Virus record (IMG/VR): IMGVR_UViG_3300017917_001940
Location: 62,001 to 126,000 of that record
DNA length: 64,000 nucleotides
Reading direction: 5' to 3' (one strand)
Origin: a virus
Shown piece by piece: positions 1 to 64,000 of the stretch (its first letter is position 1; each line of letters opens with the position of its first letter). A program made the translations under genes and the position numbers. The notes beneath the pieces were generated by a model. The model did not search any database. It was not told the DNA's origin and saw nothing but the letters and a program-made list of their open reading frames with translations.

Positions 1-25
1 AACTACACTTTTATTTAGTTAAAAA

Positions 26-307
26 ATGATTGAAAATATTTTTGGGTGGATTGCACGAGATTATCGTGAACATCCTGTTCGTTGTGTAGCAGAAATATTA
101 GGTTGGGCAATGAGTGTGGGTGCCAACATTATGTTTATGTTGACTGTGCCAGCTGTGCCCTTCGTTTGGTTTTTAACATTAACTGTATCAAGCAGTGCCA
201 TCTTTGCCTGGGCACTGTGGACTAGAAATAGTCTAGGTGGTTTGGCCAACTATGCCTTCCTGGTTACAGTAGACACAGTGGCCTTGATCAAACTATTGTT
301 ATTTTGA
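26..307 (+). CDS. small three-helix membrane protein, unknown function
   Basis: A 93-aa protein with three hydrophobic stretches (about residues 22-40, 44-63 and 73-92) separated by short polar loops, so most likely an inner-membrane protein. I do not recognise a family with confidence. It ends nine bases inside the 3' end of the convergent H1-like gene. It starts 25 bp from the window edge, so its promoter and neighbours to the left are not visible. Confidence 0.6.
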   Translation: MIENIFGWIARDYREHPVRCVAEILGWAMSVGANIMFMLTVPAVPFVWFLTLTVSSSAIFAWALWTRNSLGGLANYAFLVTVDTVALIKLLLF

Positions 308-580
308 TTTTTTTGGTGCTGACTTCTTAGCAGGTGCCTTTTTAGCAGTGGCTTTGGCTGGTGCTTTTTTACCCTTGTTAGACTTGGCTTTGACTGCTGG
401 TTTCATTTCTTTAACAGGAAATGATTTTTCAGCTTCTACTTGAGCACGCATTTCTTCGTGGAACTCTAACCCTTTTTTAGGTTGTTCTAATGCTGTAACA
501 TAATCTGTGTTAAAAGCAGGTTTGCCCACTGGTGCTTGAGCTTCGGTTTTACCAAAAAGTTTCTTAATAAAGTTTAACAT
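299..580 (-). CDS. lysine/alanine-rich H1-like protein
   Basis: A 93-aa protein with an ordinary N-terminal half (about 1-60) and a C-terminal tail made almost only of Lys, Ala, Pro and Ser in KKAPAK-type repeats, like the tails of bacterial histone H1-like proteins. Such tails bind nucleic acid non-specifically, so a role in DNA condensation or virion DNA is plausible but inferred. GGAGAT lies just upstream of the ATG, and a TAAATA late-type motif (598-603, read leftward) sits about 20 bp upstream. A second small basic protein of this kind is at 31594. Confidence 0.65.
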   Translation of the reverse strand: MLNFIKKLFGKTEAQAPVGKPAFNTDYVTALEQPKKGLEFHEEMRAQVEAEKSFPVKEMKPAVKAKSNKGKKAPAKATAKKAPAKKSAPKKSK

Positions 581-597
581 ATAAATCTCCTCGCATT

Positions 598-605
598 TAT
601 TTAAC
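598..605 (-). promoter_or_regulatory. late-type promoter motif GTTAAATA
   Basis: Read leftward this is GTTAAATA, close to the T4 late consensus TATAAATA. It lies about 20 bp upstream of the H1-like gene start. Motif match only; the sequence is AT-rich. Confidence 0.35.
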
Positions 606-633
606 CCAATATAATAGATACTGGCAAAAATAC

Positions 634-662
634 TTGACTTTTGTGCGGTTGCAACATAAACT
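634..662 (+). promoter_or_regulatory. sigma70-type promoter TTGACT-N17-TAAACT
   Basis: TTGACT (634-639), a 17-bp spacer and TAAACT (657-662). It could drive the GNAT and desaturase genes through a leader of about 130 bases that holds no convincing gene. Confidence 0.45.
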
Positions 663-798
663 GTATAAGTATATTAGTAGAAACCATGAGAGGCTTGTAT
701 GTTTAAAACAATTTGTAAGGCAATCAAGATAACTATAACTAGTATTTGCGATAGAATCGAATATCATAAGAAGTCCAAACAATCAGACTGGGAATAAT

Positions 799-1341
799 AT
801 GTTATCCACAATGTTTTTACCACGCAGCGAGTATGACTTGTATAAGTTATGGCTCAAGCAACAAGATCCGGAAACACTTCGTATGTATTTTGGAGTGAGT
901 GTAACCAGTGGATATATTGATCAGGTAATGGCACGCATTGATGCTGATAGATCAAAACACCACTTTTTAGTGGCATTTGACCACGACCAATGGATCGGCA
1001 TAGTACACATAGCCGACATACCCAATGGTGGCGCCGAGTTTGGATTTATAGTAGATACTGATCATAGACAACAAGGTGTTGCTGATAGACTAATGGACGA
1101 AGCAACCACCTGGTGTAGAAATCGAGGTTATACCAAGTTATTTCTACACTGCTTGAGTCGTAACGAACCTATTAAAAAGTTGTGTTTGAGACACGGTCTT
1201 GAAATACACAATGTAGATGGAGATGCAGAAGTTGCAGTTGAACTTCCTCCTCCTAGCTTTTTTACCTTGGGTAAAGAAGTATCAGCATGCCAGCGTAACT
1301 TGTTTACCATGATGTTAAACAAGACTCTGCATATAACCTAA
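799..1341 (+). CDS. GNAT-family N-acetyltransferase
   Basis: A 180-aa protein with the GNAT fold signature: the acetyl-CoA pyrophosphate-binding motif A lies at about residues 85-100 (VDTDHRQQGVADRLMDEA, the Q/R-x-x-G-x-A/G loop followed by a helix), and a motif-B-like segment (LFLHCLSRNEPIKKL) follows. These enzymes move acetyl from acetyl-CoA to an amine; the substrate cannot be predicted. Only 8 bp separate it from the desaturase, so the two are probably co-transcribed. The start is not certain: a second in-frame ATG is 12 bases downstream and the ribosome site is weak. Confidence 0.8.
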   Translation: MLSTMFLPRSEYDLYKLWLKQQDPETLRMYFGVSVTSGYIDQVMARIDADRSKHHFLVAFDHDQWIGIVHIADIPNGGAEFGFIVDTDHRQQGVADRLMDEATTWCRNRGYTKLFLHCLSRNEPIKKLCLRHGLEIHNVDGDAEVAVELPPPSFFTLGKEVSACQRNLFTMMLNKTLHIT

Positions 1342-1349
1342 GGAAAAAT

Positions 1350-2054
1350 ATGTCAACAATCATAGCCGCACTGGTGATGGTACAAATCACCATAGCCTGT
1401 GTTACACTCTACTTACATAGAAGTCAGGCACATAGAGCAGTTGAGTTTCATCCTGTAGTCGCCCATTTCATGCGTTTTTGGTTGTGGTTAACCACAGGCA
1501 TGGTCACCCGGGAATGGGTAGCCATACACAGGAAACATCATCAAAAATCGGATACACCCGAAGATCCACATAGTCCAGCAGTGTATGGTATTTGGAGAGT
1601 ATTATTTGGAGGAGCACTATTATATGTTAAAGCTAAACAAGACAAAGGTATGGTTGATAAACTTGGGATTGGCTGTCCTAATGATTGGGTTGAGCGCAAT
1701 GTTTATAGTCGCTACCCTAGCACAGGAATCGCCCTCTTACTCATTATTGATACGCTAGTATTTGGCTGGACAGGCTTGCTAGTGTGGGGAATTCAAGTGC
1801 TTTGGATTCCATTTTGGGCCGCTGGTGTTATCAACGGGCTAGCACATTGGGTTGGTTATCGTAATGTAGATACTAAAGATACATCAAGAAACCTTTGGCC
1901 GTTGGCTGTATGGATCGGCGGCGAAGAATTACATAACGGGCATCACGCTAACGGCACCAGTCCAAAATTCAGCCAAAAGTGGTGGGAGTTTGATATCGGT
2001 TGGATGTATATACAAATTTTGCGAGCATTAGGTTTGGCAAAATTGAGAGTGTAA
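1350..2054 (+). CDS. fatty-acid desaturase (delta-9 type)
   Basis: A 234-aa integral membrane protein with the three histidine boxes of the membrane desaturases that bind the di-iron centre: HRSQAH (23-28), HRKHH (60-64) and HNGHH (195-199). This order and spacing match acyl-CoA/acyl-lipid delta-9 desaturases, which put a double bond into saturated acyl chains using O2 and electrons from a carrier. It is shorter than cellular relatives, mainly at the N-terminus (box 1 follows a single helix). No electron-donor gene is visible nearby, so host ferredoxin or cytochrome would be needed. Phage desaturases are known from cyanophages; the role is probably membrane fluidity during infection (inference). 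Confidence 0.88.
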   Translation: MSTIIAALVMVQITIACVTLYLHRSQAHRAVEFHPVVAHFMRFWLWLTTGMVTREWVAIHRKHHQKSDTPEDPHSPAVYGIWRVLFGGALLYVKAKQDKGMVDKLGIGCPNDWVERNVYSRYPSTGIALLLIIDTLVFGWTGLLVWGIQVLWIPFWAAGVINGLAHWVGYRNVDTKDTSRNLWPLAVWIGGEELHNGHHANGTSPKFSQKWWEFDIGWMYIQILRALGLAKLRV

Positions 2055-2070
2055 AAACCACCAAAAAGTA

Positions 2071-2099
2071 TTGCATTTTTTGCGGCAGTGCAATATAAT
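2071..2099 (+). promoter_or_regulatory. sigma70-type promoter TTGCAT-N17-TATAAT
   Basis: TTGCAT (2071-2076), a 17-bp spacer and consensus TATAAT (2094-2099), about 90 bp ahead of the phasin-like gene. A TAAATA late-type motif (2103-2108) directly follows, so the gene may be expressed both early and late. Confidence 0.6.
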
Positions 2100-2188
2100 A
2101 GCTAAATAAAGTTGTTAAAGAAATGTTGTGCCGAATGGGTCGGGCAACGGCAACTTTACATTCCACTTGCTTAATAAAGGAGATTAAA

Positions 2189-2443
2189 ATGGAATTCAAT
2201 TACAAACAATTAGAACAGATGTTCAACGTAGACGCACTAGTAGACCAAACTGAGAAAGCAGTTGCTCAAGTTTTGACATATTTGCCACACGCAGAAGTTA
2301 AAGAAACTCTTTTGACTTTGAACAAAGCCAATGCTAACTTTGCTCGTGCAAATTTGGTAGCCGCTAAATCATTTGGTGAAGTTGCTAAAGCATTTACCGA
2401 ACAAGCTCAAAAGAATTTGAAATCAGTAGCAAACGTTAAGTAA
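2189..2443 (+). CDS. phasin-like protein
   Basis: An 84-aa, almost all-helical protein (start chosen at the ATG after AAGGAGA; an upstream in-frame ATG at 2123 lacks a ribosome site). The pattern ANANFARANLVAAKSFGEVAKAFTEQ with regularly spaced Ala and aromatic residues resembles the C-terminal part of the phasin family, whose members coat polyhydroxyalkanoate granules. It is shorter than most phasins. It has its own promoter upstream and a hairpin terminator after it. If correct, the host stores PHA and the phage interferes with it; this is inference from a low-complexity helical match. Confidence 0.5.
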   Translation: MEFNYKQLEQMFNVDALVDQTEKAVAQVLTYLPHAEVKETLLTLNKANANFARANLVAAKSFGEVAKAFTEQAQKNLKSVANVK

Positions 2444-2454
2444 TTCCGAAATAC

Positions 2455-2483
2455 TTGACAACTAATCCAGTGTGTGTTACATT
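2455..2483 (+). promoter_or_regulatory. sigma70-type promoter TTGACA-N17-TACATT, -10 inside terminator loop
   Basis: TTGACA (2455-2460), a 17-bp spacer and TACATT (2478-2483). The -10 lies entirely in the loop of the hairpin at 2467-2494 that ends the phasin transcript. It would drive the lipoprotein gene at 2517. Confidence 0.65.
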
Positions 2484-2502
2484 ACATACACTGGATTTTT
2501 TA
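2467..2502 (+). terminator. intrinsic terminator after phasin-like gene
   Basis: A 10-bp stem (CCAGTGTGTG, 2467-2476, with CATACACTGG, 2485-2494, one G-U pair), an 8-nt loop, and a T run at 2496-2501. It overlaps the promoter of the next gene. Confidence 0.75.
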
Positions 2503-2516
2503 TTGAAGGAAATATC

Positions 2517-3206
2517 ATGAAACGTAGTTTATTAGCCATAGCTGTTTTAGCCACTTTAGGTTTAGGTGCTTGTTCATCTACTAAGACTGATCTCAGTGGT
2601 ACAGTATCTGCCGGGCCACAACAGGCCATTAGTGAACAACGCTTACAAAGCGACTTCAAACGTCAAGGCGTCAGAGTTATCTACTCACTAACAGGAAACC
2701 TTGAAGCATTAGAAGTTACCGCTTATGCTCCAGTCTGGGGCAATAGTGAAAATGCCGCCCGTGAAGCATTTCGCACTGCCGAATTAGAAGCTAAAAAACA
2801 AGTTAACGATTTTATCAATCGCGAATCAATTGCATCAACTACATCAGTTGTAATGATTAGCAAGAACTTGGAAAAGGCCAACGACAACAAGACAAACAAT
2901 ATCACAACCAATCGAAATCGTGATATTGTAGCCGGTGATACTAGTGATCTTGAAATCAACTCAAACAAAAACGAAACTGGCAATGACAGCAATAAAAACG
3001 AAAACGTAGCCACACGCAACGATGCCGTTCAAATTGCCACAACTCTTAAGAATGAAATTACCATACGCAACCAAGGTGTTTTAGGTGGCTTGTATCTAGT
3101 CGAAGGCGATACCATTAACAGTGGTAAAAACGTTCGAGTGGTATATCGTTGGGACAAAAAGCACGAAGCATCACGCAAAGAATTGCGTAACTCAATGTCT
3201 CAGTAA
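2517..3206 (+). CDS. outer-membrane/periplasmic lipoprotein
   Basis: A 229-aa precursor starting at the ATG after GAAGGA, with a lipoprotein signal peptide: KR, a hydrophobic core, and lipobox LGLGAC with the lipidated Cys at residue 19. The mature part has a segment (about 70-110, NAAREAFRTAELEAKKQVNDF) like the repeated helix of LPP20/FlgT-type exported proteins, then an Asn/Lys-rich low-complexity stretch (about 120-165). It is followed two bases later by a second exported protein with a related segment, so the pair probably works together at the cell envelope. Superinfection exclusion or envelope remodelling are guesses. Confidence 0.75.
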   Translation: MKRSLLAIAVLATLGLGACSSTKTDLSGTVSAGPQQAISEQRLQSDFKRQGVRVIYSLTGNLEALEVTAYAPVWGNSENAAREAFRTAELEAKKQVNDFINRESIASTTSVVMISKNLEKANDNKTNNITTNRNRDIVAGDTSDLEINSNKNETGNDSNKNENVATRNDAVQIATTLKNEITIRNQGVLGGLYLVEGDTINSGKNVRVVYRWDKKHEASRKELRNSMSQ

Positions 3207-3208
3207 TC

Positions 3209-4273
3209 ATGAGGAACTGGTTAGCGGGCCTGGTATGTGTAACCTTGCTAGGCACCGCACAGGCTCAATCCACTGTTCAACTTTTAACTCCTAGCCCACT
3301 AACTATTGTACTCACAGCCGGGCAGTGGCTTTTTCAAAATCAACGCAAGGTTTACTACATCGAAGTAGAAAGTCGTGCGGCTAGCTTTGAACAAGCTCGC
3401 AGTGAAGCATTTCGCCTGGCAGTTGAACAAGCAGTTGGCACACTAGTATCTAGCGAATCAGTGTCGCAGGGTCAACGTCTAACAAGAGATGAGATTATTA
3501 CCTATGCGTCGGGTTACGTTGATCGCTACGAAATTGCCTATAGAGAAGACCAACCTCGTGGCGTACTTCTTAGATTAAATGTTTGGGTAGCTCATAGTAA
3601 ACTGTCCACAAGACTACTCAATCGTAGTGATGCCAGTGGCCAAATTGACGGAGCTCAAGCGGCCGCACAAGCCGAAACCATTATAACCGAACGCTATTCC
3701 GGTGATCGTTTGTTACGATCAGTACTAGCTGATTATCCTCGTCGAGCTTATAAGTTTGATGTTAAACCCACAGAAGTTTATTTAGATCGCAACCGTGCTC
3801 TTAAAATGCGAATACCATTCCATTTACGCTTGGCACCGGAATATTTAGAATCGCTCTGGACAGCACTAGAAGCCACAGCACAAAGCCAAGGTCCTACGCC
3901 TAATGTAAGCATGGTTAAAGTTACCACTGGAAAGTTGTTTAATGTAGGCGGAGGAACAGTAGGATTCAATGATCCTGGCAAAACTCAATTAATTGCCTAT
4001 ACTGCAACCAGCACTCAACCGGCGGTATTGCTAACTATTAGTTCTTCAGATTCGCCTACAATTCAAACTTGCTATCGTTGGAGCGAATTAGATCAAATTG
4101 TTAACAGCCACTACCCACAGTGGTTTTTTATATCTGCAGGTCCAACTTATGCTAATATTGATGGCCGTTTGGTGCTAAATGCCTATATTGAACGATATGT
4201 ACATAGCTCACAATTAGAGCATATTACCAGTATTGATTTAGCTGTAATTCCGGGTAAGGAATGCCCAAATTAA
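3209..4273 (+). CDS. exported protein with FlgT/LPP20-like N-terminal domain
   Basis: A 354-aa protein with a Sec signal peptide (about 1-19, cut after AQA). Residues about 48-110 (YIEVESRAASFEQARSEAFR and onward) resemble the N-terminal domain of flagellar assembly protein T and the LPP20 group: a beta strand, then a helix with AR-x-EA spacing, then strands. The rest is not recognised. It starts two bases after the lipoprotein stop, so translation is likely coupled. Phage proteins of this type could act in the periplasm of the infected cell; function unknown. Confidence 0.6.
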   Translation: MRNWLAGLVCVTLLGTAQAQSTVQLLTPSPLTIVLTAGQWLFQNQRKVYYIEVESRAASFEQARSEAFRLAVEQAVGTLVSSESVSQGQRLTRDEIITYASGYVDRYEIAYREDQPRGVLLRLNVWVAHSKLSTRLLNRSDASGQIDGAQAAAQAETIITERYSGDRLLRSVLADYPRRAYKFDVKPTEVYLDRNRALKMRIPFHLRLAPEYLESLWTALEATAQSQGPTPNVSMVKVTTGKLFNVGGGTVGFNDPGKTQLIAYTATSTQPAVLLTISSSDSPTIQTCYRWSELDQIVNSHYPQWFFISAGPTYANIDGRLVLNAYIERYVHSSQLEHITSIDLAVIPGKECPN

Positions 4274-4308
4274 AATTGCCATAAGTATTAGAGTATGTCC
4301 GAAAAATG

Positions 4309-4317
4309 TGTTATAAT
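4309..4317 (+). promoter_or_regulatory. extended -10 promoter (TGTTATAAT)
   Basis: TG-N-TATAAT with TATAAT at 4312-4317 and no recognisable -35, 31 bp upstream of the divergent ClpP-like gene. Extended -10 promoters do not need a good -35. Confidence 0.5.
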
Positions 4318-4347
4318 TATAATATACGCAGTTTAAGGACTATTTAA

Positions 4348-4938
4348 ATGCCAGAAAAAATGCCTGCACTAGAAGAATTAGAAACAGAAAAATCCCACAG
4401 CCAGCTACTACAAGATGCTGGCATGTATGTGTTTATGGGTGACGTAGACACAGAATCTCTCAAGCCTGTTATTGAGTGGATTCTTGCTGAAAATCACGTG
4501 ACCAAGAAACGCAAGAAAGAACTGCTATTAATGATATGTAGTTCTGGCGGAGATATGGAGCCAACGTTTGCATTGATTGACGTGATGAAGGCCAGTTCAA
4601 TACCTATTAAAACTGTAGGACTCGGGCAGATTGCCAGCTGTGGATTGTTGATTTTTATGGCTGGCACTCGAGGACAACGAATTCTTACACCTAACACAAG
4701 TATTTTAAGTCATCAATACTCATGGGGTAGTGATGGCAAACATCACGAACTATTTTCAGTTGCTAAAGAATTTAATCTTACACATGCTCGTATGATTGCT
4801 CATTATAAGGAATGTACGGGCTTAAACGACGAAGAAATTAAAGTAACTCTACTGCCACCAAGTGATGTGTGGCTAACCGCAGACGAGGCATTGGCTCTTG
4901 GCATCTGCGATTATATTTCTGACTTAAAACGCGATTAA
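4348..4938 (+). CDS. ClpP-family serine protease, divergent
   Basis: A 196-aa protein with the ClpP fold and an apparently complete triad: nucleophile Ser97 in GQIASCG, His122 in SHQYSWG, and Asp173 in SDVWLTADEA. The oxyanion-type SSGGDM segment is at about 65-70. It differs a lot from the canonical ClpP at 8364 (SHQ for IHQ, no PSGG after the His), which suggests a second subunit type as in organisms with ClpP1/ClpP2 or ClpP/ClpR. It could form mixed rings and be fed by the ClpA at 59337 (inference). It overlaps the convergent 521-aa gene by four bases. Confidence 0.88.
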   Translation: MPEKMPALEELETEKSHSQLLQDAGMYVFMGDVDTESLKPVIEWILAENHVTKKRKKELLLMICSSGGDMEPTFALIDVMKASSIPIKTVGLGQIASCGLLIFMAGTRGQRILTPNTSILSHQYSWGSDGKHHELFSVAKEFNLTHARMIAHYKECTGLNDEEIKVTLLPPSDVWLTADEALALGICDYISDLKRD

Positions 4939-6500
4939 CGTTGACGTTTACGGCCTAGTGTACTAGGCGATCCTAGTTTTTCTTTTTCCACACCGCCAGC
5001 ATGAGCAGTGACACTGCTACGTGGTGGAATATAGTCGACTAACTCGCCTGCTTGGCTGTCGCCAGGGGCATCTGTAGTAGCAGTCTCTTCTTTGTTTGCC
5101 ACTGCTTTAGGTTCTTTGTTGATGTTAAACACTAACTTACCACCAGAACTGGCTGTGGAACTATAACTCTTTTGTGCTTCTAGTGTCACGTCAGTAAACA
5201 GTTTACTTGGCCACACTGTGGTAAAGCCTTGAATGATAAATTCACCTTTGCCTTTTTTAGCATCAGTGTACATTTGAACAAATGCTGAATTGTTAAGGAT
5301 ATCTGCGGCAGCTTCTGAGAAGTTGGTTTTAGTATTAATCTCATTACATACTTTGTAAGCAATACTTGACACTAAATGATTTAACGGAACAACCTTACTC
5401 GGATCTTCTGCTGTGCGGTCTTTATAAATTTTCTTAAGATTAGCAGACAAATCAGTCTTGTTGATATCAAAATCTTTAACACCATCATATTTTTTCAAAC
5501 TCATCACTTGAGCTATTTCGTCTTGTTTAATCATACCGAGTTGAACAGCAAGATCTAACGGACCACTATCATGACTACCTTTATCAATTACTTCTAAAAT
5601 ATCAATAACATCTTTATACTGTTTACGGAATTGTGTCATTCCTGCTGCCTCAAGTTCACGAACACTGTTTAATAAGTTCACACTAGATGCCATGGCACCT
5701 TTTGCGCCTTTAGAACTTAGTTTAATCTGTTTCCCAGCCGAATTAATCAATAATGAATCAAATAATTCTCCACTGGTCTTGGTATTAAAACTAACTACGC
5801 AATCTGAATATCCACCTTTGCCCATAAACACTTCTGCGGCACGTGCAGCGTTACCTTTAACTGGTGCACCATTGATAAGAACAATAGGCTGTAACATTTC
5901 GCAAAAGTAATCGCGGAATCCGGCAAAGTCCATGTTACCTGACGGTACCGATACTGGAAAACTTTCAGCTGAGGTAATAATCACAGCCGCTTGATACTCA
6001 GCTGATTCATTACCAAATTTAGCGGCAATTTGTGCTAGTATGCTTTCTGGGGTTTGGCTTTTAAATTCAGTTAATACATCTGTTGGTTTATACCCAACTT
6101 TTTCTTTTGACCCACGAGCGTCAGTTTGGCTAAACTCTCCTGGGATATCCACGGTTTGGAAAAATGTATTTTTTTCTCTAACTGGTTTGATCTCTTTAGC
6201 AAATTTAGCTAGATATCTTGTGCCCACCGCAGTGTCAAATGCCGCAATACCAAACGCACGATTTGCTCCGGGTTGATTAACCATTTCAATTGGATGTTTT
6301 ACTTGCTTTTGTACAGCATCAAACGCAGTCATCATCTCTTCTCTACTGGTAAAACTACCAACTTCTGGATAAAAGGTTAAACTTTGGAATGTAATTTGGT
6401 TATCACTGCCTTCGCCACGCGAATAAACTTCGCCAGGTTTACGGGCACTTAGTCCACGAGCTTCATCTAGGGTGTTTATTAGGTTAATCAAGTCTCTCAT
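4935..6500 (-). CDS. unknown 521-aa protein on the opposite strand
   Basis: A long, intact leftward gene between rightward genes. No signal peptide or membrane segment is seen. The N-terminus (MRDLINLINTLDEARGLSAR) resembles the helical leader of many phage virion-associated proteins. Around residues 255-280 a strand-rich patch ends in GKQIKLSSKGAKGA; the Asp...Gln-x-Lys spacing could suggest a PD-(D/E)XK nuclease core, but I cannot support that. The C-terminus (about 465-521) is low-complexity and probably disordered. It is convergent with the ClpP gene and divergent from the glycosyltransferase at 6542. Function unknown. Confidence 0.7.
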   Translation of the reverse strand: MRDLINLINTLDEARGLSARKPGEVYSRGEGSDNQITFQSLTFYPEVGSFTSREEMMTAFDAVQKQVKHPIEMVNQPGANRAFGIAAFDTAVGTRYLAKFAKEIKPVREKNTFFQTVDIPGEFSQTDARGSKEKVGYKPTDVLTEFKSQTPESILAQIAAKFGNESAEYQAAVIITSAESFPVSVPSGNMDFAGFRDYFCEMLQPIVLINGAPVKGNAARAAEVFMGKGGYSDCVVSFNTKTSGELFDSLLINSAGKQIKLSSKGAKGAMASSVNLLNSVRELEAAGMTQFRKQYKDVIDILEVIDKGSHDSGPLDLAVQLGMIKQDEIAQVMSLKKYDGVKDFDINKTDLSANLKKIYKDRTAEDPSKVVPLNHLVSSIAYKVCNEINTKTNFSEAAADILNNSAFVQMYTDAKKGKGEFIIQGFTTVWPSKLFTDVTLEAQKSYSSTASSGGKLVFNINKEPKAVANKEETATTDAPGDSQAGELVDYIPPRSSVTAHAGGVEKEKLGSPSTLGRKRQR

Positions 6501-6541
6501 AATATGTACTTATACTAGTTCTAATACAATAAGTAAAAGGT

Positions 6542-7414
6542 ATGAACAAAATACAACTACAAATTTGTAGTGACCAATGGCAAAATCGAGAACAGATATT
6601 AGAACTACTGCCCAAAATAACAGCAAGTTGGGTGGTGTTTGATACTGGCGCAGAAGGTATCAGTTTAAAGCACAGTGGCATTTTAGACGTGATCAATCAA
6701 TGGGTGTCGAGCACTGGTCGAGATCCAGCAACAGTATTCATAAACAATCCAAACACCTACGAGCAAACCCCATACAAAAATTTGTACAATCCAAATTATG
6801 GTAATCATTTCTTTTCAATGAGTCGTAGTTATCAAATGCCAGTGCCGGAAATTAATACACAATCTAAATTGTTTGGTTTGTTTATCGGAAGGCATACAGC
6901 AGAACGAGAACAGATACTTTTAGATGTTGTAAACACATGCCAGGATCATTTTGTGTTAAGTGTAATGAAAACTCATTATCCTTGTCCTTGGCCTAATGAA
7001 CTCAAACACATTAAATCAATTGATGATACTTACATTAGAGATCAATACACTGGAGAAACAAACACTAACTTAAATTTGCTAAAGTTTTACGATCAGTTTC
7101 AAATTGAGGTGGTAGCAGAAACTATGACCGCAGGAGAAACATTCTTTCCTACTGAAAAAACAATTAGACCCATCAGTGGACTAAGGCCTTGGTTAGTGTA
7201 TGGCCCAAAAAACTTTTTGGCAAATTTAAGATCTATGGGTTTTTCCACCTATCAAACTTGTTGGTCTGAAGAATACGATTGTTACGACGGACTAGATCGT
7301 TGGCGTCGTATGTTAGACATAATTCAACATATTATTAACAATGGATATGACACCGAATTGGCACGTGATATTGCCCAATACAATCTCAACGTGCTTAGAA
7401 AGTGGCATAGATGA
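6542..7414 (+). CDS. fucosyltransferase-like glycosyltransferase, copy 1
   Basis: A 290-aa protein whose C-terminal half carries the signature of the GT10-like phage glycosyltransferases: IEVVAETMTAGETFFPTEKT followed by RPISGLRPWLVYG and an L-x-x-MGFSTY motif. The TEKT...P-I...RP-x-L-V region is where the sugar nucleotide binds in this group. It starts 41 bp from the divergent 521-aa gene and overlaps copy 2 by four bases (ATGA), so the two are co-translated. Likely role: decorating a virion component or host glycan. Confidence 0.72.
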   Translation: MNKIQLQICSDQWQNREQILELLPKITASWVVFDTGAEGISLKHSGILDVINQWVSSTGRDPATVFINNPNTYEQTPYKNLYNPNYGNHFFSMSRSYQMPVPEINTQSKLFGLFIGRHTAEREQILLDVVNTCQDHFVLSVMKTHYPCPWPNELKHIKSIDDTYIRDQYTGETNTNLNLLKFYDQFQIEVVAETMTAGETFFPTEKTIRPISGLRPWLVYGPKNFLANLRSMGFSTYQTCWSEEYDCYDGLDRWRRMLDIIQHIINNGYDTELARDIAQYNLNVLRKWHR

Positions 7415-8376
7415 TTGTAGCAGAATTCAACAATGGTTGGGGAGTACACTGGCCAGTTAAACAACTTGAACATGACATTGTTCAACAACTGCTGGCAACT
7501 AGCACAGATAAAATCGTGATTATCAATAGCACATGGTACACAACTGAATATCATCTGAAAGTTATACAACAATTAAAAACCCTTGACTTCGATCATATTG
7601 TGTTAGTGGCCATGATTGATCCAGCAATACCTAAACTTGAATGGTACGATGAGTTCGCTTGTTCTATAAGCGTTATTGGTTATTATCCTGGAGAATGTAA
7701 TATAGATTTCTGGGCTCTGGTATTAAATAAATTTTATCAAGAACCTGCTGTTGATTTGTTAGATGCTACATTGATAGACACTGCCTATATGTGCCTTAAT
7801 CGCAAACCACACTGGCACCGAAAGAAACTCTATAACGAACTTGACATACATGGTTTGTTAGACAATGGTATAGTTAGTTTAGGAGGTGTTAGAACCTTGC
7901 TAATGGATGTCGGATACCAAGACCTTACACCAAATGCCGGACCTGGTGAATATGGCATTGGCAACGATATTGTAAGTCTTGGGCATTTATCCAATTGGAC
8001 CAGATGTTTTATGAACATAGTAACCGAAACCGCTTGGAGCATTAATCATACAGGATTCGTCAGTGAAAAAATTTACAAGCCTATACTCGGTTGTCGTCCA
8101 TTTTTAGTATACGACACAGATGCTGGCGAACAATGGTTAACTAATCGAGGGTTTAAAACATATACACAGGACTTTCAAGACATAACCAATTTAACATTAA
8201 CCGATCCTAACAATTTGGTACCGTTTTTAAAAATACTTTGTGCTCAACCAAAAGATTATTGGCAATCAAAATTACTTGATCTAAAAGACAAATTATTGTA
8301 TAATAAAAATCACTTTGCTGAGTATGTTCAGCAACAACAATTAACTATTAGACAAGGAATACAATGCCAAATTTAG
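7411..8376 (+). CDS. fucosyltransferase-like glycosyltransferase, copy 2
   Basis: A 321-aa paralogue of the preceding gene. It has the same C-terminal signature: [20 protein letters not shown], then [11 protein letters not shown] and RGFKTY. The N-terminal halves are less alike, consistent with different acceptors. It overlaps copy 1 by four bases and the canonical ClpP gene by 13 bases, so all three are probably one operon. Confidence 0.72.
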
Positions 8377-8957
8377 TGCCGATCGTAGTAGAACAAACAT
8401 CAAAAGGCGAACGTAGTTACGATATCTACAGTCGTTTGCTTAAAGAACGTATTGTAATGTTGGACACAGATGTAAATAATCATAGTGCTAGTTTGATTGT
8501 GGCACAGATGTTATTCCTTGAAGCAGAAGATCCTGAACGTGATATTCTGTTTTACATTAACAGCCCGGGTGGTGTAGTCACAGCAGGCATGAGCATTTAT
8601 GACACTATGCAATTTATCAAGTGTGACGTGAGCACTATTGTCATGGGTCAAGCGTGTTCTATGGGTAGTTTATTAGCCCAAGCCGGTGCCGCAGGTAAAC
8701 GATTGATTTTGCCTAATGCACGACACATGATTCATCAACCAAGTGGTGGTGCTCAAGGACAAGCAACAGACATTCAGATTCAAGCACAAGAAATTTTAAA
8801 GATGAAAAAGTATCTCACCGAAATTTACGCAAAGCATAACACAGCAGGCAAGACATATGATGACCTAGCAAAGGACATGGAACGTGACTATTTTATGAGT
8901 GCTGAAGAGGCAGTGGCATACGGTCTAGCAGACAAGGTCATTACTAAACGAGAATGA
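8364..8957 (+). CDS. clpP: ClpP protease, canonical catalytic subunit
   Basis: A 197-aa ClpP with clear triad motifs: Ser99 in GQACSMGS, His124 in MIHQPSGG, and Asp175 in [12 protein letters not shown]. The length matches mature bacterial ClpP and there is no long propeptide. ClpP forms a double heptameric barrel that degrades proteins unfolded by ClpA/ClpX. Here a phage ClpA lies at 59337 and a divergent second ClpP at 4348, so a phage-built Clp protease is possible. The start overlaps the end of the glycosyltransferase, and its stop overlaps the radical SAM start. Confidence 0.95.
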
Positions 8958-10252
8958 GTTTCAAAAAAACTTTTTGTCCTAGCCCATGGTTTCACATTCG
9001 AATAAACAACGGTGGCAACTATGAGTTTTGTCGCTGGGGGAAACTTTCAGACGAATCACGAGTTAATTTTATTCACAATATTAAAAATCAATCACCCGTA
9101 GATTATTTTCAAAATACTCTAGCACCATTAAGACAACAAATGTTAAACGGGCAACCCATTGCCGAATGTGCAGATTGTCACACAATGGAGAAGCATGGCA
9201 AGGTCAGCGGTCGACAACGTCAACTGCTAAAAGTTGGTGTTATGGAGCCTTATTTTGAAAAATCATTAGCTAGTTCGCCGATGGTATCCGATTTCGCTTA
9301 TAGCGACCTTAATGAAGGTAAGACTACAAGAAATGTAACCGATTGGCAAATCGACTTAGGAAATTATTGTAACGGTGCATGTGTTTTTTGTACTCCTCGA
9401 AATAGTAGTCGATTAGCACAAGATTATAAAGCACTAGGACTTATTGATGAACTTCCTCCTAGTAGTTGGTGTGACAATCCAGTTCTGTTGCAAAAATTTA
9501 TCAATGATTTAATATCTAGTAAAAACTTAGCATACTTACACTTTATCGGAGGCGAAACTGTTATTACTCCTGGGTTTAAAACCATCCTCACAGCGTTAGT
9601 TAACAGTGGACAATCAAAAGATATTACAGTAGGATTTACAACAAATCTATTGGTGTGGTCAGAACCTATTATTAATTTACTTACTCAGTTTAAACAAGTT
9701 AATCTTGGATTAAGCATTGAAACCCTCACACCAGTTAATGATTATGTAAGATGGCCATGTGAGTACAATCAAACTCGAATAGTTCTTGACCGCTGGGTTA
9801 GCGAGGCTAAACAACGTAACTGGTTAACTCAATTACGTATTACTCCGACCTGTCTGACTATTAAAGATTTACACACAGTATATGATTATGCCTGGGAACA
9901 TGGCACCGCTGTTGAGAGTTGTAACTTTTTACATCAACCAGAGTTTTTACGTATTAACGTACTGCCAAAAAATATACTCACCCAGGCCAAGCAAAATTTG
10001 TCTCATTGGATTGATCAACATCAAATTGAGATTAACGAACAAATTATTAACACAAGAGATCCTAATATGTATCAAGCACAACTATTGCAAGATGCACAAA
10101 GTTATCTAGCCTTCATTGACTCAACAGAGGACGAAAGTTTTAGATTACCTGAATTAATCAAATATCTAAAACTGCTCGAGAGTAAGAGAAATAATAGTGT
10201 ATTGGATTATCTACCGGAATATGAAACGTTATTCAGATCTGCAGGTTACTGA
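8954..10252 (+). CDS. twitch-type radical SAM enzyme
   Basis: A 432-aa protein with the radical SAM [4Fe-4S] motif CNGACVFC (Cys139, Cys143, Cys146), followed by the GGE motif ([10 protein letters not shown]) that contacts SAM. N-terminal cysteines in FCPSPW (8), EFCRW (26) and ECADCH (72, 75) could bind an auxiliary cluster, as in the twitch-domain radical SAM proteins common in marine phages. Substrate unknown; peptide or sugar modification is typical of the class. It overlaps ClpP by four bases and the following small gene by 32. Two more radical SAM genes lie at 22040 and 49467. Confidence 0.85.
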
Positions 10253-10610
10253 TTTAGTATTATCCATTGAGATAGAAACAATAGGTAATCCTGATTATCT
10301 ATTAACTGTCAATGGGCAACATTATATCGATAATATGCACCTACCATTATTAGATCCTATTAACATTGATATTGAGTTTAAAAATAAAGTATACACTACT
10401 GAATATGAAACAGCGATTATTGTCGATATATCAATTGATAATATCAATATAATCCCAACATATAATCATCTTGTACAGTATGTTAACGATCATAATCAAG
10501 TAGTAACATCAAACTACATCGGCTTCAATGGTAAGTGGACACTAACCATAGATAGACCCTTTTATCAGTGGCTACATCAAGTACAAAATCAGGGCTGGTT
10601 ACTAGACTAG
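10221..10610 (+). CDS. conserved small phage protein, paralogue of the gene at 62837
   Basis: A 129-aa beta-rich protein. The start at the ATG after ACCGGA is preferred over an in-frame ATG 24 bases upstream. The second half (IVDISIDNINI ... FNGKWTLTIDRPFYQWL) matches in pattern the protein at 62837 (KISNLFFDDIEL ... CNGTASLKFSTPIYLWL), so they are probably the same family. No enzyme motif is visible. It sits inside the end of the radical SAM gene and may be a partner or substrate of it (inference). Confidence 0.6.
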   Translation: MKRYSDLQVTDLVLSIEIETIGNPDYLLTVNGQHYIDNMHLPLLDPINIDIEFKNKVYTTEYETAIIVDISIDNINIIPTYNHLVQYVNDHNQVVTSNYIGFNGKWTLTIDRPFYQWLHQVQNQGWLLD

Positions 10611-10663
10611 CTAAGTCATTGATTCTTAAGGAAAAAAATTTCTATATAAATCAATGACTTAGC
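10610..10663. repeat. 15-bp perfect inverted repeat carrying the AAATCAATGACTTAGC element
   Basis: GCTAAGTCATTGATT (10610-10624) and its reverse complement (10649-10663) flank a 24-nt A/T-rich centre. The right arm is one of four copies of a conserved element found just upstream of early promoters. It starts at the stop of the preceding gene, so it may also act as a transcript-end hairpin. Confidence 0.75.
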
Positions 10664-10679
10664 GGCATACACCAAATAC

Positions 10680-10708
10680 TTGACCAGAATCTCACCTTTT
10701 GCTATACT
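10680..10708 (+). promoter_or_regulatory. early-type promoter TTGACC-N17-TATACT
   Basis: TTGACC (10680-10685), spacer agaatctcaccttttgc, TATACT (10703-10708). It shares the AGAATC...TTTTGC spacer pattern with promoters at 18133 and 34199. First of the accessory-region series. Confidence 0.8.
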
Positions 10709-10735
10709 AATAAAACTTAAACAAAAGGAGTAGCA

Positions 10736-11239
10736 ATGAGCAAAGTTCTAAATTTCGCAGGTGTTAGTCGTTTAAATGGTGAACTCAAGTTCCGTACTGC
10801 CACTGAAGACAGTCGTTTTGCACAGTTGTCTAAGTTGGGTGACACTGATGTTGAATTTGTTCGCATTGACCCAGTTGAGTCCAAACAAGCGGCCGCAGAA
10901 CAGTTACTCGCTCGTAACTTTGCCAATGGTCGTGTTGAGATCGAAGCATTGTTAAACGAAGTTGCTCTTCGTGTGAAACCCAAACGTGAAGTTAAAGTAA
11001 CTGTTCCAACTAAGTTTGCCCAAGAAATGTTGGGTGCTAAGGTTAAGGTTGAGCCAGTTCAGAAACGGGTGCGTAAGATTGATCAAGTGTTTGGCAAAGG
11101 CCCTACTTTATCAGTTGACGAAGCCAACGCTCGTGTTATGGCTACTGTTCGTGAGGTAACTCCAGAAGAAGCCATGCGATTGTTGGTTAACGCCATGCCT
11201 AAGAAACGCAAGTCACGTAAACAAGTGGAGACAGTATAA
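10736..11239 (+). CDS. unknown early protein, paralogue of the gene at 30605
   Basis: A 167-aa protein. The first 60 residues (LNFAGVSRLNGELKFR...AQLSKLGDTDVEFVRIDPVESK) align in pattern with the protein at 30605 (LFTVAGTAKNADGTVKAR...IKILNKAGCTDIDLIELPKAMTK), so both seem to share an N-terminal alpha/beta domain. The C-terminus is basic (PKKRKSRKQ), which would suit nucleic-acid binding. It follows its promoter with AAAGGAG as ribosome site. Function unknown. Confidence 0.7.
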   Translation: MSKVLNFAGVSRLNGELKFRTATEDSRFAQLSKLGDTDVEFVRIDPVESKQAAAEQLLARNFANGRVEIEALLNEVALRVKPKREVKVTVPTKFAQEMLGAKVKVEPVQKRVRKIDQVFGKGPTLSVDEANARVMATVREVTPEEAMRLLVNAMPKKRKSRKQVETV

Positions 11240-11403
11240 TGAGCACAGTAGACACACTGCGTCAAGAGATTGAGCAATTGAGCAATCGCGAGTTAGAACA
11301 AAAGTACGAACTATATCGCGATCTTAAGAGCAAGGGTGTGAGAGATGAGATCATGCTCACACTGCTTGAGGAAGAATTATACAACCGTGTGGTATTGGTT
11401 TAA
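11239..11403 (+). CDS. small helical protein, 54 aa
   Basis: A 54-aa Glu/Leu-rich protein (starts MSTVDTLRQEIEQLSNRELE), predicted to be mostly coiled-coil helix. The ATG overlaps the upstream TAA by one base (TAATG), so translation is coupled. Its codon use and composition match the neighbours. No function is recognised. Confidence 0.7.
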   Translation: MSTVDTLRQEIEQLSNRELEQKYELYRDLKSKGVRDEIMLTLLEEELYNRVVLV

Positions 11404-11515
11404 CGAATAGGCGTTGTAGTAAGGTAGCACTCCAAACCCGGCAGATGACCTGGGCAGACATAAGTCGTAAGTCCTAAGTCCGGGATAAAGGTCAGAAACC
11501 AACTAACAGGAACAT
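11404..11515 (+). ncRNA. structured intergenic stretch, possible RNA element A
   Basis: 112 bases with no gene. It contains a CCCGG/CCGGG stem enclosing GGCAG...TGGG...GTAAGTCC. A similar order of short motifs occurs at 30920-30975, also downstream of the paralogue of the gene at 10736. It could be a cis-acting structure or small RNA; there is no clear promoter or T run of its own. It does not fold as a tRNA by eye. Confidence 0.35.
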
Positions 11516-11755
11516 ATGCCCTACGTAACAGACAATTTGAAAACAGAAGCATTTGTCGCAGGTAAGATTGATTTATATAACCTAGTTTGCGACAATCCAC
11601 AACTACGCATGGTCCCAATTGATCAAATTCGTATCCGTGATGATCTAAATGATTTAGGATATAAGTTTAGAATTCGTTATCGTGGCCCACATCGTCCACA
11701 GCACGACACTAAGAAAGTTGACGCTCGAGCATTTACGGTGTATATACTTGAATGA
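11516..11755 (+). CDS. conserved hypothetical protein, 79 aa
   Basis: A 79-aa soluble protein with a central segment (PIDQIRIRDDLNDLGYKFRIRYRGPHRP) that looks like a small alpha/beta domain. The ribosome site is AACAGGAA. Its stop overlaps the start of the GT4 glycosyltransferase by four bases (ATGA). No function is recognised. Confidence 0.65.
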   Translation: MPYVTDNLKTEAFVAGKIDLYNLVCDNPQLRMVPIDQIRIRDDLNDLGYKFRIRYRGPHRPQHDTKKVDARAFTVYILE

Positions 11756-12786
11756 GAATACGATTAATAGGTCAACGCAATCGCACAGGCATAGGCACAC
11801 ACTATGCCTATTTTGCTGATGCACTGCGTCGTTGTACCACAACAGAAATACAAGAGATTGATTATCAAAACGATGATCAAGTTCGTCGGGCCATTGATGA
11901 CAGCGACGAACAAGACGTAAATATCAGTTTTGTGGGTGCAAACATTCACAAGTTTTTTGCTGGTCGTATTATACAGTGGATTGTATTTGAAAGCACACGC
12001 ATAGCACCACACTTGCATGAGTGTCTACATCAGTCCAATCAAATATGGGTACCAAGTGAATGGGGCCGTAACATACTACTCCAAAACGGCTATGGTTCAA
12101 AATACATTCGTGTGGTTCCTGAAGGTGTGGACGGTGCTTTTACATCTGGATTCCCGCAAGAAAAGAATGAAATCTTTACTTACTTGTTAGTGGGCAAGTA
12201 CGAACAACGCAAAGGTATCAAGGAAACAGTTGAAGCATTTAAACTGGCCTGGGGCAACGACCAAGACAAACAGTTGTGGCTCAAGACTAATCGCTGTCAA
12301 GAGTTGGTAGACTTGATTGGTGATAGTAAGAATATCCATGTATTTGATGGTGATTTGGACATGGTTCAGTTGTACATGAAGTGCCATGTATTTGTTCTAC
12401 CCACACGTGGCGAAGGTTGGGGTCTGCCCATTATTGAAGCGGCCGCAAGTGGTCTGCCCATAATCACAACCTACTACAGTGCTCAAACCGAATACCTTAA
12501 CCAAATACAGAATAGTTGTTACTTTGTTGATTTCAATTTGGTTGATATCAACTGCCCGCTATACAAGGTCTGTTATCCAACACCAGATGGTAACTATGGT
12601 AAGTGGGCCCAACCCAGTGTAGACAGCATAGCCCAAGCTATGTTGGACGTACACAAGAGCTATCAATTTGCTGATTATAAAGCAAAAGACAGCGAATTTA
12701 TCATCAAAAGCCAATACACCTGGGTAAAATCAGCAGAAAAAGCCCTAAAAATCCTTGAAAATCAACGACTTAGCGACATCATTTAA
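11752..12786 (+). CDS. GT4-family glycosyltransferase
   Basis: A 344-aa GT-B-fold enzyme. Signs: an N-terminal glycine loop (RTGIGTHY, 11-18), the GKYEQRKG donor-domain strand (148-155) and the retaining GT4 E-x7-E motif in RGEGWGLPIIEAAASG (Glu221, Glu229). Such enzymes move a sugar from a nucleotide-sugar to a glycan, lipid or protein. With the two fucosyltransferase-like proteins and the FkbM methyltransferase it suggests glycan modification by this phage. The last codons contain a copy of the AAATCAACGACTTAGC element. Confidence 0.9.
   Translation: MRIRLIGQRNRTGIGTHYAYFADALRRCTTTEIQEIDYQNDDQVRRAIDDSDEQDVNISFVGANIHKFFAGRIIQWIVFESTRIAPHLHECLHQSNQIWVPSEWGRNILLQNGYGSKYIRVVPEGVDGAFTSGFPQEKNEIFTYLLVGKYEQRKGIKETVEAFKLAWGNDQDKQLWLKTNRCQELVDLIGDSKNIHVFDGDLDMVQLYMKCHVFVLPTRGEGWGLPIIEAAASGLPIITTYYSAQTEYLNQIQNSCYFVDFNLVDINCPLYKVCYPTPDGNYGKWAQPSVDSIAQAMLDVHKSYQFADYKAKDSEFIIKSQYTWVKSAEKALKILENQRLSDII
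12758..12774 (+). repeat. copy of the AAATCAAYRACTTAGC element
   Basis: AAAATCAACGACTTAGC inside the 3' end of the GT4 gene, 15 bp before the promoter at 12790. Other copies are at 10645, 25216 and 29273, each 6-16 bp upstream of a TTGACC promoter. Confidence 0.65.
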
Positions 12787-12789
12787 CGG

Positions 12790-12818
12790 TTGACCAAAAT
12801 CACCTAATATGGTATAAT
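12790..12818 (+). promoter_or_regulatory. early-type promoter TTGACC-N17-TATAAT
   Basis: TTGACC (12790-12795), 17-bp spacer, TATAAT (12813-12818), ahead of the gene at 12849. Confidence 0.8.
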
Positions 12819-12848
12819 ATTACTATAGTTAAGAAAAAGGAGCTACAA

Positions 12849-13079
12849 ATGACTACAGTAAATTATCAAGTTGGTGACCAAGTTAGTTATGGCATTGGTG
12901 GTGATCGTTATTATGACGGTAAGATTGTTCGTATCACCAAGCGTTTTATTTTTACAGATTCTGGTCGCAAATATACTCGCAAAGAGTACAAAGATGGTCA
13001 TGTAAGTTATCGCGAAACTGGTTGTAAGTACTGCTACCTGATTCCTGGTGTAGTTGAATACTTAGACCCACACTTTTAA
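12849..13079 (+). CDS. conserved hypothetical protein, 76 aa, SH3-like
   Basis: A 76-aa basic, Tyr-rich protein. VGDQVSYGIGGDRYYDGKIVRITKRFIFTDS reads like a small SH3/Tudor-like beta barrel with the usual V-G-D-x-V opening. AAGGAG precedes the ATG. It is a single-gene unit between two early promoters. Function unknown. Confidence 0.65.
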   Translation: MTTVNYQVGDQVSYGIGGDRYYDGKIVRITKRFIFTDSGRKYTRKEYKDGHVSYRETGCKYCYLIPGVVEYLDPHF

Positions 13080-13086
13080 ACCCAGA

Positions 13087-13115
13087 TTGACCAGAAATGG
13101 TCAATTTGTTATAAT
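13087..13115 (+). promoter_or_regulatory. early-type promoter TTGACC-N17-TATAAT, -35 in a hairpin arm
   Basis: TTGACC (13087-13092), 17-bp spacer, TATAAT (13110-13115). ATTGACC (13086-13092) pairs with GGTCAAT (13099-13105), so the -35 is one arm of a 7-bp hairpin that may also end the upstream transcript. Confidence 0.75.
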
Positions 13116-13146
13116 ATTACTATAAACTAAACAAATGGAGCTCAAA

Positions 13147-13428
13147 ATGGAATTCACAGTTATCAACAATGATGTTATTCGTGCGTATGACTTCAAGCCA
13201 ATGGTAGGTCGTAGTGACTGTTTCGTAGAAGGCAAGGTCCTGGATGCACACGATAACAGCCGTGGTCATCAAGCATACAAGATTCGCGTCACTCGTGATG
13301 TATTTGATGGTAAGGAATTCACAGAAGCAGGTTACAAGTCGTTGGGTAACCGTGTGGGTGAGATTGTTTATGTTCCTTGGTTTACCACTCGTGATTACCA
13401 AGGTCGTGTAATTAACTTGTCGAGATAA
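13147..13428 (+). CDS. conserved hypothetical early protein, 93 aa
   Basis: A 93-aa protein starting MEFTVINNDVIRAYDFKPM; the ATG after GGAGCTCAAA is preferred to one 12 bases upstream. Central VEGKVLDAHDNSRGHQAYKIRV suggests a beta-barrel fold. Proteins of this type recur in marine and freshwater phage genomes, but I know no function for them. The next gene starts four bases after its stop. Confidence 0.65.
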   Translation: MEFTVINNDVIRAYDFKPMVGRSDCFVEGKVLDAHDNSRGHQAYKIRVTRDVFDGKEFTEAGYKSLGNRVGEIVYVPWFTTRDYQGRVINLSR

Positions 13429-13432
13429 GATT

Positions 13433-13777
13433 ATGGCAGTAACTAAACTACAAATGATCAAACAAGCTCATTCAATCTTAACCAAGGACTTTGAAACCTC
13501 GGTTAACCGCGACAGCGATTATACTCTGAAAAAACAATGCGATCGTTTGGCCAACTTTGCTTACATCGCTATGAAGCATCTTGAGGATAATAACATGCAG
13601 GACTTTGTGTTACTCAAGCATGATGATCTTCGTTCATGGTGGAATAAGCACAAGGAAGCCATGCGTCAAGAACAGCTGGCCAAAGAAGCCAAGGCTCGTC
13701 GAGCTGAACTTAAAGAACGAGCACTGGCACGTTTGACTGATGAAGAAAAAGAAGCACTTGGACTTAAGAAAAAATAA
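13433..13777 (+). CDS. helical hypothetical protein, 114 aa
   Basis: A 114-aa, strongly charged, mostly helical protein. The last 40 residues (RQEQLAKEAKARRAELKERA onward) form a Lys/Glu/Arg coiled coil. It lies in the operon begun at the 13087 promoter, 9 bp before the next gene. Not recognised. Confidence 0.6.
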   Translation: MAVTKLQMIKQAHSILTKDFETSVNRDSDYTLKKQCDRLANFAYIAMKHLEDNNMQDFVLLKHDDLRSWWNKHKEAMRQEQLAKEAKARRAELKERALARLTDEEKEALGLKKK

Positions 13778-13786
13778 GGAGTTATA

Positions 13787-14221
13787 ATGGCAACTCGTTC
13801 ATGTATTGGTATTAAACACGGTGATGTTATTCGCGGTATCTATGCCCACTGGGATGGTTATCCAGCGTGTAATGGTATGATTTTATATCAGCACTACAGT
13901 GATTCAATCAAAGTAAACAAGTTGATCAGCATGGGTGATGTTAGCTCACTGGGCGAGGAAATTGGCGAGTATCACAGCTTTGATCAGCCAGCAGTAGGCA
14001 AAGACTACTGTACCTTTTATGCTCGCGATCGAGGTGAAGAAGGTGTGGAGTTTAGAACTTTTGCCACGGTAGATGAGTTTGTTGAAAGGTATGATGGTAT
14101 GGGTGCTGAATACTACTACCTATATGACAACGGTACTTGGTTCGTTAAATCATATCGCGGTGAGTTTGAACCTTTGCGTGATGTGTTAATCGTGGATGCT
14201 TTGACAAAGGAAGAGGCTTAA
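13787..14221 (+). CDS. conserved phage protein (MATRSCIGIKHG family), 144 aa
   Basis: A 144-aa protein opening MATRSCIGIKHGDVIRGIYA and HWDGYPACNGMILYQHY; the H-W-D-G-Y and L-x-x-HY motifs are strongly conserved in a family common in tailed phages. No catalytic assignment is known to me. AAGGAG lies 6 bp before the ATG. Last gene of the operon before the promoter at 14242. Confidence 0.75.
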   Translation: MATRSCIGIKHGDVIRGIYAHWDGYPACNGMILYQHYSDSIKVNKLISMGDVSSLGEEIGEYHSFDQPAVGKDYCTFYARDRGEEGVEFRTFATVDEFVERYDGMGAEYYYLYDNGTWFVKSYRGEFEPLRDVLIVDALTKEEA

Positions 14222-14241
14222 ACAAGAAAGATTTGTGGCAG

Positions 14242-14270
14242 TTGACCAGTATCTCCAAAAGTAATACAAT
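14242..14270 (+). promoter_or_regulatory. early-type promoter TTGACC-N17-TACAAT
   Basis: TTGACC (14242-14247), 17-bp spacer, TACAAT (14265-14270). It heads the operon 14300-16059. Confidence 0.7.
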
Positions 14271-14299
14271 GTAAGTTCAATATACTTTTAGGAGGTCGC

Positions 14300-14638
14300 A
14301 TGTCAGCATTCGCTTATGTAGCCAAATATTCTCCCAGTACTGGAAAGTTCACTGGGCGTAGTAAGTATTGGGAAATTGACGCCACTGCAAAATGGGTGGA
14401 GTATAGTTTGGACATTGTAGACATGAACAAACTGTTAATGGTTTCTAACTTTAATGACAAGATGGATTTGCTTGCCGCATTAGACGTAGCAGAACAGCGT
14501 CGTAAGCGTATGTATGATCATCCAAACTTTGATTTGAAAGAAGCCACTGACTGGTTCCGTTTGGTTAAAGATCGTCCTAAGCTCTCAATTAGCAACAAGA
14601 AAAAACAAGACGTAGTTAAGAAAAAGAAACGCAAGTAA
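14300..14638 (+). CDS. hypothetical protein with basic tail, 112 aa
   Basis: A 112-aa protein after an AGGAGG ribosome site. The middle is helical (NKLLMVSNFNDKMDLLAALDVAEQ) and the C-terminus is a run of Lys (SNKKKQDVVKKKKRK), suggesting nucleic-acid contact. Not recognised. Confidence 0.6.
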   Translation: MSAFAYVAKYSPSTGKFTGRSKYWEIDATAKWVEYSLDIVDMNKLLMVSNFNDKMDLLAALDVAEQRRKRMYDHPNFDLKEATDWFRLVKDRPKLSISNKKKQDVVKKKKRK

Positions 14639-14644
14639 TGTATA

Positions 14645-14869
14645 ATGTATAAGGTATACTGGACAGGCCCAACAGATGAACCCTGTGCTCAAAACTTTGA
14701 GGACATGAGTGAGGCTCTGCAACACGCAGAGTTTCTACGTTCATCTGGTCGTAGGTTTGTTACTATGGTCAGTGAGAACCCTGATTCGGTGGGCAAACCG
14801 GGTGTGGACAGTGTGAAACATGGCCTGCTACCTGATGGTGAGCTATATACTTGGAAGAAACGTAGATAA
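14645..14869 (+). CDS. conserved hypothetical protein, 74 aa
   Basis: A 74-aa protein (starts MYKVYWTGPTDEPCAQNFED) that looks like a small alpha/beta domain. Its stop overlaps the next start by one base, showing tight coupling in the operon. Function unknown. Confidence 0.6.
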   Translation: MYKVYWTGPTDEPCAQNFEDMSEALQHAEFLRSSGRRFVTMVSENPDSVGKPGVDSVKHGLLPDGELYTWKKRR

Positions 14870-15072
14870 TGGGACTAGGTCCTCCGGTTTGTACCAAATG
14901 TATGGTCATAGGACAGCTCAGTGGAGGTACTTGGGTTTGCCCTGTATGTTATAGCGTACGGTTAGGTAATCATTTGTGGGAGTTCACAGAAGAATATCAA
15001 AAGCGTTTTGAGGACAATACTAAATTTATGAAATTCGTGCAAGGAAAAGATGAGACTGGCAATAGCGAGTGA
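14869..15072 (+). CDS. zinc-ribbon protein, 67 aa
   Basis: A 67-aa protein with two CxxC knuckles (CTKC and CPVC, 14 residues between) at residues 8-27, a typical zinc ribbon. Partner or nucleic-acid binding is likely but not specific. It overlaps the metallophosphoesterase start by 23 bases. Confidence 0.65.
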   Translation: MGLGPPVCTKCMVIGQLSGGTWVCPVCYSVRLGNHLWEFTEEYQKRFEDNTKFMKFVQGKDETGNSE

Positions 15073-15871
15073 TCTCCACATTGAGTTTGGAGATATTATT
15101 TTAGACAACATTGTCACCAAGGCTGATGTATTGATTCTTGCTGGCGACATCTGCATGCTCAAGGACTTGGACAAGCAAAGTGAACGTGGCGATCGTACAC
15201 GCAACTTCTTCCAGCGTGTGAGCCAAAACTTTCCACGAGTGCTGTATGTCATGGGTAACCACGAACATTATGGCGGTGACTTTGCCAAGGGTCGTGAACG
15301 GTTTCAAACATTCTGCGACAAGCATCATATTTTTAATATTACCTTGTTGGAAAAAGACACAGTGACTATCGATGGATATGAGTTTATTGGTGGTACGCTA
15401 TGGACAGATTTCAACGACATGGATTCCATGACCATGTTCAACGCAGAACAGATGATGAATGATTATAAGGGTGTGAAGAACAGCAACGACACAGTAAGTT
15501 GGAAATTCTTGCCCAAGCATGCCTTACGTGATCACTGCTCTATGCGTGGATACCTACAGACTTGTATGGACAACTACAAAGAGTCAGGTCGCACAGACAA
15601 CAAGATTGTTGTGATAACTCATCACGCACCAAGTGCCTTGAGTATTCATGAGAAGTATGCTCATGATACACTGATGAATGGTAACTTCCACAGCAAGATG
15701 GACGAGTTTATTCTAAACAATCCACAGATCCAACTTTGGTGCCATGGTCATATGCACGACCCATTTGATTATGGCATTGGTGGTACTCGTGTGGTATGTA
15801 ATCCACGTGGCTATATACAATACGAACAGCGGGCACAGGAGTTTGAACTACAAGTGGTGGAGTTGTTTTGA
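15050..15871 (+). CDS. calcineurin-like metallophosphoesterase
   Basis: A 273-aa enzyme with all metal-site motifs of the superfamily in order: SDLH (Asp8, His10), GDIC (Asp33), GNHE (Asn70, His71), THHAP (His191-192) and CHGHMH (His234, His236). These use two metal ions to cut phosphomonoesters or diesters, nucleotides or nucleic acids. Substrate is not predictable; phage members have been linked to nucleotide repair or second-messenger breakdown. In operon with the zinc-ribbon gene. Confidence 0.9.
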   Translation: MRLAIASDLHIEFGDIILDNIVTKADVLILAGDICMLKDLDKQSERGDRTRNFFQRVSQNFPRVLYVMGNHEHYGGDFAKGRERFQTFCDKHHIFNITLLEKDTVTIDGYEFIGGTLWTDFNDMDSMTMFNAEQMMNDYKGVKNSNDTVSWKFLPKHALRDHCSMRGYLQTCMDNYKESGRTDNKIVVITHHAPSALSIHEKYAHDTLMNGNFHSKMDEFILNNPQIQLWCHGHMHDPFDYGIGGTRVVCNPRGYIQYEQRAQEFELQVVELF

Positions 15872-16059
15872 GTACTACTATCAAGTCACTTGGTATACAG
15901 TATACTGATTGGAAACCTTGGTTTGCTTGGAGACCAGTGCGAACTGATAGTGGACAATGGTTGTGGGGTCGACGTATATACCGTAGATATTGCTGGGCTT
16001 TTATCAAGCGGTATGGTATGTGGGAATACGGCACTGAATTTGACACGTTAAAAGGTTGA
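15868..16059 (+). CDS. conserved Trp-rich small protein, TTG start
   Basis: A 63-aa protein that starts at TTG overlapping the TGA of the preceding gene (TTGA), so its translation depends on it. The Trp/Tyr-rich core (YTDWKPWFAWRPVRTDSGQW) is a pattern I have seen in aquatic phage genomes, usually without a function. Basic overall. Confidence 0.6.
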   Translation: MSTTIKSLGIQYTDWKPWFAWRPVRTDSGQWLWGRRIYRRYCWAFIKRYGMWEYGTEFDTLKG

Positions 16060-16084
16060 CCAGAATTTACCGATTTGCTATAAT
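16056..16084 (+). promoter_or_regulatory. early-type promoter TTGACC-N17-TATAAT
   Basis: TTGACC (16056-16061), spacer agaatttaccgatttgc, TATAAT (16079-16084). The start codon of the SWIM gene is at 16091, only 7 bp past the -10, so its mRNA would be essentially leaderless. Confidence 0.8.
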
Positions 16085-16090
16085 ACTATT

Positions 16091-16447
16091 ATGAAAATAC
16101 TACAAGAAATCACACAATGGGATACCCCAAACCATATCTACTTTACCAACGACAGTAAAGACAAGATGTTTGCTTACATCCGGGCAAGTGGTAAGACTGT
16201 AGAAAAATTTAAAGTGCCCATGCCGTTCAAGGTATCGGGTCGCAAGTTCAAAGAAATTGAAAATACTTTTGGTTATTCAGTTGATGATAAACCAGACGTA
16301 CAAGTAACCGGCAAACAATATCAAGTTCCGGGTAGTAAAGGTGCCATCTATACTGTTACAGACGATAATGGATCTTGGACTTGTACTTGCCCAGCATCAA
16401 AATGGCAGAAGGGCGAGTGTAAGCATATTATTGCTTTAAAGAGTTAA
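16091..16447 (+). CDS. SWIM zinc-finger protein
   Basis: A 118-aa protein ending in a SWIM motif, CxCx9CxH (Cys98, Cys100, Cys110, His112: CTCPASKWQKGECKHI). SWIM fingers bind DNA or proteins. No other domain is recognised in the first 85 residues. The start is so close to the -10 box that it may be translated without a leader. It overlaps the convergent tail-fibre gene by four bases. Confidence 0.8.
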   Translation: MKILQEITQWDTPNHIYFTNDSKDKMFAYIRASGKTVEKFKVPMPFKVSGRKFKEIENTFGYSVDDKPDVQVTGKQYQVPGSKGAIYTVTDDNGSWTCTCPASKWQKGECKHIIALKS

Positions 16448-17046
16448 CCAATATACCAGTTAGTACCGTTAGACCACACTGGCACAGTATTGCCAGAACC
16501 ACCTACATATAGATTACCCCAAGTAATTATATCAGCATCCGACACAAATGCTCTAGCACCTGGGCCAACTCCTGAAGCACTCGGAATATTTCCAGTTGCA
16601 TAAACATGAGATACAGTCACACCGTTGGTTAATACGTTCCCGGCTGTGATGTTACCCGTAGGAGTGGTAATGTTGCCCATTTCGATAATGTCACCGGCGA
16701 CTGTCAAATTGCCAGCAACTGTGATATCTTCATTAACAGTAAGATATCTTGTATAAACAGTATTCCACTGTTTAGTTGAAGATCCTAGACTCTGTATATT
16801 ATTACCATTTGGTACAATATCAACATTGGCCACTACTTTACCTATGCCGTTTGGCGCCAAATATAAATTACCGTTGGTATTAACAGTTAAAATAGAATTG
16901 TTTGAGAAGTTAATGTTTGATGTTACAACCCCAGTTGCCCAAACATTTGAAAAATTGTCGTTTACATAGTTAAACGCGGTGCGTAATGGATCACCAGTGC
17001 CATCGTTAGCAACTGCTCCAATATCGATAATAATTTGATTTGCCAT
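16444..17046 (-). CDS. tail-fibre-like protein on the opposite strand
   Basis: A 200-aa Gly/Asn/Thr-rich protein. The N-terminus (DIGAVANDGTGDPLRTAFNYVNDNFSNVW) matches the attachment motif at the start of the fibres at 38129 and 43144. It is followed by short beta repeats (ITVAGNLTVAGDI, NITTPTGNITAGN) like those of the 38129 fibre. It is a late-type gene lying backwards in the early region, with its own CATAAATA late-like promoter at 17070-17077. It could be an alternative fibre or a horizontally acquired copy. Confidence 0.8.
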   Translation of the reverse strand: MANQIIIDIGAVANDGTGDPLRTAFNYVNDNFSNVWATGVVTSNINFSNNSILTVNTNGNLYLAPNGIGKVVANVDIVPNGNNIQSLGSSTKQWNTVYTRYLTVNEDITVAGNLTVAGDIIEMGNITTPTGNITAGNVLTNGVTVSHVYATGNIPSASGVGPGARAFVSDADIITWGNLYVGGSGNTVPVWSNGTNWYIG

Positions 17047-17069
17047 AGGTAGATTTTAGCCTTTTTTGT

Positions 17070-17077
17070 TATTTATG
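17070..17077 (-). promoter_or_regulatory. late-type promoter motif CATAAATA
   Basis: Read leftward CATAAATA, 24 bp upstream of the reverse-strand tail-fibre gene; the identical octamer is at 53058 and 18120 (reverse). Confidence 0.45.
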
Positions 17078-17100
17078 GTAAAGTTGCTAGGCAAACCCAC

Positions 17101-17129
17101 TTGACCATGGCTGAAAAACATGTAATAAT
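17101..17129 (+). promoter_or_regulatory. early-type promoter TTGACC-N17-AATAAT
   Basis: TTGACC (17101-17106), 17-bp spacer, AATAAT (17124-17129), upstream of the HTH protein at 17174. Confidence 0.6.
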
Positions 17130-17173
17130 AGCATCATGCTGTTTAAGACAGCTCTTGTTAAGAAAGGTAAATT

Positions 17174-17443
17174 ATGAAACATTTTAATCCAGAAACAAAG
17201 ACGTTCAAGGTATTTCAAGCACTACAATCTGGTAAGGCTTTGACAGCTAGCCAGGCTTCTAAAATGGGTATCAAAAACTTGTCAGCAGAAGTTAGCCGTA
17301 TCCGTTCAAACGGTTTCGCTGTGTACACAAACACACGCAAAGCTGGTAACGGTGTTCAGGTTACAGAATACGTTTTGGGCCGCCCATCACGTAAATTGGT
17401 AGCACTTGGCTACAAAGCTCAAGCATTGGGCATCACTCTTTAA
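17174..17443 (+). CDS. helix-turn-helix DNA-binding protein
   Basis: An 89-aa protein of a phage-common winged-helix/HTH family: VFQALQSGKALTASQASKMG (helix and turn) and NLSAEVSRIRSNGFAVYTNT (recognition helix and wing), then YVLGRPSRKLVALGYKA. It is likely a small transcription regulator or architectural protein. Single-gene unit: promoter at 17101, terminator at 17500. Confidence 0.78.
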   Translation: MKHFNPETKTFKVFQALQSGKALTASQASKMGIKNLSAEVSRIRSNGFAVYTNTRKAGNGVQVTEYVLGRPSRKLVALGYKAQALGITL

Positions 17444-17499
17444 TATTCTTTAAAGAGCCGGGATCGCTGTTCAAGTCAAACTGAACACCCCGTAAATAC

Positions 17500-17522
17500 A
17501 AGGGCCTTAGGGCCCTTTTTTC
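17500..17522 (+). terminator. intrinsic terminator after HTH gene
   Basis: AAGGGCC (17500-17506), loop TTAG, GGCCCTT (17511-17517), then a T run. The right arm and loop overlap the stop codon of the convergent GIY-YIG gene. The 55 bases before it (17445-17499) also hold a GTTCA/TGAAC hairpin. Confidence 0.85.
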
Positions 17523-18058
17523 TTTGTAAGTCCTCGATACCATCCATGACCCGGACACTCAAATGACATAGTATTTTGTGCTCCGTTGGTCCAACGTTTT
17601 TTACCCTTTTGAGAGGGTGGGCAGGATCCATTAGACAACGATGCTTGTCTAAGTTTTTCTCGTTTACTATCGGTCATTTGGGCGCGAGTTTTAAGGCTTT
17701 TGAGCCACTCTGGGTTGTTTAATCTTTCTTGGGCTTTTCTACTCATTTTGGCCCTTGTTATAGGACCTTGTCGGGCACCGTCTCCACCATCTGTTCGATT
17801 TCGTAAAATACCTGTTCCATTGTCTTTTCTGCCCCACCAACTGATTAAACGTCGTTCAATAGCAAGTGCTCCTATTTCAGTGAGATTAGATTCTAATATA
17901 ATGATATTGATTGGATCTTTTGGGACAGGAATTCGATATCCGTGTTTTTCCCAAGCTCGTCTCCCGGACCCTTTCCCGATATAGTATGGTGTACCTATTG
18001 AGCCGGATTCAGAATCCTTATTTCGTATGTAGGCGTAGACGTAGTAAATATTATTCAT
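17507..18058 (-). CDS. GIY-YIG homing endonuclease
   Basis: A 183-aa protein. The N-terminal nuclease domain has the GIY-YIG elements ([24 protein letters not shown], residues 5-34), a conserved Glu-bearing helix ([17 protein letters not shown]) and the NRTDGGDG turn. The C-terminal half is a DNA-binding region with repeated Lys-rich helices and a TNG...[10 protein letters not shown] tail as in phage homing enzymes. Freestanding insertion between two early units, transcribed against them. A late-like CATAAATA lies 62 bp upstream. Confidence 0.82.
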
Positions 18059-18119
18059 GCTGTAACTCCTATTCAGTTATAGAGCGGGTGGATGTTGGTA
18101 GCATCGCGATTCGCACCTT

Positions 18120-18127
18120 TATTTATG
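18120..18127 (-). promoter_or_regulatory. late-type promoter motif CATAAATA
   Basis: Read leftward CATAAATA, 62 bp upstream of the GIY-YIG gene. It abuts the rightward early promoter at 18133, so the two promoters are back to back. Confidence 0.4.
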
Positions 18128-18132
18128 CCCGG

Positions 18133-18161
18133 TTGACCGGAATCTCCACTTTTGCTATAAT
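18133..18161 (+). promoter_or_regulatory. early-type promoter TTGACC-N17-TATAAT
   Basis: TTGACC (18133-18138), spacer ggaatctccacttttgc, TATAAT (18156-18161). It heads the long operon 18192-23808. Confidence 0.82.
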
Positions 18162-18191
18162 ATACATATATTAAGATTTTAGGAGAATATC

Positions 18192-18746
18192 ATCCCCAAC
18201 TGGTGCTCTAACACATTAGTGCTTGAACACGAAGATCCAACACAAATCGAAAGAGCTGTTGAAGGGTTTAAACGTGGAGAGCTATTACAAACCTTAGTCC
18301 CAAACCCAAGTGGTGAATGGGACTACAGTTGGTCCGTAGATAACTGGGGGTGTAAGTGGGACGTAGGTGGTGATACAGATCCTGTGATTACCAATCCAAA
18401 TATGGTGACCTTTGTGTTTGATTCGGCTTGGGCACCACCAATCGCGGCATATGAAAAACTGTACGATCAAGGGTTTAAAATCTATGCCATGTATTATGAA
18501 TCAGGCATGGCATTCGCTGGTATCTGGGAAGATGGGTATGATGATTACTATGAATTCTCAGACATGAACAGTGGCGAAGTTGCTGACATGCTACCGCAGG
18601 AATTGGACAATGAATTTGGTATCAGCGAATGTATGGCTGAATACGAAGCCGAAGATGAAGAACCACTTACTGAGTGGTATGAGCAAGGTGTAGAGGACAA
18701 AGGTTTAGCACCACATACACTTGATAAGGAAGAACCAAATGATTGA
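18192..18746 (+). CDS. Api92-like phage protein with apparent ATC start codon
   Basis: A 184-aa protein of the ferredoxin-like Api92/DUF1281 family. Relatives start MPNWCxN; here PNWCSNTLVLEHEDP is encoded directly after an ATC at 18192, six bases downstream of AGGAG (18181-18185). The first standard start (GTG at 18219) would remove this conserved opening and lies 34 bases from the ribosome site. I therefore place the start at ATC. Other family features are present: WSVDNWGCKWDVGG, FDSAWAPPIAAYEKLYDQGF and GMAFAGIWEDGYDDYYEF. Function of the family is unknown. Confidence 0.75.
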   Translation: MPNWCSNTLVLEHEDPTQIERAVEGFKRGELLQTLVPNPSGEWDYSWSVDNWGCKWDVGGDTDPVITNPNMVTFVFDSAWAPPIAAYEKLYDQGFKIYAMYYESGMAFAGIWEDGYDDYYEFSDMNSGEVADMLPQELDNEFGISECMAEYEAEDEEPLTEWYEQGVEDKGLAPHTLDKEEPND

Positions 18747-18912
18747 GTTTATTCTTTGGATGCTGGTTGGATTCGTTATACTGATATTTGCCGGGATTAT
18801 CTTAGGGTTTGTTGGTGCCAGTGTTTACGACGCCTGGTATCAACGAAAATATGCCGTATGGATAGCACTACAAGAGGATCACAATCAACCGCGAAGACCT
18901 GTGGCAAAATAA
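18739..18912 (+). CDS. single-span membrane protein, 57 aa
   Basis: A 57-aa protein (ATG after AAGGAAG; an upstream in-frame ATG at 18721 lacks a good site) with one long hydrophobic helix (about 3-29) and a basic tail. It overlaps the Api92-like gene by eight bases. Next come two more small membrane proteins, so this is a cluster of three. Function unknown. Confidence 0.6.
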   Translation: MIEFILWMLVGFVILIFAGIILGFVGASVYDAWYQRKYAVWIALQEDHNQPRRPVAK

Positions 18913-18921
18913 GGAGTTGAT

Positions 18922-19029
18922 ATGACCCAGAAAGACGTAGTTGAATGGCTTGAAATAATTGCAGGTTGTTTTAGAGCCGTTGTTTGGATTGTTGCCTTTA
19001 TGGCCTTGTGTAAGTACGTATTTTACTAG
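18922..19029 (+). CDS. single-span membrane mini-protein, 35 aa
   Basis: A 35-aa protein preceded by AAGGAG at correct spacing, with a polar N-terminus (MTQKDVVEWLEII) and one membrane helix. It fills the gap between two other membrane genes with a few bases on each side, which supports it as real. Confidence 0.55.
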   Translation: MTQKDVVEWLEIIAGCFRAVVWIVAFMALCKYVFY

Positions 19030-19037
19030 GAGAGAAA

Positions 19038-19406
19038 ATGACAGAATATCTTGAAGCATTTGGTACTACCCTTGTTGTTTTTGGTGTTGTTCTCTATGCG
19101 GTCATGTGGTTGATCGCACAGTGGCTCAAACGAGTGAACACTCGATTAGAAGCACAACTTGAAGCAATCCAAGAGGCCATTGAATCTAAATTTATCCAGT
19201 TAGATGTTGAGATTGACAACGGCATCTATTACTGCTATAATATAAAGGATCATGAATTTATATGCCAAGGTTCTACAGCCCGAGAGATCAAGGATGCGTT
19301 TGATGCTCGATTCCCAGGTAAAGTGGCTATCTTGAACAATGCTGACCGTGAGGAATTGGCTGACTTAAAAGCACAAATATTGGAGATGAAAACAAGTGAA
19401 AGCTAA
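19038..19406 (+). CDS. membrane-anchored coiled-coil protein, 122 aa
   Basis: A 122-aa protein with an N-terminal membrane helix (about 9-30), a charged coiled coil (KRVNTRLEAQLEAIQEAIES) and a small C-terminal domain. AGGAGAG precedes the ATG. The 3' end overlaps the next gene by 11 bases. Similar proteins occur in aquatic phages; no function is known to me. Confidence 0.65.
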   Translation: MTEYLEAFGTTLVVFGVVLYAVMWLIAQWLKRVNTRLEAQLEAIQEAIESKFIQLDVEIDNGIYYCYNIKDHEFICQGSTAREIKDAFDARFPGKVAILNNADREELADLKAQILEMKTSES

Positions 19407-20037
19407 AATTGGACCTTATTTGAATTTTATTGGAGCATATCAAATCGCTGATATGATCTTTTTCTGGCAGGAAAAATATCCTGATGATAACTCAGTGTTT
19501 GATCGTTGGGATTATAAACTACACGATCGTTTCGCTACATGGTTGGCCGGCACTTGGGTTCAAGATTTCTGCGAATGGATTTATAAAAAACGCAAACGCA
19601 CAGTCAAAATAAAGATTGACTACTATGATGTATGGAGTGCTGACCATACACTGGCATTGGTTATCAAACCTGTGTTAGAGCAACTTAAAGAAGTCAAACA
19701 TGGGTATGGTTGGATTGATGATGTGGATGTTCCTGAAGAATTGCGTAGCACAGCACCAGGTGCTAGAGATGGGTTAGAATATGAACACGATTGGGATCAC
19801 AATGCTGAAAAGCGTTATGACTATGTGCTAGATGAAATGATCTGGGCATTTACCCAACTAACTGACGATACTAGCGAAGACAAGTTCTACGATCACTCCG
19901 AGAGTGAAAAAGAAAAAGACTTCATGGAATCTATTAAAAAGTTAAAAGTTGATCGCGAAGGATTAAAAGCACACCAAGAGCGTGTGACTAACGGCATTAG
20001 ATTATTTGGCCGATACTATCAAACATTGTGGGACTAA
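19396..20037 (+). CDS. hypothetical early protein, 213 aa, GTG start
   Basis: A 213-aa acidic protein rich in Trp, Tyr and Asp (WQEKYPDDNSVFDRWDYK; YEHDWDHNAEKRYDYVLDEM). It starts at GTG inside the preceding gene. Mostly helical, no motif I can assign. In the long operon from 18133. Confidence 0.6.
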   Translation: MKAKIGPYLNFIGAYQIADMIFFWQEKYPDDNSVFDRWDYKLHDRFATWLAGTWVQDFCEWIYKKRKRTVKIKIDYYDVWSADHTLALVIKPVLEQLKEVKHGYGWIDDVDVPEELRSTAPGARDGLEYEHDWDHNAEKRYDYVLDEMIWAFTQLTDDTSEDKFYDHSESEKEKDFMESIKKLKVDREGLKAHQERVTNGIRLFGRYYQTLWD

Positions 20038-20038
20038 T

Positions 20039-20794
20039 ATGGACAAGACTACAGATAATGATTTAAAAAAACTCTTCGAAAGTATTCATCAAGCATACAT
20101 GGAGGATGATGATGCTTGGCCAATTCCAGGCATGGGCGATAAAAACTCTAAAGGTCCCAAGGCCAGCTTTCCTGATGATCCACTGGCATTGAGTTGTGCT
20201 AGTTATCGCTTGTACAAGAACGAGCCACAACGCAGATTTACCAACATTGAGCTGGTCAAAGCCACTCAAGAAGATCGTACACACGCACAGGCTATTCGTA
20301 GTTACTACACTCAACGCTATACAATGAAAGCGTTGAAGGGCACTCAACTTACTGACTATCAGAAGAAAACTGCTGAGTTCTTGAGTGGATTATATCATTT
20401 GACCACAGAAGAAATTGGTTTATTGTATAAGTTACCTTACTTCTACGAAGAAGATCAGTTGATTGAGCAAGTGGTTGAACAGACTACAAGTTATCAACCC
20501 AAGGTGACACCACTGGCGGCAGAGTTGAAAGATTTAACAGAATATGAACTTACACCATTGCTTAAGATTCTTGTAAGTCGCAAGGGTGCTGAGTTTAATC
20601 ACTTTTATTTTAAAGATCAAAATAATCATGCTGTGGTGATTCCTTGTCCTAACAATGATCGTTTTAGTTATACCTTGCATGGTTTGTTCAAACAGCCAAA
20701 ACTACGAGTTAGAGCATATGCTAATATGACCAAGATGGAAGGTGATACACCACACGTGGCTATTAAACTAACCGCATGGGAACTTGTATTCTGA
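20039..20794 (+). CDS. hypothetical early protein, 251 aa
   Basis: A 251-aa protein; the ATG two bases after the preceding stop is preferred over an in-frame ATG 33 bases upstream. The N-terminal two thirds are helical (THAQAIRSYYTQRYTMKAL; LTDYQKKTAEFLSGLYHL); the C-terminus is beta-rich. It overlaps the next gene by 19 bases. Not recognised. Confidence 0.6.
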   Translation: MDKTTDNDLKKLFESIHQAYMEDDDAWPIPGMGDKNSKGPKASFPDDPLALSCASYRLYKNEPQRRFTNIELVKATQEDRTHAQAIRSYYTQRYTMKALKGTQLTDYQKKTAEFLSGLYHLTTEEIGLLYKLPYFYEEDQLIEQVVEQTTSYQPKVTPLAAELKDLTEYELTPLLKILVSRKGAEFNHFYFKDQNNHAVVIPCPNNDRFSYTLHGLFKQPKLRVRAYANMTKMEGDTPHVAIKLTAWELVF

Positions 20795-21285
20795 CCAAGA
20801 AGAAAAAGTCAAACTTAGCTGACGGACGTACAAGTTTTGACGCAGAAGTTGGCAACACGTTAGTAGAGTTCATCAATAGGAACGTTACTCCGTATCCTGT
20901 TGAGGTTGGAGCACCAAAGTTTGATCTTATACCTGTTGAGAAGCAAAAAGATATCATGGTCAATGTGGCCAGAATGCATGCTCAACAAGAATATGATCGT
21001 ATCATGCAGTTGGTTGCGGTATTACAGCAACAGGCCGCACAGTTAAAGCGTAGGTTAGATATTACTGACATGGTACATGCGGCACGATATGAGTTTCAAA
21101 TATACCACGGTCAGTTTTATTGGTTGGTTAACGATCTCAAGCGTGGTGGAACAAGGTTAACGCATACTGGTCCAGAGGATTGGACCGTGGGTGCACCAGT
21201 AGAGTATGAATATATTTGTAGAGTAAAATGGTTGGGTGATTATACCTGGGTTGAAGTTGATAGCGAAGGAAGGGATGTAGGGTGA
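20776..21285 (+). CDS. DUF2452-type protein
   Basis: A 169-aa protein. The segment VTPYPVEVGAPKFDLIPVEKQKD (about 37-60) is the hallmark of the DUF2452 family, followed by a long helix (MHAQQEYDRIMQLVAVLQQQ onward) and the YHGQFYWLV segment. The family is found in bacteria and phages without a known activity. Overlaps with genes on both sides imply coupled translation. Confidence 0.7.
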   Translation: MGTCILTKKKKSNLADGRTSFDAEVGNTLVEFINRNVTPYPVEVGAPKFDLIPVEKQKDIMVNVARMHAQQEYDRIMQLVAVLQQQAAQLKRRLDITDMVHAARYEFQIYHGQFYWLVNDLKRGGTRLTHTGPEDWTVGAPVEYEYICRVKWLGDYTWVEVDSEGRDVG

Positions 21286-21599
21286 GAAAATATATTAAAC
21301 CTGGAAAGAAAAAAAGCACAGGAGGTATTTGGGATTATGCCAAATATCATCCACATCCATATACGCCTAAACAGCGTAAGAAGATCAAGGAAACCTTGAC
21401 ATTTATTGCTGAGTGGTCGGCTACAGCGGTCATGATCATCGCCGCGGTGGGCATTGTGCAAAAGTGGCCCGTGACCATATGGATTCTTAATACTGGTTGC
21501 GTACTTTGGTTATTAACCGCATGGCTCAAACGTGAGTGGAGTTTGTTTACTGTGAACTTTGTTTTGTTGGCTGTTTACTTTTATGGATTGTTTGTATGA
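21282..21599 (+). CDS. membrane protein with three hydrophobic segments, 105 aa
   Basis: A 105-aa protein with a basic N-terminus (RKYIKPGKKKS) and hydrophobic helices at about 44-58, 63-78 and 86-103. Starts at GTG overlapping the previous stop and ends in ATGA overlap with the next gene. Unknown function. Confidence 0.6.
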   Translation: MRKYIKPGKKKSTGGIWDYAKYHPHPYTPKQRKKIKETLTFIAEWSATAVMIIAAVGIVQKWPVTIWILNTGCVLWLLTAWLKREWSLFTVNFVLLAVYFYGLFV

Positions 21600-21835
21600 T
21601 CAATGGCCCGTGGCAGTTTGATGGAACTTCTTTTAATAAGTTAGATCAATATAAAACAGTGAGTCCCGAGGATTATGAAGATTGGAAAAAACAGTTTACA
21701 GTCGATGCTTTATTTGGTATCCGCTACGGACAGAGCTTCTGCAATCGCTTCGGCATTACCGACAACCTACTATACTTTACAAAAGAACATGAATGGTGCG
21801 ATAGATATATCAAAGACAAATATGTTACCCGATAA
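21596..21835 (+). CDS. hypothetical protein, 79 aa
   Basis: A 79-aa soluble protein starting MINGPWQFDGTSFNKLDQY at the ATGA overlap with the previous gene. The following gene starts 14 bases before its end. Not recognised. Confidence 0.55.
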   Translation: MINGPWQFDGTSFNKLDQYKTVSPEDYEDWKKQFTVDALFGIRYGQSFCNRFGITDNLLYFTKEHEWCDRYIKDKYVTR

Positions 21836-22046
21836 TGAATTTAAGTATCCCGTGACCATACCTTGGAGTCCAAGATTAGATACTATGTCTGCTTGGAATG
21901 AAGTATGTGCCCAAGGTATGGAACTGTTTGGCCTACCTGGAAATCGTTACATGACCGAAGCCAATGTCAACGACATGACTTGGTGGTTTAAAGATGAGAA
22001 AGATGCATTATTAATGATGCTAAAATTTAGCGAGGCTGTGTGTTAG
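21822..22046 (+). CDS. hypothetical protein, 74 aa
   Basis: A 74-aa protein (starts MLPDNEFKYPVTIPWSPRLD). It looks like a small alpha/beta domain resembling a short sequence-conserved module next to the radical SAM gene. It overlaps both neighbours, including 7 bases with the radical SAM start, and might be a partner or substrate of it (inference). Confidence 0.55.
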   Translation: MLPDNEFKYPVTIPWSPRLDTMSAWNEVCAQGMELFGLPGNRYMTEANVNDMTWWFKDEKDALLMMLKFSEAVC

Positions 22047-22660
22047 ACAAGATTGTTAAAGTTGAGCCCACAAGCCCTGCAATAGCACTCACCTGGATGA
22101 TCGGATCCAGGTGTAATTATGCCTGTTCATATTGCCCAGATGAATATCATGATATGACCAGTCCTCATCCAGATTTAGATAAACTTAAATCTGCGTGGGA
22201 TTCATTTTACAGTAAAACTCAACATATTGGATTACCATATAAGTTAAGTTTCACCGGTGGAGAAGTTACAGCTAATAAAAGTTTTTTGCCTTTGGTAGAA
22301 TATCTTAACCAAGAAAACTTCAATATCAAACAATTGATGATTACAACCAATGGTAGTGCCAGTGAAAATTATTATCGAAAATTAGCCACTGTGGTTACAG
22401 ATATTAGTTTTAGTACGCACAGTGAATTTTTTAATGAGGCAGAGTTTTTTACTAAAGTTCGGGCTATCAATGAGATTATGATTCGTCCAAAAAAAAGTGT
22501 TCATGTAAACATTATGGATGAGTGGTGGAATCAAGATCGAATCAGTCTATATCAAGAATGGTTAGACAAGAATAATATTAGTTACACTGTGAATAAAATT
22601 GAATATATTCGTAATGTTGAACCGATAAACAATGGAGTTAAGAACATTGAATCAATTTGA
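22040..22660 (+). CDS. radical SAM protein, N-terminal part of a split gene
   Basis: A 206-aa protein starting at GTG. The [4Fe-4S]/SAM motif is CNYACSYC (Cys25, Cys29, Cys32), followed by the GGE motif in LSFTGGEVTANKSF and TTNGSASE. It ends where relatives would continue into a C-terminal cysteine domain; that domain is encoded in the +1 frame by the overlapping gene at 22632. So it is either a split two-subunit enzyme or a frameshifted gene. Confidence 0.75.
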   Translation: MLDKIVKVEPTSPAIALTWMIGSRCNYACSYCPDEYHDMTSPHPDLDKLKSAWDSFYSKTQHIGLPYKLSFTGGEVTANKSFLPLVEYLNQENFNIKQLMITTNGSASENYYRKLATVVTDISFSTHSEFFNEAEFFTKVRAINEIMIRPKKSVHVNIMDEWWNQDRISLYQEWLDKNNISYTVNKIEYIRNVEPINNGVKNIESI

Positions 22661-22952
22661 GAATCAGTCTAATTACAACTGCAAGATAACACTAGATTCC
22701 GGTGATGAGTATCTTGTGTACGCTAATTGGATTCATAACCAAGGATTAGATCATTGGAATGGATGGTCTTGTGATGCTGGACATACTAGATTTTATATAG
22801 ATAAAAATTTCGACATTTGGTCCGGTGAATGCCGAAATGACAAGTTAGGTAATGTTCTAGGTGATTGGAACATTCAAACAGATACTATTTGTAAACAAGA
22901 AACCTGTACTGGATGTACTGATGATTTAATTGCGAGAAAGCATGCTAGATAG
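22632..22952 (+). CDS. radical SAM C-terminal cysteine domain, second part of split gene
   Basis: A 106-aa protein in the +1 frame relative to the gene it overlaps by 29 bases. It has WSCDAGHTRFYIDKNFDIWS, ECRNDKLGNVLGDW and CKQETCTGCTDD: the pattern of SPASM/twitch domains that hold auxiliary Fe-S clusters at the C-terminus of radical SAM enzymes. Frame B has a stop just before its ATG, so fusion would need a shift within 22629-22660. It probably completes the enzyme at 22040. Confidence 0.7.
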   Translation: MELRTLNQFENQSNYNCKITLDSGDEYLVYANWIHNQGLDHWNGWSCDAGHTRFYIDKNFDIWSGECRNDKLGNVLGDWNIQTDTICKQETCTGCTDDLIARKHAR

Positions 22953-23388
22953 TAGAAATTTATATTTTGCTTATGGAGCCAATATTTGTGCTGATGCTAT
23001 GGCATGGCGTTGCCCATTGGCTGAACCCGTCGGTGCATTTGAACTACGTGATTGGCAATTAGAGTTTTACAGTCATGCAACTATTGTTCCTAAACGTGGA
23101 TCAAGTGTACATGGTGTACTTTGGAACCTAACTGACTCATGTGAAAAGTCCCTAGATGCATTTGAGGGTTACCCAACGTACTATACCAAACGCACCTACT
23201 ACCAAGATGGTCATTGGTTCTTCTTTTATGAGATGAGTGATTATAAACAAGGAATGCCTAGCGAAGGCTATATACACGGAATAGCCAATGGTTATCATCA
23301 GTGGCAATTACCACAACGACGTTTACAAGAAGCACTAGACCGTACATATGAATTACACAGTAACCATAGACAATATCAGCGCAGTTGA
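22942..23388 (+). CDS. gamma-glutamylcyclotransferase-like protein
   Basis: A 148-aa protein with GGCT-fold signatures: YFAYGANI (8-15) is the substrate-binding Y-G-x-N loop, and LDAFEGYP (71-78) carries the conserved Glu75 taken as the catalytic acid/base. These enzymes release 5-oxoproline from gamma-glutamyl amines or glutathione. The ATG overlapping the previous stop is chosen. It could remodel a peptide made or modified by the adjacent radical SAM protein (inference). Confidence 0.78.
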   Translation: MLDSRNLYFAYGANICADAMAWRCPLAEPVGAFELRDWQLEFYSHATIVPKRGSSVHGVLWNLTDSCEKSLDAFEGYPTYYTKRTYYQDGHWFFFYEMSDYKQGMPSEGYIHGIANGYHQWQLPQRRLQEALDRTYELHSNHRQYQRS

Positions 23389-23575
23389 GGCCATAGCAAT
23401 TAAGCACACGCTGACAGATGAATGGCAACTGATAGATGGGCGAGACTTTGATTGGTATTGGTATCCTACCACCTTAGATGACACAGGATGGTTAGTTGCT
23501 AGACCACAACATGCAGAATTTAGATTTTGCGATGAAGCACGTGCAACATTTTTTCAATTAAAATACGTCAAGTGA
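23348..23575 (+). CDS. hypothetical protein, 75 aa
   Basis: A 75-aa protein starting MNYTVTIDNISAVEAIAIKH within the end of the GGCT gene (41-base overlap). Ferredoxin-like alpha/beta pattern, similar in look to the next protein (both have a DEAR/DERDY segment near the end), so the two may be paralogues. Confidence 0.55.
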   Translation: MNYTVTIDNISAVEAIAIKHTLTDEWQLIDGRDFDWYWYPTTLDDTGWLVARPQHAEFRFCDEARATFFQLKYVK

Positions 23576-23808
23576 TATTAGATAAACCCTTAACATTTAG
23601 AGACAAACAGAGCTTCAAACACGCTCAAGAGATCGCCAAACCATTTGGCGTGATTGAGGAAGTGTTGGCTTGGTGTAAAAGTGAACTACGTGACGAGTTC
23701 AGGTGGCAGTTAGTTGAGATGTCAAGTGATATTAAACCCGGCCGGTATATATTTTACTTTGATGATGAACGCGATTATTTGGCCTTTGTGCTAAAATGGG
23801 CTGGTTAG
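23572..23808 (+). CDS. hypothetical protein, 78 aa, GTG start
   Basis: A 78-aa protein starting at GTG overlapping the preceding stop. Pattern similar to the previous protein, ending GRYIFYFDDERDYLAFVLKW. Last gene of the operon begun at 18133. Unknown function. Confidence 0.55.
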   Translation: MILDKPLTFRDKQSFKHAQEIAKPFGVIEEVLAWCKSELRDEFRWQLVEMSSDIKPGRYIFYFDDERDYLAFVLKWAG

Positions 23809-23825
23809 TAAGCACTAACTTGTGG

Positions 23826-23854
23826 TTGACAAAAAATACCCGTTTTGCTACAAT
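23826..23854 (+). promoter_or_regulatory. early-type promoter TTGACA-N17-TACAAT
   Basis: TTGACA (23826-23831), spacer aaaaatacccgttttgc, TACAAT (23849-23854). The spacer shares AAATACCCGTT with the promoter at 30490. Heads the operon 23883-24956. Confidence 0.78.
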
Positions 23855-23882
23855 ATTAATATACAACTAAGAAAGGTGAGCT

Positions 23883-24263
23883 ATGTCTAAAAAAGAACCT
23901 ATTGAAATTACAAGTAATTTACGAAGTTATCGATTTGTTGGAGAACAGGCCGAAGCATTGGGCTTGAGATTAGATGCCGCTCGCCGTTCGCTTGAACAAT
24001 CCAAGACACCTTGGGCAAAAAATCATTGGACTAATGTAGTCAACCAATTGTTATTCCAGTGGAGGAATTTGCCAGCACTTCACGACAGTGATGCTACAAT
24101 GTTAGACGTGCCACGTTGGACCGTTGATTACGATTTTTACGAAATCGACGATGGTATTGGGTACGGTTTTGGTGAGAGATTAATGGAACGATTCAAAGAA
24201 CAGGCTAACTTACAAGAATCCTGGGATCGTGTTAGAGAACAAAGACTAGCGAGGGCACAGTAA
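23883..24263 (+). CDS. hypothetical helical protein, 126 aa
   Basis: A 126-aa protein with two long helices (FVGEQAEALGLRLDAARRSL; LMERFKEQANLQESWDRVRE) and an acidic middle (VDYDFYEIDDGIGYGFGE). AAAGGTGAG is the ribosome site. Overlaps the next gene by one base. Not recognised. Confidence 0.6.
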   Translation: MSKKEPIEITSNLRSYRFVGEQAEALGLRLDAARRSLEQSKTPWAKNHWTNVVNQLLFQWRNLPALHDSDATMLDVPRWTVDYDFYEIDDGIGYGFGERLMERFKEQANLQESWDRVREQRLARAQ

Positions 24264-24436
24264 TGATTGGATCGTTTTGGAGAGATGCCAACGGCAAAGA
24301 GTTTACAATTAAATTCGTTGACCACAACATGAATGGATCATGGGTACATTATACTGATCAAGAAGGTCGAGAATACGATTGTTTAGTTGAAGCTTTTAAA
24401 ACACGTTTTACTCCTGTGGAGAATATAAGAAGATGA
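24263..24436 (+). CDS. hypothetical protein, 57 aa
   Basis: A 57-aa protein (starts MIGSFWRDANGKEFTIKFVD) with a small beta-sheet look (W-V-H-Y-T-D-x-E-G). Its ATG overlaps the upstream TAA by one base and its TGA overlaps the next ATG, so it sits in a gap-free run of genes, which supports it. Confidence 0.6.
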   Translation: MIGSFWRDANGKEFTIKFVDHNMNGSWVHYTDQEGREYDCLVEAFKTRFTPVENIRR

Positions 24437-24624
24437 TGAACGAAGAACGTCAATTAGTAGCACAAGCCGTCCTGGCTGGTGACTTGGATGCCGATCAGCT
24501 TACATGGGAAGAAGTTCAAGAAATTGAATTACTAGTAGCTGATTTGGTTGCTGAAAAAACATTGATTGAGCAGGCCAAGTTAGGCAAGAATGTATTTGCC
24601 CACTATTCGGATATCATTCAATGA
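24433..24624 (+). CDS. hypothetical acidic helical protein, 63 aa
   Basis: A 63-aa protein, all helical and acidic. Two consecutive ATG codons (24433 and 24436) overlap the preceding stop; either may be the start. Overlaps the following gene by four bases. Confidence 0.55.
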   Translation: MMNEERQLVAQAVLAGDLDADQLTWEEVQEIELLVADLVAEKTLIEQAKLGKNVFAHYSDIIQ

Positions 24625-24956
24625 ATCATCAGTTTATTGTCATGTGGGATTGTTACGGGCTGGAAGTATGCTGTGATGTAACCGAAGCACAACAACGGGC
24701 AGTTTGGGAAGAACTGCAAGGCAAAGGTGTCAGTGAAAGTGGCATACCAAGTTTAGGTCACCTAACACTTCGTGCTCGCTACAACCCACAGAGACATTAT
24801 GAAATTTACATTATCGAAGCAGTTGAAGGCATTGGTGCTATCGACATTCGACAAATGTTTGAAGAAGATCCACAAGGTGCGGCTGATACAATTCGCCGCT
24901 TAGGTACTTGTGTTTACAGTGACAAGGTTGACAAGGAGAACCGTGTGATTGTATAA
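24621..24956 (+). CDS. hypothetical protein, 111 aa, with sRNA promoter in its 3' end
   Basis: A 111-aa alpha/beta protein (starts MNHQFIVMWDCYGLEVCCDV). Its last 30 bases contain TTGACA and TATAAT boxes (24928-24957) that appear to drive the structured RNA directly downstream; the -10 overlaps the stop codon. Function unknown. Confidence 0.65.
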   Translation: MNHQFIVMWDCYGLEVCCDVTEAQQRAVWEELQGKGVSESGIPSLGHLTLRARYNPQRHYEIYIIEAVEGIGAIDIRQMFEEDPQGAADTIRRLGTCVYSDKVDKENRVIV

Positions 24957-24957
24957 T
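24928..24957 (+). promoter_or_regulatory. sigma70 promoter TTGACA-N18-TATAAT for the RNA gene
   Basis: Both boxes match the consensus exactly: TTGACA (24928-24933), 18-bp spacer, TATAAT (24952-24957). It lies in the 3' end of a coding gene with no gene start downstream for 340 bases, so it most likely drives the RNA at about 24964-25213. Confidence 0.75.
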
Positions 24958-24963
24958 GGTTAC

Positions 24964-25213
24964 TGGTTGCGGAGTAACGCCCGCTAGTCTGACCCGGACG
25001 AAAAGTGGAATGTTAACCACGGGTGGTTCCCGTTTAACCCTAACGGGCGTTGGCAGCACGACAGCGGCCCATGGTGAGGAGCGGATACCTCGTAAGCAGG
25101 CAGTTGGTCTATACTCGACTTTTAGGGCGATAATCCTAGATTGAAGCGGTGAGCTAGACAGCTTGAAGGTGGAAAGATAAATGTAACCGCCGGTGGGTGC
25201 AGAGCACCTTTTT
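24964..25213 (+). ncRNA. candidate structured small RNA, about 250 nt
   Basis: A GC-rich stretch between a consensus promoter (24928) and a terminator (25196-25213). It holds many helices: AACGCCCG (24976-24983) with CGGGCGTT (25044-25051), ACGGG/CCCGT (25019-25033), GAGG/CCTC (25076-25091) and a TTAGG/CCTAG and an AGCT/AGCT hairpin further on. GTTAC/GTAAC (24959-24978) competes with the long-range stem. The only reading frame across it (24956-25144) has no convincing protein features. It matches no tRNA, tmRNA, RNase P or 6S core I know. Just upstream of the helicase/methyltransferase cassette. Confidence 0.65.
25196..25213 (+). terminator. intrinsic terminator of the RNA gene
   Basis: GGTGC (25196-25200), loop AGA, GCACC (25204-25208), five T residues (25209-25213). 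Confidence 0.8.
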
Positions 25214-25215
25214 CT

Positions 25216-25234
25216 TATAAATCAATGACTTAGC
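25216..25234 (+). repeat. copy of the TATAAATCAATGACTTAGC element
   Basis: Exact 19-base match to the copy at 10645-10663; here 7 bp ahead of the -35 at 25242 and directly after the RNA terminator. Confidence 0.75.
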
Positions 25235-25241
25235 TTATTGG

Positions 25242-25270
25242 TTGACCAAAATCACATAGTTTGCTATAAT
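25242..25270 (+). promoter_or_regulatory. early-type promoter TTGACC-N17-TATAAT
   Basis: TTGACC (25242-25247), spacer aaaatcacatagtttgc, TATAAT (25265-25270). It heads the helicase/methyltransferase cassette. Confidence 0.82.
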
Positions 25271-25295
25271 AGCAGTATAGAATAAGGATAAATTA

Positions 25296-27527
25296 ATGGC
25301 AAGAATGATGATTTATACCTGGAATGACCAGGACAATGCACTTGATGAAACAAAGATGGGAGACCACTTTGTGCCGTTTGACTGCACTCTGCAACAGGCA
25401 GAGCAACACACTATTGATTATATTCGAACTCAATTCCCTCGTCGTGCTCGACACTTTAATAGTGGTCGTGTGCTAATGAAAGTTTGGGACGTTAGTGATA
25501 TTGCTCGCAAGTTTAATAAATTTCGCAAGGGCAGTCACATTGACGATTTAATTCGCGAGGCATGTTTGGGGCGGCCAGGTACACAAGGTCGAGAATTCCA
25601 TGCACTGCCATTTGATGATACAAATGCCAAACTTGACAAGTATCTGTATAAAATGGGTACTCCACCACCAGTGGTTTGTTTGACTGCCTGGCAGGCTCGT
25701 AGTGCTGAACGTGTTATTGAAGATATTGCTAATGGTAAGAGAACTATCATGGCTGAGTTATGTGCTCGCTTTGGTAAAACTATTTGGGGTGGTGTATTAA
25801 CTCGCGAAACTAACGCTAATCTTACAGTGGTTGTCAGTTATGTGCTAACCAGCTTTGCCAGTTTTGAAAAAGAATTTGTGGGGTTTAAGCAATTTGCTGA
25901 CTTTGTTAGTGTGGACACCTCCGATCCAGATTATCAACAAGTAATTGATCAAGCACTTGCCGAAAACAAACAGGTAGTAGCATTTTTATCAATGTGTGTA
26001 GGCAGTAAACGTCAACAAAAAATCGACTATTTGTTTGGCTTAGACACAACTCGATTGGTGTTAATTGACGAAGCCGACTTTGGTGTACACAAAGCAGGAC
26101 AAGCCAAACCTTTAGTAGAAGCAAGAGATCCTAACGATGTTATTATTTTGATGACAGGAACTAACGCAGACAAAGCCTCTAGTTACTGGCCTGTGGATTC
26201 TGTTATCAGCGTGGTTTATCCTGAACTGTTAATTGAAAAAAGATTAACTGCCAACACCAAATATACCACTAGCCTCAAGCATTTTAAGATTGATCCTGCT
26301 CGACACAATTTAGTAGTTGATGTAGAATTCTATCAAATGGATTTAAAAAGTGCTGTGGAATTTGCACGAGCAACTGATCCAGAAGCATTTGTTGAAGATG
26401 GTATCTACTTACCCAGTTGGACCAAGTTTGCCGCTAATCCTATTAAAGCCAAGGGTTTCTGGACTCGTATGCTACAGTCGGTATTCCTGGGTCAGCATGG
26501 GTGGGACGAACTCAACGTAGAATACCAGTTTGGAGAAGTCGCCGATCATCGGGTAGCTATGATGTTCTTAAGTGGTAGCATGAGAAATACCAACTTAGAT
26601 ATTGCGGCCAAACTGGCTCAACAGGCATTGCCAGGATATGTTGTAGTACCTATCTACGGCGAAGAGATGACCAATCGTTCAGCAGAGAAAGATGTTAAAG
26701 ATGCTATCGAATTGGCCCGTGAAAAAAATCAAAGCGTATTGTTACTAAGTGCTGGTATGGCTCAGCGTAGTTTTAGCGTAGGGGCAATCACAGAACTTTA
26801 TCTTGCGTATGATGAAGGCGATAACGGTGCCACAATACAAAAAATCAGTCGAGCGTTGACTCCAGAAGAACAAGGTAAAGTTGGTCGTATTGTTAGTTTA
26901 AGTTTTGATCCTAATCGTGATGACAAGTTTGATTCACTGTTGATTGAAACAGCATTAAACTATAAACGTAGCCGTTGTATTAAATCAGCTAAAGAAGCCA
27001 TGCGTGATGTACTACACACAGTAGATATCTTCCGCTGTACAGCCGATGGTTCAATCAAACTAGACGGCGATGATTACTTAGAACAGGCAATTGAACGTAA
27101 AAGCGTCAGCCGAGTGGTAGGTAAAGTTGCAGACATTACTAAATTATCTGTAGCTGAACTAACAGCACTAGCCGACGGTAATGCCAACGCATTTAGAGCC
27201 GCTAAACAACAAGCCGCAGAGCGTGGTAAAACTCGAGCTCGTAGCGTTCCAGGAAGTAAAAATAAAAACAATTCAGAAGAGATGGCCACAGCCAAACTAA
27301 TTGCTCAAGCCCGTGAAGTTATCACAACCATTGTTGAGAATTTGGATATCATTGTGCAAGGAACTGGTAGTCACAACATCAATCGAGCATTTAAACTAAT
27401 TGAAAACAACCCCGAACACCAACAGGCAGTCGCAGAAGAGTTTGGTGTTGAGTTTGAACTAATTAAAGAGCTATTTGATCACGGAGTTATTAACACCGAT
27501 TTGGTCGAATTGCAAGTTGATCATTAA
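25296..27527 (+). CDS. SF2 helicase/translocase, restriction-subunit-like
   Basis: A 743-aa ATPase. Walker A is ELCARFGKT (GKT at 160-162), Walker B is LIDEAD (258-261, DEAD-type), motif III LMTGT (285-289), and a motif V/VI-like segment FSVGAITELYLAYDEGDNG then IQKISRALTP lies at about 495-525. The first 130 residues are a separate domain I cannot assign; the last 80 are helical. It is followed 20 bp later by an adenine methyltransferase, an arrangement like restriction or phage-defence loci. No nuclease motif is recognised in it. Role in modification-linked DNA processing is inference. Confidence 0.82.
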   Translation: MARMMIYTWNDQDNALDETKMGDHFVPFDCTLQQAEQHTIDYIRTQFPRRARHFNSGRVLMKVWDVSDIARKFNKFRKGSHIDDLIREACLGRPGTQGREFHALPFDDTNAKLDKYLYKMGTPPPVVCLTAWQARSAERVIEDIANGKRTIMAELCARFGKTIWGGVLTRETNANLTVVVSYVLTSFASFEKEFVGFKQFADFVSVDTSDPDYQQVIDQALAENKQVVAFLSMCVGSKRQQKIDYLFGLDTTRLVLIDEADFGVHKAGQAKPLVEARDPNDVIILMTGTNADKASSYWPVDSVISVVYPELLIEKRLTANTKYTTSLKHFKIDPARHNLVVDVEFYQMDLKSAVEFARATDPEAFVEDGIYLPSWTKFAANPIKAKGFWTRMLQSVFLGQHGWDELNVEYQFGEVADHRVAMMFLSGSMRNTNLDIAAKLAQQALPGYVVVPIYGEEMTNRSAEKDVKDAIELAREKNQSVLLLSAGMAQRSFSVGAITELYLAYDEGDNGATIQKISRALTPEEQGKVGRIVSLSFDPNRDDKFDSLLIETALNYKRSRCIKSAKEAMRDVLHTVDIFRCTADGSIKLDGDDYLEQAIERKSVSRVVGKVADITKLSVAELTALADGNANAFRAAKQQAAERGKTRARSVPGSKNKNNSEEMATAKLIAQAREVITTIVENLDIIVQGTGSHNINRAFKLIENNPEHQQAVAEEFGVEFELIKELFDHGVINTDLVELQVDH

Positions 27528-27547
27528 CGGTTTATAAAGTAAAATAT

Positions 27548-28768
27548 ATGATTGGTCGTTTAAAATTTGAAATTGATCCGTTGGTTAAAAAAATGATTGA
27601 CAGATTACCAAATGATGTTATTGTCAATGGAACCATATTTGATCCGGCTATCGGTGGAGGACAGTTTGTTCGAGAGATTGAACGACGCAAACGTGCCGCT
27701 GGTAAAACTGATGCCGAGATTGCCTCTACTGTGTTTGGTTTTGAAGAAAATGTTCTGCGAAAAAACTATGCAGTAAATAAGAACAAGTTAGTAGGAACTT
27801 ATAAAGTTGGAAACTTTTTAACCGAGGAAATAAAAATGAAATTTGATGTGATTGTTGGGAATCCTCCATATCAAGATAGTCGTGCACCAACTTTAAAATT
27901 GTGGCATAAGTTTGTTGAAAAAAGTTTTGATTTAATTAATGATGATGGATATCTGGCTTTTGTAACACCTCGTTCTTGGGTTGAGCGTCCTTCTAGTCAA
28001 CTGAGCAATAAAATTGTCAAGGAAGTTTTTGCTAAACATCAGTTGTCATGGTTAGACATCACAGCTAAAGATTACTTTCCAGGCATTGGAGAGAATCCAT
28101 GTTCTTATTGTGTAATCAAAACTAAAAAAACTAGTTTAACAGAAGTAATACTAGCAGACAAAACGGAGATGATTGATTATCACGGTCAAAAAATTCCATT
28201 AGATGAACTAGATCATTATAAAGTATCAATATTTCCTAAACTAACAGGTCAAGGTCATAGGACTCTATTAGATGTTGTGTACAGTGATACTGGTACCGCA
28301 ACCAGCGTCGACGTAATGGTTAATGATGGTGTAATGTGCGATACTCCCCAACCTTCTATTACACATGCTAAGGTTTTTTGGACGGCGGCAAATACTGATA
28401 CCTACTACATGGAACGCAGTAAGATTAAATCTGGTATAAAAGTCATTATCAATAGAAGTGGATACTATTACCACCCAGACTTTCCAACCAAATACATTTT
28501 AATTGACAGCAAGAATGAATATGCTGTGGGTGCTGGTGCGTTTGGAATTTCTTGTAAAAACAAACAAGAAGCTAAAAATTTAGTTTCGTTACTAACTACA
28601 AAACTTTATAGGTGGTTTATTGACAACGAAAAAACCAGTGGATTTAATACCGGCATTACTAAATTGCCGCTACTAGATTTAAACAAGACCTGGACCGACA
28701 GAGAAGTTTTTGATTTGTTTAATATCTCAACCGAAGAAGAAGCGTATATAAATGATTTCTATAGTTGA
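27548..28768 (+). CDS. N6-adenine DNA methyltransferase (Eco57I-like)
   Basis: A 406-aa enzyme with SAM-binding motif I (FDPAIGGGQFVREI, 31-44) and catalytic motif IV NPPY (105-108) in FDVIVGNPPYQD, in the gamma-type order of N6-adenine methyltransferases. The C-terminal half (about 200-400) would be the target-recognition region. It likely protects phage DNA or marks it, together with the helicase upstream and the partial methyltransferase downstream, whose gene it overlaps by 17 bases. Confidence 0.9.
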   Translation: MIGRLKFEIDPLVKKMIDRLPNDVIVNGTIFDPAIGGGQFVREIERRKRAAGKTDAEIASTVFGFEENVLRKNYAVNKNKLVGTYKVGNFLTEEIKMKFDVIVGNPPYQDSRAPTLKLWHKFVEKSFDLINDDGYLAFVTPRSWVERPSSQLSNKIVKEVFAKHQLSWLDITAKDYFPGIGENPCSYCVIKTKKTSLTEVILADKTEMIDYHGQKIPLDELDHYKVSIFPKLTGQGHRTLLDVVYSDTGTATSVDVMVNDGVMCDTPQPSITHAKVFWTAANTDTYYMERSKIKSGIKVIINRSGYYYHPDFPTKYILIDSKNEYAVGAGAFGISCKNKQEAKNLVSLLTTKLYRWFIDNEKTSGFNTGITKLPLLDLNKTWTDREVFDLFNISTEEEAYINDFYS

Positions 28769-29261
28769 TATGATTTCTCATATAAGAGAACGATCATACA
28801 TGAGTGGTGTTGATCGCGACGCGGTGCGGGTAAAAGCGACGGGTGAAGTATTCACGCCAACACCTCTAGTAATAAAAATGTTAGATCGGATGCCTAAAGA
28901 ATTATTTAAAGACCCAACCAAAACATTTTGTGACCCAAGTTGTGGTGATGGCCAGTTCCTTGGTGAAGTACTAATCCGTAAAGTAGAAAACGGCATAGAT
29001 TTTGAAACAGCACTCTCTACAATCTATGGTGTGGATCTCATGGAAGATAACATAAAACTCTGTCAAGACCGTTTGCTTTGTGGTAGAGAAGACCTGCGTC
29101 ACATAGTTGAAAAAAACATTGTATGTGCCGATGCACTGAGATATCACTATAGATTTGATAATTCAGACCCGTACGAAACGGAATATGAATACAGACTAAA
29201 GCAGTTAGGTATTATACCTATGATATCCCAGTATAAAAGCAATACCAAAGTTCCTGCTTAA
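28752..29261 (+). CDS. partial methyltransferase-like protein lacking NPPY
   Basis: A 169-aa protein with the start of a methyltransferase domain: GEVFTPTPLVIKMLDRMP (30-48, the motif X region) and FCDPSCGDGQFLGEV (59-73, motif I), then IYGVDLMEDNIKLCQDRL and IVCADALRY. It stops before any NPP(Y/F) motif, so it should bind SAM but not methylate alone. It could be a regulatory half of the enzyme encoded before it, or a decayed copy. The ATG at 28800 is an alternative start. Confidence 0.75.
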   Translation: MISIVDMISHIRERSYMSGVDRDAVRVKATGEVFTPTPLVIKMLDRMPKELFKDPTKTFCDPSCGDGQFLGEVLIRKVENGIDFETALSTIYGVDLMEDNIKLCQDRLLCGREDLRHIVEKNIVCADALRYHYRFDNSDPYETEYEYRLKQLGIIPMISQYKSNTKVPA

Positions 29262-29272
29262 TAAAAATCCCT

Positions 29273-29290
29273 TATAAATCAACAACTTAG
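29273..29290 (+). repeat. copy of the TATAAATCAAYRACTTAG element
   Basis: TATAAATCAACAACTTAG, 6 bp before the -35 at 29297; fourth member of the set at 10645, 12758 and 25216. Confidence 0.7.
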
Positions 29291-29296
29291 TTCAGG

Positions 29297-29325
29297 TTGA
29301 CCAAAATTGCCCAATTTGCTATACT
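29297..29325 (+). promoter_or_regulatory. early-type promoter TTGACC-N17-TATACT
   Basis: TTGACC (29297-29302), spacer aaaattgcccaatttgc, TATACT (29320-29325). Heads the operon 29355-30470. Confidence 0.8.
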
Positions 29326-29354
29326 ATTATTATAGTTAACACTTTGGAGCGATA

Positions 29355-29684
29355 ATGAAAGAAAAAGAATTAGAAACTAAATCAGCAGGTTACTTTGCTT
29401 ATGCGGCGGCACGTGATGCTCGTATCAAAGCCGTGGCCATGTGGAGTCATTACAAGCCCGAACAGCAAGTTGAGGCTGAGCGTGTAAAGTTGGGTTTGGA
29501 GTTAGTGTATTTCTATAAAAATATCTACATCAGCCCACGCAAGAAGTTTATCACTATCAAAGTGGAAAACGGGCGAGTCAAAGATCCCAAGGGTCTGCGT
29601 TTCCTTGAGGAAGAATGGGAAGCCAAAGGTTACACTAAATCTGTAAGTAATCAAGGCGTTATCTATCATATTCCAAAGGCTTAA
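29355..29684 (+). CDS. hypothetical early protein, 109 aa
   Basis: A 109-aa basic protein (starts MKEKELETKSAGYFAYAAAR). Helix, then a beta hairpin (YISPRKKFITIKVENGRV), then a helix-strand end. Possibly nucleic-acid binding; not recognised. One base separates it from the next gene. Confidence 0.6.
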   Translation: MKEKELETKSAGYFAYAAARDARIKAVAMWSHYKPEQQVEAERVKLGLELVYFYKNIYISPRKKFITIKVENGRVKDPKGLRFLEEEWEAKGYTKSVSNQGVIYHIPKA

Positions 29685-29685
29685 T

Positions 29686-30342
29686 ATGTCTAAAAGGAAT
29701 TTACCAGCACCACTCGATCAAAGCACAGCATGGGCCGCGGCCGCGATTGCGTTCCGTGCTAACGGTGATCAGTATGTCAAGGTAATTGATGCTACAGATG
29801 ATCGTAGGACCAACATTGATCTTGTTTACGAGATTATCAATAGCCCAAATCTGGATGCTACGATCTTGAAGCACGATCACGAGCTGGGTCAGCAGATCCG
29901 TAAGTACATTGGGCTCACAGCCACAGCGGCCGCACTTCGAGGTACACTAGACTCATGGGGTCAAGAAATGGCCCGTGTGAGTCAGTTGGATGAGATTGCC
30001 GCAACTTACGATCTTCATATCATTGCCAGTTTGCCCGCCACTTATCATCGTTACTTACAACGTGAAAAGGTGCATCAACGACTTAACGAGTGTGTGGTAT
30101 TCGCACCCAGGATTGGGGACAAGGTTGAAATCGATTGCGAAGTATTGGAAAGCAAATGGAGCCAGAAATGGTCTACCTACTATATCACAGTGGTAGACAG
30201 CCATAACCATGCGTTCTTCTTTGCTTATCGTAACCAGATCAAACCTGGCACTCGATTTACTGCTCGTGGTACAGTCAAGCGTATCTCTGGTAACCAAATT
30301 CAACTTAACCGTGTTAAAACCGACTTAAACCAGGAGGAATAA
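29686..30342 (+). CDS. protein with C-terminal OB-fold-like domain, 218 aa
   Basis: A 218-aa protein. The first 140 residues are helical and Ala-rich. Residues about 140-212 (IGDKVEIDCEVLESKWSQKW, YYITVVDSHNH, FTARGTVKRISGNQIQLNRV) have the strand order of an OB fold such as those that bind single-stranded DNA. Two perfect GCGGCCGC sites lie in its gene (29737, 29926). An early single-strand-binding or nucleotide-binding role is inference. Confidence 0.6.
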   Translation: MSKRNLPAPLDQSTAWAAAAIAFRANGDQYVKVIDATDDRRTNIDLVYEIINSPNLDATILKHDHELGQQIRKYIGLTATAAALRGTLDSWGQEMARVSQLDEIAATYDLHIIASLPATYHRYLQREKVHQRLNECVVFAPRIGDKVEIDCEVLESKWSQKWSTYYITVVDSHNHAFFFAYRNQIKPGTRFTARGTVKRISGNQIQLNRVKTDLNQEE

Positions 30343-30470
30343 TGAAAAACTTTATCGTAGGTACTGTTTTTGGTATTGTTATTTGTACTATTGGATTTGG
30401 TGGCGTGGCTCGTTTGGTTGACGCTGGAGTAATTAAGGTTCAGGAAGTGGCTAAAAAGGCCACAGAATAA
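30342..30470 (+). CDS. small membrane protein, 42 aa
   Basis: A 42-aa protein with one glycine-rich membrane helix (about 4-22) and a short amphipathic tail. AGGAGG is placed well before the ATG, which overlaps the preceding TAA by one base. Confidence 0.6.
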   Translation: MKNFIVGTVFGIVICTIGFGGVARLVDAGVIKVQEVAKKATE

Positions 30471-30489
30471 CCAAAAGAACATATAATAG

Positions 30490-30518
30490 TTGACAGGAAA
30501 TACCCGTTCAGCTATAAT
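30490..30518 (+). promoter_or_regulatory. early-type promoter TTGACA-N17-TATAAT
   Basis: TTGACA (30490-30495), spacer ggaaatacccgttcagc, TATAAT (30513-30518). Followed by an 80-base leader containing a TATGC/GGCATA inverted repeat. Confidence 0.82.
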
Positions 30519-30604
30519 ATATGTATATGCTAAGAAATTGGCATATTAGTAGTAAAATTAATTTTATTAAACTTGTAAGGCAACTTAAGAAAGGCAACAC
30601 AAAA

Positions 30605-30919
30605 ATGGCAACAGAAAAACTCTTTACAGTAGCAGGCACAGCAAAAAACGCTGATGGTACAGTTAAAGCTCGCTTCGCAAATGACTTGGTAGCTCGTATC
30701 AAGATCTTGAACAAAGCAGGTTGTACTGATATCGATCTCATTGAGCTACCAAAGGCAATGACTAAGTTGGAGGCTTTGCAACATCTTCAGACTCTAGGTA
30801 AGACTGGTGATGCGGCTTATGCAGTAGCCAACAAGTTGGCTGAGAAAACTAAGATCGCCAAGCGTGATCAGGTTAAGATCGCCAGCAAGTCAGAGACTCG
30901 TGTAGCTGACGAAGCCTAA
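30605..30919 (+). CDS. early protein, paralogue of the gene at 10736
   Basis: A 104-aa protein starting MATEKLFTVAGTAKNADGTV (an in-frame ATG at 30521 lies next to the -10 and has no ribosome site). It shares its domain pattern with the N-terminus of the protein at 10736. Own promoter upstream and terminator downstream. Probably abundant; function unknown. Confidence 0.7.
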   Translation: MATEKLFTVAGTAKNADGTVKARFANDLVARIKILNKAGCTDIDLIELPKAMTKLEALQHLQTLGKTGDAAYAVANKLAEKTKIAKRDQVKIASKSETRVADEA

Positions 30920-30985
30920 TTAAGGCAGGGTGGCAGGACGCTGGGTGTAGGCCCAGACTGTAAGTCCACCCAACAGAATTCAACC
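30920..30985 (+). ncRNA. structured stretch, possible RNA element B
   Basis: Nested stems GGGT/ACCC, GGAC/GTCC and TGGG/CCCA at about 30928-30971, with the motif order GGCAG...TGGG...GTAAGTCC also seen at 11404-11515. It lies between the gene at 30605 and its terminator, so it is part of that transcript. Could be a 3' stabiliser or regulatory element. Confidence 0.4.
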
Positions 30986-31018
30986 AAAAGCGGTGTATTT
31001 GATGCACCGCTTTTCCTT
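30986..31018 (+). terminator. intrinsic terminator
   Basis: AAAAGCGGTG (30986-30995) pairs with CACCGCTTTT (31005-31014), 9-nt loop, followed by CCTTTT. Confidence 0.85.
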
Positions 31019-31036
31019 TTGGCATAAATTAGTAGT

Positions 31037-31276
31037 ATGTTAGATGATTTGGAAATCGAATCAACCATTAAATTTGCCATTTATAGTTTAATGTTATGCT
31101 TATATGATTATGGTATGGAGGAAATTCACCTCGGTGGTCTCATGCGACTACTTGGTGTGCCAAATTCCACTGCTGAAAAGTATGACGAAGATATAGTGGT
31201 ACTCGATGATGAGTTTGCAGAATTTGTTTTAGAAATGACCCAAACGGCCAAGCAATCGGGCCAAACACTACATTAA
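31037..31276 (+). CDS. hypothetical acidic protein, 79 aa
   Basis: A 79-aa helical acidic protein (ends FAEFVLEMTQTAKQSGQTLH) with no recognised motif. It follows the terminator at 30986 without an obvious promoter and overlaps the next gene by one base. Confidence 0.6.
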   Translation: MLDDLEIESTIKFAIYSLMLCLYDYGMEEIHLGGLMRLLGVPNSTAEKYDEDIVVLDDEFAEFVLEMTQTAKQSGQTLH

Positions 31277-31524
31277 TGACCATTAGTACTATTAAACACG
31301 GTGAACCTCTATTTGTGGTCATCGTTAGGGACCCTAAGGCTACACCCATGCTTAAAAGTTGGATAGCCGAAAACAAAATCTCTCACGCCCAGGTCAACGA
31401 AAACAAAATGCAGTTATACGATTACCACTCTATGTGTGTATTCAACTTAACTTGGGCTAACGGATGGGCAAATGTTGTTATCTGGGACGCTTGGAACAAG
31501 CGTCACATTCACCAAAATACTTGA
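31276..31524 (+). CDS. hypothetical protein, 82 aa
   Basis: An 82-aa alpha/beta protein (VVIVRDPKATPMLKSWIAEN ... VFNLTWANGWANVVIWDAW). The last codons hold a GACGCTTG/CAAGCGTC hairpin that may stabilise or end the transcript; the promoter at 31521 starts in its stop codon region. Confidence 0.6.
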   Translation: MTISTIKHGEPLFVVIVRDPKATPMLKSWIAENKISHAQVNENKMQLYDYHSMCVFNLTWANGWANVVIWDAWNKRHIHQNT

Positions 31525-31549
31525 CATGACAAAAATATTTGCCTACACT
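31521..31549 (+). promoter_or_regulatory. sigma70-type promoter TTGACA-N17-TACACT
   Basis: TTGACA (31521-31526), 17-bp spacer, TACACT (31544-31549). A TAAATA late-type motif follows at 31561-31566, so the H1-like gene may have both promoter types. Confidence 0.65.
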
Positions 31550-31593
31550 GTATAGTAGTCTAAATATAGACACTATTAGAAAAGGAAATAAAC

Positions 31594-31782
31594 ATGTCAA
31601 CAAATCATGACGCAATCAAAACAGCATTCGAAACATACATCGCTGAGAACGACAAGTTCACAGGCAAGGGTGTAAAAGCATCAGCCGCACGTGCTCGCAA
31701 AGCATTACAAGAAATGTCCAAAGCGATCAAAGAGCGTCGTAAAGAAATCACAGCAGAGAAAGAGGCATTGGCAGCGAAGTAA
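31594..31782 (+). CDS. small basic histone-like protein
   Basis: A 62-aa Lys/Ala-rich helical protein (KGVKASAARARKALQEMSKA, then KERRKEITAEKEALAAK) resembling small phage and bacterial H1-like DNA-binding proteins. AAAGGAAA precedes the ATG. It overlaps the next gene by one base. Likely binds DNA non-specifically; role in nucleoid or virion is not known. Confidence 0.65.
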   Translation: MSTNHDAIKTAFETYIAENDKFTGKGVKASAARARKALQEMSKAIKERRKEITAEKEALAAK

Positions 31783-32222
31783 TGGCCACTCTTGACCCAC
31801 GAGATATTAACCTAAATTTGGGTAGTGACTACGAAACTGGTTCTACCCAAGATACCTTTACTTTTTCAGACGATACAATCACGTTGAGTAATGTAGCATA
31901 TCCATATCTGTCTGGTACAGGGCTTCAATATGATAGTAATGCCCAAATTTGGGCTAGTTCAACTGATTGGGGCAAAGGATCTGGGCAAATACACCTAGAT
32001 GGTGAAGGTGCGGATATCAAAGTTAACGGTAAAAGTCTAATGGAGTCTATCCAAAAGATAGAAGAACGGTTAAACATTCTTACCCCAAATGCCAATTTGG
32101 AACAAGAATGGGCTGAACTTAAGGCTTTAGGTGACAAGTATCGCGAGCTGGAAAAGCATATTTTGGCCAAGCAGGCTACCTGGGATAAACTCAAAGCCAT
32201 GCCTCCGCCCGAAATAGATTGA
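31782..32222 (+). CDS. conserved phage protein with C-terminal coiled coil, 146 aa
   Basis: A 146-aa protein. The first 85 residues are beta-rich (DDTITLSNVAYPYLSGTGLQ); the last 60 are a coiled coil (EWAELKALGDKYRELEKHIL...TWDKLKAM). A pattern I associate with T4-like aquatic phages, probably a virion or scaffold component. Its stop codon lies inside the -35 of the promoter at 32219. Confidence 0.6.
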   Translation: MATLDPRDINLNLGSDYETGSTQDTFTFSDDTITLSNVAYPYLSGTGLQYDSNAQIWASSTDWGKGSGQIHLDGEGADIKVNGKSLMESIQKIEERLNILTPNANLEQEWAELKALGDKYRELEKHILAKQATWDKLKAMPPPEID

Positions 32223-32247
32223 CCATTATGAGCATATAGTATATAAT
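32219..32247 (+). promoter_or_regulatory. sigma70-type promoter TTGACC-N17-TATAAT, -10 inside a hairpin loop
   Basis: TTGACC (32219-32224), 17-bp spacer, TATAAT (32242-32247). GAGCATATA (32230-32238) pairs with TATATGCTC (32252-32260), so the -10 is fully in the loop. There is no strong T run, so the hairpin could be an operator or a weak terminator. Confidence 0.7.
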
Positions 32248-32265
32248 GTATTATATGCTCAGTTA

Positions 32266-32352
32266 ATGGCAAAAAGTACCAAAAATCAAGTTATTTTTCG
32301 TACTCACGTAGTAGAATCACTAAGTATTATTATGCGATTGTGCAGTAACTGA
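32266..32352 (+). CDS. possible leader peptide, 28 aa
   Basis: A 28-codon frame starting MAKSTKNQVIFRTHVVESLS and ending at a TGA inside the first hairpin of the structured leader. It has no clear ribosome site and would start about 12 bases from the mRNA 5' end. Included as a possible leader peptide because of its position; weak support. Confidence 0.3.
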   Translation: MAKSTKNQVIFRTHVVESLSIIMRLCSN

Positions 32353-32549
32353 GCAATCGTGTACAAAGAGGTCTTCGGAAAGCCTCTTCATTGACAAATG
32401 GTATTGACTGGGTTTAACAGTATATCGTTAGACAGAGTCCAGAGAGTATGGCAAGGAAGGCCCGAGGTCTGTCATTCTAAACTCCCCTTATGTCGATGTG
32501 CCCATTCCGGGATCCGGTGAAGAGCCCACTATGGCTCAGGGAGAAGTAA
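32334..32549 (+). promoter_or_regulatory. structured 5' leader of the cell-wall hydrolase gene
   Basis: About 215 bases with no gene, ahead of the SleB-like start. Five stems are visible: GCGATTG/CAATCGT (32334-32360), AAGAGG/CCTCTT (32366-32388), GACAGA/TCTGTC (32431-32473), CCGG/CCGG (32507-32517) and GAGCC/GGCTC (32522-32537). The last ends 12 bases before the start codon and could control ribosome access. No known riboswitch class is recognised. Confidence 0.5.
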
Positions 32550-33170
32550 ATGAAAGTTAGAAGTTTATTAGTAGCTTTCTTGTTGCTAGGTAGTACAGCA
32601 CAAGCCAGCGAACAGACAACAACTGACCGTGTAGTTGAACAAGCTCAATCCGTATTTGAGCGCACAATCAGTATTATTAGTAATCCATTTCCGTTCTTAA
32701 CAGATCGTGAAATACAGTGTTTAGCTCGTAACATTTTCTATGAAAGTGCTAGTGAGCCAGAAGAAGGTAAAGTAGCCGTGGGTTTAGTAACTTTGAACCG
32801 TGCGGCGGACCCCCGATTTCCCAGCGATGTGTGCGGTGTTGTTAAGCAGAAAACACTTTTCACCCGAACCAAAACCGTGGTTAAAGAAACTACGGGATTC
32901 TTTGGACGCAAGGAAAAGATCAAAGAAACAAAAACAGTAGAAACTCCAGTGTGCCAATTCAGCTGGAACTGTATCAGGGTTAAGAAGCCCAAGGAAGACG
33001 ACGATCGTTGGATTGAAAGCCAGCGTATTGCACGTGAGTTGGCTGAAGGTGGATACGAGCATTATCGTGTCAAATATGCCGATGCCAAGCACTTCCATGC
33101 GGTGTATGTAAAACCCGGTTGGAACCTCAAACGTATTGCCAAGGTTGGCAACCACGTATTCTACGAATAA
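32550..33170 (+). CDS. secreted SleB-type cell-wall hydrolase
   Basis: A 206-aa protein with a signal peptide (1-19, ends AQA-S) and a Hydrolase_2/SleB domain: LARNIFYESASEPEEGKVAV (57-76), CQFSWNC with paired cysteines and KHFHAVYVKPGW near the end. SleB-family enzymes cut peptidoglycan glycan strands. A second endolysin (GH19) is encoded at 56038, so this one may act earlier or in the virion. A charged insertion (about 108-135) separates the conserved halves. Its gene has a long structured leader. Confidence 0.88.
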   Translation: MKVRSLLVAFLLLGSTAQASEQTTTDRVVEQAQSVFERTISIISNPFPFLTDREIQCLARNIFYESASEPEEGKVAVGLVTLNRAADPRFPSDVCGVVKQKTLFTRTKTVVKETTGFFGRKEKIKETKTVETPVCQFSWNCIRVKKPKEDDDRWIESQRIARELAEGGYEHYRVKYADAKHFHAVYVKPGWNLKRIAKVGNHVFYE

Positions 33171-33436
33171 TGTTAGTAGACGCTAGTCGATTAGATAGTT
33201 TAATTAAACAACTATCTGATTGGCTAGGTCCACCCACGGAAATAAATGTAGGACGTCCTGTGGGACTTTTGGGTTTGCCTAATAAAGCAAGATATCGTGG
33301 ACCGGGATGGACCATCCACACGGATCAACGCAGGTCCGGCGGTCAAATTTGGGTACAAGGTTATCTAACATTTGACAATCCAAAAATGGAAACCATGTAT
33401 AGATTAAAATACACACCTGATCAAAACCGTACATAA
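33170..33436 (+). CDS. hypothetical protein, 88 aa
   Basis: An 88-aa protein; the ATG overlaps the upstream TAA by one base. LPNKARYRGPGWTIHTDQRR is the most distinctive segment. Basic, alpha/beta. Co-transcribed with the hydrolase. Not recognised. Confidence 0.6.
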   Translation: MLVDASRLDSLIKQLSDWLGPPTEINVGRPVGLLGLPNKARYRGPGWTIHTDQRRSGGQIWVQGYLTFDNPKMETMYRLKYTPDQNRT

Positions 33437-33444
33437 CTATAAAC

Positions 33445-34194
33445 ATGAATGTCGACAACTTTATAGTATTAGACTCCGTATACGGAAAATTTATTGTCCC
33501 CCGCAATAATCGATTTCAAGCCGAAGCGTTAGTCAAGACAGGACGCACACATATTGAAGGGGAGTTAAACAACCTCTTCGTTATTGCCAGTACATTATCT
33601 CATGATGCTATTATCATTGATGGTGGAACTAACATTGGATTTGTAACTGTACCACTAGCACAAAAACTTCGACTTACAAATATTAAAATAATTGGCTTTG
33701 AACCACAACGTCAATTATTCAACGCACTAAGTGGAACACTAGCACTTAATGGTCTGACTAATTGTTATATTCATAACTGTGGTCTTGGAGAAAAGATAGG
33801 TAAAGCAACTTTACCTAATGTTGATTATTCTGTTGCCCAGGATTTTGGGATGGTACAAATTACGGAAAGTGATAGATCAGCTGAACATCTATACACAAGA
33901 TATTTGGACATTGATGTCGTTACAATTGATTCAATGAATTTACCAAGTCTTGATTTACTCAAATTAGATGTGGAGGGATTCGAATGTGCGGCTTTACGTG
34001 GGGCAAAGAAAACTATTAAAAAACATCGTCCGTGGGTTTGGGCAGAATATATCTTGTCCGGACCAGAAAATATCAAAGCGTGTTTTGATGGTATAAAAGA
34101 TTATAAGTTTTTCAAAGTAGACGACCAAAACATGCTCTGTGCTCCAACAGAACGTTTATCCCAAATACAAACAACAGAAATAGCCGAAGTTTAA
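33445..34194 (+). CDS. FkbM-family methyltransferase
   Basis: A 249-aa SAM-dependent methyltransferase. Motif I is IIIDGGTNIGFVTVPLA (57-73), the acidic strand is GFEPQ, and the FkbM hallmark LDLLKLDVEGFECAALRGA lies at about 167-185. These enzymes typically O-methylate sugars in polysaccharides or glycolipids. Together with the GT4 and GT10-like enzymes it points to phage glycan modification. Confidence 0.88.
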   Translation: MNVDNFIVLDSVYGKFIVPRNNRFQAEALVKTGRTHIEGELNNLFVIASTLSHDAIIIDGGTNIGFVTVPLAQKLRLTNIKIIGFEPQRQLFNALSGTLALNGLTNCYIHNCGLGEKIGKATLPNVDYSVAQDFGMVQITESDRSAEHLYTRYLDIDVVTIDSMNLPSLDLLKLDVEGFECAALRGAKKTIKKHRPWVWAEYILSGPENIKACFDGIKDYKFFKVDDQNMLCAPTERLSQIQTTEIAEV

Positions 34195-34198
34195 CCGG

Positions 34199-34227
34199 TT
34201 GACCAGAATCTCCTATTTTGCTATAAT
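34199..34227 (+). promoter_or_regulatory. early-type promoter TTGACC-N17-TATAAT
   Basis: TTGACC (34199-34204), spacer agaatctcctattttgc, TATAAT (34222-34227). Last clear member of the accessory-region series. Confidence 0.82.
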
Positions 34228-34253
34228 TTTAGTATAGTGAATAGGAGATTTCT

Positions 34254-34481
34254 TTGACCATAACATATACCGCATCAGGTTTACGCAAGCTCACTCCAAT
34301 GGACGAGGATTTTTGCATTGTCTCTGGCTATGCTTATTACCCACGTGCTGTGATTACTTTTGGTCCTGGTTGTCCTGATGATGTTAAAAAAGCAGTACAA
34401 TTAGCCATTATTAATGGTTGGATATCAACTGAGGCATGGATGTCAGATAAAGAATATATGTGGGAGCAACTATCTAAATGA
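34254..34481 (+). CDS. hypothetical protein, 75 aa, TTG start
   Basis: A 75-aa protein starting at TTG five bases after AGGAGA. The sequence VITFGPGCPDDVKKAVQLAI suggests a small alpha/beta domain. Overlaps the next gene by four bases. Not recognised. Confidence 0.6.
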   Translation: MTITYTASGLRKLTPMDEDFCIVSGYAYYPRAVITFGPGCPDDVKKAVQLAIINGWISTEAWMSDKEYMWEQLSK

Positions 34482-34864
34482 GCATGCACATGGAAGGACC
34501 GTGGTTAACTACCACTGGTAAGAAGAAGGGCAAAAAGCGTTGGGCTACTGCTGAACAAAAAGCCAAGGCTGAACGCTTGAATGAAAGCTGGACTGAGCTC
34601 AAGGCTAAATGGGGTGTTAGCGAACAGCCCAAGCGTCAGCAATGGCATACTAAAGAAACTCTTAAAGTGGGTCCTAAGTATCCGCCCGGGCGTGAGCCAC
34701 AAGAAATTAAGAGCTTGGATACTGGATGGGGTGTTTGTGCCAAACCCGCTGATAAGTTTTACACTGGTACCAAGTGTAAAGGTGTAGGCACCATGCACAA
34801 GTCAAATGCTGTGCCTATTTTTTCAGATGAAGAGGCAGTAGACATTTCCAAGATGAGGCGATAA
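34478..34864 (+). CDS. basic hypothetical protein, 128 aa
   Basis: A 128-aa Lys-rich protein (TTGKKKGKKRWATAEQKAKA ... TKCKGVGTMHKSNAVPIF). A second ATG is nine bases downstream. Pattern seen in aquatic phages; probably nucleic-acid binding, not assigned. Confidence 0.6.
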   Translation: MSMHMEGPWLTTTGKKKGKKRWATAEQKAKAERLNESWTELKAKWGVSEQPKRQQWHTKETLKVGPKYPPGREPQEIKSLDTGWGVCAKPADKFYTGTKCKGVGTMHKSNAVPIFSDEEAVDISKMRR

Positions 34865-34865
34865 A

Positions 34866-35285
34866 ATGTTTAATGCATTACCTCTATTCAATGAACTATT
34901 TGAATACAACGGAGAAAAGGAAACTACAGTGATAAGACCCACATGTATCAATCATGGATGTAATAAACCGGTCACAAGTAGTGGCAAACGATGGAGACCT
35001 GTTTGCGGTCATTGCCACTGTGCAGGATACGGTGCTGGTAATTTTGCGTCTGGAGTAACTCCATTTAGAACTGGCAAGTGTTCTAACACAGATGGTCATC
35101 TGGGTTTTCCATGTTATATAGATTGGAAACGGGTGAAAAAAGATGGTGCAAAAATTAAAACTCACATTGATCATAAGGATGGAAACTATCTTAACAATGT
35201 GCTAGAAAATGTTGAAGAATTATGTGAAACCTGTCATTCAGAAAAAGGCAAAAGGAATGGCGATTATTCTGGGTTCAGATATTAA
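34866..35285 (+). CDS. HNH endonuclease with zinc knuckles
   Basis: A 139-aa protein. An N-terminal cysteine cluster (CINHGCNKP, VCGHCHCAGYG) precedes the HNH core: THIDHKDGNYLNN (about 104-116) and the C-terminal CETCH, which supply the metal and catalytic His/Asn residues. Likely a freestanding homing endonuclease. It stands between the early cluster and the IF-1 gene. Confidence 0.82.
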   Translation: MFNALPLFNELFEYNGEKETTVIRPTCINHGCNKPVTSSGKRWRPVCGHCHCAGYGAGNFASGVTPFRTGKCSNTDGHLGFPCYIDWKRVKKDGAKIKTHIDHKDGNYLNNVLENVEELCETCHSEKGKRNGDYSGFRY

Positions 35286-35287
35286 TC

Positions 35288-35295
35288 TATAAATA
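35288..35295 (+). promoter_or_regulatory. late-type promoter TATAAATA
   Basis: Exact match to the T4 late consensus TATAAATA, 36 bp upstream of the IF-1 gene start. Confidence 0.55.
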
Positions 35296-35330
35296 ATCTA
35301 CCTATATTACGAAAGGACTAAACGCAACAC

Positions 35331-35549
35331 GTGGCTAAAGAAGAAGGTTTTAAAATGGAAGGCGAGGTAATCGATGTGTTACCTAACGCTATGTTCCGCA
35401 TCAAATTAGATGTATCCGACGTTCCTGTAACAGGAGTTATTTCAGGAAAAATGCGCCAGCATAATATTAAAATTCTCTTAGGCGATCGTGTTGAAATTGA
35501 GTTTAGTCCGTACGACTTAACCCGTGGGCGTATTACACGTAGACGATGA
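35331..35549 (+). CDS. infA: translation initiation factor IF-1
   Basis: A 72-aa protein, the same length as E. coli IF-1 and similar along its whole length: [46 protein letters not shown] and [13 protein letters not shown], the S1-type OB fold that sits in the 30S A site. GTG start after GAAAGGA. IF-1 raises the activity of IF-2 and IF-3 in choosing start codons. A phage copy could change initiation during infection. The next gene overlaps it by four bases. Confidence 0.95.
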
Positions 35550-36529
35550 GCGTTGATTTTCCAGAATTTCTCAAAGACTCTTTAGTTACTCGGCACGGTA
35601 GCATTGTCTCTAATGTTGAATTTCCTTACTTTAATAACAGTCTTGTTGATTTTATAAATCAATTTGGTAGTTTATATTATGGGACATTATATAAAAGAAT
35701 ATTCTTAGAAAAATTTAGTAGCGAAAAGACATATTTTTTAAATATGTTAATCAATGCAACTGAAGTTAAAGAGTTATATCAACCTCTATGGTTTAAGCAA
35801 CATCTGTTAAGACAAAGAATTACGGATGTATGGAGATGGCCTTGTTTAATCAATGAAATCACTAACAATTTGTATTGGAATAACGGGCACGGAAGATTTT
35901 TTGCTGAAGGAATGACGCAACCTACACCTTGGGACAAATTAAATGTGTTGCTATTGCAAGATAAAGAGTCGGCACCTGACAAATTCTTAAGTTCATCGCA
36001 GACGATTGAAAGCGACGAAGATTTACATAATATTATTAATATTGAGTATCCAGGTAATCAAGCCTTTCCGCCTAGCATTAATATTTCTTTAAAGCACAAA
36101 AATAATTGTTTACTTCTTGAAAGTTTGTATGATGGTAATCGAAGTCATAATACAGATGCTGGAAAAAATTATCTTGAAGATTTTATAAATTGGAAATCTA
36201 AGTATGGTTCACACCCCCGCCTCTGGATTTACACTGATTGGCCCGAACAAGTACAAGATAGTTCAAATTATTGGGAAATCATACACGCTGGACCAGCGGC
36301 AGGAAACACATTAAAAGAAGCATTCATATACAATTATCACAATAGTCCTGCACACGGCAATGATCATGTACTATATGTGTACAATCCTCGATCCATTGAT
36401 GTAAGTGACTTACTGTGTTGGGTAGGATTGGCATTTTCTAGCTATATTAGCACAAATTGGGATTTTGCATTAGTTCGACCAGACCACTCTTATAAAACCT
36501 CGCGATTTGAATTCGGTTACATTGAATAA
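35546..36529 (+). CDS. unknown 327-aa protein after IF-1
   Basis: A 327-aa soluble protein, intact, overlapping IF-1 by four bases. Trp/Asn/Asp-rich with no signal peptide. Segments such as [17 protein letters not shown] and [20 protein letters not shown] look like an alpha/beta domain, but I cannot name a family. Co-transcription with IF-1 is likely. Confidence 0.6.
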
Positions 36530-36539
36530 TAAATATCAT

Positions 36540-37100
36540 ATGTCCTCCACAGATTACATTAGACAGCAAATCGATTTAATCGAAGCAACCACTCGTCCAG
36601 CCAAACTGGAAACAACTCCATTGCCATATGGTGAAAAGGATTTGGATCCTGTAATGAGCAAAGCAACTATCGATTATCACTATGAGCACTTGGCCAAGGG
36701 CTATGCCAAACGCTATAACGCAGGTGAGGGCAACGCTGATTTCAATCGTGCTGGAAGTTTCTTACATAATAAATTCTTCCCACAACTTCGTGCTCCTAAA
36801 GGTGCAAACAAGCCCAAGGGTGCGGTACTAGAACTTATTGAATCAAACTTCAAAACCTACGAAGATTTCAAAGAAGCTGTGAAGAAAGAATTTATGTCCA
36901 TTCAGGGAAGCGGTTGGTGCTACCTATCAACGGCAGGAACGATTAAAACTATTGCTAATCACGCTGTGAGAACAGACATAGCACTTTTAATTGACGCCTG
37001 GGAACATGCATGGGCGATCGACCACCAATGGAACAAAGAGGCTTATTTTGATAACATCTGGAAAATTATCAATTGGGATGTCGTGAATGAGCGTCTATGA
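36540..37100 (+). CDS. sodB: Fe/Mn superoxide dismutase
   Basis: A 186-aa enzyme. The metal ligands align with E. coli SodA/SodB: His47 (IDYHYEHLAKGY), His76 (FLHNKFF), Asp152 and His156 (DAWEHAW), with gateway Tyr55 and the IQGSGWCYL segment. It converts superoxide to O2 and H2O2. Fe versus Mn is not decided. The ATG at 36540 is chosen because the SOD homology starts there; a TAAATA motif is close upstream. Phage SODs are uncommon. It lies beside an ErpA-type Fe-S carrier, suggesting protection of Fe-S enzymes. Confidence 0.9.
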   Translation: MSSTDYIRQQIDLIEATTRPAKLETTPLPYGEKDLDPVMSKATIDYHYEHLAKGYAKRYNAGEGNADFNRAGSFLHNKFFPQLRAPKGANKPKGAVLELIESNFKTYEDFKEAVKKEFMSIQGSGWCYLSTAGTIKTIANHAVRTDIALLIDAWEHAWAIDHQWNKEAYFDNIWKIINWDVVNERL

Positions 37101-37753
37101 GTATCTACTTACTTGTTAAAACTCATGCAAAAACAGGATTGAAATATCTTTGTAAAACCTCCCGGCGGGACTATTACAAATATAAAGGTTCTGGTCTTTA
37201 CTGGAAAGATCACTTAAAAATACACGGAACAGAACATCATACAGAATTATTAAAAGAATGTCATACTAACGAAGAATTAAGACAATGGGGTAGATATTAT
37301 AGCACATTATGGAACGTAGTTGAAGCCAAAGATACCAATGGCAAAAAACTTTGGGCAAATCTTGTGCCTGAGGAAGGACAAGGAATACCTGGCGACATAG
37401 GAAGAATAATTCAAAATCGACCAGAGGTAAAATCCAAAAATATTGCTGGAGTTAAAAAGTTTTATGCCGATAATCCTCAAGCGAGAGAAGCACATAGAAT
37501 TAGGGCACTCACAGACAATCCAATGAATAAACCCGGAGTGAGAGAAAAACACAAGAGTGTTGTTTCTGAATCTAACACCGGGATAAAAAATAATAGTTGT
37601 GATTTAAGATTACATACCTTCAAACACATCACCGGTATTGTTGAAACTTGTACACAAAATGAGTTAAAAAAGAAATACAATTTGAAAAAATGTGGAATAA
37701 GCCAGTTGGTTAATGGACACAAAAATTTTGCATATGGATGGATTTTATTATGA
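37097..37753 (+). CDS. GIY-YIG-type homing endonuclease (SegE-like)
   Basis: A 218-aa protein of the phage Seg-like group: YLLVKTHAKTGLKYLCKTSR and YYKYKGSGLYWKDHLKIHG are the divergent GIY-YIG elements, followed by WGRYYSTLWNVVEAKD, a spacer with NUMOD-like Lys-rich helices, and a C-terminal helix-turn-helix (NELKKKYNLKKCGISQLVNG). It is wedged between the SOD and ErpA genes by four-base overlaps on each side, as for a recent freestanding insertion. Confidence 0.75.
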   Translation: MSIYLLVKTHAKTGLKYLCKTSRRDYYKYKGSGLYWKDHLKIHGTEHHTELLKECHTNEELRQWGRYYSTLWNVVEAKDTNGKKLWANLVPEEGQGIPGDIGRIIQNRPEVKSKNIAGVKKFYADNPQAREAHRIRALTDNPMNKPGVREKHKSVVSESNTGIKNNSCDLRLHTFKHITGIVETCTQNELKKKYNLKKCGISQLVNGHKNFAYGWILL

Positions 37754-38073
37754 TACTAGAACCATCAGCAGTGACAAAATTAAAAGACATTTTGGCAGAA
37801 GAAAATAACCCTAATTTAAAACTGCGTGTATTTGTTCAAGGTGGTGGATGCTCAGGATTCCAATATGGGTTTACACTAGACGAAGATCAAGCAGAAGATG
37901 ACATGGACCTAGAATACAGTGGAGTCCATGTGCTAATTGACTCAATGAGTTGGACTTATTTACAGGGTTCAACTATCAAATATGATGATAGTCCAATGGG
38001 TTCGAGCTTTACCATAGCCAATCCAAACGCACAGTCAACCTGCGGTTGCGGTAGCAGTTTTAGTCCTTACTGA
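37750..38073 (+). CDS. erpA: ErpA/IscA-type Fe-S cluster carrier
   Basis: A 107-aa A-type carrier with the three cluster-binding cysteines: Cys34 (GGGCSGFQYGF), Cys98 and Cys100 (STCGCGSSF). GSSFTIANPNA before the CGC motif is typical of ErpA. It hands [2Fe-2S] or [4Fe-4S] clusters to apo-enzymes. Possible clients here are three radical SAM proteins and host Fe-S enzymes. The ATG overlaps the upstream TGA (ATGA). Confidence 0.92.
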   Translation: MILEPSAVTKLKDILAEENNPNLKLRVFVQGGGCSGFQYGFTLDEDQAEDDMDLEYSGVHVLIDSMSWTYLQGSTIKYDDSPMGSSFTIANPNAQSTCGCGSSFSPY

Positions 38074-38079
38074 TCTACA

Positions 38080-38087
38080 TTTAAATA
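38080..38087 (+). promoter_or_regulatory. late-type promoter motif TTTAAATA
   Basis: TTTAAATA about 41 bp before the fibre start at 38129; a second TAAATA is at 38103-38108. Confidence 0.4.
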
Positions 38088-38128
38088 GCCATAGAACTTT
38101 GGTAAATACTACCAGAGGATCTAATTTT

Positions 38129-40189
38129 ATGGCTCAAAAAAATATTACTACAGCACCTGTGAATTCAGGCCTAGGCACGCCCTTAAACACAGCATTTAAT
38201 GATTGTAATGATAATTTCACTGAGCTATATAATCGCGTACAAACAAATCCACCAGCAACTTTAATAGGAAGTGTTGGCGATACTGCTGGTATGTATGCTT
38301 TTGATTCAAATTATTTTTATTACTGTTTTGCTAACTACAATGGATCTAGTGTTATCTGGGCTCAGGTTAGTCAAATTGGTAATATTGCTGTGCCTGCTAT
38401 TAATAATGGTAACAGTAATGTTGCTGTTAACGGCGATGGCGGCGATGTTACAGTATCTATTGGTGGCACTCCAAACGTTGTTTTAGTTACATCATCTGGA
38501 ATAAGCACCATAGGCGATGTTACAGGCGCCAATGTATACGGTATAATTTCCACTCCAACTCAATCATTAATTACTTCTCTTGGTACTTTAACTAATTTAA
38601 ATGTTTCAGGAAATATTGTTACCGGTAACATTGAATCTCTTGGAAATGTCATAGGTGATGTTAATGTAATCGGTGGAAATATTTTAACGGCTGGCATTGT
38701 TAGTGCTACAGCCAATATTACCGGTAATTATTTTATTGGAAATGGTAGTCAATTAACTGGATTACCGCAAAGTTATAGCAACGCCAATGTGGCTAGTTAT
38801 TTGACCACTTATACAGGAAATATTGCCGGCGGCAATATTGCAATAACTTCGGCAATAACTAGTGCAACTGTTAGCACCACCGGTAATGTTACAGGCGGAA
38901 ATATTCTAACTGGTGGAAAAGTAAGCGCCGCAGGTAATGTACTAACGGCAGGCAAAGTAAGTGCTGTTGGTAACATTGAAACCTCTGGATATTTTGTTGG
39001 AACATTCGTTGGTAACGTAACAGGTAACTTTGTTGTGCCAGGATCTAACACACAAGTTATTTTCAATACCAGTGGTAATGCTGACGCTGTTGCAGGATTT
39101 ACATACAATAAAGATTCAAATACCATGATCGTACTGGGCGTGGTTAGTGCCCAAGGTAATGTTGTTGCCGGAAATGTTTTAACTGGTGGTTTGATATCTG
39201 TTACAGGTAATATCACAGGCGGCAATTTAAAAACTAACGGAACTACAATTAGTACAAATATCACTACTGGTGGATTAGTTAGTGCCACCGGCAATGTCAC
39301 CGGTGGAAATATTTTATCATCGAGTCTTATAAGTGCCAGTGCTAATATTGTAGGTGGTAATTTCAATACTGCTGGATTAATCAGCGCCACAGGTAACATT
39401 GTATCCTCTGGAAATATTTCTGGTGGTAACATAACCGGAACATTAACCACAGCAAGTCAACCTAATATTACATTAATAGGAACATTATCGACTTTATCCG
39501 TGACTGGTAATGTCACTAGCAATTACACAAGTTCACTTGGTCATATCGGAACACTTGTTAGCGTAACTGGCAACGTAACTGGAGGTAATTTATTAACAGG
39601 TGGCTATATTAGCGCCTCTGGAAGTATTTTAGGTAATGCTATAGTATCAGCAACCGGTAACATTACAGGTGGTAACATTATCGGTGGCGGAGTAAGTGCG
39701 GTAAGCAACGTAACAGGTGGAAACGTTTTAACTAGTGGTATTGTTAGCGGTGCTGGTAATATTATCGGCGGCAACTTTAGAACAGCTGGATTAGTTAGTG
39801 CCACCGGCAACATAACTGGTAATTATATCTTTGGTAATATTAGTCAGGCCACTGGATATAATACTACAAAAATTTATAATGGTACCAGCGAAGCTAATAT
39901 TGGAACTAGCAATGGCAATGCCAATATCAGCATCAATGGAACAAGTAACGTAGTTGTGGTTGCTTCAACTGGCTTATATGTAACCGGTCTTGGCAGTGTA
40001 ACTGGAAACATCACTGGTGGTAATATTATTGCTACAGGTAATTTATATTATAACAGTACTACAAAAGTAACAAGAAGTTTAACAGTTGGTACACGAACAT
40101 CACCAGTAACTATTGCGTTAACTGCTAGTGGAAGTTTTAACGTATTAACTAGAGGTAGTGGTAACGTGGCGGTAACAACGTCTACGTAA
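38129..40189 (+). CDS. repeat-rich tail fibre protein
   Basis: A 686-aa fibre. The N-terminal attachment motif (NSGLGTPLNTAFNDCNDNFT) is shared with the proteins at 16444 and 43144. From about residue 150 to 640 it is built of short degenerate repeats of the type VSATGNVTGGNI, which should fold as a trimeric beta-spiral. No known adhesin tip is present; the last 40 residues are Thr/Ser-rich. The ATG after AGAGGA is preferred to one 30 bases upstream. The following gene may supply the tip. Confidence 0.82.
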   Translation: MAQKNITTAPVNSGLGTPLNTAFNDCNDNFTELYNRVQTNPPATLIGSVGDTAGMYAFDSNYFYYCFANYNGSSVIWAQVSQIGNIAVPAINNGNSNVAVNGDGGDVTVSIGGTPNVVLVTSSGISTIGDVTGANVYGIISTPTQSLITSLGTLTNLNVSGNIVTGNIESLGNVIGDVNVIGGNILTAGIVSATANITGNYFIGNGSQLTGLPQSYSNANVASYLTTYTGNIAGGNIAITSAITSATVSTTGNVTGGNILTGGKVSAAGNVLTAGKVSAVGNIETSGYFVGTFVGNVTGNFVVPGSNTQVIFNTSGNADAVAGFTYNKDSNTMIVLGVVSAQGNVVAGNVLTGGLISVTGNITGGNLKTNGTTISTNITTGGLVSATGNVTGGNILSSSLISASANIVGGNFNTAGLISATGNIVSSGNISGGNITGTLTTASQPNITLIGTLSTLSVTGNVTSNYTSSLGHIGTLVSVTGNVTGGNLLTGGYISASGSILGNAIVSATGNITGGNIIGGGVSAVSNVTGGNVLTSGIVSGAGNIIGGNFRTAGLVSATGNITGNYIFGNISQATGYNTTKIYNGTSEANIGTSNGNANISINGTSNVVVVASTGLYVTGLGSVTGNITGGNIIATGNLYYNSTTKVTRSLTVGTRTSPVTIALTASGSFNVLTRGSGNVAVTTST
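38600..40030 (+). repeat. degenerate in-frame repeats of the fibre gene
   Basis: Many near-copies of a unit encoding VSATGNITGGNI with GGTAACATTACAGGTGG-like DNA. The repeats create a long open frame on the opposite strand that is not a gene. The region is prone to recombination and assembly error. Confidence 0.75.
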
Positions 40190-40213
40190 AATTTTTAGAA
40201 TTGGAATAAAAAA

Positions 40214-40840
40214 ATGACAGCATGGTTTCCATTAATAATCAATACAGGTAGTAGTCAAATTCAAGAACTACCAAGTGGACAAGACCTGGATTTAACAGGT
40301 AGTAATATTTCGGCCGTTACAAATGTCACAGCCAGTGGAACAATAACAGTTAACAGCGGCAATGCCACTGTTGCTATTTCTAACGGTGGAGCAAATGCTG
40401 TTGGGAACATTGGTAGTTCAACCAAATACTTTAATACGGTGTTCGCCACAGCATCAACGGCACTTTATGCTGACTTAGCAGAGAAATATCTAGCTGATGC
40501 TGACTACGAACCCGGAACGGTATTGAGCTTTGGTGGATCTGCTGAAGTTACTGTTAGCACAACAGATGCTGATTCAATGGTTGCCGGAGTTGTGTCAACA
40601 CAACCTGCGTATCAAATGAATTCTGGTCTTAGCGGAGATCATGTAGTATCATTGGCATTGGTTGGGCGTGTACCGTGTAAGGTACAAGGCGCAATCAGAC
40701 GTGGCGCGATGTTAGTTTCTGCAGGCAACGGACGTGCCCGCGAACAAGCAAAACCAGAAATTGGCACAGTAATTGGTAAGGCATTAGAGTCATTTGATGG
40801 CGACAAAGGAGTAATTGAAGTTGTTGTCGGAAGGTTGTAA
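40214..40840 (+). CDS. tail fibre tip/collar-type protein
   Basis: A 208-aa protein. The first 75 residues resemble the fibre repeats (LDLTGSNISAVTNVTASGTI). The rest (ADLAEKYLADADYEPGTVLS ... VVSTQPAYQMNSG ... ALVGRVPCKVQGAIRRGAML ... IGTVIGKALES) matches the conserved C-terminal domain of many phage fibre proteins, related in look to peptidase-G2-like tips. Likely stacks on the fibre before it. Confidence 0.75.
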   Translation: MTAWFPLIINTGSSQIQELPSGQDLDLTGSNISAVTNVTASGTITVNSGNATVAISNGGANAVGNIGSSTKYFNTVFATASTALYADLAEKYLADADYEPGTVLSFGGSAEVTVSTTDADSMVAGVVSTQPAYQMNSGLSGDHVVSLALVGRVPCKVQGAIRRGAMLVSAGNGRAREQAKPEIGTVIGKALESFDGDKGVIEVVVGRL

Positions 40841-40842
40841 TC

Positions 40843-43140
40843 ATGGCCCAGCCAATATGGATTACTCCTGCCGGTAGTCTGGGCACTATACCAGAAGGTA
40901 TCTTCTTTGAAGTTCCTTTATTGGCGTATGATCCAGATGATCCAATTACCGGAGAAGTTTATTATCAACTGATATCTGGACATTTACCAGCCGGAATACA
41001 GTGCGCTGATAATGGATTACTTGGTGGAGTACCAAAAGCCATTGTTAATATTCAAGGTGTTCCATTGCCGGTTACAGAAGATGTAACGAGCAAATTTGCC
41101 ATTAGAGTCTATACTCGAGACCCTATAACCAATGTTATTAATCATGTTAACGATAGAACATTTACAATCACAGTTACTAGTCAAAATCTTCCAGAATTTA
41201 TTACACCTCCTGGGCTTATTGGTACCTACTTCGATGGAACACAGGTAACTAATTTACAAATTGCCTATACCGATTTAAACCCTATTGAGAAAGTTACGAT
41301 CAAATTAAAATCAGGAAGTTTACCTCCAGGTTTGTCTATTAGTTCAACTGGATTAATTTCTGGTTTGATAGATCGTCTGCCACCTGCGGATCCAACTAAT
41401 CCACTAAGCACTGACCGAACATATCAGTTTACCCTTGAAGCTACAAATGGTAACATAAGCGACTTAAGAACTTATAGTATTAAAGTTTATGCTAGAACAG
41501 CCATGGTCGGTACTAATAATTTTATCACAGCAGACAATAATTTTATTACCAGTGATACAGCATCAACATACAGTCCAGTAATCATTAGCCCACCGCCCGG
41601 TGTTCTTGCTACTGTGCGTAATGATAATTTTTATGCAATAAGATTTGTTGGTGTTGATTTGTCTGGAGATGCTATTCAGTATCAACTGGGATTTGACCCA
41701 GGAGATTCGACTATACTGCCTGGATTAACATTAGATCCTAATACTGGTTGGCTATATGGTTACATTCCAAATCTTGGTATAACGGAAAACACTTACAATT
41801 TTTATATTCGAGCATACAAAGCCAATGATCCAACTTACATCAGTCCCGAATATCATTACACATTAAACATCGTTGGTCCTGTAGATACTGAAATTACTTG
41901 GCTAACTGATAGCAATCTTGGAACTATTAATAATGGATCAACAAGTACCTTTTATGTTGAGGCTATAAATGCCAGTGGTATTCCTCTGCAGTATGAATTA
42001 CAATCGGGTAGCGATAGTTTGCTACCTCAAGGGTTACAGTTGCTACCAAGCGGACATATCGCTGGGCGTGTTAGTTTTGATACATTTACATTAGATGGCG
42101 GTAAAACAACATTTGACCTATCTGAATCATTAGGAATCCAATCAGATCTATTAGGTACCACGTTTGATCTTAAATTTACATTTACAGTAGTTGCCTACAG
42201 TGTAGATGGTCTGATTAGTGTAAACAAACAATTCTCAATTACAGTTAAACGAGTATACAATGAACCGTACGATAATCTTTACATACAGGTCATGCCCCCG
42301 CAAGATGATAGAGATTTGATCAGTAGTTTGCTTCAGAACAATGATATTTTCCAATCGGATTTAATCTATCGAGCCGATGATCCAAATTTTGGCAAGGCAA
42401 CTAATTTAATTTATCATCATGCTTTTGGATTAACCGCGGCAACATATGATGATTATGTGTCTAGCCTATATAAAAATCACTATTGGAAACAATTAACACT
42501 AGGTGAAATTAAAGTTGCTCGAGCCACTGATACCAACGGAAATGTAATTTACGAAGTTGTTTATAGTCGTGTTATTGACGACCTGCTTAACAATCAAGGG
42601 TTAAGTGTAAGCAAAGAAGTAACTCTACCTTATACAGTTACTCTTGACGACAATACCCAAGTTACTACAGTTTATCCAAACAGTTTAATTGATATGAGAG
42701 ATCAAGTGATTGATACAGTAGGTCAAGTAAGCAATATTTTACCAACTTGGATGCTATCAAAACAAGCAGACGGAACTGTACTAGGATTTACACCTGCGGT
42801 TGTACTTGCCTATGCTAAACCAGGCAAAGGCAATCAATTAGCCTATTATATAAGAACCGAGTTTGGCGAGCGACTTAACTTAGTTGATTTTGAAGTTGAT
42901 CGTTACGAACTTGATAGATTGTTAAGCAAAAATTGGGATCCAACAGCAACTAGCTTGTACCATCCAAACGGATCGTGGGTACCATCGCCACCAACAATTA
43001 CTACATTTGACGTTGCTTCTGGCGATCCTACTATTTTTGATGGCAATAGTATGCAGTTTATAGCGCCAGTAGATATGTACACCAATACGCAAGCATACGA
43101 TAAATATCTCGTATTCCCCAAGAGGACAATTTTAGGATAA
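40843..43140 (+). CDS. Ig-like-domain structural protein
   Basis: A 765-aa virion protein. At least four putative-Ig (He_PIG) modules are marked by the signature LP-x-G-(L/I)...G-x-(L/I)-x-G: LPAGIQCADNGLLGGVP (about 47), LPPGLSISSTGLISGLI (165), LPGLTLDPNTGWLYGYIP (290) and LPQGLQLLPSGHIAGRV (385). The C-terminal 280 residues are a separate domain. Such proteins bind carbohydrates or form baseplate/fibre shafts. It starts two bases after the previous stop. Confidence 0.8.
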   Translation: MAQPIWITPAGSLGTIPEGIFFEVPLLAYDPDDPITGEVYYQLISGHLPAGIQCADNGLLGGVPKAIVNIQGVPLPVTEDVTSKFAIRVYTRDPITNVINHVNDRTFTITVTSQNLPEFITPPGLIGTYFDGTQVTNLQIAYTDLNPIEKVTIKLKSGSLPPGLSISSTGLISGLIDRLPPADPTNPLSTDRTYQFTLEATNGNISDLRTYSIKVYARTAMVGTNNFITADNNFITSDTASTYSPVIISPPPGVLATVRNDNFYAIRFVGVDLSGDAIQYQLGFDPGDSTILPGLTLDPNTGWLYGYIPNLGITENTYNFYIRAYKANDPTYISPEYHYTLNIVGPVDTEITWLTDSNLGTINNGSTSTFYVEAINASGIPLQYELQSGSDSLLPQGLQLLPSGHIAGRVSFDTFTLDGGKTTFDLSESLGIQSDLLGTTFDLKFTFTVVAYSVDGLISVNKQFSITVKRVYNEPYDNLYIQVMPPQDDRDLISSLLQNNDIFQSDLIYRADDPNFGKATNLIYHHAFGLTAATYDDYVSSLYKNHYWKQLTLGEIKVARATDTNGNVIYEVVYSRVIDDLLNNQGLSVSKEVTLPYTVTLDDNTQVTTVYPNSLIDMRDQVIDTVGQVSNILPTWMLSKQADGTVLGFTPAVVLAYAKPGKGNQLAYYIRTEFGERLNLVDFEVDRYELDRLLSKNWDPTATSLYHPNGSWVPSPPTITTFDVASGDPTIFDGNSMQFIAPVDMYTNTQAYDKYLVFPKRTILG

Positions 43141-43143
43141 ACT

Positions 43144-44031
43144 ATGACAAGTAATATCAACCCAAATAACATTGACGGCTTATACCCAGTAGCCGGACAA
43201 GATAACAATTCACAAGGTTTCCGTGATAATTTTACCAACACGAAAACAAATTTCCAGTATGCGGCTGATGAAATTACCGACTTGCAAAACAAGGCAATTT
43301 TAAAAGCGGCGTTAACTGGTGGTACATTGAACAACGATATGCTGGGCAGTTTGGTATACAATGTCCAGGTATCTCAGGTGTCTGGGTATATAACTGAATT
43401 AGGAACCCCGGCAGCAAGTTCGATTACAATTAATTTTGAAGCCGGTTCTTGGCAGTCATTTACAACCAATGGTTCAAAATCTCTAGCATTTACTAACTTT
43501 CCTGCCGCAGGATCGTATGGTGCAGTGACTATTCAGATTACCGTGGCCAGCGCCGCTCATACTATTACATTCCCTGCCTCGGTTAGTGTTAATAATTCTG
43601 GTATCCAGGGTTTGAACATCAGTACAAATTCTATTGTGTTTGCTGCCGCTGGTACTTATACATTTAAAGTATCATCTGTTGATGGCGGAACCACATATAC
43701 ATTAGACCAAGTTAATAATGGATTAGTACCATTTAATAATTCCAGTGAGTCTTTGAGTACCGGTAGTGCCGCAAGTTTGTCTAAAACTGTTAGTTACTTC
43801 TCAACTAGTGGTGCTTCGACTGCGACATTGGCCGCTGGTACAGCTGGGCAAATAAAAACATTTGCCATGTATGCCGACAGTGGCGATATGGTTATCACTG
43901 TAACCAACGCAGGTTGGAAAACTTCTGGCACAGGTACTATTACGTTTGATGCTATTGGTGATGCTTGTACATTACAGTATATTAATAACAAATGGTTTGC
44001 AATTGGCGCAAATGGTGTAGTATTTGCCTAA
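43144..44031 (+). CDS. tail fibre protein, second type
   Basis: A 295-aa Gly/Ser/Thr-rich protein. The N-terminus (NIDGLYPVAGQDNNSQGFRD, then NFTNTKTNFQYAADEITDLQ) is the attachment motif shared with the other fibres. The middle and end are beta-rich, with AGTAGQIKTFAMYADSGDMV and ATLQYINNKWFAIG-type segments typical of fibre C-termini. Followed by a new promoter. Confidence 0.78.
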   Translation: MTSNINPNNIDGLYPVAGQDNNSQGFRDNFTNTKTNFQYAADEITDLQNKAILKAALTGGTLNNDMLGSLVYNVQVSQVSGYITELGTPAASSITINFEAGSWQSFTTNGSKSLAFTNFPAAGSYGAVTIQITVASAAHTITFPASVSVNNSGIQGLNISTNSIVFAAAGTYTFKVSSVDGGTTYTLDQVNNGLVPFNNSSESLSTGSAASLSKTVSYFSTSGASTATLAAGTAGQIKTFAMYADSGDMVITVTNAGWKTSGTGTITFDAIGDACTLQYINNKWFAIGANGVVFA

Positions 44032-44040
44032 CCAAAACAT

Positions 44041-44069
44041 TTGACTTTGTTTTATTAGTGCTGTAAAAT
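44041..44069 (+). promoter_or_regulatory. sigma70-type promoter TTGACT-N17-TAAAAT, -10 in a small hairpin loop
   Basis: TTGACT (44041-44046), 17-bp spacer, TAAAAT (44064-44069). GTGCT (44058-44062) and AGCAC (44071-44075) could pair around the -10. The gene starts at 44076, next to the hairpin. Confidence 0.55.
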
Positions 44070-44075
44070 AAGCAC

Positions 44076-44312
44076 ATGGAACATCCTCTAATCGGTGAAC
44101 TCGACTCATTGACTATAGATGAGTTGAGTACCAAAATAAACGAACTTACTAAAAAATTATCCATTGCTCATAGAACGGGCAATGGTTATCTTTGTGAACA
44201 AATTCGAATGGCATTAGAAAGCTATCAAACCAAATACAGACAAAAAAGTCAAGAGCTATTCAAACAAAGTGGCAATGGTAAAGATCTCGACGATAAGATT
44301 GACATCACATGA
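44076..44312 (+). CDS. conserved T4-like phage protein, 78 aa
   Basis: A 78-aa helical protein (starts MEHPLIGELDSLTIDELSTK; NGYLCEQIRMALESYQTKYR). A close pattern is known to me from T4-like cyanophage genomes, near structural genes, without a function. Four-base overlap with the next gene. Confidence 0.7.
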   Translation: MEHPLIGELDSLTIDELSTKINELTKKLSIAHRTGNGYLCEQIRMALESYQTKYRQKSQELFKQSGNGKDLDDKIDIT

Positions 44313-44917
44313 ATGTAAGATTACAGTATAATACAAATCTAACCGCCGGAGTGTTTTTTGAAAATTCATTGAGAATGAACAATTACACTATTAAAGTGTC
44401 AATGATTACCAACACTACCGATCCTGAGTGTCACAACATAGCATATGAGCGTTTAAAATATTTTGTTTATAAAATTTTAGAAAGTTCGGTGTTTATCGAT
44501 CAACGAGAATTAGAAGCGTGTAAACTATACACTGCGGCCGGTATTAGATTGACTACACTGCCTGAAATACCAATTGATCAAATCATTGGAATTATGCTAT
44601 ACTGTAAATTCAATGCCATTATGGAAGACCATATACAAGTTGTTGAAGTTGAGGTTAGCAGTGAGTTGGGGGATCGTATGATATACTTCCACTGTGAAGA
44701 AGAAAGTTTAGGCCCGTTTGCCGAAGATGGTTGGTGGAATGATTCATCTACTGTTAATTGTGATACAGGTATAGTATTTGGCGATGATGCACTGAAGTAT
44801 CTCGCGGTACAATGGAAGGATTTAGATTTAGGTTGGCCCGTTGAGGATACAATAAATGGATCCTCAGATGATAATAAACTAGTGTTTGCAGATTTTAAAA
44901 AAGATGAAACAAAATAA
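44309..44917 (+). CDS. conserved T4-like phage protein, 202 aa
   Basis: A 202-aa soluble alpha/beta protein (YTIKVSMITNTTDPECHNIA ... ERLKYFVYKILESSVFIDQR ... GWWNDSST). The order with the 78-aa protein before it and the DnaE-like fragment after it recalls T4-like aquatic phages. No catalytic motif seen. Confidence 0.65.
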   Translation: MNVRLQYNTNLTAGVFFENSLRMNNYTIKVSMITNTTDPECHNIAYERLKYFVYKILESSVFIDQRELEACKLYTAAGIRLTTLPEIPIDQIIGIMLYCKFNAIMEDHIQVVEVEVSSELGDRMIYFHCEEESLGPFAEDGWWNDSSTVNCDTGIVFGDDALKYLAVQWKDLDLGWPVEDTINGSSDDNKLVFADFKKDETK

Positions 44918-45416
44918 CTACGGTGAAATGATTTTTAGTGAAGATGATGTGTGCGATCAGCTTATGCAAGGGCGCACAGTTGAATCATTAAAAGGCATGA
45001 TGGTAGATGCCAGCGTGGATTTAGAAAAAGCTGCCGTGATGATGGAGTATGCCCCACCATTTATTCAAGAGTACCTTCACACCGAACTTGTAGACATATT
45101 CCATAAAAATTTACAACAAACTTGGCACATGCCCCAAGAGTACAAGAACATGGACATTGCCGCTTATGTGCTTGGTTTGTGTGAAAACGAATCGGAATTA
45201 CAGCGTTGCGGACACGAACTGTTAATGTATCAAGAACGAGATTTATTTGATTTATTAAAATTTTTAAAGTATCTTGTGGATGTTATGAATCAAAATCGTT
45301 TAATTTGGGGTGTAGGACGTGGGTCAAGTGTGGCTAGTTATGTACTGTATAAAATAGGTGTACATCGTATTGACAGCATGTTTTATGATTTAAACGTCGA
45401 GGAATTTTTGCGTTAA
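44904..45416 (+). CDS. DNA polymerase III alpha-like fragment, 170 aa
   Basis: A 170-aa protein. The end, LIWGVGRGSSVASYVLYKIG followed by VHRIDSMFYDLNVEEFLR, matches a conserved DnaE segment (the V-G-R-G-S-x-x-x-S-x-V-x-Y region and D-x-x-x-Y-D-L-x-x-x-x-F-L), which continues in DnaE into the catalytic palm. Here the protein stops at that point, so it cannot be a polymerase. ATG at 44904 is chosen within the end of the preceding gene. Confidence 0.65.
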   Translation: MKQNNYGEMIFSEDDVCDQLMQGRTVESLKGMMVDASVDLEKAAVMMEYAPPFIQEYLHTELVDIFHKNLQQTWHMPQEYKNMDIAAYVLGLCENESELQRCGHELLMYQERDLFDLLKFLKYLVDVMNQNRLIWGVGRGSSVASYVLYKIGVHRIDSMFYDLNVEEFLR

Positions 45417-45419
45417 ATA
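45412..45419 (+). promoter_or_regulatory. late-type promoter motif GTTAAATA
   Basis: GTTAAATA across the stop of the DnaE-like gene, 20 bp before the next start. Confidence 0.4.
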
Positions 45420-45438
45420 CCCTTATAGGAGAACTATT

Positions 45439-45918
45439 ATGACCAACAAAATTTATCGTTCAGCTATGGGTAAAACCATTGATATGGGCGCACTGCTTTT
45501 ACAAAACGAAGGAACTCGTGCAGTGGGTAATATGAATGTTAATGCCCGAGGTGACACTGTTAACAGCCAGAATCAAGTGATTGAAACAAAAAATCGACAG
45601 GCACAACGTCAATACGCTAAACAAGTAGCACCAGCGTCGGTGCAAAAGCCTGCGGCTGGTAATCGTGCAGTAAAACAAGCTAGAGAATCAGCAGAAATCG
45701 TTGAAACAGTTAACGTCGACAACTATGAGGATCTTCCGATTGATGTCTCGGACACATTTGCTGACATGCCAGAAGATGATGTTGTACAAGAATCACCCAA
45801 GGTTGAGGAGCCTCTCAAGGGTGGATTGGCCGGGGCAATCGCTAGAAGTCGTGTAGTACAGCAAGAAAAAGAAAAGCCCTTGCGTGAACAACAAAAATCA
45901 ACTATTAAAAAAATCTAA
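45439..45918 (+). CDS. conserved T4-like phage protein, 159 aa
   Basis: A 159-aa protein with a conserved front (GKTIDMGALLLQNEGTRAVG, then NMNVNARGD) and a long disordered, acidic/Gln-rich tail. The front pattern is familiar from T4-like cyanophages. Possibly virion-associated; function unknown. AGGAG precedes the ATG. Confidence 0.68.
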   Translation: MTNKIYRSAMGKTIDMGALLLQNEGTRAVGNMNVNARGDTVNSQNQVIETKNRQAQRQYAKQVAPASVQKPAAGNRAVKQARESAEIVETVNVDNYEDLPIDVSDTFADMPEDDVVQESPKVEEPLKGGLAGAIARSRVVQQEKEKPLREQQKSTIKKI

Positions 45919-45925
45919 GGAAACT

Positions 45926-46294
45926 ATGAAATCTGCATTTGCACCACATCAAATTCAACGTGATAATTTTCAACCCATTCGTGATTGGGTGATTGCCACT
46001 GAAATGAACTTTGAAGGTCGTACACTTAGTAGTGGAGTTATTCTACTCAACGATAACGGACGGTCGGATGGCATTCGTCCACGTTGGGGCCGCGTGTATG
46101 CAGTAGGCCCAGATCAAACTGAAATCAAAGTAGGTGACTGGATCTGCGTAGCACATGGTCGCTGGACTCGAGGTTTGGACATCGAGGATGAACAGGGCAA
46201 GCGAACTGTTCGTCGAATTGATCCAAATGACATAATGCTAGTATCAGATGAACTACCAAACGACGATACTATCAGCACCACAGTAAACGCCTAA
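45926..46294 (+). CDS. GroES/gp31-like co-chaperonin
   Basis: A 122-aa protein with the chaperonin-10 barrel pattern: FQPIRDWVIATEMNFEGRTL is the first strand, with a mobile-loop region (FEGRTLSSGVILLN), then RWGRVYAVGPDQTEIKVGDW and NDIMLVSDE at the end. T4 gp31 replaces GroES for capsid folding; this is probably its counterpart. The start at 45926 after TAAGGA is chosen over an in-frame ATG 42 bases upstream. Confidence 0.72.
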   Translation: MKSAFAPHQIQRDNFQPIRDWVIATEMNFEGRTLSSGVILLNDNGRSDGIRPRWGRVYAVGPDQTEIKVGDWICVAHGRWTRGLDIEDEQGKRTVRRIDPNDIMLVSDELPNDDTISTTVNA

Positions 46295-46295
46295 A

Positions 46296-46523
46296 TTGTC
46301 ACTACATAAATCTAACCTTGATGCTGTCAAGCATTGGGTACGGGAGAATGCCTTTGAAGCAAAGTATCCTGGCAACGACGGATGGACTGCGGCAGAACAC
46401 AAAAAGCGTTTGTACGAATTGAAATGTATGTTAGACGACGTATACCCTACACTACCTAATTTTGTTGGTGAGGAAGAGTGGGAAAAAGAAAGATTAGTAG
46501 ACTTATTAAAGAGGAAATCATGA
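46296..46523 (+). CDS. hypothetical protein, 75 aa, TTG start
   Basis: A 75-aa helical protein (HKSNLDAVKHWVRENAFEAK; NDGWTAAEHKKRLYELKCML) starting at TTG one base after the co-chaperonin stop. Overlaps the next start (ATGA). Not recognised. Confidence 0.55.
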   Translation: MSLHKSNLDAVKHWVRENAFEAKYPGNDGWTAAEHKKRLYELKCMLDDVYPTLPNFVGEEEWEKERLVDLLKRKS

Positions 46524-46681
46524 AACATCCAGATCCACGATTACATCAACAGATTAGCTTTGTTAAAAGTGCCCTTAGGATTGCCGCGGGTATCTCTTTG
46601 ATTTGGCCCGAAAGTTTAGTACTAGCAGGTATATTCTTAATTGTAGCAGAAGTGTTAGGTGTTGCTGAAGAACTAGTATGA
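46520..46681 (+). CDS. small membrane protein, 53 aa
   Basis: A 53-aa protein; polar start (MKHPDPRLHQQISFVKS), then one or two hydrophobic segments (about 20-48). ATG overlaps the upstream TGA. Unknown function. Confidence 0.6.
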   Translation: MKHPDPRLHQQISFVKSALRIAAGISLIWPESLVLAGIFLIVAEVLGVAEELV

Positions 46682-46707
46682 TTATATAGGTTAAACTGAC
46701 AGAAGGT

Positions 46708-46715
46708 GATAAATA
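46708..46715 (+). promoter_or_regulatory. late-type promoter motif GATAAATA
   Basis: GATAAATA 16 bp before the GIY-YIG gene start. Confidence 0.4.
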
Positions 46716-46731
46716 AAGTAGGAGATCATCT

Positions 46732-47418
46732 ATGTTTGGATATATCTATAAAACTACAAATTTAATAAACAACCGTTGCTATATTGGAAAGAAAGTTAGT
46801 TCTACTTTTGTTAACAACTACTTTGGTTCTGGTCTTATACTCCAAGAAGCTATAAAAAAATATGGCAAGGAAAATTTTAAGATTGAAATATTACAGTGGG
46901 CCAAAACCGAAACAGAGTTAAATCAACTTGAAATTTATGAAATAGCGAGAGCAAAAAAATCTAATAGATTATACAATATTGCTGAAGGCGGCACTGGTGG
47001 AAATACACTATTAGATCATCCAGATAAAATAGAAATAGTAAAAAAGAGAAACAATGCTCTTACACAATGGCATGCCTCACTAAGTGAAGAAGAAAAAATT
47101 CTCAGAAGTAAGAAAATAAGTCAATCCAAGAAAGGTAAATCAAATGGGCATACTGGATTTAAGCATACTCCTGAAACCATCGAAAAAATAAGAGCTACTA
47201 ATAAAGCATACACCAAAACCAAAGATTGGAAGGAAGCTCATGCGTTAGCGGCAGCTAAACGAAGAGGAAAGCCGTTTACACAAAAATATAAATCTGTTAT
47301 AGTAAATGACATAGAATATATTTCAGTAAAACATGCCCTAGAGGCATTGAATATAAAACATAGAGCGACATTCTATGATAGAATTAAACGAGGACTACTT
47401 AAGGTAGAATATAAATGA
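46732..47418 (+). CDS. GIY-YIG homing endonuclease with NUMOD3-type repeats
   Basis: A 228-aa enzyme: GYIYKTTNLINNRCYIGKKV (3-22, GIY-YIG), NNYFGSGLILQEAIKKYGKE, conserved Glu in ELNQLEIYEIA, and NIAEGGTGG. Then SKKISQSKKGKSNGHTGFKH-type NUMOD3 helices and a C-terminal HTH (VKHALEALNIKHRATFYDRI). It overlaps the nucleotidyltransferase start by four bases. Confidence 0.88.
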   Translation: MFGYIYKTTNLINNRCYIGKKVSSTFVNNYFGSGLILQEAIKKYGKENFKIEILQWAKTETELNQLEIYEIARAKKSNRLYNIAEGGTGGNTLLDHPDKIEIVKKRNNALTQWHASLSEEEKILRSKKISQSKKGKSNGHTGFKHTPETIEKIRATNKAYTKTKDWKEAHALAAAKRRGKPFTQKYKSVIVNDIEYISVKHALEALNIKHRATFYDRIKRGLLKVEYK

Positions 47419-47915
47419 TATTTAATAAAATACGAGAGTTAAAAGAGCAACAAAAGGTGATTGGGATAACATTCTCGGCGTTCGATCTTTTTCACGCAGG
47501 TCACGTGGCCATGTTAGCCGAAGCCAAAAATCACTGTGATTATTTGATTTGTGGATTACAAACAGATCCTACTATAGATAGACCGGACAGCAAGAACAAA
47601 CCTATTCAAAGTATCGTCGAACGCCAAATCCAATTGGCCGCGTGTCGTTATGTAGACGAAGTTGTTGTTTACCAAACTGAACAAGATTTGGTAGACTTGC
47701 TGTTGATTTTACCCGTAGATGTGCGTATACTAGGAATAGAATATGAAGATTCAGAATACTCCGGCAAGTACGAAGGCATGCGTCGAGGTATTCGACCAAT
47801 CTTTAACGGTAGAGATCATTCGTTTAGTTCAAGCAGTTTGCGTAAGCGTGTGGTAGCCGCAGAAGTAGAAAAGAATTTAAGGGGAACAACAGATGATGGC
47901 AAAACCTTCAACTAA
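47415..47915 (+). CDS. cytidylyltransferase-like nucleotidyltransferase
   Basis: A 166-aa protein of the HxGH superfamily: SAFDLFHAGH (21-30), VERQIQLAACRYVDEV and the C-terminal SFSSSSLRKRV that replaces the ISTTS motif. It resembles glycerol-3-phosphate cytidylyltransferase and the HldE nucleotidyltransferase domain, which make CDP- or ADP-activated sugars and alcohols. It may feed the phage glycosyltransferases. Two more HxGH proteins are at 54989 and 63269. Confidence 0.82.
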   Translation: MIFNKIRELKEQQKVIGITFSAFDLFHAGHVAMLAEAKNHCDYLICGLQTDPTIDRPDSKNKPIQSIVERQIQLAACRYVDEVVVYQTEQDLVDLLLILPVDVRILGIEYEDSEYSGKYEGMRRGIRPIFNGRDHSFSSSSLRKRVVAAEVEKNLRGTTDDGKTFN

Positions 47916-48090
47916 TCCAAATGCTTGTGGTTGTGGACGCAGTCCAACTGGCAAGTGTATTGGCTGGCATGCGTTGAGCGAAGAAGACTATCGAGCTAAA
48001 TCAGCTGAATATGAGTTAGCCAAGTATAGAGAAAGTGCCGAAGAACTTTGGTTCTCAGGCGGTAGTTGTACAGGTGGATCACCGGAGTAA
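47893..48090 (+). CDS. conserved cysteine-bearing small protein, 65 aa
   Basis: A 65-aa protein with CGCGRSPTGKCIGWHALSEE (residues 12-31), a compact Cys/His motif that may hold a metal. Two in-frame ATGs (47893, 47896). The motif is familiar to me from T4-like aquatic phages. Overlaps the preceding gene by 23 bases. Confidence 0.65.
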   Translation: MMAKPSTNPNACGCGRSPTGKCIGWHALSEEDYRAKSAEYELAKYRESAEELWFSGGSCTGGSPE

Positions 48091-48092
48091 TC

Positions 48093-48335
48093 ATGGAACC
48101 AATCAGAGCACCTAAGACTATTAAGATTTATTCTCTAGTACGACAGAATGGCATGACCTTCTCTCCAGTGTCTAGTTCTAGTTCTGGTTCAACTAACATT
48201 GGATCAGGATACTATACCACTTTACAAGAAGCCGAACATCATCGTACACTAGAAGTATTAAAAGTAAGCAGTGGTGGCCGGGAGCAGTTTCACATTTACG
48301 AATTAGAAGTACCAAACCCAGCATATACAGAATGA
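48093..48335 (+). CDS. hypothetical protein, 80 aa
   Basis: An 80-aa protein starting at the ATG two bases after the previous stop (an upstream in-frame ATG lies inside that gene). Ser/Thr/Gly-rich middle, alpha/beta end (EQFHIYELEVPNPAY). Not recognised. Confidence 0.6.
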   Translation: MEPIRAPKTIKIYSLVRQNGMTFSPVSSSSSGSTNIGSGYYTTLQEAEHHRTLEVLKVSSGGREQFHIYELEVPNPAYTE

Positions 48336-48553
48336 AAAAACTCATACAAGAAGTAAAAGAAGTATCAGGATCAAGTTATCAATTATGGGCAGAAATTACA
48401 ACCTGCCCTAACCCTGCTGGATATAAGCAGTTGACATTTAGTAGCGTGTGGACTGGTGCCAAGAATCCCCAAGCACCACAACGTAAAGGTGAAATGTTGT
48501 TGAGCCCAGACGCAGTTAAAAATTTACAAGAACTATTAGCGAGTGAAGAATGA
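48332..48553 (+). CDS. hypothetical protein, 73 aa, beside the clamp loader
   Basis: A 73-aa alpha/beta protein (IQEVKEVSGSSYQLWAEITT ... LLSPDAVKNLQELLASEE) with four-base overlaps on both sides. Its position directly before gp44 makes a replication link possible. Not recognised. Confidence 0.6.
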   Translation: MKKLIQEVKEVSGSSYQLWAEITTCPNPAGYKQLTFSSVWTGAKNPQAPQRKGEMLLSPDAVKNLQELLASEE

Positions 48554-49467
48554 AAGAACTTTGGACAGAAAAATATAGACCCAAGGACTTGGATGGTTAT
48601 GTGTTCCGCGATCAAGCACAAAAGGAACAAGTAGCAAGTTGGATCAAGGGCAAGGCAATTCCACATTTGTTGTTTAGTGGAGCACCAGGTGTAGGTAAAA
48701 CTACACTGGCCAAGATCCTTATCCATCAATTGGGCATAGATGAGTATGATGTACTAGAGATTAACGCAAGTCGTGAAAACTCTGTTGATACAATTCGTGA
48801 CAAGATCACAGGCTTTGTGCAGACTGTGCCCTTTGGTGATTTCAAGGTAGTGTTATTAGACGAAGCGGACTATATAAGTCCAAACGGCCAAGCGGCGTTA
48901 CGTGGCGTTATGGAGACTTATCATGCATCTGCTAGATTTATCCTTACTTGCAACTATCCTAATAGGATTATTCCTGCTTTACACTCTCGATGCCAAGGTT
49001 TTCATATTGAGCGTGTTGATGTTACTGAGTTTACTGCTCGCGTCGCTACAGTACTTGTTACTGAAAATATTAACTTTGACTTAGATGTACTAGACACTTA
49101 TGTCAAAGCCACATACCCAGATCTTCGCAAGTGCTTGAACTTGCTACAAATGAACTCCACCGGTGGTACACTAGTTCCACCACATGGTGATGAGGGTGGG
49201 TCAGCAGATTGGAAATTGGGTGTAATTGATTTGTTCAAAGCTGGCAAGATTAAAGAAGCTCGTACATTAATGTGTCAGAGTGTGCGCCCCGAAGAAATGG
49301 AAGATGTATTCCGTTGGATGTATGACAACTTGGAACTATGGAGTCAAGATCCAGAGAAACAAGATCAAGCAATTATCATCATTCGCCAGGGTATTGTAAA
49401 CATACCAATGGTAGCAGATCAAGAAATTAACTTATCAGCAACGCTGTGTGAGTTAAGCCGACTTTAA
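48550..49467 (+). CDS. 44: sliding-clamp loader ATPase, gp44/RFC-small type
   Basis: A 305-aa AAA+ ATPase. Walker A GAPGVGKTT (44-52), Walker B VVLLDEAD (100-107), the RFC-box N-terminus (LWTEKYRPKDLDGYVFRD) and the sensor/arginine-finger SRC motif (146-148). T4 gp44 forms the clamp-loader motor with gp62, loading gp45 onto primed DNA. No gp62 is recognised next to it in this window. Confidence 0.93.
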   Translation: MKELWTEKYRPKDLDGYVFRDQAQKEQVASWIKGKAIPHLLFSGAPGVGKTTLAKILIHQLGIDEYDVLEINASRENSVDTIRDKITGFVQTVPFGDFKVVLLDEADYISPNGQAALRGVMETYHASARFILTCNYPNRIIPALHSRCQGFHIERVDVTEFTARVATVLVTENINFDLDVLDTYVKATYPDLRKCLNLLQMNSTGGTLVPPHGDEGGSADWKLGVIDLFKAGKIKEARTLMCQSVRPEEMEDVFRWMYDNLELWSQDPEKQDQAIIIIRQGIVNIPMVADQEINLSATLCELSRL

Positions 49468-50603
49468 TGCCCAACTTTGATGTACTAGAGCCAGCGATAG
49501 ATCCTAACAACAGAATTACATTTCTGTTAGATTGGGAACTTACAATGAAGTGTAACCTTGATTGTAGTTATTGCTACACTGACCTATATTACGGCGGACA
49601 CAATAATTCAATACCACATCCTGATTGTAATGAGTGTATACAAACTATTGATTTTATGTTTGCGTATGTTGATCAGTATATGATGTACAAACCCAACGGT
49701 ATCAAATATGTAGTGTTAAATGTTTACGGTGGCGAAGCACTAGCACATCCAAACATTGTTGAAATCCTAGAAGCAGTGCATGAAAAGTATCAAGCATATA
49801 AAGATCGTTGGCACCTTACAGTAACCACGACTACTAATGCAATTTTGTCTGGTAAAACACTTAACAAAATACTTCCATTAATTGATGAATTCACAGTAAG
49901 TTATCATACTGAAAACACTAACAAACAAAAACAAACTTTTAAAGATAATTTACTAGCAATTCAAAAAAATGGAACACGTTTGAAATGCGTGGTCTTAATG
50001 CACGAGGACCCTGACAAGTTTCAAGATGCCCAATTAATGATTGATTGGTTAAAGCTAAATCATATAAAAACATTACCAAGGCAACTCGACTCAGATTATT
50101 ACATGCGTTCTAATTATAACACACATCAAGTTCAATGGTTCAACAAGTTAAATCAAGATCGCAGTAATATTAAAATAGAATCAATTGATCTTCCTGATAC
50201 AAACGAAACAGTCAATTTAAGCGAAACTGGCCGTGCGTGTTGCGGCGGTAGACAAATGTGCGAGGACCTGGATTACAAAAGTAAAAAAGGTTTTATACTT
50301 GACAATCGTTTTACCGATTGGTATTGTAGCGTAAACTGGTTTTTCTTGTATGTCAAACAAGTTACCAGAGAAGTTTTTTCAAACAAAGATTGTAAAATGA
50401 ATTTCAATGGCGGCGTAGGTCCAATTGGCCATCTAGATAATACAACACAAGTTTTACAAGAACTTGAACAACAGTTAAGTAACAAAAGTTTGCCCATAAT
50501 ACAGTGTAAGAAACCCAAATGTCATTGTGGACTATGTGCTCCAAAAGCCAAGACCTTAGACAAGTATCATGCTATAATTAAAAAATATCAAAGGAACTAT
50601 TAA
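49467..50603 (+). CDS. radical SAM protein with C-terminal cysteine domain
   Basis: A 378-aa enzyme with CNLDCSYC (Cys29, Cys33, Cys36) and the YGGEALAHPN motif. The C-terminal half has cysteines at RACCGGRQMC, WYCSVNW, KDCKMNF and KCHCGLCAPKA, the pattern of a SPASM-like auxiliary cluster domain. It is the full-length analogue of the split gene at 22040. One base of overlap with the clamp loader. Substrate unknown. Confidence 0.85.
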   Translation: MPNFDVLEPAIDPNNRITFLLDWELTMKCNLDCSYCYTDLYYGGHNNSIPHPDCNECIQTIDFMFAYVDQYMMYKPNGIKYVVLNVYGGEALAHPNIVEILEAVHEKYQAYKDRWHLTVTTTTNAILSGKTLNKILPLIDEFTVSYHTENTNKQKQTFKDNLLAIQKNGTRLKCVVLMHEDPDKFQDAQLMIDWLKLNHIKTLPRQLDSDYYMRSNYNTHQVQWFNKLNQDRSNIKIESIDLPDTNETVNLSETGRACCGGRQMCEDLDYKSKKGFILDNRFTDWYCSVNWFFLYVKQVTREVFSNKDCKMNFNGGVGPIGHLDNTTQVLQELEQQLSNKSLPIIQCKKPKCHCGLCAPKAKTLDKYHAIIKKYQRNY

Positions 50604-50903
50604 ATGAGATATCTAGTATTAACCTATGTGCGTAAACCTAACGGCCAAATTGATGAAGCCATGACCGTGGTAAAAAATCTAAAGAAGCGTGACTGGCAAA
50701 TGGCCAATGTCATCTTAGACTTTAAAGACCAAAAAGTCTTGCTAGGATCCATGGATGGCAAGCAAGTGCCCAAAGATTGGGACAGAGTGGTCAGCTATTA
50801 CTATCCGTTTTATACTAACATCATTGAACGCTTGTTTGAAGAAAACGGACACGCTTTAAACATTGTGGAACAAGCACCTAACACACCGGAAACTACTACT
50901 TAA
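50604..50903 (+). CDS. conserved T4-like phage protein, 99 aa
   Basis: A 99-aa alpha/beta protein (MRYLVLTYVRKPNGQIDEAM ... WQMANVILDFKDQKVLLGSM ... YYPFYTNIIERLFEENGHAL). A similar sequence occurs in T4-like cyanophages as a hypothetical protein. It starts at the base after the radical SAM stop. Confidence 0.65.
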   Translation: MRYLVLTYVRKPNGQIDEAMTVVKNLKKRDWQMANVILDFKDQKVLLGSMDGKQVPKDWDRVVSYYYPFYTNIIERLFEENGHALNIVEQAPNTPETTT

Positions 50904-51547
50904 CTTTCCACCCTTTATAAGATTTATAAAAACCTTTGGTTAGTTTGTATATCTCGCTAGTCCTAATGTTATATGCTCTAGCGAGATCACCTGTTGATCC
51001 ATTAAAAACGCCAAAGTTCTCATGAACAAATATGTGTTTAGTTGAATTGCGTTTTCTAGATTCAGATATTTTTTTCTTGTGGGCGTCTGACATAGGTGGA
51101 AGTTGAATACTAACACCTTTTTTTCTTTTCTGATATTTTTCGTTTAGTTTCCTCGGTATGTTTTTTACCAAAAAAAGTATTTTTTTCTCCTGCTCGATCC
51201 GCACCCCACATACCATTTCCTTTTCCTGATCTTGCTAGGCTATTAACTATAGCATATTCTTTTCTATAGAAATCATATTTTCGAGACCCATATATTTTTC
51301 TTCCGGACATTATAGTGTAAGCATATAACATTTTGTGGTAGCTGTCTTTAGTTGTCATCTTTGGAAGTAATAAATGACAGATATAATGTTCTCGTGCTGT
51401 TAATCTAACTAGGTTATCTGGAGAATCGGTTCCTCCTAACGATCTAGGAATAATATGATGTATTTCGGCATATCCTTCTAAATCTCTTGACTTAGCACGA
51501 TCAATTATGTTATAATAACACTGTGAATATTTGTTTTCTTTGAACAT
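50896..51547 (-). pseudogene. HNH homing endonuclease interrupted by a frameshift
   Basis: Read leftward, the frame from 51547 to 51110 gives an HNH domain (YAEIHHIIPRSLGGTDSPDN, then NLVRLTAREHYICHLL) and the start of a NUMOD3 region (EKNTFFGKKHTEETKRKISE). It stops at a run of seven A residues. The +1 frame continues the same protein to 50896: GVSIQLPPMSDAHKKKISES and a NUMOD1-like end (GDLARAYNIRTSEIYKLTKG, YKGWKVK). One base lost in the A run would restore a protein of about 215 aa. Decay, sequencing error or +1 shifting are all possible. Confidence 0.75.
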
Positions 51548-51552
51548 ATATT

Positions 51553-51560
51553 TATTTATA
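51553..51560 (-). promoter_or_regulatory. late-type motif TATAAATA upstream of HNH gene
   Basis: Read leftward this is a perfect TATAAATA, but only 6 bp before the annotated ATG, so it would give a leaderless mRNA or serve a later start. Confidence 0.35.
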
Positions 51561-51584
51561 AAGGTTTTACTAGATTGGGATATT

Positions 51585-52172
51585 ATGAATAATCGATTAA
51601 TTTTAACAGATGCAGATGGTTGTTTGACCGATTGGGAATGGGCATTCAGGGTTTGGATGACCGAACGAGGATTTACTCTTACCCAAGATAATAAAAAGAG
51701 TTATTATCTGCACCATCATTATAATGATCTCACACAAGATGAAGCCAAAAAAATGGTTAAAATATTTAACGAGTCAGCAGCAATTGGTTTCCTTCCGCCG
51801 ATGCGAGACAGCGTGCATTATGTTAAAAAACTTAATGAAGAACACGGATACCAATTCCGTGTAATTACTAGTTTAAGTTTAGACAAAAATGCTCAAAAAC
51901 TAAGAGACATGAATCTTAGGAAATTATATGGGAACGCAATCGAAGAAGTTATTTGTTTAGACACTGGTGCAGATAAAGATTCTGCACTAGAACAGTTTAA
52001 GGATAGTGGATTGTATTGGATCGAAGACAAACCTTCAAATGCCGATTGTGGGCACAGATTAGGTCTTAAGAGCATACTAATCGAACACGGACATAATATG
52101 CATCATGAATGCCCGTATCCGATAGTTAAAAACTGGCGTGAAATTTACGAGACTATTACTCAGTCAGCATAA
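51585..52172 (+). CDS. HAD-family phosphatase/5'-nucleotidase-like protein
   Basis: A 195-aa protein with HAD motif I DADGCLTD (9-16, nucleophile Asp9 and Asp11), motif II in RVITSLS and motif IV-like YWIEDKPSNAD. It resembles small phage 5'(3')-nucleotidases that dephosphorylate dNMPs. The ATG at 51585 is taken because the upstream in-frame extension is hydrophobic and lacks HAD features. It overlaps the end of the convergent PhoH gene by 13 bases. Confidence 0.78.
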   Translation: MNNRLILTDADGCLTDWEWAFRVWMTERGFTLTQDNKKSYYLHHHYNDLTQDEAKKMVKIFNESAAIGFLPPMRDSVHYVKKLNEEHGYQFRVITSLSLDKNAQKLRDMNLRKLYGNAIEEVICLDTGADKDSALEQFKDSGLYWIEDKPSNADCGHRLGLKSILIEHGHNMHHECPYPIVKNWREIYETITQSA

Positions 52173-52894
52173 AGTTTTAGCACCGGTCCAATAATGTGAT
52201 GTCGTTGGACGTCTCGCTTGTCCAGTTCACATACAGTTATACCAGGAACACCTCCTTTCTTTAACCTTTCACAGAGGTCCCACAGACCATTTTCGCCACG
52301 TTGGCGGTCTGCTTGTTCTATGTCTCCGGTTATAACTATTTTGCTATCCTGACCTATACGGGTCATTAACATCTTCACTTGTGCTGGTGTAGCGTTTTGC
52401 ATCTCATCTGCTACAATCCAAGCACGTTTAAAGGTGCGACCTCTCATAAATGCCAATGGTGCTATTTCTACCGTCTGTTCTTCTATCATAGCTAGTATGT
52501 CCTGTGGTCGGTAATATTCACGCATTACGTCTAAGAGCGGTCGTGTCCAGGGCTCCATCTTGGCAACAAGGTTGCCAGGGAGAAATCCATGTTTTTCGTC
52601 CTCTACGCCTACAGCCGGGCGTGTCATTATTATTCTATCGCACTCTCCTTCCCTAAGTGCTTTAACTGCGGCTAACATGGCAAGATATGTTTTGCCTGTG
52701 CCAGCAGGGCCTGCTGTAACTACAATATGTTGATTCTCATCTTGTAGAGCCAATACCAGTTTTTCCTGATTCCTAGTTCTAGGAACAAGATCAATCTTCC
52801 GAGGTTGGTGACGGGGTTTTTCTTGATTAAACTGGATGGTGTTCTCTACTTGTGTCATACGCTTTTGTGCCTTTGCGGCTCTGTTTCTGCTCAA
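52160..52894 (-). CDS. phoH: PhoH-like ATPase
   Basis: A 244-aa protein with Walker A AGPAGTGKT (61-69), TRPAVGVEDEKHGFLPGNL (91-109, PhoH signature), Walker B IVADEMQN (160-167) and a GD sensor (ITGD). PhoH proteins are RNA-linked ATPases, widespread in marine phages. TTG start with GGAGAG upstream. It is divergent from the genes at 53071 and convergent with the HAD gene. Confidence 0.93.
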   Translation of the reverse strand: MSRNRAAKAQKRMTQVENTIQFNQEKPRHQPRKIDLVPRTRNQEKLVLALQDENQHIVVTAGPAGTGKTYLAMLAAVKALREGECDRIIMTRPAVGVEDEKHGFLPGNLVAKMEPWTRPLLDVMREYYRPQDILAMIEEQTVEIAPLAFMRGRTFKRAWIVADEMQNATPAQVKMLMTRIGQDSKIVITGDIEQADRQRGENGLWDLCERLKKGGVPGITVCELDKRDVQRHHIIGPVLKLYAD

Positions 52895-53009
52895 GTGTAA
52901 CTCTCCATTTTGTTGACAACAGCGAAATTGCTGTTAAGAATACTTAACCACTTAGATGATCAACTTTTATGCCTATAGAACTTTGAATCTAATGGCATAA
53001 GTATTTGGC

Positions 53010-53038
53010 TTGACTTCACAGCTACACAGTTACAAAAT
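53010..53038 (+). promoter_or_regulatory. possible promoter TTGACT-N17-CAAAAT
   Basis: TTGACT (53010-53015), 17 bp, CAAAAT (53033-53038), in the 176-base divergent gap before 53071. Weak -10. The gap also holds a TAAGTATTCTTA inverted repeat near PhoH. Confidence 0.35.
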
Positions 53039-53057
53039 ACCACATCTTAATTTTCAA

Positions 53058-53065
53058 CATAAATA
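53058..53065 (+). promoter_or_regulatory. late-type promoter motif CATAAATA
   Basis: CATAAATA, 5 bp before the start at 53071; identical to motifs at 17070 and 18120 on the other strand. Confidence 0.35.
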
Positions 53066-53070
53066 ACAAT

Positions 53071-53643
53071 ATGGATAAAGAGCTTTTTAAAGACGGCGCA
53101 GACTATTGGCAAGTAGCTGACAACATTCGCAACATTTACATGAGCGAGGGTAGTTTGCTTACTCTGCTAGATTTTGAACGTGTGTTAGATGAATTAGATT
53201 TGTATGCTTTTAAAAACTGGGCAATTGGAGAATTAGTTGCCGGCCCAGAAATTGGCAAATATAAAGTCAGTTGCACATTTTTGTGGCCAGAAAATTTAAT
53301 GCCAGATCCACGTGGTGCTCGTAGATTATTACCGTTTGATTGCAAAGTGTTTTATCGTAAAACACAGATGAAAATTCCTATCAAAATCAATAATCCTAGC
53401 GATTACATGCCCGGCACACACAAAGCAAAGATTGTAGAACGTCCTGTTTGGTTAGTTGAAATTCAAATGCCCAAAGCATTAATGAGCGATATCCGCACAG
53501 GATCAGTAGAATTAGAAGATCAAGATATTGATCTGCAAGACCTAGATGATGCTTACGAGCAGGATCTAGATAAAGAAGAATATCAAAGTGATAAACAGGC
53601 AGAAAATGCACAACAACAACTTGAACAACCAACTGGTATTTGA
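53071..53643 (+). CDS. conserved phage protein, 190 aa, possibly virion-associated
   Basis: A 190-aa protein (starts MDKELFKDGADYWQVADNIR) with a proline-rich beta middle (VSCTFLWPENLMPDPRGARR) and an acidic disordered tail (LEDQDIDLQDLDDAYEQDLD). I associate this pattern with structural regions of T4-like aquatic phages. Its last 38 bases overlap the next gene. Confidence 0.65.
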   Translation: MDKELFKDGADYWQVADNIRNIYMSEGSLLTLLDFERVLDELDLYAFKNWAIGELVAGPEIGKYKVSCTFLWPENLMPDPRGARRLLPFDCKVFYRKTQMKIPIKINNPSDYMPGTHKAKIVERPVWLVEIQMPKALMSDIRTGSVELEDQDIDLQDLDDAYEQDLDKEEYQSDKQAENAQQQLEQPTGI

Positions 53644-54166
53644 AAGTCTTGAATATAAAGACTTAGAGGGCATGATGAAGCCCACTATTCACATTGACGA
53701 ATTTTCCAGTAAAATGGGAGACGACGATGACATTATTACCTTGAGCTTTTTTGTGCGTAGTGAGCAAGCGGCTAAAGATCTAATGAATTGGTTTGAAAAA
53801 GGTTATGACTTTGTACTAGACGCAGATCGTTCTCCTGGTGAAATCAAGCCAAATCGTTACTTGGTTTATGTTGAGTTGCGCCGTCGTTCTAATGCAGGTG
53901 CCAACGTAGAAATGTTAATCGAAGATCTTGGCACACTTACAGAATTCAGTACCGACGATTGGACCATGCATTATCGAGATCAAGAAATTCCATTCTCTCG
54001 CGATGCATTCGACAGCACAGTTCCTTTGAGTCCAAAAGCCTATCGTGACAAGTACGAAACTGAACTAAACGAATGGCGTACACGTGCTGGATTAGATGCC
54101 AAATCAACATACGATCGAGAAGATCGCAGTTTACAAGCAATACAATCTGCCGCTGGCATTCTTTAA
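53606..54166 (+). CDS. conserved phage protein, 186 aa
   Basis: A 186-aa protein starting at an ATG within the end of the preceding gene. Acidic alpha/beta: IHIDEFSSKMGDDDDIITLS, FFVRSEQAAKDLMNWFEKGY, then a basic/helical end. Likely works with its neighbour; not assigned. Confidence 0.62.
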   Translation: MHNNNLNNQLVFESLEYKDLEGMMKPTIHIDEFSSKMGDDDDIITLSFFVRSEQAAKDLMNWFEKGYDFVLDADRSPGEIKPNRYLVYVELRRRSNAGANVEMLIEDLGTLTEFSTDDWTMHYRDQEIPFSRDAFDSTVPLSPKAYRDKYETELNEWRTRAGLDAKSTYDREDRSLQAIQSAAGIL

Positions 54167-54199
54167 TACACCACCAATAAACTAGGTATATAATAGCCT

Positions 54200-54898
54200 A
54201 TGAAGTTAAAATCCTTTGGCTGTAGTTTTATCTACGGAACTGACTTAGCTGACGATGGCCGTGGATATCTAGTTGCTAATCCAAGCCAATTAACGTGGCC
54301 GGCACTGCTGGCTAAAGAATTAAATTACACATACGAGTGCTATGCCCGTCCAGGTGCCGGAAATTTACGCACACTTGAAAAAGTATTAAATCAATCATCT
54401 GTTGATGATCCAGCTGTGTTTGTCATTGGATGGACATGGATAGATCGTTTTGATTATACTACTGTGCCCTCAAAACCCACAGTACAGTCAGAGTACATTG
54501 CCAATGAAGTTTGGCAAACAGTAATGCCGATTGATACAGACAATCGGGCACGTGCTTATTATCGTGATTTACATAGCCAATATCGGGATAAACTTACCAA
54601 CTTAGTTTATATTAAAACCGCTATTGACACACTCAAACAAAAAAATATTCCATTTATTATGACTTACATGGACGAATTATTGTTTGAAACTCAATGGCAC
54701 TATACCAATGGTGTAAGAGATTTACAAGACTATATTCATCCGTATATGACCAAATTTGATGGGCAAACATTCTTAAATTATAGTAAAGAAAAAGGGTTTC
54801 CAATATCAGAAACCCTTCATCCACTAGAACAAGCTCACGAACAAGCTGTTAAAGTTTTGTATAAACAAAATACAATCGATCATTTGCGTCACGTTTAA
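54200..54898 (+). CDS. SGNH-hydrolase-like protein
   Basis: A 232-aa protein with block I KSFGCSFIYGTDL (Ser9-type nucleophile position in G-C-S-F), the GAGN segment (RPGAGNLRTLE, block III), and C-terminal HPLEQAHEQAV (His of the catalytic pair). SGNH enzymes remove acyl groups from sugars or lipids; phage members of this type are common near tail or glycan genes. The 3' end overlaps the methyltransferase remnant on the other strand. Confidence 0.72.
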   Translation: MKLKSFGCSFIYGTDLADDGRGYLVANPSQLTWPALLAKELNYTYECYARPGAGNLRTLEKVLNQSSVDDPAVFVIGWTWIDRFDYTTVPSKPTVQSEYIANEVWQTVMPIDTDNRARAYYRDLHSQYRDKLTNLVYIKTAIDTLKQKNIPFIMTYMDELLFETQWHYTNGVRDLQDYIHPYMTKFDGQTFLNYSKEKGFPISETLHPLEQAHEQAVKVLYKQNTIDHLRHV

Positions 54899-55070
54899 AC
54901 GTTTCTAGTCGAAGATTGTATCGGTCGGCAAACTCATTTACGACTTCAAAAGTCCAAGGAAAGATTTCCACATACGGACCATTCTTATGTGGAATACCTG
55001 GATTGGCACGTAGATAAAATTTACCGCCTGGCATCAACAAATTTACACAATGAGCAAAGCGAGTTTCGAT
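54849..55070 (-). pseudogene. C-terminal remnant of a methyltransferase
   Basis: Read leftward, ETRFAHCVNLLMPGGKFYLR, ANPGIPHKNG, IFPWTFEVVNEFADRYNLRL and RLYFVYTKL form the end of a class I SAM methyltransferase (post-motif-III L-x-P-G-G-x-F-Y-x-R and last strands). Upstream of about 55070 the homology stops because the sequence becomes the HPWHAGH-coding part of the rightward gene. No SAM-binding half is present, so it is a truncated leftover. Confidence 0.55.
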
Positions 55071-55384
55071 TTCATCCTTGGCATGCCGGACATCGTGCGC
55101 TGTTTGAACGTGCGATTGCTAAAACAGGACAAGTGTGTATTATGGTTCGCGATTGTCAAGATTGGAATGATAGCAATCCTTTTGACATCGATACCGTGAT
55201 TGCTAACATTCGCAAAGATTTAGACCCCGAGTACCGAGATCAATATATAATCATTGTTGTTCCTAACATTACCAACATAACCTATGGGCGTAATGTAGGG
55301 TACAAAATAGAAAACGAAGTGTTTGATGAAGACACTCACGCAATCTCCGCAACAGAAATACGCCGACAATTAGGACTCAAATGA
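54989..55384 (+). CDS. nucleotidyltransferase with replaced N-terminus
   Basis: A 131-aa protein with FHPWHAGHRALFERAI (28-43, the HxGH nucleotide-binding motif) and ISATEIRRQL (the ISxT-x-R motif), plus VPNITNITYGRNVGYKIE. The usual hydrophobic first strand before the GRF(H/Q)P motif is missing; instead the frame runs back (GTG 54989) through DNA that encodes a methyltransferase remnant on the other strand. It may be inactive or use an unusual start. Overlaps the APS-kinase-like gene by four bases. Confidence 0.6.
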   Translation: MEYLDWHVDKIYRLASTNLHNEQSEFRFHPWHAGHRALFERAIAKTGQVCIMVRDCQDWNDSNPFDIDTVIANIRKDLDPEYRDQYIIIVVPNITNITYGRNVGYKIENEVFDEDTHAISATEIRRQLGLK

Positions 55385-56004
55385 CCAAAAGAATATTAGT
55401 AATGGGCTTGCCTGGGGCGGGCAAAACCACCTTTACACAAGAGCTGGTTAAACATTTAATGTTAAACAAATCAGTTGCTTGGTTTAACGCTGACACAGTA
55501 CGAGCAGAATATGACGACTGGGATTTTAGCGCAGATGGTCGCAAACGTCAAGTACACCGTATGCGTGAGCTTGCTGATCGTTCTGGAGCAGATTATGCCA
55601 TATGTGACTTTGTTTGCCCAACAGAAGAATTACGCAAAATATTTGACGCTGACATTATTGTGTGGTTAGACACAATCGAAGCAGGGCGGTATGAGGATAC
55701 TAATCGAATATTTGAACCGCCTGTCGACGTTAACTATCACATAACCGATTGGGACTTGCGTTGGCGTTCAAGTTTAAAGTCCCTTGTACGTGAATTAACA
55801 TTTGAAACAGAACGCAGTAGCCGTAGCGTGGCCAAAGCATTAACTTGGCGAGCTCTGGGCACACTAGACACCTTTTTATTAAGTTGGGTTATAACGGGCG
55901 AATGGCGTCTAGCGGCTGCCATAGGTGGCACAGAAGTTATAACTAAAATGATATTGTACTACTTGCACGAACGTGCTTGGGCCAGGGTCAAGTGGCGTAG
56001 ATAA
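55381..56004 (+). CDS. adenylylsulfate-kinase-like domain fused to DUF2061
   Basis: A 207-aa two-domain protein. Residues 1-125 are a P-loop kinase (GLPGAGKTT 9-17, WFNADTVRAEYDDWDFS, DADIIVWLDTIE) of the APS-kinase/gluconate-kinase type. Residues about 145-205 (SVAKALTWRALGTLDTFLLS, GGTEVITKMILYYLHERAWA) are a DUF2061 membrane domain. The fusion would tether the kinase to the membrane. With the HxGH protein before it, a sulfate- or phospho-activation pathway is possible. Confidence 0.85.
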   Translation: MTKRILVMGLPGAGKTTFTQELVKHLMLNKSVAWFNADTVRAEYDDWDFSADGRKRQVHRMRELADRSGADYAICDFVCPTEELRKIFDADIIVWLDTIEAGRYEDTNRIFEPPVDVNYHITDWDLRWRSSLKSLVRELTFETERSSRSVAKALTWRALGTLDTFLLSWVITGEWRLAAAIGGTEVITKMILYYLHERAWARVKWRR

Positions 56005-56012
56005 GCTAAATA
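56005..56012 (+). promoter_or_regulatory. late-type promoter motif GCTAAATA
   Basis: GCTAAATA 26 bp before the endolysin start; same octamer at 62272 and 2101. Confidence 0.45.
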
Positions 56013-56037
56013 TGGATAGATTATAAAAGGTCTATCC

Positions 56038-56655
56038 ATGCAAATTACACGCGAACAGTTACAACAAATTCTGCCTAAGAATCCTTACTTGGATCATTGG
56101 TTAGATGCACTAAATCAAATACTGCCTGAGTATGAAATTAACACACCACTGCGTCTAGCACATTTCCTAGCGCAGACAGCACATGAATCGGGTGGTTACT
56201 TATTTTTACAAGAAAACTTAAACTACCGTTGGGAAAGCCTGCGTCGGGTATTTCCTAAATATTTCCCCACAGATGAACTAGCAAAACAATATGAGAAGAA
56301 ACCAGAAAAAATCGCTAATAGGGTCTATGCCAATAGAATGGGCAATGGCCCAGAAGAATCGGGCGACGGCTATCGCTACTGCGGCCGAGGCCTTATCCAG
56401 CTTACCGGAAAAACAAACTATCAAAACTTCGCCGACAGTATTGAAACCCCGCTGGAAGAAGTAACAGAATACCTACAAACATTTGAAGGTGCACTGCAAT
56501 CAGCTTGTTGGTTCTGGGAAGCCAACAACTTAAATCGCTTCTGCGACGCAGATGATTGCAAAGGTTTGACCAAGGCAATCAACGGTGGATACATTGGTCT
56601 AGAAGATCGATTAAAGCACACTGAACACGCTAAACATTTGTTTGGAGCACACTAA
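56038..56655 (+). CDS. GH19-type endolysin
   Basis: A 205-aa chitinase-class-I/GH19 lysozyme: LAHFLAQTAHESGGY (40-54, catalytic Glu50), then GDGYRYCGRGLIQLTGKTNY (109-128) and SACWFWEANNLN. It has no signal peptide, so it needs a holin. First gene of the lysis cassette, followed by spanins and holin candidates. Confidence 0.92.
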   Translation: MQITREQLQQILPKNPYLDHWLDALNQILPEYEINTPLRLAHFLAQTAHESGGYLFLQENLNYRWESLRRVFPKYFPTDELAKQYEKKPEKIANRVYANRMGNGPEESGDGYRYCGRGLIQLTGKTNYQNFADSIETPLEEVTEYLQTFEGALQSACWFWEANNLNRFCDADDCKGLTKAINGGYIGLEDRLKHTEHAKHLFGAH

Positions 56656-56656
56656 C

Positions 56657-57103
56657 ATGTGGCAATTCCAAGCGATGTTACAGTTAATTCCAGCAGTGGT
56701 TGTCTACTGGGTTACAGTAATTTTATTCTTTGGTGGAATTGGTGCTTACTTAATTTCTAAGTTTATCAAGTTTATTCCTTTTATAAACAAATACAAATTG
56801 CCCGTTGAACTAGCCGCAGTTGTGGCCATAGCACTGGGTGGTTACTTGTATGGTGGAGTTGAGTATCGCTTGAAGGCACAAGAAATGGCCGCAAAAGTAA
56901 AAGAAGCTGAAGAAAAGGGTCGCGAAGCCAATAAGAAGTTAGAAGGCGAATTAAAGAAAAAAGATCAACAAATTAAAGATCAAGCAAATCGACTACGCGA
57001 TGCCGCACGTAACAATGCCACACGTATAGATTCCACATGTAAGGTTGATAGCAAAGCAATAGAAATTATCAACGAAGCCGCAAAGGAGCCTAAAAAGCAA
57101 TGA
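56657..57103 (+). CDS. i-spanin-like protein (Rz type)
   Basis: A 148-aa protein with hydrophobic segments at about 9-35 and 48-68 and a long charged coiled coil (AAKVKEAEEKGREANKKLEG ... LKKKDQQIKDQANRLRDAAR). This is the form of inner-membrane spanins that link to an outer-membrane lipoprotein, which is the next gene. The ATG after CACTAAC is chosen; a TTG 15 bases upstream is possible. Confidence 0.75.
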   Translation: MWQFQAMLQLIPAVVVYWVTVILFFGGIGAYLISKFIKFIPFINKYKLPVELAAVVAIALGGYLYGGVEYRLKAQEMAAKVKEAEEKGREANKKLEGELKKKDQQIKDQANRLRDAARNNATRIDSTCKVDSKAIEIINEAAKEPKKQ

Positions 57104-57366
57104 AACATTTAATCATTATTTTAAGCACCCTAATGCTAACCGGCTGTTATGACAACTTTGTCGAGCGTAAGTTCCCAGAAATATTTGAAGAATTAAAAAG
57201 CTCTTGTCCAAGTTTACAACAGTTAGATCCTGCTACTGATAAACTCAGCGTGGTAGTTGACAGTGTAGTTGTTAATTATTCTACTTACTATGAATGTAAG
57301 GTTAAAGTAGATGCCTGGATTGAGTGGTACAATACACAACGTACTATTTTTGAAAGCGTAAAATGA
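57100..57366 (+). CDS. o-spanin-like lipoprotein (Rz1 type)
   Basis: An 88-aa precursor with a lipoprotein signal (MKHLIIILSTLMLTGC, lipidated Cys16). Four-base overlap with the i-spanin gene. It would complete the spanin bridge that fuses the two membranes at lysis. Confidence 0.75.
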   Translation: MKHLIIILSTLMLTGCYDNFVERKFPEIFEELKSSCPSLQQLDPATDKLSVVVDSVVVNYSTYYECKVKVDAWIEWYNTQRTIFESVK

Positions 57367-57704
57367 TTATTGATTTCCTGGACAAATTTTTAAACTTATT
57401 TGATAAAAGTAACACACTAGAAATATTGTTATTTTTATTAGTATCAATGATTATCTTTACCATGGTATCAATGTCGCGGAATAAAGATGACGAATTTGAT
57501 CTTAAAGATTTAGTCAGCAGTGACGGCAAGTTAAATGAAAAGAAATTCACACGCTTTGGTGCGTGGGTTATTAGCACCTGGGGATTTGTTTATATATTAA
57601 TAAACAATCCAGGTTCATTTCCCGAGTGGTATTTTGTAGGTTACATGGCTGTATGGGTAAGCAACGCTATTGTAGACAAATGGGTTGAAAGAAAAGAAAA
57701 ATAA
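57363..57704 (+). CDS. membrane protein in lysis cassette, holin candidate
   Basis: A 113-aa protein with membrane helices at about 18-36 and 68-82 and perhaps 88-104, separated by a charged loop (SRNKDDEFDLKDLVSSDGKL). Four-base overlap with the o-spanin gene. Could be a holin or antiholin; not diagnostic. Confidence 0.6.
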   Translation: MIIDFLDKFLNLFDKSNTLEILLFLLVSMIIFTMVSMSRNKDDEFDLKDLVSSDGKLNEKKFTRFGAWVISTWGFVYILINNPGSFPEWYFVGYMAVWVSNAIVDKWVERKEK

Positions 57705-57719
57705 TAAAAGGAGCAAGAA

Positions 57720-58214
57720 ATGGCACGACCAACCAAGGCACAACAAGCCGAAACTAAAAAAGTAGAAGATTGGATGACTACCAAGTGGCGCCCAATGATG
57801 GCTGTAATGTACATGTGCGTGTGTACATTTGATTTTATCATAGCACCTATTCTATGGGCTGCGGTACAGTTTTGGGAAACACAAGCGGCCAATGATGCTT
57901 TTAGACAGTGGCAACCACTAACACTACAAGGCGCAGGACTATTCCACATGGCCATGGGTGCTGTACTAGGTATTACCGCTTGGAGTCGTGGACAAGAGAA
58001 ATTAGCCGGTGTAGCAGATGGTGCAAAAACATCGGGCTTTGGCATTGGCGTAGGATCTCCAGCACCCATGCCCAGTTACAGTGCGCCACAGAATCAACAA
58101 CCTTTAGCCACACCCGCATTTACGCCAACACCTGCACCTAGCTTTGGTGCGGCACCTGCGTTTGCTAGTTCAGGCAAAGCCATGCCTGTTCAACCACAAC
58201 AACCGGAGTTATAA
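57720..58214 (+). CDS. three-helix phage holin-like protein
   Basis: A 164-aa protein. Residues 22-95 resemble the 3TM holin family of gene-transfer agents and phages (TKWRPMMAVMYMCVCTFDFI, IAPILWAAVQFW, LFHMAMGAVLGITAWSRGQE). The last 65 residues are Pro/Ala/Gln-rich and disordered. Good RBS (AAAGGAG). Likely the holin for the GH19 endolysin. Confidence 0.72.
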   Translation: MARPTKAQQAETKKVEDWMTTKWRPMMAVMYMCVCTFDFIIAPILWAAVQFWETQAANDAFRQWQPLTLQGAGLFHMAMGAVLGITAWSRGQEKLAGVADGAKTSGFGIGVGSPAPMPSYSAPQNQQPLATPAFTPTPAPSFGAAPAFASSGKAMPVQPQQPEL

Positions 58215-58215
58215 A

Positions 58216-58428
58216 ATGAAAAAATTTTTAATTGCATTAAACATTGTAATTTGGGGTATTGTCAGCTTTGAACTAGCCCATGCCGCAGCAGAAACAAAAG
58301 AAGTATGTCGGGATAAAACTGACAGCAAAGGTGCCGTGGTTAAAGGCAAAGACGGTAAACCTATTCAATTGTGCAAAAAGATCAAAGTACACAAAAAGCA
58401 CGAAGGAACAAAAGTTCCGACAAAATAA
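58216..58428 (+). CDS. small secreted basic protein, 70 aa
   Basis: A 70-aa precursor with a signal peptide (MKKFLIALNIVIWGIVSFEL, cut about AHA) and a Lys-rich mature part with two Cys (EVCRDKTDSKGAVVKGKDGK, IQLCKKIKVHKKH) that may form a disulfide. Last gene of the lysis cassette; role unknown. Confidence 0.65.
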   Translation: MKKFLIALNIVIWGIVSFELAHAAAETKEVCRDKTDSKGAVVKGKDGKPIQLCKKIKVHKKHEGTKVPTK

Positions 58429-58431
58429 TAA

Positions 58432-58460
58432 TTGACCGCACCAAGAAAAGACAGTATAAT
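58432..58460 (+). promoter_or_regulatory. sigma70-type promoter TTGACC-N17-TATAAT overlapping a terminator
   Basis: TTGACC (58432-58437), 17-bp spacer, TATAAT (58455-58460). The -10 spans the top of the terminator stem and its loop. It drives DnaJ, whose start is at 58487. Confidence 0.72.
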
Positions 58461-58481
58461 TAAACAATACTGTCTTTTTTT
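58446..58481 (+). terminator. intrinsic terminator of the lysis cassette
   Basis: A 12-bp perfect stem, AAAAGACAGTAT (58446-58457) with ATACTGTCTTTT (58467-58478), 9-nt loop, T run to 58481. Confidence 0.85.
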
Positions 58482-58486
58482 ATTCG

Positions 58487-59278
58487 ATGAAAAACTTTTA
58501 CGATATTTTGGGTGTTAAATCATCCGCTACACCTGATGAAATCAAGCGAGCTTATCGCAGGCTGGCCAGTCAACACCACCCGGATAAAGGTGGTGACGTC
58601 AAACAGTTCCAAGAAATAGAACAAGCATATAGAGTATTGTCGGATCCACAAGCTCGAGCTCAATACGATAATCCACAGCCCCAATTCAGCCATTTTGGTT
58701 TTGGACCACAACCGGGTAACCAGGGTTTTGATTTTGACACTATATTTGACATATTTGGTGCTAGGTTTGGACAACAACCGCCTAGACAACAAATCATGCG
58801 TATGAGTTTGTGGATACAGTTAAGCGATGTAGCCACCGGGGGTAAACGCACAGTAAGCGTGAGCACTGGACACGGAGTAAATGCCGTTGAGCTTGAGATA
58901 CCGCAAGGCATAGAAGACGGACAAAGTGTACAATATTCCAATGTTGCACCCGGAGGTGGCGATTTAATTATTACTTTTAGAATTCATCCAAATCCCGAAT
59001 TCCAAAGAAATGGCCTAAATTTAATCGCAGAAAAGACTGTGAGCATTTGGGATTTAATATTGGGTGCTCAAGTACCTGTGCGTGACATTCGCGGCAATCA
59101 ATTAAGCCTGACTGTTCCGGCCAAAACACAACCTGGAACCATGCTGAGATTAAAAGGACGTGGTCTGACACATAGACATCACGAGCCCGGTGATTTACTA
59201 GTTCGCATACAGGCTAAAATTCCGGAGAATATTCCACCCGAATTACTGAGCCAAATTGAACAAACCCGCGGCCAATAA
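58487..59278 (+). CDS. DnaJ/CbpA-type co-chaperone
   Basis: A 263-aa protein. J domain (1-65) with the HPD motif (31-33) in ASQHHPDKGG; a Gly/Phe-rich linker (FGFGPQPGNQGFDFD); then CTD-type substrate-binding domains (VSVSTGHGVNAVELEIPQGI; LRLKGRGLTHRHHEPGDLLV). There is no zinc-finger region, so it is CbpA-like. It should stimulate host DnaK. It lies 58 bp ahead of ClpA, suggesting a joint protein-handling unit. Confidence 0.92.
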   Translation: MKNFYDILGVKSSATPDEIKRAYRRLASQHHPDKGGDVKQFQEIEQAYRVLSDPQARAQYDNPQPQFSHFGFGPQPGNQGFDFDTIFDIFGARFGQQPPRQQIMRMSLWIQLSDVATGGKRTVSVSTGHGVNAVELEIPQGIEDGQSVQYSNVAPGGGDLIITFRIHPNPEFQRNGLNLIAEKTVSIWDLILGAQVPVRDIRGNQLSLTVPAKTQPGTMLRLKGRGLTHRHHEPGDLLVRIQAKIPENIPPELLSQIEQTRGQ

Positions 59279-59279
59279 C

Positions 59280-59308
59280 TTGCGTTAAAATGGTTACTAT
59301 AGTACAAT
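59280..59308 (+). promoter_or_regulatory. sigma70-type promoter TTGCGT-N17-TACAAT
   Basis: TTGCGT (59280-59285), 17-bp spacer, TACAAT (59303-59308), with a TACTATAGTA palindrome in the spacer. 29 bp before ClpA. Confidence 0.6.
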
Positions 59309-59336
59309 ATATACATAACAACTAACAAAGGAACGT

Positions 59337-61604
59337 ATGCAGAATAATCCTGAAATTGAACAAATTGTTGAAGAGTCCGTTAGAATAGCTCGAACCAAGC
59401 AACATGAATATGTGCTAACCGAACACTTGCTACTGGCACTTATTCGCTATCAGCCATTCCGTAAAGTGTTAGAAAAGTATGGCACAGATATCACGATGTT
59501 CGAAACTGAGCTCAACGCATACTTAGACAGTTTGACCAGCTTGGTTAAACCTGGAGACATTCAGCCTAAAAAGACCAACGCTCTAGAGCGCACATTTAAT
59601 CGTGCCCTAACACAAGTATTATTCACTGGACGCAGAACCATCACCACACTGGATTTATATCTAGCCATGATGAGTGAGAACAACAGCCACGCTCATTATT
59701 ACTTGCTCAAGCATGGTGTTAAGAAACAAGAGTTTGCTGAATTTTATAATAAGAATTACAATCACAATGATGTTAAAATTACCAATCAACAAGCAGATGA
59801 AATTCTTTCCGAGCACTGTACTAATTTAACATTATTAGCAAAAGAAAATCGTCTAGAGCCAATGATTGGCCGCTCAGCAGAATTAGACGAAATGATCACT
59901 GTGTTAGCACGTCGCTTTAAAGCCAACGTGTTAATGGTGGGCGACCCAGGTGTGGGTAAAACTGCTATTGTTGAAGGACTGGCTCAGGAAATTCAAGCAG
60001 GACGTGTGCCAGAATTCCTCAAAGGACACGAAGTATGGTCGCTGGAAATTGGATCATTATTAGCTGGTAGCAAATATCGTGGTGAATTTGAAGAGAAATT
60101 CAAGCAGGTGATCAAAGCTCTTGAAGCTAAAAAGAATTGCGTGTTGTTTGTGGACGAAGCACATACTATGAAAGGTGCTGGTGCTAGTTCAAATAGTAGT
60201 TTAGACTTTGCTAATATGTTAAAGCCAGCTATTACCAAAGGACATTTAAAAGTAGTGGCGTCAACCACGTGGGAAGAATACTACGAATCATTTGAAAAAG
60301 ATCGTGCGCTCATGCGTCGTTTCCATAGAGTAAGCGTAGATGAACCCAACGCAGAAACTACAGAACAAATCTTAATTGGACTTAGCCCACGTTTAGAGCA
60401 GTTCCATAATGTATTAATTGATACAGACGCTATCATTGCCGCTGTGGAATTATCCGGTAGATATATCCATGATCGTAAAAATCCTGATAAATCAATTGAT
60501 TTAGTAGATGGTGCTTGTGCTAGAGAACGCACTAAAGATCAGGGTAATGTAACTGTAACTAAAGAAATGATCATGGCACAGTTAAGCAAGGTCACAAGTA
60601 TTCCTTTAGATCGATTACAAAATGAACGTAGTGCCAAAATCATGGAATTGGAAAGTAATATTAAAGAGCGATTATACGGACAAGATGAAGCAGTCGATAG
60701 CGTACTTGAACGTGTGTATATCAATTTCTCGGGCATTGGCAATGAAAAGAAACCAATTGCGTCATTTTTATTCCTAGGCCCAACTGGCACGGGTAAAACA
60801 GAACTAGCACGATTACTAGCCACTAACTTGGACATGCAACTGCTCAAGTATGACATGAGTGAATATCAAGAAAAGCATACAGTGGCGTCACTAATTGGTG
60901 CGCCTCCTGGATATGTGGGCTTCGAGGACGGTAACGTCGGTGGTGGTAAACTTATTAGCGATATCTCCAAGCATCCGTTTGCTGTTGTCCTTTTCGACGA
61001 AATTGAAAAGGCACACCCAGATGTTATTAACATCATGCTACAAATGCTTGATGAAGGACGCTTGACCAGTGCTAACGGTAAAACTGTTAACCTAAAGAAC
61101 ACTATCATTATCATGACGTCAAACTTAGGCGCCAGAGATAATGAGAATAATGTTATTGGCTTTGGACAAACGCTAGAGCGCACTGGGTCGGAAGATCGAG
61201 CCATGAAGGAATTCTTCAAACCCGAGCTACGCAATCGTATTGATCAAGTGTGCAAGTTTAAGAAATTGGACACCCTGGCCATTAAGAAGATTGTTGTTAA
61301 ATTCGTTGCTGAATTGCAGGACAGTTTATTAAACAAAAACATTAAACTTACACTAAGCGAACCTGTAATTGACTTATTGGCAGACAAGGGTTATGATAGT
61401 AAAATGGGTGCTAGACCATTAAGTAGAAAAATCGACGAATTAATTCGTGTGCCATTGAGTAAAAAGATATTATTCGAAGGATTGAGTAATTGTAGCATAC
61501 AAGCCACTCTAAATGAAGACGCTGTGGAATTTAACATTTTACCCGAGGACGCTGTGCCTACAGTAAATTCAGAAGGAATCATTGTTTTTGAGCCTAAAGT
61601 TTAA
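59337..61604 (+). CDS. clpA: ClpA-type AAA+ unfoldase with ClpP-docking loop
   Basis: A 755-aa double AAA+ protein. N-domain (1-145); D1 with Walker A GDPGVGKT (202-209) and FVDEAHTMKGAG; no ClpB middle domain; D2 with Walker A GPTGTGKT (481-488), the GAPPGYVGFEDG pore loop and FDEIEKAHPD. Between NLGARDNENN and RTGSEDRAMKEFFKPELRNR lies NVIGFGQ (IGF at about 607-609), the position and form of the ClpP-binding IGL/IGF loop. So it should dock on ClpP, and the phage encodes two ClpP-like subunits (4348, 8364). Confidence 0.93.
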   Translation: MQNNPEIEQIVEESVRIARTKQHEYVLTEHLLLALIRYQPFRKVLEKYGTDITMFETELNAYLDSLTSLVKPGDIQPKKTNALERTFNRALTQVLFTGRRTITTLDLYLAMMSENNSHAHYYLLKHGVKKQEFAEFYNKNYNHNDVKITNQQADEILSEHCTNLTLLAKENRLEPMIGRSAELDEMITVLARRFKANVLMVGDPGVGKTAIVEGLAQEIQAGRVPEFLKGHEVWSLEIGSLLAGSKYRGEFEEKFKQVIKALEAKKNCVLFVDEAHTMKGAGASSNSSLDFANMLKPAITKGHLKVVASTTWEEYYESFEKDRALMRRFHRVSVDEPNAETTEQILIGLSPRLEQFHNVLIDTDAIIAAVELSGRYIHDRKNPDKSIDLVDGACARERTKDQGNVTVTKEMIMAQLSKVTSIPLDRLQNERSAKIMELESNIKERLYGQDEAVDSVLERVYINFSGIGNEKKPIASFLFLGPTGTGKTELARLLATNLDMQLLKYDMSEYQEKHTVASLIGAPPGYVGFEDGNVGGGKLISDISKHPFAVVLFDEIEKAHPDVINIMLQMLDEGRLTSANGKTVNLKNTIIIMTSNLGARDNENNVIGFGQTLERTGSEDRAMKEFFKPELRNRIDQVCKFKKLDTLAIKKIVVKFVAELQDSLLNKNIKLTLSEPVIDLLADKGYDSKMGARPLSRKIDELIRVPLSKKILFEGLSNCSIQATLNEDAVEFNILPEDAVPTVNSEGIIVFEPKV

Positions 61605-62280
61605 GACTGTTAAATCCGACAGTTTATTCTACGATTGTTATCAATATTCTGTTAGCGTTAAGATCCAAGAAGCCTGGGTCTTTCGCTATACTAACGAGCG
61701 TGATGAAATTGACAGTCGTTTGACCCGACAACAAGAGTGGCGTGATCGCATGCGAGCCCGTTGGCCTGGCGACGGTATGAATCGTTATCATTCACCCATT
61801 ACTGACACAGTACGTTTGAACTCACAATTAATGGGCGGATTTATTCGTTCAATCAGCTCGGACTATAAAATGGTCATCGAGCCTAAAACTCTACGCTTTT
61901 ACACAAATGATTTAAATTTGCTATACGATATTAATCGCCTGGGTTTTGTCACTGAAAAGAAATTCAGCGAAGCAGTGATCAACCGTCCTAAAAATACCAT
62001 ACTGTTAAAAAACCCCCGTCACAAGTATCGCAGTTATTTTAGAGAAACAAAGATAAGCGATCATGACAAACAGGTAATTGCACAATTCCTTAAAGGGCAA
62101 CCGGGTATACGTATAGGCGCAGGCCTAACTGAATGGTTAAAAGATGACTATATTAAATATTCATCACGTTATACACGTGAATATTTTTTTGTAGATCACG
62201 ACTCCAATTCTTGGCTTACTATGTTTGCTTTAGTACGACCCGGATTAATTCGCAAGACCGTGGATATTATAGCTAAATAA
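61582..62280 (+). CDS. conserved T4-like phage protein, 232 aa
   Basis: A 232-aa basic protein starting at TTG (61582, or 61588) within the end of ClpA: SLKFKTVKSDSLFYDCYQYS, EAWVFRYTNERDEIDSRLTR and RYTREYFFVDHDSNSWLTMF. Pattern seen in T4-like aquatic phages without a known function. It ends at a TAAATA motif. Confidence 0.65.
   Translation: MFLSLKFKTVKSDSLFYDCYQYSVSVKIQEAWVFRYTNERDEIDSRLTRQQEWRDRMRARWPGDGMNRYHSPITDTVRLNSQLMGGFIRSISSDYKMVIEPKTLRFYTNDLNLLYDINRLGFVTEKKFSEAVINRPKNTILLKNPRHKYRSYFRETKISDHDKQVIAQFLKGQPGIRIGAGLTEWLKDDYIKYSSRYTREYFFVDHDSNSWLTMFALVRPGLIRKTVDIIAK
62272..62279 (+). promoter_or_regulatory. late-type promoter motif GCTAAATA
   Basis: GCTAAATA across the end of the preceding gene, 9 bp before the start at 62288. 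Confidence 0.35.
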
Positions 62281-62287
62281 AAGCACT

Positions 62288-62464
62288 ATGGCAAAAATTA
62301 ATTCAACTTCATTGGTTATTACCGTTAGCGAAATGGTACGTGACACAGACCCAAACCATGTGTTATTAACACCTGAAATGGTTGCCCAGTTAGAAGCTGT
62401 GGTACAGCAATTGGCCGCAGAATCCTCGGGCAACGCAGTTATTGTGGAAGTGCAACAAGCCTAA
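62288..62464 (+). CDS. small hypothetical protein, 58 aa
   Basis: A 58-aa protein (starts MAKINSTSLVITVSEMVRDT; ends AVIVEVQQA) with a strand-helix-strand look. Its TAA overlaps the next ATG by one base. Probably part of the structural block. Confidence 0.6.
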   Translation: MAKINSTSLVITVSEMVRDTDPNHVLLTPEMVAQLEAVVQQLAAESSGNAVIVEVQQA

Positions 62465-62832
62465 TGGCCATTACTAATCTTTTTCTAGTGGATAATATTA
62501 CCCACGGAGTTCCTTCGGGCAACTACGATGGGTCTAGCTTGGAATTTGACACCGACGGCGTCAAAGGTGTAGGCTATTATCCTGGACAAGGTAACTTACA
62601 AAACCTGGGTATTCGTACAACTGGGTTCAGTGGTACTGTTACTATCCAAGCCACACTAGATGACGATTGGACTGATGCTAATTGGGTCGACACCTTTGTT
62701 TACGATGCTGGTGCTATCACTCCAATTAGCGGCTATCGCCCAGAAAGTCTTGTGGGCAATTATACTTGGTTACGAGCACACATAACTGATTTTACCGCCG
62801 GAACTATTAATTTCATTCTAGTATCATACTAA
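62464..62832 (+). CDS. beta-rich structural-type protein, 122 aa
   Basis: A 122-aa protein with features of small virion decoration or fibre proteins: GIRTTGFSGTVTIQATLDDD, WTDANWVDTFVYDAG and NYTWLRAHITDFTAGTINFI. The pattern of a strand-rich domain that compares per-unit values is common in T4-like aquatic phages. Function not proven. Confidence 0.65.
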   Translation: MAITNLFLVDNITHGVPSGNYDGSSLEFDTDGVKGVGYYPGQGNLQNLGIRTTGFSGTVTIQATLDDDWTDANWVDTFVYDAGAITPISGYRPESLVGNYTWLRAHITDFTAGTINFILVSY

Positions 62833-62836
62833 ATCA

Positions 62837-63259
62837 ATGATAAAATTTACGTTAGAAACTACTAATCCTTCTGCGCCTTTGGCATTTGAAGCCTGGTTAG
62901 ACGATTGTTGTGTGTATAAAAACCCGCACGTAACTCAAACAGAATCTATTAGTTTTGCCATACCCGACGATGAAGCTGAACACCAATTACGATTAATATT
63001 AAAAAATAAACAAATTGAACATACTGTGATTGACGAACATAATAACATTATTAAAGATTCTTGTTTAAAAATTAGCAATCTGTTTTTTGATGACATTGAA
63101 TTAACCTACGGGTTACAGCAATTAATTTGTTATTCACACAATAACAACGGAAATGGACCCGACATTGAAGACAAATTCTATGGTGCCATGGGCTGTAATG
63201 GCACTGCAAGTTTAAAATTTTCCACCCCTATATACCTCTGGCTATTAGAGAACATGTAA
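62837..63259 (+). CDS. conserved small phage protein, paralogue of the gene at 10221
   Basis: A 140-aa beta-rich protein (IKFTLETTNPSAPLAFEAWL ... KISNLFFDDIELTYGLQQLI ... MGCNGTASLKFSTPIYLWLL). The second half matches the pattern of the protein at 10221, which follows a radical SAM gene. Function unknown. Confidence 0.62.
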   Translation: MIKFTLETTNPSAPLAFEAWLDDCCVYKNPHVTQTESISFAIPDDEAEHQLRLILKNKQIEHTVIDEHNNIIKDSCLKISNLFFDDIELTYGLQQLICYSHNNNGNGPDIEDKFYGAMGCNGTASLKFSTPIYLWLLENM

Positions 63260-63268
63260 AATAAATAC

Positions 63269-64000
63269 ATGATGAAAAAGATTGTCATCATGCCAGGCGG
63301 GTTTCACCCATTTCATGCCGGGCATTTAAGTTTGTACAACGCGGCCAAACAGGCATTTCCTGACGCTGAAGTATTTGTTGCCGCTACAGATGATACCAGC
63401 ACACGTCCTTTTCCATTTCAAGTTAAAGAAAAATTAGCACAACTAGCCGGAGTAGATCCTGGGCATTTTGTCAAGGTTAAAAGTCCTTTTTCAGCTAAAG
63501 AAATCACCCAGCACTTTGATCCTGACACCACTGAATTAATATTTGTACGCAGTGAAAAAGATCGTAACAAACCACCACAAGCAGGTGGCATTAAAAAGTC
63601 TGGTGAGCCAGCATACTTGCAACCATTAACTCGAGACGTTCAACCCATGAGCAAGCATGCCTATATGACTTACTTGCCCACTGTGGAATTCGGCCCGGGT
63701 ATTACATCAGCTACAGAAATTCGCACAGCCTGGCCAGGATTAAATGACAAAAGAAAACAAGCCATGGTCATGAGCTTGTATCCTAAAACTCAAGGTAATC
63801 CAGCATTAGTACAAAACGTCATTAAGATGTTGGACACAGCCATTGGCAATGGACCAGAACAAATAAATGAAGGCATGGGCAGTTGGTTAATCAGCAAACT
63901 GGCCAATCTAGCAGTTAAATCTGGTGCTGTAAGTCAAGAACAGTTTCAAGGTTGGCTAGCTGAAAATGTAGAAGAAGTACGCATGGAAATGATGGAGTAC
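63269..64000 (+). CDS. nucleotidyltransferase-like protein, cut by the window end
   Basis: The first 244 codons of a longer gene. MPGGFHPFHAGHLSLYNAAK (8-27) is an intact HxGH motif with its hydrophobic first strand, unlike the protein at 54989. ITSATEIRTAWPG matches the ISxT-x-R region. The later part (from about residue 185) is helical. Two adjacent ATG codons (63269, 63272). TAAATA lies directly upstream. Confidence 0.82.
   Translation, partial: MMKKIVIMPGGFHPFHAGHLSLYNAAKQAFPDAEVFVAATDDTSTRPFPFQVKEKLAQLAGVDPGHFVKVKSPFSAKEITQHFDPDTTELIFVRSEKDRNKPPQAGGIKKSGEPAYLQPLTRDVQPMSKHAYMTYLPTVEFGPGITSATEIRTAWPGLNDKRKQAMVMSLYPKTQGNPALVQNVIKMLDTAIGNGPEQINEGMGSWLISKLANLAVKSGAVSQEQFQGWLAENVEEVRMEMMEY

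Follow-up and report, generated by a model that had tools for sequence, protein, structure and literature searches.

A covarying structured RNA family of uncultured phages, often encoded in tRNA arrays

Results

A non-coding RNA gene behind a small phage gene

The window, as we call the whole 64,000-nucleotide stretch that was analysed, corresponds to positions 62001-126000 of a 129,829-bp IMG/VR virus record; the features of the RNA locus described here lie on the + strand. Positions 24965-25206 almost certainly form a structured, non-coding RNA gene, with bounds taken from the covariance model of its family (R1, see below) and a transcript that probably extends to about 25213. Upstream lies a gene for a protein of 111 residues (24621-24956), which had no match in Pfam or PHROG, and the 3′ end of this gene contains a promoter, TTGACA (24928-24933)-18-TATAAT (24952-24957), that agrees with the consensus at 12 of 12 positions (24928-24957). 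The family-defined 5′ end of the RNA, at 24965, is 7 nt past the end of the −10 box. Three exact 12/12 promoters are found in the window, against 0.05 expected from shuffles; the other two sigma-70 promoters are at 19213 and 30490. An intrinsic terminator, GGUGC-AGA-GCACC-UUUUU, spans 25196-25213. Both signals had been described in an initial annotation, made from the sequence alone, and both were confirmed. The same annotation regarded the RNA as a stand-alone gene with its own promoter, which is correct for the window phage but not as a feature of the family: in relatives, the RNA begins 2 nt behind a tRNA or 3-8 nt behind a stop codon, and a consensus promoter is absent. Because the perfect promoter is not conserved in the relatives, transcription from it in the window phage is a prediction only.

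The stretch from 24928 to 25213 has a G+C content of 53.5%, as compared with a genome mean of 39.7%, and ranks among the highest 0.06% of 256-nt segments, in line with the GC richness noted initially. The same stretch could in principle encode a small protein of 62 residues (24956-25144), whose ATG overlaps the stop codon of the upstream gene. We give this possibility almost no weight. The frame scored −0.22 per codon, below random codons, whereas 12 of 12 comparison genes scored positive; used as a query against viral contigs it found no relatives; and the relatives of the locus are dominated by RNA pairing changes and length changes. The earlier view that there is no convincing protein here is therefore sustained. 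The single-sequence folding energy of the window RNA, however, is average (z = +0.36 versus shuffles), and since the window sequence alone gives little structural evidence, the case for a structure had to rest on relatives.

Relatives define a family among uncultured phages

A BLASTN search with the window RNA against phages and plasmids returned nothing, and the RNA was present in none of the 47 contigs that carry a relative of the downstream helicase; two faint matches among these loci, the stronger of which (L042) lies inside a coding gene, were taken as chance. An 18-mer from the 5′ part of the RNA matched only one repeated, unrelated sequence. The first relatives, G053 and G052, came from contigs that encode a relative of a structural protein, and the G053 RNA is 68% identical to the window copy across nearly its whole length. 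A motif common to these two, GACCCGNAYGA...CACGGGTGG, was used to scan IMG/VR and yielded 53 stretches, with 32 contigs as members. Two later scans, whose motifs were taken from elsewhere in the RNA, gave at least 120 matches each; in the last scan the model matched in all 57 loci searched, some of which run off the contig end. The family collected in this way comprises at least 142 distinct sequences on at least 154 contigs, counting the window and its closest relatives, with a median length of 201 nt and a usual range of about 170-265 nt. The carriers are pieces of uncultured phage genomes, and many of the searched records are fragmentary. The RNA was found in 21 of 21 carrier records, as a single copy in 20 and with a further, weak match in the remaining one. 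L141, a phage rich in tRNAs with its main copy at 2049-2290, has a second, weak R1 match (32.6 bits) at 2742-2884 on the − strand.

No relative was found among 50,697 phage records, queried with the window copy and other members, or among 72,556 plasmids, in sequence searches that could miss divergent members. Two strict patterns, which divergent members could likewise escape, had no match in 84,980 bacterial and archaeal species genomes. A match of 26 nt in the DNA polymerase region of Pseudomonas phage PIP was treated as chance. At the gathering score, Rfam matched neither the window nor the RNA part of member loci, and at E ≤ 10 nothing beyond chance was detected in the window RNA or in the members L130 and L164. 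Nor did the RNA match tRNA, tmRNA, RNase P, self-splicing introns or known ribozymes by Rfam or ARAGORN. The proposal that it is a structured RNA outside the known classes thus holds.

Covariation supports a pseudoknotted fold

The covariance model R1 was built from 29 phage members aligned by MAFFT on sequence alone; the window copy was kept out of this seed. A covariance search had been suggested in the initial annotation, and R1, a model derived from related phage sequences, found the window full length, at 99.6 bits (E 1.2e-29) over model positions 1-199 of 199. The structure, including the pseudoknot, was drawn by eye from one of the 29 aligned sequences. In the MAFFT alignment, 95.6% of cells formed standard pairs, as compared with 77.1% after shuffling and 34-52% when the partners were slid, a comparison in which the drawing by eye gives the unslid version an advantage in cells paired, not in counts of two-sided changes. 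Two-sided changes were seen in 26 of 40 pairs, and there were 204 double-changed cells versus 67 in the shuffled alignments. In an alignment of 98 sequences, two-sided changes occurred in 33 of the 40 pairs and 97.4% of cells paired; as the sequences here were aligned to the model, the 29-sequence MAFFT test is the less biased of the two. RNAalifold by itself recovered P1-P3, most of P4, and P6-P8. It also offered alternatives that clash with P5 and the pseudoknot; these were rejected, because two-sided changes are absent from them and compensation is seen in both P5 and the pseudoknot. On this comparative evidence, the fold comprises a pseudoknot together with seven or eight helices, with hairpins P1-P5 followed by a 3′ domain closed by P6 and P7. 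In the window copy, P1-P5, the pseudoknot, P6 and P7 all map to standard pairs except for one A-C in P1.

P1, the first helix, is a hairpin at 24969-24984 (GCGG-AGUAACGC-CCGC, 24969-24972 with 24981-24984), with two-sided changes in all five pairs across 95 sequences and 98.5% of cells paired. P2, the second helix (GUCU-GACCC-GGAC, 24987-24999), shows G-C/C-G swaps and is 98.9% paired. The ACCC of its loop (24992-24995) forms the pseudoknot with GGGU (25021-25024), an element spanning 24992-25024 for which the compensated variants GUCC/GGAC and GCCC/GGGC exist; two of its four pairs never vary, and its bases were fixed by design in the first motif scan and free in the other two. P3 (GUGG-AAUGUUAA-CCAC, 25005-25020; helix 4 in our count) has two-sided changes in 4 of 4 pairs. 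P4 (CCCGUU-UAACCCU-AACGGG, 25029-25047; helix 5) has them in 5 of 6, and carries inserted hairpins in some relatives. The last base of P3 covaries with the P4 loop (18/3 versus 1/73, raw counts across related sequences), a probable tertiary covariation that hints at a contact. P5 (CGU-UGGCAGC-ACG, 25048-25060) has a closing pair that is C-G, U-A or G-C and a family loop UGGCARY.

The 3′ domain is closed by the long-range stem P6 (25067-25198), in which GCCCAU (25067-25072) pairs with GUGGGU (25193-25198); P6, helix 7 in our count, has two-sided changes in all six pairs and is 98.9% paired. Within it, P7 (25081-25190) joins GCGG (25081-25084) to CCGC (25187-25190), a combination replaced by GUGG/CCAC in relatives. 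The interior of the domain (25085-25186) is variable. It is closed by P8 in most relatives; in the window copy, about 100 nt of this region form an insert relative to the model, unaligned to it, and P8 was not placed. The 5′ arm of the terminator overlaps the 3′ strand of P6, so that the two are mutually exclusive; termination and the final fold would thus follow one another in time, unless P6 is weak in this copy. The ends of the RNA are conserved, with GAACGU at the 5′ end and GCAGAGCA at the 3′ end.

A different long-range stem of 8 bp, AACGCCCG/CGGGCGTT, had been proposed from the window sequence. It would tie up the 3′ strand of P1 as well as that of P4. The inverted repeat is at chance level (P = 0.27, being found in 27% of shuffles), and a pairing check showed it to be unconserved, with 48.8% of cells paired versus 48.0% in shuffled alignments. 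The switch that was to arise from competition between this stem and a GTTAC/GTAAC hairpin fares no better: the hairpin overlaps the conserved P1, and the stem is the unconserved one.

Two genomic niches and varied neighbours

A tRNA or tmRNA was present in the fetched locus of 82 of the 93 members examined, and within 200 nt in 69; where there was one, the nearest was on the same strand as the RNA in every case (82/82). For 50 of the 93 members, the RNA starts within 20 nt downstream of a tRNA, mostly at 2 nt, and the neighbouring tRNA varies. The second niche is that of the window: the RNA follows the stop codon of a homologue of the 111-aa gene at a distance of 3-9 nt. Nine loci share it, namely the window and eight others with such a homologue 3-8 nt 5′ of the RNA (L267, L268, L269, L124, L158, L111, L211 and L230), the homology being judged from printed protein starts. 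Searches for tRNAs found none in the window phage, G052, G053, G087 (317 kb) or G101 (213 kb), all five of which carry the RNA. A permuted tmRNA of the Betaproteobacteria type is encoded by the phage near the RNA in L108, L126, L144, L188 and L207, and its occurrence in several carriers suggests hosts of that kind. In L056 and L057, the genes that flank the L099 copy upstream and downstream adjoin each other with no RNA between them, and the RNA is therefore accessory.

The genes downstream differ between members and include tRNAs, a MazG-like gene, an RpoZ-like gene and others. The MazG-like gene is downstream in L168, L226 and L207 and upstream in L188; the RpoZ-like gene is beside the RNA in L145. 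In the window, the RNA had been described as sitting directly before a helicase/methyltransferase cassette, but this neighbour is incidental, given the helicase-relative contigs that lack the RNA. The conserved 19-base element reported to follow the RNA is indeed recurrent; it is, however, part of the promoter of the next gene and separate from the RNA. This helicase-gene promoter, TTGACC-17-TATAAT (25242-25270), matches the consensus at 11 of 12 positions with a TG before the −10 box, is repeated in the window phage and is kept in L016. The recurrent promoter, of the form TTGAC[AC]-17-TATAAT-like and often with TTTGC before the −10 box, occurs at window positions 10639, 12752, 23826, 25242, 29269 and 34193, and is common to L016.

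Elsewhere in the window, the interval 30921-31020, which follows the gene at 30521-30919, is G+C-rich and has an anticodon-arm-like stretch, CAGACTGTAAGTC, and then a strong terminator, AAAAGCGGTG...CACCGCTTTT; ARAGORN and Rfam found nothing convincing there. In L245, an apparent homologue of the 30521-30919 gene is located 126 nt before a member of the RNA family.

Discussion

The RNA described here is non-coding, has a conserved fold, is normally single-copy, and is placed either within a tRNA array or immediately after one particular small gene. In most phages it would be cut out of a longer tRNA or mRNA transcript, release by cleavage being suggested by the position of its 5′ end, right next to a CCA end or a stop codon; the window phage, with its perfect promoter and terminator, would make it directly. 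With less certainty, the mature RNA may be a stable trans-acting RNA or an RNA-protein particle. Speculatively, and on the basis of its gene neighbourhood, it could serve phage translation or the takeover of the host translation machinery. It accompanies tRNAs, and sometimes tmRNA, yet is present without detectable phage tRNAs in five records. Taken as a whole, the statement that the window RNA belongs to a new family of phage structural RNAs with a role in trans in translation or takeover is the one we favour, with some reserve. A broader formulation is put forward more tentatively, as something we would not yet expect to hold in full: a new class of phage RNA machine, pseudoknotted and about 200 nt long, which would arise either by processing of tRNA precursors or from a promoter of its own, would act in trans on a host defence or on the host's translation apparatus, and would be spread across jumbo and mid-sized phages whose hosts are probably Betaproteobacteria.

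The gene arrangement suggests that the RNA does not regulate its neighbours, in view of the varied downstream genes and, here, of the terminator and the separate promoter ahead of the helicase. A riboswitch or attenuator of the helicase/methyltransferase cassette, the function implied by the switch proposed initially, would account for the position just before the cassette; it is nevertheless close to refuted, since its long-range stem is unconserved, helicase relatives come without the RNA, and other members precede quite different genes. No conserved association with, or transcription into, one class of downstream gene was found. A cis-acting element that processes, stabilises or self-cleaves its own transcript, the fold protecting or cutting it with no independent life, deserves more attention, in that the RNA has conserved ends and starts close behind CCA (2 nt) or a stop codon (3-9 nt). 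We think it improbable all the same: in the window the unit has its own promoter and terminator and is otherwise empty, the tRNA neighbours are many and different with one copy per genome, the size and high conservation go beyond those of a simple end-protector, and Rfam offers no known-ribozyme match.

Somewhat less improbable, though still unlikely, is a counter-defence decoy or inhibitor, an RNA that mimics the substrate of a host RNase, a tRNA-targeting toxin or another RNA-binding defence protein. The placement of the RNA would then mean that it and the phage tRNAs travel together, both answering tRNA-targeting defences. Such a role is consistent with its home in tRNA arrays and with its accessory distribution, as in the L099 and L056/L057 comparison, and phage tRNAs have themselves been proposed to evade tRNA-targeting host defences (PMC10264068). 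Rfam and ARAGORN, however, reveal no resemblance to tRNA, and the many strictly conserved loop bases meet no obvious need in a simple decoy. We retain the structural RNA with a role in translation or takeover as the preferred reading. Phage biology gains an RNA family that is widespread and covaries strongly, with no entry in Rfam and, as far as the searches reach, no occurrence in cultured phages. It offers a compact model for the role of the extra RNAs in phage tRNA arrays (T4 RNA C and D, GOLLD, ROOL), and its carriers without tRNAs allow the RNA to be separated from tRNA function.

How the family relates to these RNAs can be stated in some detail. Assembly into RNA-only multimeric cages is a trait of the GOLLD and ROOL class. 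Both are elaborate, structured, phage-encoded RNAs of unknown function, often near tRNA islands and also found in prophages, and many GOLLD RNAs exceed 800 nt (PMC12286853). The new family resembles them in being phage-encoded, elaborately structured and near tRNA genes. It differs from many GOLLD RNAs in its length, and from both classes in that their Rfam models had no match in the window, in member loci at the gathering score or in three members at E ≤ 10; moreover, GOLLD and ROOL reach prophages, whereas the two strict patterns of the new family had no match in bacterial genomes. The RNA C and RNA D of T4 (species 1 and 2) are small, stable, late RNAs of the tRNA array, of unknown function (PMC9697503). 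They too are phage tRNA-array RNAs beside a tRNA, but are 139 and 119 nt long and reach a best R1 score of 4 bits with filters off, and RNA C has at its end a tRNA-like T arm, which the new family lacks. Kinship with them was considered and rejected: the GAACGTTC in common is a mere palindrome, and R1 has no match. The two-piece (permuted) tmRNA of Betaproteobacteria is encoded close to the RNA in some carrier phages; it is a separate gene, and the RNA studied here has no tmRNA match by Rfam or ARAGORN. In the literature on phage and tRNA-array RNAs we found no description of the family, most subscription papers being beyond our reach, and a prior description in the unsearched literature is possible. 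The family matches no catalogued RNA; its niche, that of the phage tRNA-array RNA, is one already known.
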